Shown: one piece after another, positions 1-36,462 of the stretch
Layout: each line of letters opens with the position of its first letter
How positions within the stretch are numbered: the first letter of the stretch is position 1
DNA from: Lachnospiraceae bacterium
GTDB lineage: Bacteria; Bacillota; Clostridia; Lachnospirales; Lachnospiraceae
DNA length: 36,462 nucleotides
Direction: 5' to 3'
Assembly (NCBI GenBank): GCA_022788085.1
Contig: JALEWA010000007.1
Span: 1 to 36,462, forward strand
Notes under the pieces: model-generated
Database searches by the model: none
What the model saw: the letters and a program-made list of their open reading frames with translations, nothing else
What the model was told of the DNA's origin: nothing
Position numbers and translations under genes: made by a program

Positions 1-2
1 TG

Positions 3-767
3 TTATTCTACTGGTCCTTCTATTTCCAGATAAGACTGAATTTTTCCATTCCTGCAATGTAATAAAAGCATTCCGACAAATGCTTCTCCGGTTGGTTTCA
101 ATTGGTTTTCCTTACAAAATTCCATGCATTTTTCAAAGGTATCCATCAATGGATTCTGATTATTTTCTCCATCCTGTACTACTGTATACACGCACCTTTG
201 CTTTTTCATATTACCAGAATCATCTAATGGTTTTGTAACTATCATTCTATTACTGTAAATTCCATTTTGGTCAAAGAGAATACATCTGTGCATTTTATAA
301 ACTATCGGTTGATCATCCTCTCGCAATTTGAATAGCTTATCGTATTCCTGATAACTTCTGTAATCATCTATCTCACCTATTATTTCATAAGGCCGCATCG
401 TGGCAACACATATTTTATTAAGGTGCTTCTCAATTCTCTCGCAGGAATGAAGAAGTTCCTTTGTTCTGTTTTGAATCGAGGCAAGATGTTTCATCTGTTT
501 CTCAATAACACCCTCATTTTCTCTCAAATAGGAGGTAATATCTTCCACTGTACTATCCGTACAGATTTTTGATATCGTAGGCAGATTCAATTCTGCTGCC
601 CTGTATAATTCCAAAGTTAAAATACGATCAATATCCTGCTCTGTATAGAATCGGTACTGATTATCCAGTTCGCGTTGCGGTTTAATGATTCCCTGTTTTT
701 CATAATTCCGCAATCGGTCCTTTGAAATTCCTGTTATTTTTGAAATCTCTCCAATAGAATAACGCAT
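3..767 (-). CDS. MerR family transcriptional regulator with C-terminal effector-type domain
   Basis: The N-terminal 70 residues form a MerR winged helix-turn-helix: it opens MRYSIGEISKITGISKDRLR and then has the typical NYEKQGIIKP and YRFYTEQDI segments. A helical linker (about 85-135) follows, then a beta-rich C-terminal half that resembles the effector-binding domains of multidrug-sensing MerR proteins; this last point is inferred from layout. The 254-residue length fits. The start at 767 is chosen because the HTH begins there and AAGGTG lies just upstream; the longer open frame would run into the neighbouring VOC gene. It follows the VOC gene by 16 bp, so the two are probably co-transcribed. 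The ligand is unknown. Confidence 0.88.
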   Translation of the reverse strand: MRYSIGEISKITGISKDRLRNYEKQGIIKPQRELDNQYRFYTEQDIDRILTLELYRAAELNLPTISKICTDSTVEDITSYLRENEGVIEKQMKHLASIQNRTKELLHSCERIEKHLNKICVATMRPYEIIGEIDDYRSYQEYDKLFKLREDDQPIVYKMHRCILFDQNGIYSNRMIVTKPLDDSGNMKKQRCVYTVVQDGENNQNPLMDTFEKCMEFCKENQLKPTGEAFVGMLLLHCRNGKIQSYLEIEGPVE

Positions 768-783
768 AACACCTTTATTCCTT

Positions 784-1170
784 CTATCCTTCCGTAATCT
801 CAATCTGATTTCCTTCAGGGTCAAGTATACAGCTCTCATAATAGCCATCACCAGTTGTACGAAGACCACTGATTACTTCATATCCGTCATTCTTTAACTT
901 TTCTGTAATTCTATCTACATCCTCTTTTCCACCAACTGCAAAAGCAATATGTATAAATCCCGTTCTCTTTCTATGTTTTGGAGCATCATTCATTTCAGTA
1001 TTGTGCATGATCTCTAATCTTGCTCCATCCTGAAATTCCAGAAAATAAGAACTGAATCCAATCTCTTCATGTACATATTTATCTCCTGATTTTGCGCCAA
1101 AATAGGTTTCAAAAGACTCTTTCTCTTTTTCCAGATTATTTGCATACATAGCGATATGTTCTATTCGCAT
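784..1170 (-). CDS. VOC family (glyoxalase/bleomycin-resistance type) protein
   Basis: A 128-residue single-module vicinal-oxygen-chelate protein. The metal-ligand pattern of the family is visible: His in IEHIAMY at the N-terminus, Glu in ARLEIMHN, His in GFIHIAFAV and Glu in GNQIEITEG at the C-terminus. DPEGNQIE is the usual VOC ending. The start at 1170 is chosen over an ATG six codons upstream because GGAGGAG sits 10 bases before it, while the upstream ATG overlaps that site. Family members act as lactoylglutathione lyases, dioxygenases or antibiotic-binding proteins; nothing here fixes the substrate. The MerR gene directly downstream may control it. Confidence 0.88.
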   Translation of the reverse strand: MRIEHIAMYANNLEKEKESFETYFGAKSGDKYVHEEIGFSSYFLEFQDGARLEIMHNTEMNDAPKHRKRTGFIHIAFAVGGKEDVDRITEKLKNDGYEVISGLRTTGDGYYESCILDPEGNQIEITEG

Positions 1171-1199
1171 TTTCGCTCTCTCCTCCATTTTCAGTATGA

Positions 1200-2096
1200 T
1201 TACGCCTTCATTAAGTTTTCCAGCTCAATCTCTGAGAGAAATCCTTCCGAAGAAATCTTTTCACCAATTTTATAGGATGCTACATAAGTTGCCTTGCGTA
1301 AACTATCTATTGGAGAATCTCCCTTCACATAAAAATGAAGAAAAGTTGAGAATAATGCATCTCCGGCACCGGATGTAGAAACAATTGGTCTTGTCGTTAC
1401 CGCCGGAATCATTGTAAATGTTCCTGTTTCTGCTTCAAATAGAAGCGCACCCTTGCTTCCGCATCCCATTACTATGATTTTATTATGATAAAGCTGATAA
1501 ATCCCTTGAATCAATTCTTTCGGACTTGTCTGAACTCCTTCATCAGACAGAAAAACAATATCAGCCGCCTTTAAGAAGTCCCTGTTGTAATCATCTTCCG
1601 GATTGGAAAAAACGTGTACATCCGTAGCAATTAATTTTCCCTTCTGTTTTGCCATCTCACAAATAGGACGATTAAAGTTCGAATTGCAGGCGATTACTAA
1701 ATCAGCTTCTTCGATTTGTTTTTCTAACCTGGATAAATCAACATTAATCTCCTGATAATCTTTCAAATCACAATAGATTTCTCTTTTTCCGGTATTATCA
1801 TACAGAATGATACTTTGCGGAGTACTGCTTAATATCGGATATACATGATCCGTACAAAATCCTTCCTTTTCAAGCTGCTGTCTTATAACATCGCCCCAAA
1901 GATCATTTCCAATCATGGAAACAAAGGTCACATCATCTCCAAGTTTCATAAAATTACGAATCAGGTTATATCCAACTCCTGAAATTCCGGAAGCAATTTT
2001 GTGAAACGGATAGTCAATTGGGAAATACTCGATTGGGAACTGCTTGATTGGGCATGATGACTCAATATTGATTAGCCCGGAAACCATTATCTTCAT
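1200..2096 (-). CDS. PfkB/ribokinase family carbohydrate kinase
   Basis: A 298-residue ribokinase-fold sugar or nucleoside kinase that should transfer the ATP gamma-phosphate to a hydroxyl of a small sugar-like substrate in the cytoplasm. The second PfkB signature with the catalytic Asp is clear near the C-terminus (STSGAGDALFSTF). An N-terminal segment with GISGVGYNLIRNF and VSMIGNDLWGD matches the first signature region of the fold. The start at 2096 has AAGGGG about nine bases upstream; a longer ATG at 2117 has none. It lies between a 58-residue membrane protein (51 bp upstream) and the VOC gene (29 bp downstream). The substrate cannot be told from sequence. Confidence 0.87.
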   Translation of the reverse strand: MKIMVSGLINIESSCPIKQFPIEYFPIDYPFHKIASGISGVGYNLIRNFMKLGDDVTFVSMIGNDLWGDVIRQQLEKEGFCTDHVYPILSSTPQSIILYDNTGKREIYCDLKDYQEINVDLSRLEKQIEEADLVIACNSNFNRPICEMAKQKGKLIATDVHVFSNPEDDYNRDFLKAADIVFLSDEGVQTSPKELIQGIYQLYHNKIIVMGCGSKGALLFEAETGTFTMIPAVTTRPIVSTSGAGDALFSTFLHFYVKGDSPIDSLRKATYVASYKIGEKISSEGFLSEIELENLMKA

Positions 2097-2147
2097 AAAT
2101 TCTGCCCCTTTTCTCATATAATTAGTTTCTATTGTTTACGCCATGTT

Positions 2148-2324
2148 CTATTTCTTCTCAAGCATTACAATGCCTGCGCATGCAAGACCAATTCCCAGCA
2201 TGGTAATAGCAGACTTGGTTTCAAGCTCGCCAATACAGGACAATGCCACAACAGCAACTCCCATTGCAAGCGTCAATGCTCGAAAAACTACTGATGCTAT
2301 TTCACGAATTGATTTCTTTTCCAT
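2148..2324 (-). CDS. Small two-helix membrane protein, 58 residues
   Basis: A short frame starting MEKKSIREIASVVFRALTLA and ending MLEKK. It has two hydrophobic stretches (about residues 8-31 and 38-54) joined by a short polar turn (GELETK), and lysines at both ends, which suggests a helical hairpin in the membrane. AAGGAG lies eight bases before the ATG, an excellent ribosome site, and the frame sits inside the minus-strand gene series between the hydrolase and the PfkB kinase. I do not recognise a family. The ribosome site and composition support a real gene. Confidence 0.65.
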   Translation of the reverse strand: MEKKSIREIASVVFRALTLAMGVAVVALSCIGELETKSAITMLGIGLACAGIVMLEKK

Positions 2325-2439
2325 TTTGTTTCTCCTTCCATCGTCTTCAACAATTGTATTATTAAACTTATGCGTCTTTATCTACTTCAACTATAACCTT
2401 TTCTTCCTTTGATGAGAAGTGAACAAAATCATCATTTAA

Positions 2440-2453
2440 ATGACAAATGTCAT
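2440..2453. repeat. Interrupted palindrome ATGACA-AA-TGTCAT
   Basis: A 6-bp inverted repeat with a 2-bp spacer lies just after the hydrolase stop and upstream of the 58-residue gene. A second pair of arms surrounds it (TGAGAAGT near 2413 and ACTTCTCA near 2473). It could be a regulator site for the downstream genes or a weak hairpin; no T-run follows, so a terminator is unlikely. Confidence 0.4.
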
Positions 2454-2463
2454 ATGGCAATGG

Positions 2464-3291
2464 TCACTTTTGACTTCTCACCTGCAACACTAATTCTTGT
2501 ATTAATTGATTTATCCTTTCCGGTGCATCTGTATTGGAGTTATGTCCGGCATCCTTTATCCATTCTATACGGATACCTGTATTCTTGTGCCATGCTCTGT
2601 CATACCTGATACATGATCCCGCCTGATCCTTCTCTCCACAAATTAGTAGTGCCGGACACTCTATCCTGTAAGGCAGCTCTGCCTCTATCGCCTCTGCCAG
2701 CATTTTAAAACCGTGTCCTGCTATTTTTGCATATCTTGCCTGATCTCCATCATATACCATCATGATATCATACATTAACTTTCTTCCATACTCGGATGTT
2801 GCCACGCCATTTGAACCGGATTTTAAAAGCCATTTCCAAGGATAATGCCGATATACCGGCTCCATTCTTTTCAGTAGCCAGATTTCGATTTCTGTCATAT
2901 ATTGCCGTTGAAGAGGTGCCGAATCAATCGAGATAAATCCCTTAAGTTTCTCTGGAAACTGCTCTGCATAAGCCTGCCCCACATATCCACCCATGGACTG
3001 TCCTATGATGATTGGCTTACTTATTCCTTCTGTTTCCAAAATCTCATCCAGCCATTTAGCTTTATCCATCAGGGAAAAATTCATAACAAATGGCCATGAA
3101 GCTGCATGACCAGGGGCATCCCATACAAATACATTTTCCTTTCCCTCAAAATATGCTATCTGTTTGTCAAATAATCTGTGATCAGCGGTCAGCCCCGGTA
3201 AAAATATAAGCGTCTCACGCTCCTTATTTATCTTCTCTGATATCCAATAATGGATTACCCCACATGGTGTAGAATATGTCTTTTCTATCAT
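2464..3291 (-). CDS. Alpha/beta fold hydrolase
   Basis: A 275-residue cytoplasmic alpha/beta hydrolase. The oxyanion-hole region is LIFLPGLTADHRLFD, the nucleophile elbow is IIIGQSMGGYVGQ (Ser near residue 98), the acid is probably the Asp of CGEKDQAGS, and the catalytic His is in KDAGHNSNTDAPE. All are in the order expected for esterase, lipase or haloalkane-dehalogenase relatives. AAGGAG eight bases before the ATG supports the start. There is no signal peptide. The 153 bp upstream to the acetyltransferase gene contains only an imperfect inverted repeat (GTAGCAT/ATGCTAC, 3308-3358). The substrate is unknown. Confidence 0.9.
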   Translation of the reverse strand: MIEKTYSTPCGVIHYWISEKINKERETLIFLPGLTADHRLFDKQIAYFEGKENVFVWDAPGHAASWPFVMNFSLMDKAKWLDEILETEGISKPIIIGQSMGGYVGQAYAEQFPEKLKGFISIDSAPLQRQYMTEIEIWLLKRMEPVYRHYPWKWLLKSGSNGVATSEYGRKLMYDIMMVYDGDQARYAKIAGHGFKMLAEAIEAELPYRIECPALLICGEKDQAGSCIRYDRAWHKNTGIRIEWIKDAGHNSNTDAPERINQLIQELVLQVRSQK

Positions 3292-3444
3292 AAACTTCTC
3301 CTTCCCCGTAGCATTCTTAATCTACCATTTATATGAACAAATTGTTTTTCTATGCTACTATAATACATGATATTATTCTCCTCAGGGAATTCAACTCTTT
3401 ATGAACAAGCTGCATTATTTGTGCCATGAAATGCACATCGTATT

Positions 3445-4215
3445 TTAAGCATTCATCTTTTCAACAAACTCTTTTGGTTTTACTGTCAGTTCAACCCACG
3501 CAGGGAAGAAACCGCTTTTTATTGCATTTCTGGTAGAACGAATATTGGACCATGCACAGCAATAAAATGGAACTTTTTCCCGCTCCAATATCTCCATGGC
3601 AAGCCTGCTTGTAAGAGCCGCTGCAATTCCCTTTTTACGGTATTGGGGCAAGACATCGACTCCTATCTGCCACATGCTATCGCAATCGGCAGAACAGCCT
3701 GCCAATCCGATAAGTTTCTCACCATCATAAGCACCCACTCCTAGTACATCCAGCTCTTTTCGTTCCTCACATAATGCATTACCCCACTCTGGCAAATATA
3801 AATCACCAAAATCGTTCTGTTTCAGAACTCTCATAGAATAATCGCATGGCAAGCACTTTAATTTACTCATATCAGGCAAAAAATATTCCGCCATAAAACA
3901 TACTCTTTGACCAACATCATTCATTCGGCAGTCAAGCCAATGCATATTAGGAGTCTCAAAGCAATGGTAAAATTCAAACTTACCAATATACTCTTTCACT
4001 ATATCTTTATACTCGTCTCTGACAGAAGCAACAATATTACTTCCATATGACACGAGATTACATGCTATCGGTTCCTTATAATATTTTCTTGCCAAAGGAC
4101 CGACCTGTGAACGCGCAATTACATTTTCATCCTTTAAAAAATCTTCTATATTGCAGTTAATATCTAATGCCGACTGTCGCATTGCAATGTTCATAATATC
4201 TTCATTTGTATACAT
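3445..4215 (-). CDS. GNAT family N-acetyltransferase, 256 residues
   Basis: The C-terminal half (about 130-250) is a GNAT acetyltransferase. It has the acetyl-CoA binding motif A as VDVLPQYRKKGIAAALT, followed by a CCAWSNIRSTRNAIKSGF segment typical of motif B. The N-terminal 120 residues are an extra domain that I cannot assign. AAGGAG lies seven bases before the ATG. No transmembrane segment is seen. The gene stands alone: repeats lie upstream (4322-4602) and a 153-bp gap downstream. The acceptor substrate is unknown. Confidence 0.85.
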   Translation of the reverse strand: MYTNEDIMNIAMRQSALDINCNIEDFLKDENVIARSQVGPLARKYYKEPIACNLVSYGSNIVASVRDEYKDIVKEYIGKFEFYHCFETPNMHWLDCRMNDVGQRVCFMAEYFLPDMSKLKCLPCDYSMRVLKQNDFGDLYLPEWGNALCEERKELDVLGVGAYDGEKLIGLAGCSADCDSMWQIGVDVLPQYRKKGIAAALTSRLAMEILEREKVPFYCCAWSNIRSTRNAIKSGFFPAWVELTVKPKEFVEKMNA

Positions 4216-4321
4216 AGATAACTCCTTATAATAATTTCTTGTTCTTAATCAAATATTTATTGTCTGCCACAGAAATTTTTACTTATCCATTCTATCTCTT
4301 ATTCTTTTTGCTATTTCTGTG

Positions 4322-4602
4322 TTTAGTTGGGGGATTTCTTTCACTTCTTCCCGACTAATGATTAGAAATCATGCAATTAGTTGGGAACATATGAATCGCA
4401 AACCCAACTAAATTGTTAAAACCCTATCTTTAGTTGGGGATTTCTTTCACTTTTTCCCCGACTAATGATTAGAAATCATGCAATTAGTTGGGAACATATG
4501 AATCGCAAACCCAACTAAATTAATAAAATCTTATCTTTAGTCGGGGGATTTCTTTCACTTTTTCCCAACTAATGATTAGAAATCATGCAATTAGTTGGGA
4601 AA
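4322..4602. repeat. Tandem array of 107-bp repeats with nested inverted arms
   Basis: Two complete units (4322-4428, 4429-4535) and a partial third (4536 to about 4602) repeat with an exact 107-bp period and differ at only a few positions, mostly in the last 16 bases. Within a unit, TTAGTTGGG and CCCAACTAA (or CCCGACTAA) arms alternate. In unit 1 they give hairpins at 4323-4358 and 4377-4411, separated by a small hairpin with ATGATT/AATCAT arms. The ends TTTAGTTGGG and CCCAACTAAA make each unit look like a 91-bp element with terminal inverted repeats. There is no coding frame and no T-run. The rest of the 4216-4643 gap shows nothing else I can name. Confidence 0.95.
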
Positions 4603-4643
4603 TCTGAATTGTTTAATCCACACTTATTTAATAGTATTCTTGT

Positions 4644-4928
4644 TTATCTCTCGCAAACAATTACTTCAATCTCATCGCCCTCGGATTTTCCAAGCTTCTC
4701 ACGAATAGACTTTAGCAACCCTATGATATAGCAAACATCACCATTTGCATTCTTTATTCCCATATTAACGATACTTCCATCATAAGGTATCCCATCAAAT
4801 GTCACATGTACCTTTACTCTTCCCTTGCCAAATTCTGTCCGAATATCATATGGGAATTCAACATAAGCGCCACCTTTTTCCGGAATAAGATGTATTTGAG
4901 TTCTATATTGATACAATTTTGTATTCAT
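4644..4928 (-). CDS. DUF1905 domain-containing protein
   Basis: A 94-residue protein that is essentially one DUF1905 domain, a small beta-barrel-like fold. The recognisable parts are the start TKLYQYRTQIHLIPEKGGAY, then VEFPYDIRTEFGKGRVKVHVTFDG, SIVNMG and a C-terminal LLKSIREKLGKSEGDEIEV. The start at 4928 is chosen because GGGAGG lies eight bases upstream and the family begins there; the longer frame overlaps the Nudix gene. It follows the Nudix gene by 29 bp and probably shares its transcript. The biochemical role of the family is not established. Its own 3' side runs into the 107-bp repeats. Confidence 0.85.
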   Translation of the reverse strand: MNTKLYQYRTQIHLIPEKGGAYVEFPYDIRTEFGKGRVKVHVTFDGIPYDGSIVNMGIKNANGDVCYIIGLLKSIREKLGKSEGDEIEVIVCER

Positions 4929-4957
4929 ACAATGGCCTCCCATTGCAATATCATTTA

Positions 4958-5401
4958 TTAAAATTGAAGATACCCTCTCTTCTTTGCCTCTTCCAATAAT
5001 TTTGGTTGAATCAGTGGATATGTCCAATTGTCTACCAAATGATCCGTGATTATTATTTTTTCAATTTCACTATGCAGCTCTTTTTCAAAAGAAAAGATAT
5101 CTGCAACAAACAGCATACCGAAACTTTCATCATCAATATTCTCATTGAATCTTGTTTTTCCTTTGACTGAGTATACGCATACCGGGCAAATCTGAAAATC
5201 AATGGCTCCTGTTTCTTCTCTCAGTTCCCTTTTGGCAGTTTCCAGTATCGTTTCACCCATTTCCCTATGACCGCCCGGCACTTCATAGGTATCTCTTTCT
5301 TTATGCTTACAAAATACCCATTTCCCATCTGTTTTAGAAATAACGACTGCAAATTTTAAAAGTCCATCATCTACCTGTTCATAAAATTTAACTTCCAACA
5401 T
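4958..5401 (-). CDS. Nudix hydrolase
   Basis: A 147-residue Nudix pyrophosphohydrolase. The full Nudix box is present at about residues 44-66: G-x5-E-x7-REL-x-EE-x-G, read from GGHREMGE through AKRELREETGA. The Glu residues would bind Mg2+ and cut a nucleoside-diphosphate-linked substrate. The start at 5401 is chosen because GGAG sits upstream at proper distance and the domain begins with LEVKFYEQ. The frame before it (to 5434) lacks homology. The downstream DUF1905 gene is 29 bp away and the DUF1232-arsenate reductase gene ends 45 bp upstream, so a three-gene transcript is likely. The substrate is unknown. Confidence 0.9.
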   Translation of the reverse strand: MLEVKFYEQVDDGLLKFAVVISKTDGKWVFCKHKERDTYEVPGGHREMGETILETAKRELREETGAIDFQICPVCVYSVKGKTRFNENIDDESFGMLFVADIFSFEKELHSEIEKIIITDHLVDNWTYPLIQPKLLEEAKKRGYLQF

Positions 5402-5446
5402 TTTAATATCTCCGCCCTTATAAACTTTTACCAAGTCTATCAGCTG

Positions 5447-6121
5447 TTAATCACTTAATTCTGCCCGTAACTGAATAATCTTTACTTCAATTTCCTTTAT
5501 TGTTTGCACGAACTTGTCATCCGATTGTCCCGTCGGATCCTCTAATCCCCAGTTATCATCAAATGGTCTTCCAATGAAAGGACACCCCACGTTGCATCCC
5601 ATTGAAATTGCAATATCAGGGTTTGGAATATCAGAAATCAATTTAGAATACTGTGTCTGCTCCATATCAATTCCATGCAGTTGTTTCATGATGCGAACTG
5701 CATCTTGATTGATTCGAGGTTTTGTTTCTGTTCCCGCCGAATAACTCTCGAACACGTCTGAAGCAAGATGCTTTCCTAACGCCTCCGCAATCTGACTCCG
5801 GCAGGAATTATGGACACAGATAAATGCTACCTTTGGTTTTCCATTTTTCCATAAGCCTTCTGCTAACTTACGGTTTCTCTCCATGATTTCCTTTGGTATC
5901 AGCCTTACAGTTAATGCAACAAGTGCCGGCAGCAAAATCACGTCATCCAGATATCCTAAAATAGGCACAAAATCCGGAATGAGGTCAATTGGCGAAAGTG
6001 CATACGCCACTGTGATTGCCGCAATAATCTTTGCTGAGCTTGGTGTTTCTTCATCTTTTAGCGCTAAAAAGATAGCTGGTATATCCGTTTTTAATTTCTT
6101 TGCCCGCTCTTTTATATTCAT
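5447..6121 (-). CDS. Fusion: DUF1232 (YkvA-like) domain plus low-molecular-weight phosphatase-type arsenate reductase
   Basis: Residues 1-90 are a DUF1232 domain, with the hallmark YALSPIDLIPDFVPILGYLD at about 40-59 and flanking hydrophobic stretches. Residues 95-224 are a thioredoxin-coupled arsenate reductase/LMW phosphatase domain. The P-loop is ICVHNSCRSQ (Cys102, Cys107, Arg108), a redox cysteine pair is in MGCNVGCPF (Cys176, Cys180), and the general-acid Asp is in WGLEDPTG (Asp195). The catalytic set therefore looks intact. It follows the 141-residue membrane protein by 5 bp, so the two are co-translated. The start has a weak AAGGAA ribosome site. The cysteines favour arsenate over phosphotyrosine, but no arsR or arsB gene is near. 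Confidence 0.88.
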   Translation of the reverse strand: MNIKERAKKLKTDIPAIFLALKDEETPSSAKIIAAITVAYALSPIDLIPDFVPILGYLDDVILLPALVALTVRLIPKEIMERNRKLAEGLWKNGKPKVAFICVHNSCRSQIAEALGKHLASDVFESYSAGTETKPRINQDAVRIMKQLHGIDMEQTQYSKLISDIPNPDIAISMGCNVGCPFIGRPFDDNWGLEDPTGQSDDKFVQTIKEIEVKIIQLRAELSD

Positions 6122-6126
6122 AATGA

Positions 6127-6552
6127 TTAGTATTCCTTTTTTATCTCATCTAACCCATAAATTGCTTTAAATCTTTTCTCGTCTTCCATGTCTCTTATCA
6201 GCATTACTTCCGTAAAATGTCCATCATCATAATTTTTAAATCCTGCCACCTTTTCGCCGGTACAGATAGACACACGAAGCACCGCATACTGTTTTTCCGG
6301 ATCATATGGTATTTTTTCTTTTAATGTACGCTCATAATACGGAATCCTGCTATTGTCCTTCCACATTTCAATCAGAAATACAATCAGAAATGCCACTAGA
6401 GTAACTACACCAATAGCACAAAGCCACCATAGAAAAATATGAAACAGTAACCAGATTATTCCAGGAATCACCGCTGTAAACAGCAAACCAAAACAGATCC
6501 ACTTACCACCATAATGTATGGAATTAATCTTAGGAATATTGTTCTTAATCAT
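6127..6552 (-). CDS. Small membrane protein with cytosolic C-terminal domain, unknown function
   Basis: A 141-residue protein I do not recognise. The N-terminus is short and polar, followed by two adjacent hydrophobic helices (about 17-40 and 42-63, rich in Trp and Leu). The soluble 80-residue C-terminal part has the stretch YAVLRVSICTGEKVAGFK and an acidic/basic end (LDEIKKEY). Its stop is 5 bp before the ATG of the DUF1232-arsenate reductase gene, which suggests the two work together. A GGAG site lies somewhat far upstream of the ATG. Confidence 0.7.
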   Translation of the reverse strand: MIKNNIPKINSIHYGGKWICFGLLFTAVIPGIIWLLFHIFLWWLCAIGVVTLVAFLIVFLIEMWKDNSRIPYYERTLKEKIPYDPEKQYAVLRVSICTGEKVAGFKNYDDGHFTEVMLIRDMEDEKRFKAIYGLDEIKKEY

Positions 6553-6625
6553 TTCAATTTATCTTCTCCATTCACAAAAGAATTTATCGTTTTTCTTTCA
6601 ACATTCTTTTCCTTCAACTTGGGTT

Positions 6626-6918
6626 TTATAATTCGCAAAACATTTTCACTCTTAATGGTCTTTGGGTAAATAATTCAGCATTTTTAGCTATAATCGTTCT
6701 TGGGTGTCGGTATATATCACCCCCAACAGGTTCATCAATAATATACAAGTATCCCCTTTCATCAAATTCTTGCTTCAGCTCAAGTATGTATTTTTTCCAG
6801 GGCATGACGGTTTTTTCTCTCACTCTGGCACTGGTATCTCTTTTCTCGGGGCATGGCAACCCATTTCTTTCATCAATGCCCCGAACACCTTCTTCTCCTC
6901 CTTAAAAGCCTCGATCAT
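6626..6918 (-). pseudogene. Unrecognised gene remnant in two overlapping frames
   Basis: Two short frames overlap here. One starts at 6918 (MIEAFKEEKKVFGALMKEMG) and stops at 6820 after 32 codons. The other runs to 6626 and contains MPWKKYILELKQEFDERGYL from 6805, a convincing protein-like stretch without a good ribosome site. A single frameshift near 6820-6860 would join them into one protein of about 95 residues. I cannot name a family. It lies just downstream of the truncated VOC gene in a run of remnants, so decay is more likely than a genuine pair of small genes. Confidence 0.4.
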
Positions 6919-6934
6919 TCCCAATTTGGATTAA

Positions 6935-7189
6935 TCACGCAGTTTGCTCTGTCATAATTCCCCAACGTATTCCAAACTTATCAACGAAAACTACTCTACA
7001 AGAACTATAAGGCGTAGCTTCCATTTTATATATTGTTTTACTTCCTTCTTTCATAATTTCATATGCTCTCTGCACTTCTTCTTTTGTATCATACATGATA
7101 GTAAGAAAGTTAGAATAGCAAACTTGAAATTCTATATCTACATGGTCACTCATGATTATTCTTTGGTTACCCAGCATAAGTTCTGCATG
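6935..7189 (-). pseudogene. 5'-truncated PhnB-type VOC family gene
   Basis: The frame encodes the C-terminal half of a PhnB-like VOC protein: HAELMLGNQRIIMSDH, then IMYDTKEEVQRAYEIMKEGS and a typical SCRVVFVDKFGIRWGIMTEQ ending. Family members are about 130-150 residues; only about 85 remain. The homology starts in the middle of a codon run with no ATG or ribosome site, and an in-frame TAA lies just upstream of the homology. The N-terminal half is absent from the following bases, so this is a deletion remnant and not a functional gene. Confidence 0.8.
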
Positions 7190-7236
7190 ATAATTCAGTT
7201 ATGTAATTGTATTTAATTCTATATCGATTTTACATC

Positions 7237-7503
7237 CTACTGAATCATCAATACTCCTGCCTCTTGCATGAGCTGTACCTGTTTACTAAAGGTCTTTTCA
7301 TTCCTAGCTCCCACACATGATAATAACAGCCTCACTGCATAACCTCTCTTTGACGCATCTAATGCTGTTTTTGCCACGCAACAGCTTCCATCAATTCCAA
7401 CTATCTCCAGTTCTGTTATTCGCATTTCTACTAATTTATTAACAAATTCTTCTGATTTGAATGCACTAGGGTGATTTTTCTCGATAATGAATTCCGATTC
7501 CAT
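7237..7503 (-). pseudogene. 5'-truncated cysteine hydrolase (isochorismatase family) gene
   Basis: The 88 codons match the C-terminal half of isochorismatase-like cysteine hydrolases. The catalytic Lys region is FIIEKNHPSAF, the nucleophile region is IVGIDGSCCVAKTALDA (Cys41/42), and the tail is RLLLSCVGARNEKTF. The family's N-terminal half with the catalytic Asp (usually VVDMQNDF-like) is missing, while full-length members have about 170-190 residues. The apparent ATG has an AAGGTG much too far upstream (16 bases). It sits between other remnants, so it is most likely inactive. Confidence 0.75.
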
Positions 7504-7532
7504 TTTACAGAACTCTATTCACCTTTGCAATT

Positions 7533-7628
7533 TCATTTATTTGTATCCACTACAATTCTTCCATCCAAAGTAACAATCAGGTACATCTTTTCCTTACCCA
7601 CATTAAAGTGGAAGTTCTCGGAAGCCAC
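7533..7628 (-). pseudogene. Short frame, probable C-terminal gene remnant
   Basis: After the acetyltransferase stop, another minus frame reads through without a stop to 7533. The stretch FHFNVGKEKMYLIVTLDGRI is clearly protein-like, with beta-strand character, and ends VVDTNK. A GTG at 7628 with GAGG ten bases upstream could start a 31-residue peptide, but the same frame is open further upstream without a start. I therefore read it as the tail of a lost gene. No family is recognised. Confidence 0.35.
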
Positions 7629-7672
7629 AATAGTTCCATCCTCACACTTCGCTGTAATGGTAAATTCCTCTC

Positions 7673-8134
7673 TTACTGCACCAGTACAAACCGCGGACCT
7701 TCTTCTCCTATGATTCCGTTAGGTATAAATCCTGCCTTTTCCAATACTCTCTGGGAAGCCAAGTTGTTCAAATCTGTTTCTGCCTCAATCTTTGAGACCC
7801 CTGGCTGTGACAATGCCCACTTTGTAATCGACTCTACCATTTCTGTGGCATAACCATTTCCCCAATACTTAGGGATAACACCATATCCAATCTCTACACT
7901 TCCATCACTATTCAGTCCTTTAAAGCAAAAATCTCCGACCCTTGTTTTGTCCTCAAGCTCCATTACCCAGATTGCATACCACGGTCTCTGATCAGGATTC
8001 TCTACGCATCCGGTATACATTTCTGTATATGCTTGTATCATCTCAGGATCCTTCTCCTCAGAAATCAGCTTCTTCATCTCTTCATCCGATAACATTCTTA
8101 GTGACATCCTTTTTGTCTTCACAATTTGATTCAT
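7673..8134 (-). CDS. GNAT family N-acetyltransferase (RimJ/RimL-like)
   Basis: A 153-residue acetyltransferase. The acetyl-CoA motif is IGYGVIPKYWGNGYATEMVE, followed by IEAETDLNNLASQRVLEKAG (the conserved N-x-x-S-x-x-V-L-x-K-x-G-F motif of RimJ/RimL-type enzymes). Such enzymes acetylate ribosomal proteins, amino groups of drugs or small metabolites; which one applies is unknown. The ATG is 4 bp downstream of the MATE stop and its GGAG ribosome site lies inside the last MATE codons. Translation is therefore coupled to the exporter, which hints at a shared detoxification role. Confidence 0.9.
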   Translation of the reverse strand: MNQIVKTKRMSLRMLSDEEMKKLISEEKDPEMIQAYTEMYTGCVENPDQRPWYAIWVMELEDKTRVGDFCFKGLNSDGSVEIGYGVIPKYWGNGYATEMVESITKWALSQPGVSKIEAETDLNNLASQRVLEKAGFIPNGIIGEEGPRFVLVQ

Positions 8135-8138
8135 ATTC

Positions 8139-9524
8139 TTATTTCTCCATTAAATAATCGTTCTTATAGTACCTTACGACATCCTGTCCCTTCCACTCTT
8201 TGACAATCCTCAAATATTTCCAGAAATTGATCAGCGCTCTTACCGCCTCATCCACCAGTACAGCCAGAAATACACCCGTAATTCCAAACTTGCATACATA
8301 GACAAAGAATGCTGCTACACCAACAATGCTTATCGTTCCAAATATTTGCGTATAAAGCATCCACTTAGTATTTCCGCTTCCACGGATTCCATTTCCAATG
8401 ATAATATTTGCAGATTTTGAAAAGAGATTAATTCCGATAATCAAAAGATATATACTGCTCGTTGTAATGATAGAAGAATCATTCGTAAACAATGCAATAA
8501 TCTGCTCCGGAATCGTAATCCCCAGAATAATCATAATGACTGCAACAATTATGCAAAGTCCATATGCACATATACAAACACCCTTATACTGTGCCAAATC
8601 CTTCTTACCGGTTGCTTCCGATGTCAGTGTCATGGTACTGTTTCCAATAGCTCCTACAACAACCACTGCCAATACTTCCACTCCAAATATGATGGAATAT
8701 ATTCCTGCTGCAAATTCGTTTATAGTATTCAGGATTCTGATCAGACATAAATTTCCAATATTCCATGCAAAATCTTCAAGTGCAGTATTTACTCCAAGTT
8801 TTGCAGATGCGAGGTAAGTAGACAGCTTCGCTCTCCTTATTCCTTTCATGGAAGGCCTCGTACCCAGCTTTTTACTTGTAAAAAAGACATATGTCATGAA
8901 GATTGCTCCCAAGTATTCCGCTATGGCTGTTCCAATCGCAGCTCCTTTTATTCCAAGAGCCGGAACCCCCAATTTACCATAAATCAGGATATAATCCAGT
9001 ACTATGTTAAGACCTGCTCGAAGTAAGCCATATACTACCATCGGCTTAGTGTAATTTGATGTCTGAAGTATTACACTAAGCGATCCGCCTAATCCGGTAA
9101 GAATGAATACCGGTGCATAAAATCTGGCATAACTTAAGCACATTGGCATCAAATTATCAGATACACCCATGAATTTGAAAACCGGTTCTGATAAAAAAAG
9201 CCAGAACAAAAACAAAAGCATCGGTATTATGTTATTATATTTTATCATGGCTCCTGCATACTCTTCAATATGCTCCCTGTTCCCTGCTCCAACACTTTGA
9301 CTAATTAAAATGGAAGCACCTGCTGACAGAGCAAAACAAAATGACATAGTGGCCCACATAGGCGATGTAACATTTGACAATGCACTCATGTATAAATTGT
9401 CTGCATGTCCAAGAAAAATTCTGTCAATCAGCATCTGCAACTGACTTATAATATTGCTCATGATAATAGGTACTGCTATGATAAGCAGCTTTCTTAAATA
9501 TATTTTCTCTTTTTCCAATTGCAT
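8139..9524 (-). CDS. MATE family multidrug/toxin efflux transporter
   Basis: A 461-residue integral membrane protein with about 12 helices in two similar halves, typical of MATE exporters that expel cationic drugs or metabolites using Na+ or H+ gradients. Family landmarks are the start LLIIAVPIIMSNIISQLQML, the segment IDRIFLGHADNLYMSALS, and GLGGSLSVILQTSNYTKPMV in the middle. GAGGTG six bases before the ATG is a good ribosome site. A sigma-A promoter and a possible LytTR operator lie upstream. The downstream acetyltransferase is translationally coupled. Confidence 0.93.
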   Translation of the reverse strand: MQLEKEKIYLRKLLIIAVPIIMSNIISQLQMLIDRIFLGHADNLYMSALSNVTSPMWATMSFCFALSAGASILISQSVGAGNREHIEEYAGAMIKYNNIIPMLLFLFWLFLSEPVFKFMGVSDNLMPMCLSYARFYAPVFILTGLGGSLSVILQTSNYTKPMVVYGLLRAGLNIVLDYILIYGKLGVPALGIKGAAIGTAIAEYLGAIFMTYVFFTSKKLGTRPSMKGIRRAKLSTYLASAKLGVNTALEDFAWNIGNLCLIRILNTINEFAAGIYSIIFGVEVLAVVVVGAIGNSTMTLTSEATGKKDLAQYKGVCICAYGLCIIVAVIMIILGITIPEQIIALFTNDSSIITTSSIYLLIIGINLFSKSANIIIGNGIRGSGNTKWMLYTQIFGTISIVGVAAFFVYVCKFGITGVFLAVLVDEAVRALINFWKYLRIVKEWKGQDVVRYYKNDYLMEK

Positions 9525-9554
9525 TTTTTCACCTCAAATTCTTTTTCTGCACCT

Positions 9555-9583
9555 ATGATATTGTATATCTTTCAGAAGTTCAA
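9555..9583 (-). promoter_or_regulatory. Sigma-A promoter of the MATE gene
   Basis: On the minus strand TTGAAC (9578-9583) and TATCAT (9555-9560) are separated by exactly 17 bases. The MATE ATG is 30 bases downstream of the -10 box. Confidence 0.7.
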
Positions 9584-9590
9584 ATCTTTC

Positions 9591-9619
9591 CCGATAAGAT
9601 GCATAAATTGACCTATAAA
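9591..9619 (-). promoter_or_regulatory. Candidate LytTR operator upstream of the MATE promoter
   Basis: Two direct boxes, CCGATAAG (9591-9598) and CCTATAAA (9612-9619) read on the plus strand, start 21 bp apart, and each is followed by an ATGCAT. LytTR regulators bind two direct half-sites about one or two helical turns apart, and the same CCGATAAG box occurs twice at 21-bp spacing beside the LytTR gene (10863-10891). The pair ends 7 bp before the -35 box, a normal activator position. Assignment to the local LytTR protein is inference. Confidence 0.45.
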
Positions 9620-9654
9620 ATGCATATGCAATCCAAAAAAGTTTTCCCGCAAAC

Positions 9655-9692
9655 AAAAAGTGCATGAAAAATGAGTTATCTATTCCATGCAC
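9655..9692 (-). terminator. Rho-independent terminator after the deacetylase gene
   Basis: On the minus strand GTGCATG pairs with CATGCAC across an AT-rich loop (extended by GAA/TTT with one wobble), followed directly by TTTTTG. It lies 25 bp after the deacetylase stop. Confidence 0.75.
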
Positions 9693-9716
9693 CTATATCA
9701 ATTCCTATAAATATTT

Positions 9717-10355
9717 TTACTGATAATTCTTTCTGACCTCATTTACGCCCATGAAGATTACATTCTTTTGTGGCTTAACACCGCTCATCTGAAAGAGCTC
9801 CCTGATAGTGACAAATTCATACCCCTGTTTTTTCAGCTCCGGTATTATTATCTTAATTGCCTCAACGGTATTCGTGTTATCACTCATATCATGAAGCAGG
9901 ACAATGAAACCAGGATTAGCATCATGAAGTACTCTGTCAACTCTCTCCTTAACCGTAACAGAAGGCACCCAGTCCTCGCATCCATATCCGCAAATAAATC
10001 CCAAATCAATAAGATCATACATCTTCTGATCATAATCAATGTATGGCGGTCTGAAGAATTCCGGTTTCTCTCCGGTAATCTCTTCAATAAGGTCTGAAGT
10101 ATACTGAATCTCCTCAACGATTTCCTGTCTACTCTGCTTCGGCATGGACTGATGAGTTTTTGAGTGGTTTTCAATGGAGCATCCCATATCGTGGGCACGT
10201 TTCACTAAATATCTGGTTTCATCCGTGATTTGCTGACCAATAAGAAAAAAGCTTGCTACTACTTCATTTTCCTGCAATACGTCCAGAACCTGATCAGTAA
10301 TTCCAATAGTTGGTCCATCATCAAAGGTTAATGCTACTAACTTTTTATTGCACAT
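9717..10355 (-). CDS. Polysaccharide deacetylase (NodB domain), no signal peptide
   Basis: A 212-residue NodB-fold carbohydrate esterase. The motifs in order are TFDDGP (10-15, catalytic base Asp), NHSKTH (63-68, metal His64 and His68), RPPY (102-105), the ICGYGCEDW segment and VLLHD (152-156, catalytic His). The catalytic set is complete. There is no signal peptide or membrane anchor, unusual for peptidoglycan or chitin deacetylases, so it may act in the cytoplasm. The start at 10355 has GAGGAGG six bases upstream; an ATG two codons earlier touches that site. It overlaps the preceding four-TM gene by 11 bp, so translation is coupled. Confidence 0.88.
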   Translation of the reverse strand: MCNKKLVALTFDDGPTIGITDQVLDVLQENEVVASFFLIGQQITDETRYLVKRAHDMGCSIENHSKTHQSMPKQSRQEIVEEIQYTSDLIEEITGEKPEFFRPPYIDYDQKMYDLIDLGFICGYGCEDWVPSVTVKERVDRVLHDANPGFIVLLHDMSDNTNTVEAIKIIIPELKKQGYEFVTIRELFQMSGVKPQKNVIFMGVNEVRKNYQ

Positions 10356-10794
10356 AATCATCCTCCTCTTCGTCAGCTCTAATCTGCGCCAGCTTTTTAT
10401 TGATATCATCTGCTTCTCTCTTTTCCAGAAAGTAGCTGATTGCATAAGTGGCTATATCAAAAAACAGAATAGAAAAAAAGATTGCCACATAACCAAGTTT
10501 TCCCGGCACATCGCCAACCATTTTATATACAATCCATATAAATGCAACCTCAAGAACAATCCATTCTACAATTCTTTGAATCATGATTTGCTTGACCGTT
10601 AAGTCCTCTTTTACATAAGTAATGATGCAGGGAATAATACATAGAAGTCCTATGATTGCCGGTAAAAGAAAATAGCTAAAAGAAATAGATACATCCTTTG
10701 CGAAAATACTTCCTACGATTCCGAAGGAAAGCGCAATTTCTGCCTGAATTAAAATATAATCTGAAATCATTCTTTTTAAAGCATTTCTGCTCAA
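10345..10794 (-). CDS. Four-helix membrane protein, DUF3021-like, LytTR partner
   Basis: A 149-residue protein with four hydrophobic helices (about 12-32, 40-61, 75-94, 99-123) and a charged cytosolic tail that ends EEEDDYVQ. The helix spacing and the segment EDLTVKQIMIQRIVEW after helix 2 recall DUF3021 proteins. Those are commonly encoded right after stand-alone LytTR regulators and are thought to sense or restrain them. The start is a TTG: AGAGGTG lies six bases before it and no ATG fits. It follows the LytTR gene by 105 bp and overlaps the deacetylase by 11 bp. Family assignment is by layout and neighbourhood. Confidence 0.75.
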   Translation of the reverse strand: MSRNALKRMISDYILIQAEIALSFGIVGSIFAKDVSISFSYFLLPAIIGLLCIIPCIITYVKEDLTVKQIMIQRIVEWIVLEVAFIWIVYKMVGDVPGKLGYVAIFFSILFFDIATYAISYFLEKREADDINKKLAQIRADEEEDDYVQ

Positions 10795-10862
10795 TTTTTA
10801 CACCTCTCTTTTATATCTATGGCAAAAGCATACTCATGCTTACGTCAAAAATCTACAACATA

Positions 10863-10891
10863 CCGATAAGCTGTAGTCTATAACCGATAAG
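10863..10891 (-). promoter_or_regulatory. Candidate LytTR operator between regulator and membrane partner
   Basis: CCGATAAG occurs at 10863-10870 and 10884-10891 on the plus strand, 21 bp apart, within longer imperfect 21-bp direct repeats that also share a TAG/CAG-type core. This fits two half-sites for a LytTR dimer. On the minus strand a weak -35-like TTGTAG follows 4 bases downstream, with no good -10 box, as expected of an activator-dependent promoter for the four-TM gene. A small hairpin (AAGCAT/ATGCTT, 10826-10841) lies between it and the TTG start. Confidence 0.5.
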
Positions 10892-10899
10892 TTACAGAC

Positions 10900-11343
10900 T
10901 TATGCAGCTTTGATTGCTTCAGACACTTCCTTTGCATATTGTCTTGATATCAATACCTCTTCACCATTAATCATAGTTGCTATAAAACGTCCGTTTAATG
11001 CAGGACGAACAGATTTAATCTTTCTGATGTTGACCAGAAAAGACTTTGAAACTCTTAAAATCATATTATGCTTTGTTGCCTCTTCTATTTGGTATAAACG
11101 CATCTTAATCTCATAAACCTGTGTCTTTGTATATGCAAACACAAGCTCTCCCACTGCTTCAAAATAAAGAATCTGATGCAGTTCTATCTGATACACCTCT
11201 TTATTCTCACCATACCCGACAATCCAGCTCTTCCTTCCTTCTATGTAATTACAAATATCCTCTAATTCTTTCGTCCATTCAAGATATTCTAATATAATCG
11301 TATTCTCTTCTGATGATGATATTTTCCGTTTAATCAATTTCAT
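10900..11343 (-). CDS. Stand-alone LytTR family DNA-binding regulator
   Basis: A 147-residue regulator without a receiver domain. Residues about 45-145 form the LytTR DNA-binding fold, with [20 protein letters not shown], then [20 protein letters not shown] and a final [14 protein letters not shown]. The N-terminal 40 residues are a short charged region. The ATG overlaps the xpt stop (ATGA), so it is translationally coupled to xpt. The downstream four-TM protein is the usual partner of this class. Target sites are probably the 21-bp direct repeats at 10863 and 9591; this would give a circuit controlling the membrane partner, the deacetylase and perhaps the MATE exporter. Confidence 0.9.
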
Positions 11344-11954
11344 AGTGTTCCACTCTTTCCCTTTTCCTGTTGCGAACTATCTCGAAAGCAGATATTTCCT
11401 GTTGTTGCATCCATACTTTCCACAATAGCAAGCGATTCTAACTGATAGCCAAGATTGCGAATCATTCTGCCGCCAGGCTGAAATCCCTTTTCTATTGCAA
11501 TACCAATCCCCTCAACAGTTCCCCCTGCTGACTGTACAATCTGAATCAACCCCTGCAGTGCACAGCCATTTGCAAGGAAATCATCAATAATCAATACATG
11601 ATCATCAGGCCCGAGGAACTTCTTAGAGACAATAACCTGATTCTTACAGCGATGCGTAAAGGACTCTACCTCTGCCACATACATTTCACCCTCAATGTTG
11701 ATACTCTTGCTCTTTTTTGCAAAAACAACAGGTACCTGAAAATACTGCGCTACAATACATGCAATCCCAATACCGGAAGCTTCTATTGTTAGAATCTTAT
11801 TGATTGACTTATCTGCAAAACGTTTCTTAAATTCTTCTCCCATCTGATTAAATAAATCAATATCCATTTGATGGTTCAAAAAACTGTCTACCTTTAAGAC
11901 ATTTCCTTCCTTTACAACTCCATCCTGCATAATACGTTCTTCTAAAAAATTCAT
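11340..11954 (-). CDS. xpt: Xanthine phosphoribosyltransferase
   Basis: A 204-residue type I phosphoribosyltransferase that converts xanthine and PRPP into XMP for purine salvage. The Xpt-specific N-terminus is visible ([20 protein letters not shown] followed by SFLNHQMD), as is the PRPP-binding loop [11 protein letters not shown] (120-130). Length matches Xpt (about 190-200). Agrees with the family at both ends apart from a basic tail ([10 protein letters not shown]) that overlaps the LytTR start. AGAAGGGAG lies eight to ten bases before the ATG. Xpt genes in Firmicutes often follow a guanine riboswitch; none is recognisable in the 170 bases upstream, so control probably comes from the upstream operon. 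Confidence 0.93.
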
Positions 11955-11982
11955 CTTTTGCTCCCTTCTATTTGACTCATAA

Positions 11983-12126
11983 TTACATCCATTGAAATTG
12001 GCTCATTACCAACACCTTACCACTATTCAGACAATTTATCAATTCTCTATCCTTCTTTATATCATTATAGGAAGAAAAATCTCCAAGCACATATACGGTA
12101 TCCGCAATAAAATATTCTTTTCCCAT
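11983..12126 (-). pseudogene. Internally deleted metallophosphoesterase remnant
   Basis: A 47-codon frame starts at the last base of the phosphoesterase stop codon (TAATG overlap). It opens MGKEYFIADT, like the first strand of calcineurin-like phosphoesterases (usually YFISDTHFGH), but jumps straight to VYVLGDFSSYNDIKKD, which matches the second metal motif (DTVYILGD) normally about 50 residues later. It ends with [12 protein letters not shown] where GNHD would be expected. The DT shared by both motifs suggests a deletion between two similar sites. It has lost the metal ligands and is probably inactive. Confidence 0.5.
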
Positions 12127-12941
12127 TACAATTCTATAATCTCCATGGCATCTTCGATTTGTTTTCTAACATCCTTATCACCAAGCCATTCCGTATGATA
12201 GTTCAGGCATCTGCACATCCATGTTACCTGATTCTCCGTAAAAGTATTCCGATAATGAACGTGGCCACATATAGAATACTGTACCCCATTTTCCACGCAT
12301 AGTTCTGTAAGCTTTCTGCTTCCAAGAAATGCGTTGAAATAACTCCATATCGGATTTATATCTTCCGGAACTGCAAAGGCTTTATGGGAAATCATATGTG
12401 TCATTAAGACAATCTTCTTTTTCTTAGGCTTACTTTCCCTAATACGCTTATCAAGCTGCTGACAAAACCACTCACATCGCACTTCGTTATTTCTTGACCA
12501 GGTATTAAATAGAGAATCCTGCCATGTTCTGCCCTCGTATGTCATTTTTTCAAAATCCTGTTTATCAAATCTTTCCTGATTACCAAAGCTGTAATCATAC
12601 CATGCAATATCACCAATTATGACGTGATTGTCAGTTTCATATACTTTGCCGGATAAGCAGTGTTCATCCTCCAAAAACATCTCATATATCTTGTCATTAC
12701 TTTCATATGATAAATCCTGATTCCACATATCATGATTCCCCGGGACATACAGAACCTTCACTTTGCAAAGTGACTCCAGTTTCTGTACAGCTTCTATCGT
12801 TTTTTCAGGATTTGAAGTGATATCTCCTGCAATCAGCAACAGCTCAACTGCATTCTTCCGGACGTACTCTGCAATTCCGGCTATCACATCATATTCCTCA
12901 TTGATATCAATATGGATATCCGAAATAACTGCTGTTCTCAT
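12126..12941 (-). CDS. Metallophosphoesterase (calcineurin-like)
   Basis: A 271-residue cytosolic phosphoesterase with all metal motifs in order: SDIHID (Asp8, His10), AGDI (Asp40), PGNHD (68-71), LMTHM, and CGHVHYR near residue 225. The layout matches the Firmicutes group of putative phosphoesterases of about 270 residues often found as single genes (TIGR03729-like; assignment from memory). The ATG is 1 bp after the Gx transporter stop, so it belongs to the ApbE operon. AAGG-type ribosome sites lie inside the transporter's end. The substrate is unknown. Confidence 0.88.
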   Translation of the reverse strand: MRTAVISDIHIDINEEYDVIAGIAEYVRKNAVELLLIAGDITSNPEKTIEAVQKLESLCKVKVLYVPGNHDMWNQDLSYESNDKIYEMFLEDEHCLSGKVYETDNHVIIGDIAWYDYSFGNQERFDKQDFEKMTYEGRTWQDSLFNTWSRNNEVRCEWFCQQLDKRIRESKPKKKKIVLMTHMISHKAFAVPEDINPIWSYFNAFLGSRKLTELCVENGVQYSICGHVHYRNTFTENQVTWMCRCLNYHTEWLGDKDVRKQIEDAMEIIEL

Positions 12942-12942
12942 T

Positions 12943-13434
12943 TTAATAACCTTGCCTTTCTATGTGTTTATATACTCTTTGTCCGACAATTCCAATCAGC
13001 ATACCTGTTATCAAACCAGCTACCAATAGTACCGGCATATAGTATAAAACATGTAAATTTTCTACCACGCATGATGCTATCATAAGCTGTCCGACATTAT
13101 GGCTTACTCCTCCTGCCATGCTGATTCCTGTCATGGAAAATCCTTTAAACTTCTTTAATAATAACATAACAAAGAAGCTTAGAACACCCCCTGCCAGACT
13201 GTAAATAAGCGAGGACATATTTCCAAACATAAATGCCGATAATATGATTCTTACTACTAAAATGCCAAACACTTGAAATGGTTTTAGAATAAATAATCCA
13301 ATAACTACAACGAGATTGGCAAGCCCAAGCTTAATCCCAGGTATTCCAAACGAAAAAGGTATCAACACCTCCACATAACTGAATATCATAGCTAAAGCAA
13401 CTAACATAGATGAATACGCAATCTTTTTTGTCAT
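12943..13434 (-). CDS. Gx transporter family / heptaprenyl diphosphate synthase component I-like membrane protein
   Basis: A 163-residue polytopic protein with about five helices. The signature IPGIKLGLANLVVVIGLF near residue 32 and GGVSHNVGQLMIASCVVEN near 110 match the Hpre_diP_synt_I family, whose members resemble ECF-type substrate-binding subunits and have been named Gx transporters. The start at 13434 is chosen by AAGGAG eight bases upstream and by the family's MTKKIAYSSMLVAL beginning; the longer frame overlaps the NusG-II gene. The order ApbE, NusG-II, Gx transporter is a recurring Clostridial arrangement. It may import a flavin or quinone precursor, but that is inference. Confidence 0.87.
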   Translation of the reverse strand: MTKKIAYSSMLVALAMIFSYVEVLIPFSFGIPGIKLGLANLVVVIGLFILKPFQVFGILVVRIILSAFMFGNMSSLIYSLAGGVLSFFVMLLLKKFKGFSMTGISMAGGVSHNVGQLMIASCVVENLHVLYYMPVLLVAGLITGMLIGIVGQRVYKHIERQGY

Positions 13435-13474
13435 CTTCTGTCTCCTTATCTTTCCTGATGACGCTTCTGTCATT

Positions 13475-13846
13475 TTATTGTGAAACGCTGTCAATATCAT
13501 TTTCTTTTATTTCTGCATGTACTTCTACCACCAGCTTATGTGGCAGGCAAACAATCGTTTCATTTGTTTTTGTGATTGCCATATGCTTCACACAATACTG
13601 ATCGGGACAGTCTGCTTCTTCCATATGCACACTTCCATCCTCTATCACAATCCTGTTGAATCCCGATTCATTCCTTATTTCAATCGTTTGATTCTCTTTC
13701 ATGGAATAGCTGCCATATTCTCTCCCATCAATCATGATGCGAACTATTTCACCAGACCCTTTCTGTGAATAGTGCATAATCAGCGCCATTCCGGCAGCTA
13801 ACAGTAATATGACTGCCATGAAAATCATATCTTTTTTCTTAAACAT
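13475..13846 (-). CDS. NusG domain II-containing membrane-anchored protein
   Basis: A 123-residue protein with one N-terminal membrane helix (about 7-25) and an external NusG-II-like beta domain. The family motif is clear: ADCPDQYCVKHMAI followed by ETIVCLPHKLVVEV, with three conserved cysteines and PHKL. Despite the name it is not a transcription factor; it should sit outside the membrane. AGGTGA seven bases before the ATG overlaps the ApbE stop, so it is coupled to ApbE (11-bp gap), and the Gx transporter follows by 40 bp. The cysteines could be redox active or bind a cofactor; this is inference. Confidence 0.9.
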   Translation of the reverse strand: MFKKKDMIFMAVILLLAAGMALIMHYSQKGSGEIVRIMIDGREYGSYSMKENQTIEIRNESGFNRIVIEDGSVHMEEADCPDQYCVKHMAITKTNETIVCLPHKLVVEVHAEIKENDIDSVSQ

Positions 13847-13857
13847 TCTATTTTCAC

Positions 13858-14886
13858 CTAATTTTCGGAAACAATTTCATACTCCAGTTCAGACATAAAG
13901 GAACCTTCCAGTCCTTCTGTTACATATAGCATACCTGTATCATCGAAAAGCACTGCATCAAATTCATTCTTATGTGCCTTCCAATATGTGATTGCATCAT
14001 CTTTTCCCATCACATACAATGCTGTCGATAATCCATCTGCCAAGGTACCATCTTCACAGACAATCGTCACGGAGACCAAACCATTTTGTGCCGGTTTCCC
14101 ATTTTTAGGGTCAATAATATGATGATAAATAATGCCATTTTCCTCAAAATAACGTTCATATCCTCCCGAGGTAATCACTGCCTTGTCTTCTACAGAAATC
14201 ACTCCAAGATAAGGAAAAGTATCATCAGGACTCTTAATAGCGATTCTCCATAAACTTCCATCTGCCTTAGTCCCAACGGTCTGCACATTGCCACCCAAAT
14301 TGAGCTTTGCACTTTTGATATGATATTCTTCCATAATCTGTGATACACGTGCAGAGGTATATCCTTTCGCAATTCCACCAAAATCAATCTCTACCTGCTC
14401 TGGCAGCACTACTGTTTTTGTTTCCTCATCATAAGCAATTTGTGAAGAATCCACAAAATCCAACAGTCTTTTCAGTTCCTGATCTGTTGGAACCCGAAAC
14501 GTATCTCCTGCAAAACCCCATGATTTCATTACCGGATAAATGGTAATATCAAAAGCTCCTCCTGTAGATTTCCAGAGCTCCATCGAGCGTCTCAACAGAT
14601 ACGCAGAATCCTCGGAAACAACAGCAGTTTTGTTTTGATTCAACATAGTGATTTCGCTGGCAGCACTTCCTGTTGACAACAACGCATCAAGGCGCTCTAT
14701 TTCATCCACCGCTGCTTCTACTGCGTTCTCACTGTTACGGCCATATGCCGTAATTTCCATATAAGTATCCATAGCAAACAAGCTTCTTGTTGTACTTTTA
14801 TTCTCTTCCTGTAAAAAACATACCATGGCAGCCACAACTCCAACCAGCACCAATGACGCTGCCACTTTCTTCCATCCAATCTTCAT
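13858..14886 (-). CDS. apbE: FAD:protein FMN transferase (ApbE)
   Basis: A 342-residue membrane-anchored ApbE that uses FAD to attach FMN covalently to Thr in FMN-binding domains outside the membrane. The N-terminal helix spans about 8-26 with a Cys (AAMVC) that could be a poor lipobox. Family motifs are FAMDTYMEITAYG, TIYPVMKSWGFAG, EIDFGGIAKGY, LNLGGN, ITSGGYERYF, YHHIIDPKNGKPA and TLADGLSTALYVMG, so the enzyme looks complete. A strong promoter lies 42 bp upstream. Its likely target is the FMN-binding domain of the divergent membrane protein (16618-17712), possibly also the lipoprotein at 15127. It leads the operon with NusG-II and the Gx transporter. Confidence 0.95.
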   Translation of the reverse strand: MKIGWKKVAASLVLVGVVAAMVCFLQEENKSTTRSLFAMDTYMEITAYGRNSENAVEAAVDEIERLDALLSTGSAASEITMLNQNKTAVVSEDSAYLLRRSMELWKSTGGAFDITIYPVMKSWGFAGDTFRVPTDQELKRLLDFVDSSQIAYDEETKTVVLPEQVEIDFGGIAKGYTSARVSQIMEEYHIKSAKLNLGGNVQTVGTKADGSLWRIAIKSPDDTFPYLGVISVEDKAVITSGGYERYFEENGIIYHHIIDPKNGKPAQNGLVSVTIVCEDGTLADGLSTALYVMGKDDAITYWKAHKNEFDAVLFDDTGMLYVTEGLEGSFMSELEYEIVSEN

Positions 14887-14927
14887 TTGATGTCATTCCT
14901 TCTTTGTATTCACTTCAACTAAACCGT

Positions 14928-14956
14928 ATCGTACACACTTGTTTTCCTTGTGTCAA
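14928..14956 (-). promoter_or_regulatory. Sigma-A promoter of the apbE operon
   Basis: On the minus strand a perfect TTGACA (14951-14956) and TACGAT (14928-14933) are 17 bases apart. The ApbE start is 41 bases beyond the -10 box, with AAGGAA as ribosome site. Confidence 0.8.
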
Positions 14957-15035
14957 GAATAATCTATGCAAAGCTTAATGAAATACTTTATCAATTATCC
15001 GTTATTGACATTTACCTCGCTATCTGTTAAATTTG

Positions 15036-15068
15036 CTTGTGTTAGTTTTATCTCACTTGTGTTAGTTT
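15036..15068 (+). promoter_or_regulatory. Direct repeat CTTGTGTTAGTTT x2, likely operator
   Basis: The 13-mer CTTGTGTTAGTTT occurs at 15036-15048 and 15056-15068, exactly 20 bp apart, in the divergent region between apbE and the Tp47-like gene. The second copy overlaps a weak -35 box of the rightward promoter. The spacing suggests binding of a dimer on one face of the helix. Confidence 0.55.
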
Positions 15069-15090
15069 AATATTATTAAACCATTATAAA
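15062..15090 (+). promoter_or_regulatory. Probable promoter of the Tp47-like/FMN membrane protein operon
   Basis: TTAGTT (15062-15067, weak) and TATAAA (15085-15090) are 17 bases apart, 36 bases before the lipoprotein ATG. The weak -35 lies within the second direct repeat, as for a regulated promoter. Confidence 0.5.
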
Positions 15091-15126
15091 ACTATCATAT
15101 CATAAAACATCATAGGAGGACACATA

Positions 15127-16596
15127 ATGAAAAAGAAAAATCTTATACTAATTCTTAGCTTAACAAGTACATTAAGCATAGCTTCCATTGGTTGTGGAAG
15201 TGCAGAAACTTCCAATATTGCTGATGCTGAGACACCATTAGCTGACTCTACTGAAAATGCAGAGGATACTTTACTGTATGGTACCCTTGATTTATCATAT
15301 GCTGATTTTTATTATGGTGAGCTTAACCATATCGAACCAGAAATTGATGCGGTAAAAGGTCAGTATGATTCTGAAAATCTTACTGTTGCTGCCGGTTATG
15401 AAAAAGAAGGTATGTATGATGCCGTTACCAGTGCAACGACACAGAAGTCGAAAAGATTCAAATCTACTTTTTATGAAGAAGTTGACACAGGTGTCAATAT
15501 TTTAGGTATTGCTGATGTAAATGTTGCCATTTCCAGGGAATTATATGAGGATATTCAGAATGCTATTACAGCCGGAACAGAATGTAAAAATCCTTTAATA
15601 GAGTTGGTAAACGCTATGACTCTTTCTGAACAGGTACCTGCTGAATACAAGGTAATCAACTCTGATGGAACCTTGAGTAAGACCATCGGTAATACTATCA
15701 AAGCAGATCATGTTACAGCATCCTTAACCAGTATCTCAGCCTGGGGAAATTATCAGATTGATTTTGAAGGTCTTGAATTGGATGTAGCAACCGTTCAAGG
15801 TGCCATTCTTGAGACAAGTGATGGTGCTGTTTACGGCTTAGAGCATGAAGATAATCTTTGGCTTAATGCCTCCGAACTTTCCGTTGCCGTTGTTCCTTTC
15901 AAAGAGCCTCACGGAAATGATGTTGCTTACCAGCGTTTTGCTGATTTGCCTGGAAAAACAATTACCAAAATAACTTATCTTGTTGCAAATGGTGATGACA
16001 TTGAAATGAATACTAATCTTTTCTATCCTCAGATCCTATCTGAAGAATATGGTGTCGCAGGGGATTCGACAGTTACCTATTCAAAAGATGGTACGAAAAT
16101 TAATGCTTCCTTAACTGTTCCGGATGATAGCTCTTATACATTGACAAAGATAGCATTTGGAAAATCCCCTATGGATATTTCCACAGTAGCTTATGAGAAT
16201 GATACCATTACTCTTCCTGCAGAATTTACTCCCGGCTCATACAAGCTTTCTTTCGAAGATTCTGTATATTCCGGCTTAAGTCTTTCTGTTCTTATTGATT
16301 CCGGTCTTTCTGAAAGCGATGTTTCCTTTGATGGAACAACTATCCAGATTGCCGGTGACACCGGATTAACCGGTGCTGAATACATTACAAACTTATCCTC
16401 TGCTACGGTAAACGGAGAAAAAGTAAGTGGCAAGGGTCTTTCTTCCATTCTCTTTACAGATGATGGAAACCTGAATCTCGAAGCACAAACCTCCAAAGAT
16501 GATGAAAAGATATACGTATTCCCTGCAGGAGGTACTTATGAAGTCACCCTGGAGTCTACCGGTTTCCCTTCCATCACCTTTACGGTTGAACATTAA
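15127..16596 (+). CDS. Tp47-like (penicillin-binding Tp47 domain) lipoprotein
   Basis: A 489-residue exported lipoprotein. The signal peptide ends in a lipobox, IASIGC, with lipidated Cys23, then a low-complexity linker to about residue 48. The first domain resembles domain A of the Treponema pallidum 47-kDa lipoprotein: LYGTLDLSYADFYYGEL (50-66) and GMYDAVTSATTQKSKRF (95-111). The rest consists of beta-rich modules up to the ending ITFTVEH. Within the first domain, DAVTSAT (98-104) resembles the D-x-x-S-G-A-T flavinylation motif of FMN-binding domains. GGAGGA seven bases before the ATG supports the start. The FMN membrane protein follows by 21 bp. The role is probably redox or ligand binding at the cell surface; penicillin binding is not implied. 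Confidence 0.82.
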   Translation: MKKKNLILILSLTSTLSIASIGCGSAETSNIADAETPLADSTENAEDTLLYGTLDLSYADFYYGELNHIEPEIDAVKGQYDSENLTVAAGYEKEGMYDAVTSATTQKSKRFKSTFYEEVDTGVNILGIADVNVAISRELYEDIQNAITAGTECKNPLIELVNAMTLSEQVPAEYKVINSDGTLSKTIGNTIKADHVTASLTSISAWGNYQIDFEGLELDVATVQGAILETSDGAVYGLEHEDNLWLNASELSVAVVPFKEPHGNDVAYQRFADLPGKTITKITYLVANGDDIEMNTNLFYPQILSEEYGVAGDSTVTYSKDGTKINASLTVPDDSSYTLTKIAFGKSPMDISTVAYENDTITLPAEFTPGSYKLSFEDSVYSGLSLSVLIDSGLSESDVSFDGTTIQIAGDTGLTGAEYITNLSSATVNGEKVSGKGLSSILFTDDGNLNLEAQTSKDDEKIYVFPAGGTYEVTLESTGFPSITFTVEH

Positions 16597-16617
16597 TATT
16601 CTTGAAAGGAACGAGTT

Positions 16618-17712
16618 ATGAAACTACTTCTTGCACTTATTTTTGCGCTTATTGTTATCATACTTGCTGAGGACAGCATTCGAAAGCATCCGGCTATATG
16701 GTACTGTTCCGCTTTCCTGCTTTCTCTGTTTGGTATAATGCTTCCAGAGTCTGCACCAGGCTGGCTTCAGAACATCATAACGAGCTATATTAGTCGCGGA
16801 ACTCTTGCAACGGCATTGTTTATCTTAGTCATGTATGCAAGAATTCTTCCCCCAAAAAGCCGTATATTTCGTACCTTAATGAGTCTGAGGGCACCAATCG
16901 CCATCATGGCAGCATTTATGATTCTCCTGCATAACGGAACTTATTTTGTCCATTATCATGAAAACGCACGCCTAAAAGATATTTCCATGACTACTCCTGA
17001 AATTGTTGCCGCTGCTTGCACTACCCTCATGATATTACTGTTAATTCCCCTAACCATTACTTCTTTTACATGCGTACGTAAAAGGATGAAGGGAACTATC
17101 TGGAAAAAACTACAAAGACTTTCCTATTTATTTTATGGTCTTATTTATCTTCATGTAGCTTGTCTTTTCGGCTTACAGATTACCCGTGGCAATCAAAGCT
17201 ATCAATTGGAGCTTGCCATTTATACTGCTGTCTTTGGGGTATATCTTATATGCAGAGTGGCATTATATCTAAAAAGTACAAAGAAGGCTGGCGCAAGTAA
17301 ATATTTACGCAATATCGGTGTTCCTATTGTTGCTGCTTTGTCATTATTTATTCTCTTGTTTAAATTGCCACAAGAAAATGATGCTGTCACCATTGAAAAA
17401 GAGCCTGTTGCACTTACTATACCGGAATCATCTTCTCCCATATATCAAGACGGTGAATGGATTGGAAGTGCACTCGGCTACAATGATGATATTACTGTTT
17501 TGGTGGCAATAGAAAATAGCATAATAACAGATATTATCGTTTTAGAAAGTTCTGATGACAAACCATACTTTGATTGGGCTAAGGACGAAATCCCTTCTAA
17601 GATTATCTCAGCCCAATCCACCGAGGTAGATACTGTTAGCGGTGCTACCTTTAGCTCTAAGGGAATACTCAAGGCCGTTAACAATGCCCTTGAAAAAGCA
17701 AAAAATAACTAA
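16618..17712 (+). CDS. Haem-b-type (ferric reductase-like) membrane protein fused to FMN-binding domain
   Basis: A 364-residue protein. Residues 1-250 hold about seven membrane helices like the ferric-reductase/MsrQ family, with candidate haem-ligand histidines His105, His112, His114 and His179 (LHNGTYFVHYH and IYLHVACLFG). Residues 270-364 form an extracytosolic FMN-binding domain that ends with the flavinylation motif DTVSGATFSSKG (338-349), Thr344 being the expected FMN attachment site. Electrons could pass from a quinol or cytosolic donor via haem to covalent FMN and on to an outside acceptor. ApbE, encoded divergently, would do the modification. AAAGGA lies before the ATG. A terminator follows the stop. 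Confidence 0.88.
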   Translation: MKLLLALIFALIVIILAEDSIRKHPAIWYCSAFLLSLFGIMLPESAPGWLQNIITSYISRGTLATALFILVMYARILPPKSRIFRTLMSLRAPIAIMAAFMILLHNGTYFVHYHENARLKDISMTTPEIVAAACTTLMILLLIPLTITSFTCVRKRMKGTIWKKLQRLSYLFYGLIYLHVACLFGLQITRGNQSYQLELAIYTAVFGVYLICRVALYLKSTKKAGASKYLRNIGVPIVAALSLFILLFKLPQENDAVTIEKEPVALTIPESSSPIYQDGEWIGSALGYNDDITVLVAIENSIITDIIVLESSDDKPYFDWAKDEIPSKIISAQSTEVDTVSGATFSSKGILKAVNNALEKAKNN

Positions 17713-17721
17713 ACCTGCAAA

Positions 17722-17750
17722 AATCCTGAATGAACAGCTCATTCAGGATT
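17722..17750. terminator. Bidirectional Rho-independent terminator
   Basis: A perfect 12-bp stem (AATCCTGAATGA / TCATTCAGGATT) with a 5-base loop lies between converging genes. TTTCTTGCTTT follows on the plus strand and TTTTTGC on the minus strand. The left arm of the minus-strand stem contains the last three codons and stop of the Nudix gene. Confidence 0.92.
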
Positions 17751-18311
17751 TCTTGCTTTCCATTTATCATTCAATTTTTTATAGATCCATTCAACCATCC
17801 ATGGTTCAGAACATGCTTTTAATGCCTCTTCTAGCGTAAACCATTTCACGCCGCTATTCTCATCCGGCTTGATGCGGATTACCTCATCTTCGTCTGCCTC
17901 AAGAAGATACGTTACATTCAAGTGCAGATGTGATGGTACATAGCTTCCTCTTTTCACATGACCATCAACGGTAAGAATTTCTATGGAAAAAATATCCTCT
18001 GTAACTGCCCTAATTGATGTTACACCTGTTTCCTCCATTGCTTCCCTTCTTGCGACCTCTAATAGATTTGTTTCTCCATCTGCATGTCCACCTGTCCATG
18101 ACCATGAGTGATATATGTTATGATAAATCATAAGAACCTTTGTATGTTCTTTATTAAGCAGCCAGGAAGAAGCTGAAAAATGTGCTGTCTTATTATCCCG
18201 CATAAAGATATCCTTCTGTGTTTCCAGTAAATGCAACATCACTGCTTTATCATGCTCTTCCTGTTCATTCCATGGTACATAACTTTTCAAGTTTTTTATA
18301 AATTCTGCCAT
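17739..18311 (-). CDS. Nudix hydrolase, GGHADG type
   Basis: A 190-residue Nudix pyrophosphohydrolase. The box at about residues 74-97 reads TGGHADGETNLLEVARREAM and then EETGV; it is the GGHADG variety, one residue off the strict G-x5-E spacing but with the REAMEE core intact. The N-terminal 45 residues and the C-terminal tail (EEALKACSEPWMVEWIY) fit the IPP-isomerase-like size class. The ribosome site is weak (GAAAGATT). The terminator stem covers its last codons. It is unrelated to the Nudix protein at 4958. The substrate is unknown. Confidence 0.88.
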   Translation of the reverse strand: MAEFIKNLKSYVPWNEQEEHDKAVMLHLLETQKDIFMRDNKTAHFSASSWLLNKEHTKVLMIYHNIYHSWSWTGGHADGETNLLEVARREAMEETGVTSIRAVTEDIFSIEILTVDGHVKRGSYVPSHLHLNVTYLLEADEDEVIRIKPDENSGVKWFTLEEALKACSEPWMVEWIYKKLNDKWKARNPE

Positions 18312-18335
18312 TTTTCTAATCTTTCTATTTTATTA

Positions 18336-19957
18336 TTACCGGTTTTCCTTTTCTTCCGTTACAATACCTATTTCTTTTGTATCTTCCACTTCAGGTTCAG
18401 AATCTACTCCCGATATTTCTTCTGCTTCAGATTCGGATTCTATTCCAGATATTCTTGCTTCAGGTTCCATGTCTATTGCAACTATCTCTTTCGGTTTAGA
18501 TTCTATGTCTGCTGTTGCATCCTGTTCCATCTCCGTTGTTTCCTCTACCTCGGCCTCAATTTTAAACTTCGCCATGGCATTTTCTAAGGAATTAACCCTC
18601 CTTGCAAGTTTTTCTGCCTTTTCAGTCAACTTGGAAATGAGATAAACCTGTTCATTTATAGTATTTGCCACACCTCCCGTCGATGCCGCAACCTCCTGTG
18701 AAACTTCTTTGCAGAATCTGTTGTTTGTTGTGTTGTTATACGAATATTAGCAACAATATCTTTAATCTGGTCTGCTGCCTGCATGGACTGACTTGCCAGC
18801 TTTCGTATCTCATCTGCTACTACGGAAAAACCTCTTCCATGTTCTCCTGCTCTTGCAGCTTCAATGGATGCGTTCAAAGATAACAGATTAGTCTGAGAGG
18901 CAATCTCATTAATCGTATCAATAATTTCTTCTATATCATCCGATCGCTTCTTTACATTTACAATATCCTCACCAAGCTCATTTGCAAGACGTACAATCGT
19001 TTCTGACTGTTTATTTAAGTCTTCTATGATTATTTTTCCATGTTTAACTGCTTCTATTGCTTTACCAGTCATTTCACCCATATTTTCTGCCTGGTCACAT
19101 ACAGAAATAATCTGTGTTGAAAATTCTGACATTTTTATATTGCAGTTTTCTGCATCCTGCTGAACTGTAGTTATGCCATCCTCTGAAAGTACATCCTGTA
19201 CACAGATTTCTTTACCATCCTGCGTGATCAATGCCTTGTAACATCCCTCACCGAAATCCATGCCTTCCAATGCAGACTTGATTACTTTCGCTTTAACTTC
19301 CAATAATACGATAGCATCGGCCTTTAAGAACTTCTGATAAAATACAATTCCACTTTCATTCTCATCCAAGCCAAATACCTCATCCAAATAAGAGTGTCTG
19401 CCTAGCCATACATTTCTGCAAGTACTCTCCATAAAATATGGCGCCTCCGCAGACTCAAACAGCTTTGCATATGAACCTTCCGGAATAGCTCCTGACCTTG
19501 AGGTAATCTGTGTACCATTTTCCGCTATAATATAATAGTGTTAGATATAATTTGTGCTTCCGGCTGTATAAATCAAATTCTGTCTCAATTCACGAAAAGA
19601 ATCATTAGCCTTAGAATTTTTATAATATTTCTCATAATATGCGGAGGCATTATCATCAATAATAATCTCATTTGCCTTACCAGCCACTGTTTCACACAAC
19701 AAATTAAAGTACAGACTTTCTGCTGAAATAGCACTAATAGAAGATTCCTTGTATTTATCTACAATCGTTTTAGATGCTTTTTGATAAGAAACAATACCAA
19801 GTATAATAATAAAGAATACAGGTACAAGAAATGCACCTACTAAAACTTCCTGAATCTTTCGCCCTTTGTTCTTTCCTGAATTCGTTTTGGTTACATGAAC
19901 TCTTTGAGTTTTTTCCTTTATCACATCTGGTCTTATCTTATCCGGTAGTCTAATCAT
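18336..19957 (-). pseudogene. Broken methyl-accepting chemotaxis protein (nonsense codon plus frameshift)
   Basis: The N-terminal part (19957-19541) has a basic start, one membrane helix (about 37-58) and the beginning of a Cache-like sensor. It stops at an in-frame TAA after AGSTNYI. The same frame continues ([11 protein letters not shown]) for the rest of the sensor and the cytoplasmic signalling hairpin, including [20 protein letters not shown] and [18 protein letters not shown]. Near 18705-18711 one base is missing: the frame turns to [12 protein letters not shown], while the -1 frame restores VSQEVAAS-like sequence and goes on through [15 protein letters not shown] to a very acidic tail. 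No second membrane helix or HAMP is evident between sensor and hairpin. AGGAGG precedes the ATG. Two independent lesions argue for a true pseudogene. Confidence 0.88.
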
Positions 19958-20123
19958 GGCTTACCTCCTAAAACATATTCCTTCCTAACACTTTTATATT
20001 ATCTGTCTATATCCACATTTTATCATCAATATACAGTATTATACAACATGCATTTTAATATTAACTGAATTTAATATATTTTAGTCAATGAGGTGAATAA
20101 TTATGCCTTTATTGTTGCAGAAA

Positions 20124-20738
20124 CTATATTTTAGTCATTTCCCGATTGTCTCTTACAACAATTTTCCACTTTAAATAAAAGTCCTTTTCTACAATCATAT
20201 GATAAAAACTGATTAGAAAATCCGATATCATGATAACCATAAGTCCTACACTAATGCCTCTTAGCCAGATTGAATGCAATCGGGTTATCCAATTCATCAA
20301 AGGCGTAAAGCATTCCCCCATAAAAAAGGTTATCATAGTTGCAAAACCAGTACTTGTGGGTATTGATGTATATTTGGTTATATGCATCGGAATATTAGAA
20401 TAATTCCAGTATTCAAAGCCGCACAACCACTCTACAATTGTTCCAAGTATGATTTCTCCAATGCATACTACCACAAAAGAGCACAGGAAATACACAATAT
20501 ACTGTATCTTTTTTGAATACGTTTTCTTTAACAGTCCCCATTTTACCGGATTCGCCGGTGTTCCTAATACAAAATACAGAAAAAGTACCACTAACCCATA
20601 CCCCAAAAGGAAAGGCGCATTCATATTACGGTTATTCATATAACCTTTTGTAATTGCAAGCCACACATTTTCTACCACAAAACCTAAAAAAGAAATAATT
20701 GCCACCATAATTCCAAGGTCCAGTATATTATACTTCAT
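20124..20738 (-). CDS. CmpB-family putative ABC transporter permease-like membrane protein
   Basis: A 204-residue protein with about five helices. The family signature near the N-terminus is present: GFVVENVWLAITKGYMNNRN followed by MNAPFLLGYG. The middle contains GEIILGTIVEWLCGFEYWNY, also typical. Members are named putative ABC transporter permeases, though no ATPase is encoded here and the function is unproven. The start at 20738 is chosen because GAGAGG lies eight bases upstream, while the ATG two codons earlier almost touches that site. The 166 bp between it and the chemotaxis pseudogene, and the 200 bp upstream shared with the divergent DUF362 gene, hold promoters only. Confidence 0.87.
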   Translation of the reverse strand: MKYNILDLGIMVAIISFLGFVVENVWLAITKGYMNNRNMNAPFLLGYGLVVLFLYFVLGTPANPVKWGLLKKTYSKKIQYIVYFLCSFVVVCIGEIILGTIVEWLCGFEYWNYSNIPMHITKYTSIPTSTGFATMITFFMGECFTPLMNWITRLHSIWLRGISVGLMVIMISDFLISFYHMIVEKDFYLKWKIVVRDNREMTKI

Positions 20739-20886
20739 CTTCATTTCCTCTCTTTTGTATATGATAAAAACTATTTATACAACAATATAACCTTTTTCAG
20801 CAATTGCCTCAATAGACAATTTTATCAAAATGACCAAAAATACAATAAACATACTCCACTGTGTTTTTCTTTTACTTAATTCCATA

Positions 20887-20915
20887 TTGTTTCTTTCAAT
20901 AATAAATAGTAAAAT
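20887..20915 (+). promoter_or_regulatory. Probable promoter of the DUF362 gene
   Basis: TTGTTT (20887-20892) and TAAAAT (20910-20915) are 17 bases apart, 28 bases before the ATG and just before the AGGAGG ribosome site. Confidence 0.6.
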
Positions 20916-20943
20916 AGTAATAGCTGTTCAGGAGGATTATTAT

Positions 20944-21810
20944 ATGAAATCAAAAGTATATTTTACAAAAACAATTTCACCGGAAAAGGTATTAGATTTA
21001 TATAAGCTGCTAGATAAGAAACTAGATGGAAATGTTGCTATTAAGCTTCATTCCGGTGAAGTCGGCAATCAGAATTTCTTAAAGCCGGACTTTTGGAAAC
21101 CTATTATTGACTATGTAAACGGAACTGTTGTAGAATGCAACACTGCTTATGACGGTGAGCGAAATACAACTGCTAAGCATATGAAAACCATAAAAGAACA
21201 TGGGTGGAGTAAATATTTTGAAGTAGATTTACTCGATGCCGAAGGACCTGATTTAGAACTTTCTATTCCAAACGGAAAAGTAATCAAAAAGAATTTTGTT
21301 GGAAAAAATCTTGCAGACTATGATTCACTATTAGTCCTCTCCCACTTCAAAGGACATCCTATGGGTGGATATGGTGGAGCACTGAAACAGTTATCTATCG
21401 GTATTGCTTCTTCTGCAGGCAAAGCATACATTCATGGAGCAGGAGAGCCTGAGAAAATCTGGACAGCTGACCATGATTCTTTCTTAGAATCCATGGCAGA
21501 TGCAGCTTCTTGTATCGTAGATTATTTTAAGGGAAATGCCGTATACATCAATGTCATGAAAAATATGTCTGTTGACTGCGACTGTTGCGCTGTAGCAGAA
21601 GACCCATGCATGAAGGATATCGGTATTCTGATTTCCTTAGACCCTATCGCAATTGATCAGGCGTGTCTTGATCTAGTTTATGCTTCAGATGATCCCGGAC
21701 GTGACCATTTATTGGAAAGAATTGAATCAAGAAACGGTGTACATACTATTGAAGCGGCTGCCGCACTTGGCTTTGGTTCCCGTGAATACGAATTGATTAC
21801 CATTGACTAA
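20944..21810 (+). CDS. DUF362 domain-containing protein
   Basis: A 288-residue DUF362 protein. Landmarks are MKSKVYFTKTISPEKVLDLY at the start, VAIKLHSGEVGNQNFLKP, VVECNTAYDGERNTT, LLVLSHFKGHPMGGYGGALK and the cysteine cluster VDCDCCAVAEDPC near residue 220. Many family members carry an added ferredoxin domain; this one does not, but the Cys cluster may bind metal or an Fe-S centre. The start at 20944 has AGGAGG eight bases upstream; an earlier ATG at 20830 adds a hydrophobic stretch without a ribosome site. The role is unknown, perhaps redox. The gene is monocistronic and ends at a strong terminator. Confidence 0.88.
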   Translation: MKSKVYFTKTISPEKVLDLYKLLDKKLDGNVAIKLHSGEVGNQNFLKPDFWKPIIDYVNGTVVECNTAYDGERNTTAKHMKTIKEHGWSKYFEVDLLDAEGPDLELSIPNGKVIKKNFVGKNLADYDSLLVLSHFKGHPMGGYGGALKQLSIGIASSAGKAYIHGAGEPEKIWTADHDSFLESMADAASCIVDYFKGNAVYINVMKNMSVDCDCCAVAEDPCMKDIGILISLDPIAIDQACLDLVYASDDPGRDHLLERIESRNGVHTIEAAAALGFGSREYELITID

Positions 21811-21844
21811 ATGATATATCACTTACAACCAGTTTCCTATAAAA

Positions 21845-21888
21845 GAAAGAGCTTCCTTTGCATCTTATCATGCATTAGAAGCTCTTTC
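21845..21888. terminator. Bidirectional terminator between DUF362 and PilZ genes
   Basis: An 11-bp stem GAAAGAGCTTC / GAAGCTCTTTC encloses a loop that has its own TGCAT/ATGCA pairing. It lies 34 bp after the DUF362 stop and 4 bp after the PilZ stop on the other strand. Confidence 0.82.
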
Positions 21889-21891
21889 ACT

Positions 21892-22239
21892 TTACTTATT
21901 CAAATATTTCTCCGGTTCTGATACTACATTATAAACATCAATCCTCTGAAGATCCATTTCCGGCATTCCAATAAAGGTTCCACCATATTCGAAGCCATCC
22001 GGTTCCTTCTCGATTCTTACAATTTCGATAAATGCATGAATCACTTCCTTAGTCCAAATGGTAAGATAAGCTTCATATACTGCTCCGATTTCAAGAATCT
22101 CCTCACAGGTAAATCCAATTCCTGTCTTAGAAACGTTTAATACATCTACGCCAACCTCTTCCTGCTTACCGGAATCTAACCTCTTAACCAAAAGCTTTGA
22201 TTTTAATTCAGTTCTTTTACTCTTTCTTCTCTCAACCAC
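21892..22239 (-). CDS. PilZ domain c-di-GMP binding protein
   Basis: A 115-residue single PilZ domain. The c-di-GMP signature has both parts: the RxxxR-type start ERRKSKR (3-9) and the D/N-x-S-x-x-G motif in DVLNVSKTGIGF (about 32-43), followed by FEYGGTFIGM. Such proteins change motility, adhesion or surface polymer synthesis when c-di-GMP binds. The start is GTG (VERRKSKR), with AAAGGG eight bases upstream. A strong sigma-A promoter lies 49 bp before it. The diguanylate cyclase at the right edge of the window is a possible upstream partner. Confidence 0.9.
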   Translation of the reverse strand: MVERRKSKRTELKSKLLVKRLDSGKQEEVGVDVLNVSKTGIGFTCEEILEIGAVYEAYLTIWTKEVIHAFIEIVRIEKEPDGFEYGGTFIGMPEMDLQRIDVYNVVSEPEKYLNK

Positions 22240-22287
22240 AACTACTACCCTTTCTAATTTACATAAATCACTACTACAATATTAAAT

Positions 22288-22316
22288 ATATTACTCCAAT
22301 TGTCATTTTCTGTCAA
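22288..22316 (-). promoter_or_regulatory. Sigma-A promoter of the PilZ gene
   Basis: On the minus strand TTGACA (22311-22316) and TAATAT (22288-22293) are 17 bases apart. The GTG start is 48 bases beyond. Confidence 0.75.
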
Positions 22317-22328
22317 CTTGTGATAAAT

Positions 22329-23375
22329 TTAGTTTTTCAGATTCGTTATGAACATAGCATCCCCAAAGCTAAAGAATCGGTATTTCATATCAATCGCAGT
22401 CTTATATGCAGCCAATACATGTTCCTTTCCGGCAAGGGCCGATACCAGCATGATTAACGTTGACTCCGGTAAATGAAAATTGGTAATCAGATTATCCAAA
22501 ACCTTAAAGCGATATCCAGGATAAATAAAAATCTCTGTATTATCGCACCCAGGGATTACCTTTCCTTCTTCGTTTGCTGCACTTTCAATCGTCCTACAGC
22601 TTGTCGTACCAACACAGATTACTCTTCCACCTGCTGCCTTTGTGCTATTGATGAGCTCTGCTGCCTCCGGTGTGACCTGATAGAATTCCGAATGCATATG
22701 ATGCTCCAATACATTCTCTTCCTTTACCGGGCGGAAGGTTCCTAGTCCTACATGAAGTGTAACGTAAGCTATCTTTACACCTTTTTCTTCTACCTCAGCG
22801 AGTAACTCCTTTGTAAAATGCAATCCTGCTGTCGGTGCAGCTGCAGATCCCTCGTACTTGGCATAAACAGTCTGATACCGGTTCTTATCCTGAAGCTTAT
22901 GTGTAATATATGGCGGAAGTGGCATTTCACCCAGCCTGTCCAATACCTCTTCAAAAATTCCTTCATAAGAGAATTGAATCAAACGATTGCCTTCTTCCAC
23001 AATATCAAGTACCTTACCGGTAAGAATTCCATCGCCAAAGGAAATGACTGCCCCCGGTCTTGCTTTCTTTCCGGGTTTTACAAGGGTTTCCCAAATATCG
23101 TTTTCTCTTCTTTTCAATAACAGTACTTCAATCGTTGCCCCTGTATCTGCTTTCACTCCCATTAATCTTGCAGGAATTACTTTCGTATTATTAAGAACCA
23201 GACAGTCACCCTCATGCAAAAAGTCAAGGATATCCTTAAATACATGGTGTTCCATTTTGCCGGTATCCTTATCTAATACCAGCAATCTTGAACTTGACCT
23301 GTCTTCTAACGGATCCTGCGCTATTAATTCCTCCGGTAAATCAAAATAAAAATCTGATTTTTTGAGTTCTTCCAT
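22329..23375 (-). CDS. queA: tRNA preQ1(34) S-adenosylmethionine ribosyltransferase-isomerase
   Basis: A 348-residue QueA, which transfers and rearranges the ribosyl moiety of S-adenosylmethionine onto preQ1 at tRNA position 34 to form epoxyqueuosine. Diagnostic segments are [20 protein letters not shown] at the start, [24 protein letters not shown]-like [36 protein letters not shown] and [21 protein letters not shown] near the end. Length is normal. AAAGGT is the ribosome site, nine bases before ATG. It follows the aminopeptidase gene by 24 bp and is probably co-transcribed. No other queuosine gene is in the window. Confidence 0.97.
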
Positions 23376-23399
23376 TTTGTCAAACCTTTCTATATTAAC

Positions 23400-24782
23400 C
23401 TAATGCTCGAAAAATGCCTTATATCCACGCATCGTTTCATAAGCATCTGCTTTACTTGTTACCTCATATGGCGCATGCATATTCATGACCGCTGTTCCAC
23501 AGTCTACCACATTCATGGCATACTCTGCAAGTATATGTGATACCGTTCCACTTCCACCCAAATCAATTCTTCCGTATTCCGCAAACTGATAGATTACCTC
23601 TTCTTCATCCAGAATAGCCCGCAATGCCGCTAAATACTCTGCATTAGCATCATTTGCTCCACTCTTTCCGCGTGAGCCTGTTACCTTATTAAATACCAGA
23701 CCGCCTCCAAGAAAAGCCGCATTCTTCTTTTCAAAAGCTTCCTCAAACATAGGATCATAGACACTGCTCACATCTGCTGACAATAAATTTGATGAGGACA
23801 TCGCACGTCTGAAAGCAAGCTCCGATTCCTCACCACATAAATGCATTACCTCTGCAATCATATTCTCAAAGAATCGTGAAGTCATACCCGTTGCGCCGTA
23901 GCTTCCGATTTCTTCTTTATCCGCAAGCATTACAACTGAAGTTTTTATCATATCTTTTGCATGCAGCAATGCATGTACTGCTGCATAGGCACATACCTTA
24001 TCGTCCTGTCCATAAGCCATAATCATGCTACGGTCAAGTCCTGCCTCTCTTGCCTTTCCGGCTGGGACAATCTCAAGCTCTGCAGACAAAAAATCCTCTT
24101 CTTCCATATCATAATACTCCTGCAGTAATTCAAGAACTTTTGTCTTTACGGGTTCCTTGTCTTCCTCTTCCTTCTTTACCGGTCTGTTGCCAATAACAAT
24201 ATCCAGTGCTTCACCGGAAAAAAGCTTATCTGCTGTCTTTTCCATCTGTTCCTGAGAAATATGCGGTAACAGATCTGAAATGAATACAACAGGCTCATCC
24301 TTGTCCTCGCCAAGGCATACTTCTATTGTTGTGCCATCCTTTTTAATTACTACTCCATGAATGGCTAACGGTATCGTAACCCACTGATACTTCTTAATTC
24401 CACCATAATAATGTGTATCAAGATAAGCAACTCCCTCCTTTTCATACAAAGGATCAGGCTTTACATCAAGCCTTGGAGAATCAATGTGGGATACAATCAT
24501 ATTCATGCCTTGCTCCATCGGTTTCTTGCCAATTTGCATTAAAATGACAGCCTTGTTCATCCATGTGGCGTATACCTTATCTCCCTCTTTTAACTTCTTT
24601 TGTTCCTTAATAAGCTTTGCCAGATCTTCAAAGCCTTCCTTTTCAACCATATTGACAACTGTGTCACAACACTCTCTTTCTGTTTTGGCATGGTTTAGAA
24701 AATGCATATATTCTTTTGCATAATCCTCTAGCTTTTCAAGACGTTTCTCACTGTATTCTTTCCAACAATTCTTTCGTTCCAT
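23400..24782 (-). CDS. M18 family aminopeptidase
   Basis: A 460-residue zinc aminopeptidase of the M18 (aspartyl/aminopeptidase I) family that removes N-terminal residues from peptides in the cytoplasm. Metal and catalytic motifs are IVSHIDSPRLD (His and Asp), LADKEEIGSYGATG (catalytic and metal Glu), YDPMFEEAF-preceding SADVSSVYDP, and VVDCGTAVMNMHAPYEVTSK near the C-terminus with the last His. The start at 24782 is chosen because GGAGGA lies seven bases upstream; an ATG nine codons earlier has none. It ends 24 bp before queA and starts after the pheT terminators. Confidence 0.93.
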   Translation of the reverse strand: MERKNCWKEYSEKRLEKLEDYAKEYMHFLNHAKTERECCDTVVNMVEKEGFEDLAKLIKEQKKLKEGDKVYATWMNKAVILMQIGKKPMEQGMNMIVSHIDSPRLDVKPDPLYEKEGVAYLDTHYYGGIKKYQWVTIPLAIHGVVIKKDGTTIEVCLGEDKDEPVVFISDLLPHISQEQMEKTADKLFSGEALDIVIGNRPVKKEEEDKEPVKTKVLELLQEYYDMEEEDFLSAELEIVPAGKAREAGLDRSMIMAYGQDDKVCAYAAVHALLHAKDMIKTSVVMLADKEEIGSYGATGMTSRFFENMIAEVMHLCGEESELAFRRAMSSSNLLSADVSSVYDPMFEEAFEKKNAAFLGGGLVFNKVTGSRGKSGANDANAEYLAALRAILDEEEVIYQFAEYGRIDLGGSGTVSHILAEYAMNVVDCGTAVMNMHAPYEVTSKADAYETMRGYKAFFEH

Positions 24783-24820
24783 TAGATTTCCTCCATTCAA
24801 GAATAACAAGTATACTATCC

Positions 24821-24882
24821 CTTCATAGAACTTTCTATGAAGGAACGTAAAGAGGTTAGCCCGTTCCCACGGATTAACCTCT
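24821..24882 (-). terminator. Two hairpins after pheT
   Basis: On the minus strand, the stem GAGGTTA-(AT)-CCGT / ACGG-(GC)-TAACCTC (24853-24882) follows pheT by 28 bp, then TTTACG. A second, nearly loopless stem CTTCATAGAA/TTCTATGAAG (24821-24842) lies behind it. The T-runs are short, so termination is likely but not certain. Confidence 0.6.
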
Positions 24883-24910
24883 TCCTATCCTATTACATCT
24901 TATTTCAGAC

Positions 24911-27331
24911 TTAGCTTCTCAGCTCAACCCCGAACTTCTTATTGAGCTGCTTCAAAATCTTCTTAACGAATGCATCAACAGATTCCGTTGTAAATGCCTC
25001 ATCCTTTGGTGTAAAGACAACCGTAAATGCCATACTCTTCTGGTCAGCAGCAATCTGCTCACCCTCGTAAATATCAAATAACGTAATCTTTGTAATATAC
25101 TTGCAGGCTTCCTTCATTGCCTCTTCTAATTCACCACAAGTAATACTCTTTGCCACAACAAGAGCTAAATCTCTCTGCTCTTCCGGGAACTTAGGCAATG
25201 GCTCGAATACTGGCTTCTTTCCATACCACTGTGATGCAAGCTTTAAGTCAAGCTCTAACAAATATACTGGTGTACGAAGGTCACAATCACTTGCAATGTC
25301 GTAAGCAAGCTTTCCGAAGTAACCAATTTCTACCCCATCACAGCTAATACTTGCTGTCTGATATGGATGCATGAAAGTATTGCTTGTGCTGTTGTAAGTA
25401 AATGTAACATGCAAAGTGTCTGCTATTTTTTCTGCGATACCCTTCATGGTATAGAAGGATTCCTTCTCACCAAAGATTCCAACGCAAAGCTTTGCACGTT
25501 CATCAGGATACTCTGTTAGTGGAAGACTCTTTGGCATAAATACATTACCGATTTCAAATAATCTTCCTTCCAAATTGCCCTTCTTCTGGTTACGCACAAC
25601 TGCATTAATCATGGATGCAACAAGTGTTGTTCTCATTAAGGATAACTCTTCGCTGATTGGATTCATAATTCTGATTGCCTGGCGTTCTACTGCGTCTTCC
25701 GGCAATCTCAATAAGTCAAGGTCTGAAGGTGAGAAGAAGGAATAATGAATACATTCATAAGCGCCCACACTGCAAAGTGCATTCTTTAATCTCAGCTCAC
25801 TCTTCTGAACAAGGTTCTGCCCACCGAGTGTAACCTTAGCTGACGGCATGAAAGATGGTACTACATGCTCATAGCCATACATACGGATAACCTCTTCTGC
25901 AATGTCCTGATAATTCTCGATATCTTCACGGAATGCAGGCACCTGCAGAATCAGGGAATCTCCCTCAATCTTTGGTGCAAATGCAAGGTTATTCATGATA
26001 CGCAGAATATCTTCATTTGGCACCTGAATACCTAAGCAGCGATTTACCTTATCTATACTTACTGTTAATTCTCTTGGCTCTACACTGTTTCCTGTATTTA
26101 CATCCACATGCATACGTGATACCTTGCCACAATCCAGTTCTTCAATTAAATGAAGCGCTCTCTTCATAGCCATAACGGTTGCGTACTCATCTACACCCTT
26201 TTCATAACGGGCACTGGAATCAGAACGCTTTCCTACTGCTCTTGATGTTCTTCTGATATTATCGCGGGCAAACTTTGCAGATTCAAATAATACACTGCTG
26301 GTTGTCTCACGGATTTCAGAATTAAGTCCTCCCATAACACCTGCCAATGCAACCGGCTTTACTCCATCACAGATTACCATATTAGCATTTGTCAGTGTTA
26401 ATTCCTGACCATCTAATGTAACAATTGGTTCACCGTCATTTGCACGTCTTACATGAATAGCATTCCCTTCCAGTGTAGAACAGTCAAAGGCATGCATCGG
26501 TTGTCCAAGCTCTTTTAGGATATAGTTTGTAATATCTACTACATTGGAAATAGCATCAATCCCAACAAGAGCCAGTCTTCTCTTCATCCATGCCGGTGAC
26601 TCACCAATCTTTACATCTGTTACATAGTGTGCACTATATCTTGGACATAAATCAGGACAATCTACTGTTACCATGAAACCTTCCAAATCTGCATCTGTTT
26701 CTGTGTAGCTTAAATCCGGTGTCTTTAATTCCTTCTCTAAAACGGCGGCAACCTCTCTTGAAATACCATAAATACTCTGGCAATCAGGACGGTTTGCTGT
26801 AATGGCAATATCAAAAATCCAGTCATCAAGACCTAATATTGGCTTTACATCTGCTCCAACCGGGGCATCATCAGGAAGCACTAATAAGCCGTTATAGCCT
26901 GCACCAGGATACATGTTCTCACTTACACCAAGCTCTACTCCCGAGCAAAGCATACCACATGACTCATGCCCTCTAAGCTTACCCTTACCAATGGTCATAA
27001 CACCTTCAACTGTCTTATGATCTTTTGCTGTTGCATAAACAGTTGCTCCTACAAGAGCTGCCGGAAACTTCTTGCCGGCTACGACATTGTCGGCTCCGCA
27101 ACAGATCTGAAACTTGCCATGCTCGCCACAATCTACCTGACATACATGCAAATGTGTATCGGGAATTGGTTCACATTCCATGACATATCCGACAACGACC
27201 TTGCTTATATCTTTTCCTACTTCATATAACTCTTCTACTTCAAAACCACATGAAAACAATTTATCCTGCAATTCCTGTGGTGTAATATCGATATCAACAT
27301 ATTCCTTCATCCAACTCAATGGTGCTAACAT
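24911..27331 (-). CDS. pheT: Phenylalanyl-tRNA synthetase beta subunit
   Basis: An 806-residue PheT, which with PheS forms the alpha2beta2 enzyme that charges tRNA-Phe; this subunit holds the editing site. It starts MLAPLSWMKEYVDIDI, has the EMAP-like tRNA-binding domain at about 40-150 (VGYVMECEPIPDTHLHVCQV), the B3/B4 editing domain (RYSAHYVTDVKIGESPAWMK and NYILKELGQPMHAFD), the B5 domain and a C-terminal FDX-ACB anticodon-binding domain (FPEEQRDLALVV to FGVELRS). Length is normal. AAGGTATAG precedes the ATG. It lies 28 bp after pheS under the same T-box leader. Confidence 0.98.
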   Translation of the reverse strand: MLAPLSWMKEYVDIDITPQELQDKLFSCGFEVEELYEVGKDISKVVVGYVMECEPIPDTHLHVCQVDCGEHGKFQICCGADNVVAGKKFPAALVGATVYATAKDHKTVEGVMTIGKGKLRGHESCGMLCSGVELGVSENMYPGAGYNGLLVLPDDAPVGADVKPILGLDDWIFDIAITANRPDCQSIYGISREVAAVLEKELKTPDLSYTETDADLEGFMVTVDCPDLCPRYSAHYVTDVKIGESPAWMKRRLALVGIDAISNVVDITNYILKELGQPMHAFDCSTLEGNAIHVRRANDGEPIVTLDGQELTLTNANMVICDGVKPVALAGVMGGLNSEIRETTSSVLFESAKFARDNIRRTSRAVGKRSDSSARYEKGVDEYATVMAMKRALHLIEELDCGKVSRMHVDVNTGNSVEPRELTVSIDKVNRCLGIQVPNEDILRIMNNLAFAPKIEGDSLILQVPAFREDIENYQDIAEEVIRMYGYEHVVPSFMPSAKVTLGGQNLVQKSELRLKNALCSVGAYECIHYSFFSPSDLDLLRLPEDAVERQAIRIMNPISEELSLMRTTLVASMINAVVRNQKKGNLEGRLFEIGNVFMPKSLPLTEYPDERAKLCVGIFGEKESFYTMKGIAEKIADTLHVTFTYNSTSNTFMHPYQTASISCDGVEIGYFGKLAYDIASDCDLRTPVYLLELDLKLASQWYGKKPVFEPLPKFPEEQRDLALVVAKSITCGELEEAMKEACKYITKITLFDIYEGEQIAADQKSMAFTVVFTPKDEAFTTESVDAFVKKILKQLNKKFGVELRS

Positions 27332-27359
27332 ATCTATACCTTACCTTTCTTTTCACACT

Positions 27360-28385
27360 TTAGTCATTTAACTGTTTTAATACTCGTAAATCTGATTCAA
27401 ATAATAATTTGATATTATTGATACCATACTTCAGCATTGCTGTACGTTCGATACCAATACCAAATGCGAATCCACTGTATTCATCTGAATCAATTCCACA
27501 GTTTTCAAGTACCTTCTTATTAACGACACCTGCACCAAGGATTTCAATCCAGCCGGTACCCTTGCAAAGCTTACATCCCTTGCCACCACACTCAAAGCAA
27601 CTACAATCAACCTCTACAGAAGGCTCTGTGAATGGGAAGTAAGAAGGACGAAGTCTTGTTCTTGTACCTTCACCGTAAATCTTCTTAACAAATACATCAA
27701 GCATACCCTGCAAATCACAAAGTGTGATTCCTTTATCTACTACAAGTCCCTCCATCTGTGTGAACATTGGTGAATGTGTTGCATCATCATCAGAACGGAA
27801 AACCTTACCCGGAGATAAAATCTTTATTGGTGGTTTCTTACTCTCCATAACGTGAATCTGACCTGCAGATGTCTGTGTTCTTAACAGGAATTCCGGTGAC
27901 AGATAGAAGGTATCCTGCATATCCCTTGCCGGATGATCCTGAGGTGTATTCAACGCTGTAAAGTTGTAATAATCTGTCTCAATTTCTGTTCCTTCGAAAA
28001 TCTCAAATCCCATGCCTGAGAATACATCAATAAGCTGATTGCGGATCAGTGTGATTGGATGCAGATTACCCTGCTCTGATTCAACAGCCGGAAGCGAAAT
28101 ATCAATCTTTTCTGACTCATATCTATTCTGAAGTTCTTTTGCCTTCATCTTCTCATCAAGTCCACTGATAAAATCTAAAGCCCATACCTTTAATTCATTA
28201 ACGCCTTTTCCATATTCTGCTTTCTGGTCTGATGGAATATTCTTCATTTCTTTCATCAATAAACCAATCTTACCTGTTTTTCCATCCAAATACTTTTTTC
28301 TGAATTCATACACTTCTTTTGATGAGTTCAATTCACCTGCTCCGGTGATGATTTCCTGCTTAATCTGCTCTAAATTCGCGTTCAT
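27360..28385 (-). CDS. pheS: Phenylalanyl-tRNA synthetase alpha subunit
   Basis: A 341-residue catalytic subunit of phenylalanyl-tRNA synthetase. The N-terminal coiled coil (about 1-85) is followed by the class II core, with motif 2 in [20 protein letters not shown] and MEGLVVDKG, and motif 3 in [18 protein letters not shown] Cys-rich segment [20 protein letters not shown], which resembles a small zinc knuckle, is an ordinary feature of many bacterial PheS proteins. AAAGGAGT lies before the ATG. A T-box leader and terminator upstream control it. Confidence 0.98.
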
Positions 28386-28404
28386 CCTATTACTCCTTTC
28401 AATA

Positions 28405-28437
28405 CTAAAAAATCCCTTGTACTTAATAGTACAAGGG
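28405..28437 (-). terminator. T-box regulated terminator
   Basis: Stem CCCTTGTACT/AGTACAAGGG with a 4-base loop, followed by TTTTTT on the minus strand, ahead of pheS. The 5' side of the stem follows the T-box by nine bases. Confidence 0.93.
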
Positions 28438-28673
28438 ACGAATTATCGTGGTACCACCCTGGTTCCCGCCTGAACATAATCTGCTTCAAACGGCTCTAAC
28501 AAACGTAACGTGTTCTTCTACGTCTCTGCCTACACAAAATATCATACTTCAACAGAGCTGCTCCGGTGGGAAATTCAATACTATATCTGAACTTAGGAAG
28601 CTTACAGCCGGTGACTTCCATTCTCTGAAAGAAAATATAGCTCTACTTTGCACCTTCCATGCATTTACTTTAT
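28405..28673 (-). promoter_or_regulatory. T-box riboswitch leader of pheST (tRNA-Phe responsive)
   Basis: The 14-base T-box AGGGTGGTACCACG is perfect on the minus strand (28447-28460), preceded by the GGCGGGAACC-type stem-III region and followed by a terminator hairpin (28414-28437). Uncharged tRNA-Phe would pair with the T-box and form the antiterminator. Upstream lies a stem-I region with paired ACCGG/CCGGT arms; a UUC that could be the specifier lies at 28570-28572, but I cannot fix it without folding. The leader starts near 28673, just after the promoter. Confidence 0.95.
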
Positions 28674-28679
28674 AGAAAC

Positions 28680-28708
28680 ATAATAGACATTCTCAAATGG
28701 AATGTCAA
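28680..28708 (-). promoter_or_regulatory. Sigma-A promoter of the pheST leader
   Basis: On the minus strand a perfect TTGACA (28703-28708) and TATTAT (28680-28685) are 17 bases apart. It lies directly behind the YihY stop. Confidence 0.9.
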
Positions 28709-28716
28709 GATTTTTT

Positions 28717-29559
28717 TCACTCAAAATTGTCCTCCCAGAAACGGTTTACAAGCGCTCCACAGAAGAAAATATACATACAAAAATATAACCAGATCATAAC
28801 AATGATAACCGTTGTCAGACTTCCATACATGGAAAATCCATTAAAATAATCTATATAAATGGAAAAGAAATAAGAATACAATGTCCAAAATACGGAAGTA
28901 AATATTGCTCCCGGCAACTGTTCAAGCCATGGCAGCCTGTTATTTGGCAATAAGCAATACAATGTGCAGAATACTATAGATATAAAGCATGCCACCAGAA
29001 TATGTCTTAACGGCTGAAGCCAATTCCAAATCTGTTCAATGATTTCAAATCTGGGAAGCAATAAATCTGCAACTGTGTTACCAAATACTAACAATACAAT
29101 AGATATAAAAATTGAAACCAGTAAAAATATAGTGAATACTAATGCCCGAAGCCGAAGTAAAAGATAGTTTCTTGACTCCTTGATTTCATAGACAGAATTC
29201 ATACCACGCATCAGTGCCAGCATTCCCTTTGAAGCAGACCAAATCGTTACTATTGCAGACACTGACACAAGTGTCATTGGATTTCCCTGATATACATTGA
29301 TAATATCCCGTAGAAAATCTGCTATCCTGTCCGGTATGATTGCCTGAGAAATGTAGAACCAAAACTGATTCTGAACATCCGGTGCATGCTGTAAAAGAGC
29401 ACAGACAATCATAATAATCGGAATAATTGACAAAAATAAGAAGAAAGCAGCACTGGAAGCGTGTGCACTAACGTTTGCTTCCTTAAGCATCTTCTGAAAA
29501 GCACGAACATATTGATAAGTCTTTACTATCACTGATTTCTTCTTGTTGACATCTGACAT
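28717..29559 (-). CDS. YihY/virulence factor BrkB family membrane protein
   Basis: A 280-residue integral membrane protein with six helices. It carries the family landmarks ASSAAFFLFLSIIPIIMIVC after an amphipathic start, ATIWSASKGMLALMRGMNSV in the middle (family form IWSASKG) and YGSLTTVIIVMIWLYFCMYI near the end. Members were once called ribonuclease BN; that activity is not theirs and the true role is unknown. AAAGGGG before the ATG supports the start. It lies 86 bp after the SpoIID gene, with a likely terminator between them. Confidence 0.93.
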   Translation of the reverse strand: MSDVNKKKSVIVKTYQYVRAFQKMLKEANVSAHASSAAFFLFLSIIPIIMIVCALLQHAPDVQNQFWFYISQAIIPDRIADFLRDIINVYQGNPMTLVSVSAIVTIWSASKGMLALMRGMNSVYEIKESRNYLLLRLRALVFTIFLLVSIFISIVLLVFGNTVADLLLPRFEIIEQIWNWLQPLRHILVACFISIVFCTLYCLLPNNRLPWLEQLPGAIFTSVFWTLYSYFFSIYIDYFNGFSMYGSLTTVIIVMIWLYFCMYIFFCGALVNRFWEDNFE

Positions 29560-29582
29560 ATGAATCCCCTTTATACATATCT

Positions 29583-29611
29583 AAAAAATCCTTTAACTAT
29601 TCTCTTTAAGG
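29583..29611 (-). terminator. Probable terminator after the SpoIID gene
   Basis: On the minus strand CCTTAA pairs imperfectly with TTAAAGG (one bulged A), followed by TTTTTT. It lies 35 bp after the SpoIID stop. Confidence 0.55.
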
Positions 29612-29645
29612 TATCATATCACAGATTAACATAAAAAGTATACCT

Positions 29646-31145
29646 TTATTGTAAATTCGTCATTTCTTCTATTAAAACATCTGAATAATAATACTTCAAA
29701 ATATCTTCTGCTGTCATCCCAAGCCCAGCCAGGCATTTTGCTCCATTCTGTGACATCCCTGCGCCATGTCCAAAACCGCCTCCGTATATCGTCATGCTTT
29801 TTAAGCAATTATCCTCATATAAAGTATCAAAATAAAAATAGGCACTTGGAAGCAATTCCCCAAGGGTATATTCTGAAGTATCATTTCTCTTAAGGGTATC
29901 CCCACTCCTTGCTAATGCTTCTCTGATACATTGCTGTGTATGAATCATGATTTCAAAATGTTTTGTCTGTATGGAAAGCTGTTGTGCCATGCCGCTTGAA
30001 GCTCTTTGCATGATTCTGCACGAGGTGATTTCTGACTCCTGTGTCAGTTTATCTTTTTTCTTATACTTTGACCGAATACTTACTTCGTCAGGATACTTTT
30101 CTGCCATCGCTTCTATTTTGTTCAGAAATTCTTTGATATCTTCAAAGTTTCTTGTATACTCCCACCGATACCAAACCTCCTGAACTTCTATATCATTCAC
30201 ATCACCTTGCATAATATAAGCTTTATATTTGTTTTCCTGCTTTTGCACAAATCCATCATCATCCTGTCTGTCATAAGCAAAATCTGTTAATGCCTTTCCC
30301 TGAAGCCATCCCTTTTCTTCCTGTGGCTTCCAAACCTCATATCCTGAGCTTCTTCCACTTGAAGTCGAATAATAAAAGCTTTCAATCAATTTACCCTGAT
30401 ACCATATAACCTGATTTTTCGTTGCATTAACTGCCTCATTCACATTATCCTTCTCTGATATATTCTGATATACCTGAAATGATGTACTATCATCCACATG
30501 CGCATTCCATTCCGGATAAGCAAATGAAGACATATGGAAATAGGTATAAGTTCTGGCACTGATTGCCTGCGCTTTTAATGCCTCTATCGGATATGATGAC
30601 GGCATCTCGCTTGGAACAACACCATACAGATATTCCTCAACCGGTAATTCATTTACCAGGACAATACCATCCTTTGTTCCATAGCATTCCATACTTCCAC
30701 GATACGCTACTTCTTCCGAGCGTGTCACATTACACAATCTGATTCTTCCATTCTGATATGCCTTTAACACGAACTTCTTATCCAAAAGCTCTTTAGCTGT
30801 AATCATAAATTTTTCATTCGGCGCAAGACTTATTATCCTATTATCCTGCTCTATGTACATACCATTTTCGCTGCTAAATACAAGTTCTTCATGGTAGATT
30901 CCCGCAAAATTACTTGTTTTAATCAATACTCTGATGATTCCATGCTCCTTCACTTGTTCCTGCATTCCATCCTCTGTTTTCTCCTCTGTATATCCTTCTT
31001 CCTGCTTTTCATTCTCCCAAGCTTCCTGATCTATTTTTGTCAGCTCAGGCTCTATGGAATCATGTCGGCTGCATTGATATAGTCCAATTGAAATGACAAT
31101 CCAAATAACAATCATCTCAAACTTATGAAGTAATTTTATCTCCAA
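29646..31145 (-). CDS. SpoIID/LytB domain protein (peptidoglycan lytic transglycosylase family)
   Basis: A 499-residue protein with one N-terminal membrane helix (about 10-24) and an acidic, Glu-rich linker (35-68). The external SpoIID domain has the catalytic Glu in VVPSEMPSSYPIEALKAQAI followed by SARTYTY, then YYSTSSGRSSGYEVW, and ends with GGGFGHGAGMSQNGAKCLAG. SpoIID-type enzymes cut peptidoglycan glycan strands lacking stem peptides during engulfment; vegetative paralogues exist, so this may not be spoIID itself. The start is TTG with AGGGGG ten bases upstream; an ATG in another frame two codons earlier closes after nine codons. The probable small RNA ends 42 bp upstream. Confidence 0.88.
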   Translation of the reverse strand: MEIKLLHKFEMIVIWIVISIGLYQCSRHDSIEPELTKIDQEAWENEKQEEGYTEEKTEDGMQEQVKEHGIIRVLIKTSNFAGIYHEELVFSSENGMYIEQDNRIISLAPNEKFMITAKELLDKKFVLKAYQNGRIRLCNVTRSEEVAYRGSMECYGTKDGIVLVNELPVEEYLYGVVPSEMPSSYPIEALKAQAISARTYTYFHMSSFAYPEWNAHVDDSTSFQVYQNISEKDNVNEAVNATKNQVIWYQGKLIESFYYSTSSGRSSGYEVWKPQEEKGWLQGKALTDFAYDRQDDDGFVQKQENKYKAYIMQGDVNDIEVQEVWYRWEYTRNFEDIKEFLNKIEAMAEKYPDEVSIRSKYKKKDKLTQESEITSCRIMQRASSGMAQQLSIQTKHFEIMIHTQQCIREALARSGDTLKRNDTSEYTLGELLPSAYFYFDTLYEDNCLKSMTIYGGGFGHGAGMSQNGAKCLAGLGMTAEDILKYYYSDVLIEEMTNLQ

Positions 31146-31186
31146 ACGTCATAATCCCCCTAATGACACAAATCATTTTGACACGT

Positions 31187-31214
31187 AAAAAGCAGCCCGT
31201 TAAGGCTGCTTTTT
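31187..31214. terminator. Strong bidirectional terminator of the intergenic RNA
   Basis: A stem AAAAAGCAGCC/GGCTGCTTTTT with a 6-base loop. The minus strand ends GCTGCTTTTTACG, closing the intergenic RNA before the SpoIID gene. Confidence 0.9.
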
Positions 31215-31402
31215 CTTTCGTATGCTCCAAAATGCCGGCTCCTGTATTTTGACTCCTAGCTTATGCTAGGTGGGCGACCGCAACCTTTCTCTCTGCCTTC
31301 CCCTGACCATAATGGGGGGCTTGACATCAATCAGGCAATATAGGAATCCCGTTTAAAGTGATGTAGGTTCAAAATAACAAGAGTAATCGCACATTTCAGA
31401 TT
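31187..31402 (-). ncRNA. Candidate structured small RNA, about 216 nt
   Basis: The 372-bp gap between the sensor kinase and SpoIID contains its own transcription unit: a consensus promoter (31409-31437), about 216 bases without a coding frame, and a strong terminator. The minus-strand RNA offers several helices: ACATCA/TGATGT (31364 to 31324) around a 29-base loop, a GC-rich hairpin CCCC/GGGG (31300-31317), AGGT-GCG/CGC-ACCT (31268-31286) and CCTAGC/GCTAGG (31255-31270). The last two share bases, so they are alternatives. Size and self-contained transcription would suit 6S RNA, or a riboswitch for the SpoIID gene. I do not see motifs that settle it. Confidence 0.6.
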
Positions 31403-31408
31403 AATCTT

Positions 31409-31437
31409 ATTATATCCTGTACCACGTAAAATATCAA
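31409..31437 (-). promoter_or_regulatory. Sigma-A promoter of the intergenic RNA
   Basis: On the minus strand TTGATA (31432-31437) and a perfect TATAAT (31409-31414) are 17 bases apart, followed by about 216 bases with no start codon context. An inverted repeat TGCATG/CATGCA around an A-run (31472-31496) lies upstream, near the kinase stop. Confidence 0.88.
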
Positions 31438-31517
31438 CATAATGACTCTTTATTTCTCATTTTCGGCATATTGCATGAAAAAAAATTTACCATGCATAAT
31501 GTGTGCAAAAGCAAAAA

Positions 31518-34091
31518 CTATTTCAGAAATTCCAAAACCACCTTGAACAAATCACCATCCACATACAGCAAAAGTTTTCCATTCATAAGTTCCATCAGGC
31601 TTTTGGCAATGGACAGTCCAAGACCGTTTCCTTCTGTATTTCTGGAACTGTCACCACGCACAAAACGCTCCATTAGTTCTTCGCTTGTAATATTCAGCGG
31701 ATATTTTGACATATTACGGAAGGTTAACAAAACCTTATCCTCTGTCTCTTCCAGGTTAATGTATACACGGGAACCAGGTTGTGCATATTTACATATATTG
31801 TTCATCAAATTGTCCACAACCCGCCATAAATGCCTTCCATCTGCCCGAACAGGAATCTCCTTTTCCGGTTTATTTATGATTAGCTCAAGGCCGGCATTGG
31901 CAAGCTTTTCTTCAAATTCCCCAAGAATCTGTGTCACAAAGACATTTGCTTCTAAATCCTCGTTATTCACAGGAAGATTTCCTGTTGATGCCTTAGAAGC
32001 CTCGATTAAATCCTCAATCAGTTTCTTAAGGCGTGCCGACTGACGCTCTAACACTTCCAGGTATTCCTTTGCTTTCTCATCCTGAATGTCTGTCTTTTCC
32101 AGTAAATCCACATAATTAATAATGGACGTCAATGGTGTCTTAATATCATGTGATACATTGGTAATCAACTCTGTTTTAAAGCGTTCACTCTTCATACGCT
32201 CATCGACTGCAAGTGACATTCCTTCGCTAATGCTGTTAAGATAATTTGCATTTTTTTTGAATTCCGAAAACATTTTTGCAGTATCAATCTTATGCTGTAA
32301 ATCTCCCTCAGCAAGCAGTCTGCTGCCCTCCTGAAGCTTCTTGAACTGCAATACAAGTAAAATAAGCACAGGGCATACTATCAGCTTTTCAAGGAAAAAT
32401 AAGAAACATGCGCCATCGCCATTGGAAGGCTCCATTATCGCTATTGCAACTATCTGTAATATGGAATAAACCATCATTCCTACAATGATCTTCCACAGAA
32501 TACTGATATTTTGATATACCAGCCTGATTCCATGCCAAATCTTTCTCAAAATCTTTCTTATCTTTGTCCAAATCCAATAGATTAGTGAATTTCTCCACCA
32601 CTTTCCCATCTTAACCCTGACTGCAAAGCTAAGCAATGTTACCATCAGAAGACAAGCCATCATACTACCCATGATAACAAAGAATGGGACAACTAATTCG
32701 ACAGAATCTGAATAGCTTATTTCTATTAAAATGCTTGCCGCTATGCCTTCGATGAAAAAGACTACTGTACATAAGATGTCCAGTGGAAACTTATCGATAA
32801 AGGTTGGTACAATTTCCTCCTTATTCCTTCTATGTCCTGCAGCACAAAATAGAAACAGGAAACAAACTAACGCAAGCAGAAAGGTTCCAAACATGCAGGC
32901 AATACTGCCTTCCTTCACTTCATACAAGACATCAACAAACACTTCTGCCAGTACATATAAATCCACATTCTCCGCCAAAATCAATGCTTCCAGCTTCTTA
33001 TCCCAGCTATTATCACTGATTCTACTTAAAAATTCCTGTTTTTCTGCTTCTAATACCGTCTCATCAATATAGGATACCACATAATAAGACTTTGTTTTCC
33101 CATTTTTTTCATATACATGCAGCGTATAGTTTTCATCAAGATATGCTTCTTCGACTGCAACGAAGCTGCTTTTTGCCATATTCTTAGAATCAATCAAGGT
33201 TAATTCAGAAGCATCCAGCTCCCTGATATCGTCAAAAATCAAAGCGCTCCATTTTGTATAGTCAAGTTCTGTTCCGTCAAACATGTTAAATGTTATTTCA
33301 TATTCATTCTGGAGCAATTCCATTCCCGTACTATCCCTGACTGTAGTTTCTTCAACCATCTCTAATGTCGCTTCGTCTGTCGGAAGCAGTTCAGATACTG
33401 TTGTTTCTTCCGGTAGTTCTATAGTCTCATCCATCTCCGCATAAGCATACTGGTTCAAATATACCTTCTTATCATTATCAAAAGTAAATGTATAATAGTC
33501 TTCATAATATCCATCTTCCTCCTGTACCCTGACAGCTATGCTTACATTCTGTACAGGATAATATTGATTCCGGGCACGATAATAAAAGATTCCTCCCGTT
33601 ACATCATAACAGATCCTGTCTGCGTACAGACTTTTGTGAGAACTGCCACTTCCCCAAATACCATAACCGCCAAACAGCTTTTCCGAGTATTCTATCTCTG
33701 CATCATCAGACAAGACCGCCGAAAAGATATGTAAATCTTCTTTTTTAACATTTCCTGTAAAGTTTCTGTCCAAATAGGTAGATGGTGCATTCAAATCGAC
33801 TCCGTCTATGCTGTCTGCTTCTATAATTCCATAGCGGAATGCCCTTTGTGAAAAGTATTGTTCCTTCTCTCCCTTTTGTTCATTCTTATAATGATCAAGT
33901 GCTATGACCGAATATCTGTCACTCATTTCTTCGAGCTGGCATTCCAAAACCTCTTCTTTTGTTTTTTGGAATGCGCCGTAGTTCTCTAGTATACATACTG
34001 CTATACAGCTTCCTAAAAAGGTAACACCACTGGAAACCATAACCAGCCACGCTATTATTTTGGCTATTACAGAACCCTTGATTCTGTTCAT
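31518..34091 (-). CDS. Sensor histidine kinase with large extracytosolic domain
   Basis: An 857-residue membrane kinase. Helix 1 spans about 8-35, a long extracytosolic region (about 40-415) follows, then about five helices. A HAMP-like segment near LLAEGDLQHKID leads to the HisKA domain with the phospho-acceptor His in ELITNVSHDIKTPLTSIINY and the HATPase domain (NNICKYAQ N-box, RGDSSRNTEGNGLGLSIAKS G-boxes). It autophosphorylates and signals to the response regulator encoded 24 bp upstream. The external region is unrelated to familiar Cache or PAS modules by eye; its ligand is unknown. The start at 34091 has GAGGTG upstream; an ATG at 34115 directly after the regulator stop is the alternative. 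Confidence 0.92.
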   Translation of the reverse strand: MNRIKGSVIAKIIAWLVMVSSGVTFLGSCIAVCILENYGAFQKTKEEVLECQLEEMSDRYSVIALDHYKNEQKGEKEQYFSQRAFRYGIIEADSIDGVDLNAPSTYLDRNFTGNVKKEDLHIFSAVLSDDAEIEYSEKLFGGYGIWGSGSSHKSLYADRICYDVTGGIFYYRARNQYYPVQNVSIAVRVQEEDGYYEDYYTFTFDNDKKVYLNQYAYAEMDETIELPEETTVSELLPTDEATLEMVEETTVRDSTGMELLQNEYEITFNMFDGTELDYTKWSALIFDDIRELDASELTLIDSKNMAKSSFVAVEEAYLDENYTLHVYEKNGKTKSYYVVSYIDETVLEAEKQEFLSRISDNSWDKKLEALILAENVDLYVLAEVFVDVLYEVKEGSIACMFGTFLLALVCFLFLFCAAGHRRNKEEIVPTFIDKFPLDILCTVVFFIEGIAASILIEISYSDSVELVVPFFVIMGSMMACLLMVTLLSFAVRVKMGKWWRNSLIYWIWTKIRKILRKIWHGIRLVYQNISILWKIIVGMMVYSILQIVAIAIMEPSNGDGACFLFFLEKLIVCPVLILLVLQFKKLQEGSRLLAEGDLQHKIDTAKMFSEFKKNANYLNSISEGMSLAVDERMKSERFKTELITNVSHDIKTPLTSIINYVDLLEKTDIQDEKAKEYLEVLERQSARLKKLIEDLIEASKASTGNLPVNNEDLEANVFVTQILGEFEEKLANAGLELIINKPEKEIPVRADGRHLWRVVDNLMNNICKYAQPGSRVYINLEETEDKVLLTFRNMSKYPLNITSEELMERFVRGDSSRNTEGNGLGLSIAKSLMELMNGKLLLYVDGDLFKVVLEFLK

Positions 34092-34115
34092 TATCTCCAC
34101 CTCATTTTCTTCCAT

Positions 34116-34802
34116 TTAGCCTTCTATCTTATAGCCTCTTCCCCATACGGCTTTGAGATACCTTGGCTCTGCCGGATTGTATTCTATCTTTTCTCTTAAA
34201 TGTCTGATATGTACTGCTACTGTATTTTCTGCTCCATAGGGATCATCATTCCAGACCAAAGAATAAATCTGATTAGGGGAGAATACCTTACCTTGATTCT
34301 CCATCAGGAGCTTTAATATGTCATATTCTGTTCGGGTAAGTGAAACCTTTTCTCCGTCAAGTGTTACCTCCTTGGTTCTGTCATCCAGTTCAATACCTCC
34401 AATTGCTAACACTTCCTTTTTCACATTACCTCCGCCAAGCTGCATATATCTCCGAAGCTGAGATTTCACCCTTGCCTGTAACTCGATTGGATTAAACGGT
34501 TTTGTTATATAATCATCCGCACCAACCGTCAGGCCGAGCACTTTATCCGTATCTTCGCTCTTTGCAGTCAGCAATATAACAGGCACATTACTTTTTTCAC
34601 GAAGCCTTGTCATTGCCTCGATTCCATCCATCTTTGGCATCATAATATCCATTAAGACAAGCTGAATGTCATTTTCCTCCATGAGCTTTAAAGCTTCCAT
34701 TCCATTATATGCCTCAAATACCTGATAGCCCTCTGCCATCAGATAGATTTTTAATGCAGAAACAATATCCTTTTCATCATCACATACCAGTATGTTATAC
34801 AT
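34116..34802 (-). CDS. OmpR/PhoB family response regulator
   Basis: A 228-residue regulator: receiver domain 1-115 and a winged-helix DNA-binding domain 130-228. The acidic pocket is CDDEKD (Asp8, Asp9), the phospho-acceptor is Asp52 in LVLMDIMMPKMDG, the Thr/Ser switch is LLTAKSED, and Lys101 is in DDYITKPF. The C-terminal domain has SLTRTEYDILKLLMENQGKV and NTVAVHIRHLREKIE, typical of VanR-type regulators. It precedes its kinase by 24 bp in one operon. A promoter lies about 200 bp upstream, with hairpins between it and the gene. Confidence 0.95.
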   Translation of the reverse strand: MYNILVCDDEKDIVSALKIYLMAEGYQVFEAYNGMEALKLMEENDIQLVLMDIMMPKMDGIEAMTRLREKSNVPVILLTAKSEDTDKVLGLTVGADDYITKPFNPIELQARVKSQLRRYMQLGGGNVKKEVLAIGGIELDDRTKEVTLDGEKVSLTRTEYDILKLLMENQGKVFSPNQIYSLVWNDDPYGAENTVAVHIRHLREKIEYNPAEPRYLKAVWGRGYKIEG

Positions 34803-34852
34803 GTTCTCTCTTCTCCCCTATGTTGTTTCGTTACTGTCCACTCCGTTCCAGG

Positions 34853-34948
34853 TAGCGAGTAAAAATCCATGCAAAATTTACTTCGCAAATGGATTTTTAC
34901 TTGGCTACACTATGTTTTCTCACGGACTTAGCAGTAAATGCTAAGTCC
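34853..34948. repeat. Two large hairpins in the 5' region of the two-component operon
   Basis: First hairpin (34853-34908): outer arms GTAGC/GCTAC, inner arms AGTAAAAATCCAT/ATGGATTTTTACT (13 bp perfect), and a GC/GC closure round AAAATTTACTTC. Second (34924-34948): GGACTTAGCA/TGCTAAGTCC, perfect 10 bp with a 5-base loop. Neither is followed by a T-run on the minus strand. They may be a mobile or dispersed palindromic element, or a structured leader. The rest of the 34803-35126 gap holds a promoter and the terminator of the cyclase gene. Confidence 0.85.
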
Positions 34949-35007
34949 TGCCTGAACAGTATCGTTTTTTCTGCTTCAATAAGCTGCGCATTTCTTATCT
35001 CTTCTAT

Positions 35008-35036
35008 AGTGTACACGAATCTTTATGAAGTTCCAA
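35008..35036 (-). promoter_or_regulatory. Probable promoter of the two-component operon
   Basis: On the minus strand TTGGAA (35031-35036) and TACACT (35008-35013) are 17 bases apart. Two CTTCAT copies (one between the boxes, one upstream near 35060) could be response-regulator half-sites for autoregulation. Confidence 0.45.
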
Positions 35037-35082
35037 TGAGGAAAATCCTTAAGATTTGATGAAGATTGGCTCCTATTCCATA

Positions 35083-35118
35083 AGAAAAGGCAGTAAACCC
35101 AATTAGATTTACTACCTT
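35083..35118 (-). terminator. Rho-independent terminator after the diguanylate cyclase gene
   Basis: On the minus strand AAGGTAGTAAA pairs with TTTACTGCCTT (one G-U pair), followed by TTCTTA. It lies directly after the cyclase stop. Confidence 0.78.
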
Positions 35119-35126
35119 GTGTTTCC

Positions 35127-36462
35127 TTAATCCGTTCTGGCAGCTTTCATGGCAACCTTCTTTTCGTACATAAATTCATCTGCTTTACGATATATTTTTC
35201 TGGAATCGAAATCAGGATACTCATCATGACTGCAGAATCCATAAGCTGTACTCAGATGCAAATCCGGATTCTCCATATTTGTTCGCTTGATTTCTTCTTC
35301 TAACTGTTTTGTAAGCTCTTGCTTATCCACATTATTCATATCAGGAATAATTACCACAAATTCATCACCGCCAATACGTCCGACTACACCCACTTCTTGA
35401 AAAATCTTAGACAGCACTTGCGCAAAGGATTGAATAAGAAGATCACCCATTGCATGTCCCTTTGTGTCATTTGTCTTCTTTAAGAAGTTAAGGTCAAATG
35501 CAAAAATACCATAATTATTCCGGCTCTCATCAAGACTGTCCCATAGTTCTTCGCATCTTCTTCGGTTGGCAATTCCTGTCATATCATCGTGATATGCCAT
35601 TTCTTCCAATACCTGTGCCTTTGCTCCTGTTAAAAGAATCTGTCCTATTTCCACACAAAAATCTACTAATTGTGAAAGCACAAAAATCATAGCTCCTATA
35701 CACATAATACTGACATACTGCAGTTTTTCCATTGGCACAAAATACTTTAATACTGTAAATTTCATCATATCTAATAGACCAATTATCAACATAATCGTCA
35801 TTCCTATAATCAATGCTTTATTATGAATCTGCTTTTTTATAAAATCATAAATTGTTAAGGATATGATTCCTATGCATAAAACAAATAGGATAAAATGTTG
35901 TATCTTTAACATTTTGGGGAAATGTACAATATTAAAAAATTGTAACGCAAATGCAAGTATATCAAAACAAATTTGCATTACCAGCATTACCTGATAGCTT
36001 ATATTAATCACTCTTTTTCTGATAATAAAATCATCTCTCCTAAAATAGAGCAGGACAAAAAGCGGTACCAGATATAGAGCTCCAAATTCAAGATAGGCCT
36101 TTACACGTAAATCATAAGTAAACAGAATAATCAAATCATAATTACATAAAGACCAACAACCAATCCCTAATGAAAAGAAACCAACGCATAAAAGCTTCAG
36201 AAGTTTTTTGTTTTTGGAACTGAATATTGCACTTACAAGTACCACTAATACTCCAAATACAATCAAGAACATATTTACAGCAAGAGGCACACGATTCTTC
36301 ATAACAAAATCACGTATTACCGTATCACTATTACAGATTTGTGGAACATTGATACTGGAGAAAGCATCATCCTCTGTAATTTGCATGATCAGCTCTATTT
36401 CTGCACCTGCATAATAATCAGGAATATGAATAAAATTGTAACCATATCCTAACAGCTTATTC
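35127..36462 (-). CDS. Membrane diguanylate cyclase (GGDEF), 7TM-DISM-like sensor, 5' end outside the window
   Basis: At least 444 residues, with the frame open through the right edge, so the N-terminus is missing. The visible part begins with the end of an extracellular beta domain (GYGYNFIHIPDYYAGAEIEL), has seven or eight membrane helices like a 7TMR-DISM unit, and ends with a GGDEF domain: DDMTGIANRRRCEE, FDLNFLKKTNDTKGHAMGD and the active motif RIGGDEFVVII. The cyclase should make c-di-GMP from GTP. No RxxD inhibitory site lies ahead of GGDEF. The Met at 36386 is internal and not the real start. A local effector could be the PilZ protein at 21892. Confidence 0.92.
   Translation of the reverse strand, partial: NKLLGYGYNFIHIPDYYAGAEIELIMQITEDDAFSSINVPQICNSDTVIRDFVMKNRVPLAVNMFLIVFGVLVVLVSAIFSSKNKKLLKLLCVGFFSLGIGCWSLCNYDLIILFTYDLRVKAYLEFGALYLVPLFVLLYFRRDDFIIRKRVINISYQVMLVMQICFDILAFALQFFNIVHFPKMLKIQHFILFVLCIGIISLTIYDFIKKQIHNKALIIGMTIMLIIGLLDMMKFTVLKYFVPMEKLQYVSIMCIGAMIFVLSQLVDFCVEIGQILLTGAKAQVLEEMAYHDDMTGIANRRRCEELWDSLDESRNNYGIFAFDLNFLKKTNDTKGHAMGDLLIQSFAQVLSKIFQEVGVVGRIGGDEFVVIIPDMNNVDKQELTKQLEEEIKRTNMENPDLHLSTAYGFCSHDEYPDFDSRKIYRKADEFMYEKKVAMKAARTD

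Follow-up and report, generated by a model that had tools for sequence, protein, structure and literature searches.

How does a locus that places an FMN-attaching enzyme next to a haem protein carrying its own FMN-binding domain, and next to a lipoprotein resembling Tp47, dispose of its electrons? The window, a stretch of 36,462 nucleotides from a Lachnospiraceae bacterium, contains such a locus at positions 12943-17712: the minus strand carries eetB, eetA and apbE, and the plus strand carries the genes for a Tp47-like lipoprotein and a haem-FMN fusion (Table 1). A sequence-only reading had described this divergent arrangement and its gene calls, both of which were confirmed, whereas its interpretation, an electron-transfer system with an unknown acceptor and no named counterpart, was partly supported, as set out below.

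Table 1. Features of the divergent locus (window positions; predicted elements are worded as such).
Feature	Position	Strand	Description
eetB	12943..13500	-	ECF-type S component, Gx transporter PF07456, Pfam E 6e-41
eetA	13475..13846	-	Membrane-anchored NusG domain II protein, PF07009, Pfam E 4.5e-33
apbE	13858..14886	-	FAD:protein FMN transferase, PF02424, Pfam E 1.2e-84
Divergent control region	14887..15126	.	240 bp, common to the units of both strands
Promoter-like sequence towards apbE	14928..14956	-	TTGACA-17-TACGAT, consensus scan, 10/12
Promoter-like sequence towards lipoprotein gene	15005..15033	+	TTGACA-17-TAAATT with TG, consensus scan, 10/12
Two 16-nt direct repeats	15036..15071	+	CTTGTGTTAGTTT[TA]AT, spacing 20
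Operator-like box	15041..15056	.	9/10 to GTTAG-N6-CTAAC, directly past the -10-like element
Tp47-like lipoprotein	15127..16596	+	489 aa, C-terminal Shr-like_HID domain
Codons of D98-A-V-T-S-A-T104	15418..15438	+	ApbE-motif-like
Haem-FMN fusion	16618..17712	+	364 aa, MsrQ/STEAP-like haem membrane domain and FMN-binding domain; PF01794 and PF04205, AF2 model, fold matches
His105 codon	16930..16932	+	Predicted haem ligand, invariant 19/19
His179 codon	17152..17154	+	Predicted haem ligand, invariant 19/19
DTVSGAT codons with Thr344	17629..17649	+	Canonical ApbE flavinylation motif
Terminator-like stem-loop	17721..17751	+	13 pairs, past the two-gene plus-strand unit; consensus match only

Flavinylation genes and the haem-FMN fusion

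The minus-strand membrane proteins had been read as a NusG-II protein and a Gx transporter. These families stood, and the proteins could be further identified as the Listeria-system components EetA and EetB, established neighbours of ApbE (PMC9973259); the two genes overlap by 26 bases (computed). EetB of Listeria is a component of an FAD exporter (PMC9973259), and by homology the window protein would also export FAD. A search of the bacterium's own genome gave a single apbE match, the only ApbE found there, and an Rnf operon was also identified in that genome by reading. Therefore, this ApbE probably serves proteins beyond the locus.

The fusion was found to join a haem membrane protein to an FMN-binding domain (PF04205 E 8.3e-17) and to lie beside apbE, as had been claimed. 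Its DTVSGAT sequence conforms to the ApbE motif D-x-x-[ST]-G-A-[ST] (PMC12052999), which makes it a predicted ApbE substrate. As in MsrQ-like flavinylation systems, there is a conserved histidine pair, and the two putative ligands are the only histidines that do not vary among the 19 sequences. Similarity of the membrane domain to MsrQ is weak (NCBIfam E 9.7e-6, 25.2 bits against a cut-off of 130), and no MsrP-like protein was present among the eight window proteins scanned; the fusion is thus not MsrQ proper.

Control region and link to iron

The two promoters are putative, being consensus matches only, as the 10/12 scan gave 22 sites in 12800-17900 against 17.4 expected; likewise, two terminator-like stem-loops were found in the region against 3.1 expected. 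Rfam at gathering score returned a T-box leader and a 6S RNA and nothing else, with no FMN riboswitch.

For the operator-like box, 0.016 matches at 9/10 are expected per 300 bp of the window. The boxes at the two feo operons of the same genome match at 10/10 and 9/10, and the genome holds two exact copies, one of them between feoA and the gene for a DtxR-family repressor. The locus therefore shares a predicted operator with the feo operons, as would a member of a DtxR-type iron regulon. Because the near-match box also occurs at both feo operons and beside the repressor gene, the acceptor, which the sequence-only reading had given as unknown, can be narrowed towards iron. Of 54 related loci, 35 have an exact GTTAG-N6-CTAAC close to apbE, the Tp47-like gene or both; the exact sites totalled 51, compared to 0-4 sites with any one of the 29 permuted controls. 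A Fur box matched the window weakly at five places, fewer than the mean of 7.95 for shuffled sequence, and nowhere in the control region; among the loci, a Fur-like match (12/14) was found in L055 only. The idea that iron genes stand beside most loci was rejected, as FeoB adjoins just 2 of 57. No ferrosome is claimed, DUF6110 being absent from the literature matches listed.

Taken together, these results make it probable, in our judgement, that the locus encodes a flavinylated system for extracytosolic electron transfer under iron control, with assimilatory Fe(III) reduction feeding FeoB as its most likely role. Upon iron shortage, the DtxR-family repressor would leave the shared promoter region, as the box suggests; FAD would be exported by EetB with ECF partners encoded elsewhere, and ApbE would transfer the FMN moiety of FAD to the fusion at Thr344. 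Electrons would come from the cytosol, where their source is probably a flavin reductase dependent on NAD(P)H, as for E. coli MsrQ; they would pass through the membrane via one b-haem held between His105 and His179 and reach the external FMN. From there, they may pass to the Tp47-like lipoprotein, acting as a substrate binder or terminal redox partner, so that Fe(III) would be reduced to Fe(II) and taken up by FeoB.

Relation to known systems and to neighbouring genomes

A PF01794 haem membrane protein clustered with apbE and an FMN_bind gene, the arrangement that defines MsrQ-like flavinylation systems (Meheust et al. 2021, PMC8238504), was found in the window. Some of these systems have been proposed as assimilatory iron reductases (PMC8238504), EetB is known beside some of them (PMC9973259), and MsrQ with an FMN-Bind1 protein has been described (Huang et al. 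2024, PMC11334425). The earlier view that the combination matches no named system thus needs correction for the MsrQ-like haem protein with an FMN domain. The window differs from these systems in having no NAD-binding domain, in its Tp47-like partner and in the box shared with feo. Compared to STEAP metalloreductases and bacterial NOX (SpNOX), the fusion has eight helices (by reading), one conserved histidine pair and an external FMN domain, and it lacks a cytosolic NAD domain.

Listeria flavin-based extracellular electron transfer (EetA, EetB, FmnB) had been invoked as a likeness in logic. The likeness is real, but that description is too narrow, since parts are held in common too: eetA, eetB and apbE (PF07009, PF07456, PF02424) occur together, and both systems have an ApbE-type enzyme and a lipoprotein partner. 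The differences are the haem-FMN fusion, the Tp47-like nature of the lipoprotein and the quinone route. The Listeria demethylmenaquinone gene dmkA belongs to the UbiA family, and no UbiA match was found in the bacterium's own genome (96% complete), with 14 of 14 controls matched.

Conserved co-occurrence, on which the earlier interpretation had been made to depend, was borne out: FMN-binding domains lie beside or inside the Tp47-like gene in 39 of 42 related loci, and in L131 all five genes form one operon. Locus counts are not independent events, as six loci belong to Lachnoanaerobaculum or close kin, L065 and L129 are one common stretch, and L067 and L068 have a common site context. Moreover, the sets overlap, with genomes G020, G072, G088, G026 and G782 being those of L055, L050, L054, L058 and L065. 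Further conserved neighbours of the 16 fusion loci and the window were families in three loci each at most: ApbE, several genes of the Lachnoanaerobaculum loci and their kin, one of which L044 has as well, and a pair read as trpD and trpC in L050, L055 and L059. In multi-flavinylated NapH-type clusters, the Tp47-like domain of relatives occurs with proteins of 2-5 FMN domains, a NapH-like protein, EetA/EetB and ApbE, whereas the window has one haem-FMN fusion in place of NapH and the multi-FMN protein.

These neighbourhoods bear on a different reading, in which the locus is a Listeria-like electron sink that delivers reducing power to varied extracellular acceptors, iron being one of several, and the box does no more than couple it to the supply of iron. 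The parts shared with Listeria are consistent with it, as are the Tp47-like genes found with a protein of at least two FMN domains (17 of 42 loci) or with a NapH-like gene (16 of 42 and five sample loci), multi-FMN clusters having been tied to cell-wall electron transfer (PMC8238504). We consider it unlikely, however, because the box is common to feo and no UbiA-family prenyltransferase was found.

The Tp47-like lipoprotein

The lipoprotein is homologous in sequence and fold to Tp47, the 47-kDa lipoprotein of Treponema pallidum (1o75), over 283 residues of fold and with the N-terminal signature including DAV[ST]xAT, so that its Tp47-like identity in the sequence-only reading was upheld. It differs in having Ser where Tp47 has Arg in this motif (DAVSRAT in 1o75), an extra C-terminal HID domain and a genetic link to flavinylation. 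Pfam PBP-Tp47_a gave no match to the window protein and one at E 0.0033 among four members. At the phylum scale, PF14889 matched 0 of 398 genomes and no control either, so that its zero count is uninformative, and profile A3 was used in its stead. Its alignment comprises the window and 40 complete domains (41 rows), leaving out incomplete domains (e.g., L046, L072, L074 and L080) and weaker Tp47-type segments. The sample counts of 11 and 4 exclude G005, G800, G762, G634, G653 and G864, which matched A3 only outside its N-terminal part (query start >60); with these included, the counts are 12/150 and 10/391.

In the conserved DAV[ST]S(A)T, which is similar to the ApbE motif, D98, S102 and T104 do not vary across the 41 rows, but the sequence departs from that motif in having Ser at the Gly position in all 41. 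Of the 131 FMN_bind rows from these loci, 10 also have Ser or Arg there; this tally includes overlapping loci (L110 and L119 are one gene), and two of the Ser rows are one gene. A patch formed by Y58, D60, Y62, Y63 and E65 is conserved in the lipoprotein as well. The titles and abstract openings of the literature matches listed did not connect Tp47-like proteins with flavinylation, nor did the listed matches describe which genes surround such proteins outside spirochaetes. The listed match to Tp47 and flavinyl was a study of cerebrospinal fluid metabolites.

PF07550 (Shr-like_HID) matched all four members scanned, including the window protein (best E 3.8e-8), and the 41-row profile also matched the Shr structure 6dkq (E 0.0069). 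This similarity would suit a lipoprotein whose chief role is to receive haem or a host iron protein, with the fusion stripping or reducing the delivered iron. Such a role appears rather improbable, because the HID match is weak and C-terminal, whereas the strongest conservation in the A3 rows is N-terminal, and the Tp47-like protein of the five-gene run in L131 has no Pfam match at E 0.01. An envelope-repair or oxidant-defence reductase in the MsrPQ manner is very improbable: the weak MsrQ similarity and a PerR/Fur-like regulator close by in L128 (below all NCBIfam cut-offs), L129 and L065 speak for it, but MsrP is missing from the eight window proteins scanned, 3 of 57 loci have the regulator (two of these being one stretch), and the box points to feo.

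For the preferred reading of a ferric reductase, a wider extension is speculative and we hold it to be doubtful: in Clostridia, Tp47-like proteins may be general surface partners of flavin-based ferric reductases under iron control, possibly with covalent flavin at the conserved DxV[ST][SR]xT threonine, in which case the role of the Tp47 antigen would by homology lie in iron or redox chemistry and its penicillin binding would be a side activity. Should the lipoprotein prove to carry covalent flavin, the rule by which ApbE recognises its targets (Gly before Ala-Thr) would need widening. The locus also adds a recurrent partner domain that Pfam-based surveys would probably miss, since none of the Tp47 models in Pfam matches the window protein, and for a class of flavinylated haem reductases with few assigned acceptors it offers a testable physiological role, iron acquisition.

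Gene content and conservation of the locus

ORF calls matched exactly the gene positions of the sequence-only reading. On the minus strand, Pfam identified EetB (PF07456), NusG domain II (PF07009) and ApbE; the plus strand encodes a protein combining Ferric_reduct and FMN_bind, the haem-FMN fusion. The Tp47-like lipoprotein received a single call above cut-off, a C-terminal Shr-like_HID domain (E 1.5e-5). A search of the window's own genome found two FeoB genes above cut-off, FMN_bind at four places, one of them within a gene run that reads as a full Rnf operon, and one ApbE. This single ApbE probably serves Rnf too, and therefore its position at the locus is no proof of an exclusive tie.

In 42 loci from named genomes, gathered with the lipoprotein profile alone, the fusion directly followed the Tp47-like gene in 18, and FMN_bind domains lay in the same protein or cluster as the Tp47-like gene in 21 more, 15 of which had ApbE within the locus. 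Neither was seen in the remaining three, L077, L081 and L046, the last of which is truncated by a contig end. A NapH-like gene was present in 16 of the 42 and in five sample loci. In a sample of the family, 12 of 150 genomes matched the lipoprotein profile, 11 of them (the window genome included) with the N-terminal part, and FMN_bind lay within 10 kb in 10 of these 11, the exception being G136, on an 8.5 kb contig. In a sample of the class, 10 of 391 genomes matched; besides the window genome, four had the N-terminal part, and FMN_bind was in or beside the Tp47-like gene in 4/4. The samples share at least five genomes with the set of 42 loci. Co-occurrence of the Tp47-like gene with FMN_bind domains was thus seen in 39 of the 42 loci and recurred in both samples, so that the refuting outcome named in the sequence-only reading, a lack of conserved co-occurrence, did not arise.

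For loci L040-L056, L059 and L079, ApbE was present in 18 of the 19 genomes, and inside the fetched stretch only in L042 and L056; in the L040 genome, a separate contig has ApbE, EetA and EetB side by side at its beginning. Genome G862 (locus L131) carries Tp47-like, fusion, ApbE, EetA and EetB genes in this order on a single strand, which supports the interpretation that the window's five genes form one set. Genes reading as trpD and trpC occur within the fetched stretches of L050, L055 and L059, their side relative to the Tp47-like pair varying. Further features are collected in the table; the two ORFs of the chemotaxis-receptor region (18336-19432) possibly reflect a frameshift or assembly error.

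Coordinates of features in the window, its own genome and related loci
Feature	Sequence	Position	Strand	Remark
Tp47-like lipoprotein gene	window	15127-16596	plus	
haem-FMN fusion gene	window	16618-17712	plus	
9-of-10 box copy	window	15041-15056		adjoins plus-strand -10-like element
further ORF	window	18336-18671	minus	after chemotaxis-receptor ORF
chemotaxis-receptor ORF	window	18656-19432		ends inside MCP signalling domain, matching positions 24-115 of the 172 in the profile
T-box leader	window	28431-28668	minus	Rfam, 100.7 bits
6S RNA	window	31220-31405	minus	Rfam, 55.2 bits
one-mismatch box	C163, own genome	9538		between feoA and feoB
one-mismatch box	C253, own genome	13277		72 bp upstream of second feoB
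second exact own-genome box	L139	~2776		after gene reading as ABC transporter permease; 448 bp before N-acetylmuramoyl-L-alanine amidase gene
haem-FMN fusion gene	L048, Lachnoanaerobaculum saburreum (among the 18)	11320-12377		split in two frames
two neighbouring Tp47-like/FMN_bind fusion genes	L128	6166-8577; 10426-12726		own exact box upstream of each
FeoB, Tp47-like gene, fusion, DUF6110, P1B ATPase together	L130	5133-12833		

An ApbE-like motif in the lipoprotein

The ApbE motif is given in passages of PMC12052999 as D-x-x-[ST]-G-A-[ST], and the Tp47-like lipoprotein, with DAVTSAT, fails this strict form. Asp98, Ser102 and Thr104 were invariant in 41/41 aligned rows, the Treponema pallidum Tp47 structure 1o75 has DAVSRAT at the matching position, and in the predicted model Thr104 immediately precedes a short helix (105-109). 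According to the same source, flavinylation of one protein under test fell to roughly half when the Gly was changed to Ala or the Ala to Val. Among 131 FMN_bind rows of the loci, the motif Gly position held Gly in 116, Arg in 6, Ser in 4 (two being one gene) and Lys in 1, with the motif absent there in 4. Residues of the kind seen here in Tp47-like proteins are thus found, if rarely, at this position of FMN_bind domains belonging to the same clusters, which is no more than suggestive.

Multi-FMN proteins of L057, L058, L074, L080, L124 and L125 each have one FMN_bind domain with DxVSRAT, Arg replacing the Gly. Large surface proteins of L062, L074 and L076 carry a classic Tp47-type segment (DxV[ST]RAT, then NHGLHRG) beside the DAV[ST]SAT type in the same chain.

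An operator-like box and feo

Reading of relatives' upstream regions revealed a palindrome, GTTAG-N6-CTAAC, with 51 exact sites in 54 loci (900,523 bp; 49 distinct contexts), against 0 to 4 sites for each of 29 other arrangements of its letters. Exact boxes lay near the Tp47-like gene in 30 loci and near apbE in 11 (together 35/54); the window and 18 other loci had none near either gene. The own genome has two exact copies, one of which separates feoA (PF04023) from a divergently oriented gene carrying both iron-dependent-repressor domains (PF01325 and PF02742). Allowing one mismatch gave 22 places there, including the window promoter and two sites at feoB genes. A backwards control pattern was commoner in this genome (5 exact, 117 with one mismatch), and so the case for the box rests on position, not number. 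Locus L130 has boxes in the interval from FeoB to the Tp47-like gene, and DUF6110 and a P1B ATPase follow the fusion; speculatively, this last pair could be an iron-storage (ferrosome-like) unit.

The half-sites also occur in the Corynebacterium DtxR consensus, TTAGGTTAG(G/C)CTAACCTAA, whose spacer is shorter (PMC1382209, in part), a sequence likeness that we regard as a lead.

Proposed mechanism and known systems

Gene content, conservation, homology, the fusion motif and the operator-like boxes were observed. In the mechanism we propose, EetB would export FAD, ApbE would transfer FMN, the fusion would ligate haem, the lipoprotein would have a role in the electron transfer system and iron would be the substrate. 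In Listeria, according to passages of PMC9973259, FAD export by EetB was shown and eetA deletion left activity unaffected. Since the fusion lacks an NAD domain and a search of the own genome yielded no UbiA-family gene, a cytosolic flavin reductase is the likeliest electron donor, by analogy with E. coli MsrQ (PMC11031084, in part).

Sections of earlier work describe MsrQ-like flavinylation clusters, with iron assimilation proposed for some (PMC8238504), a protein combining MsrQ and FMN-Bind1 (PMC11334425), and co-located eetA, eetB and apbE, including beside some MsrQ-like systems (PMC9973259). As far as the surveyed literature goes, a Tp47-like partner shared by haem-type and NapH-type systems is new, as is the box tying both types to feo.
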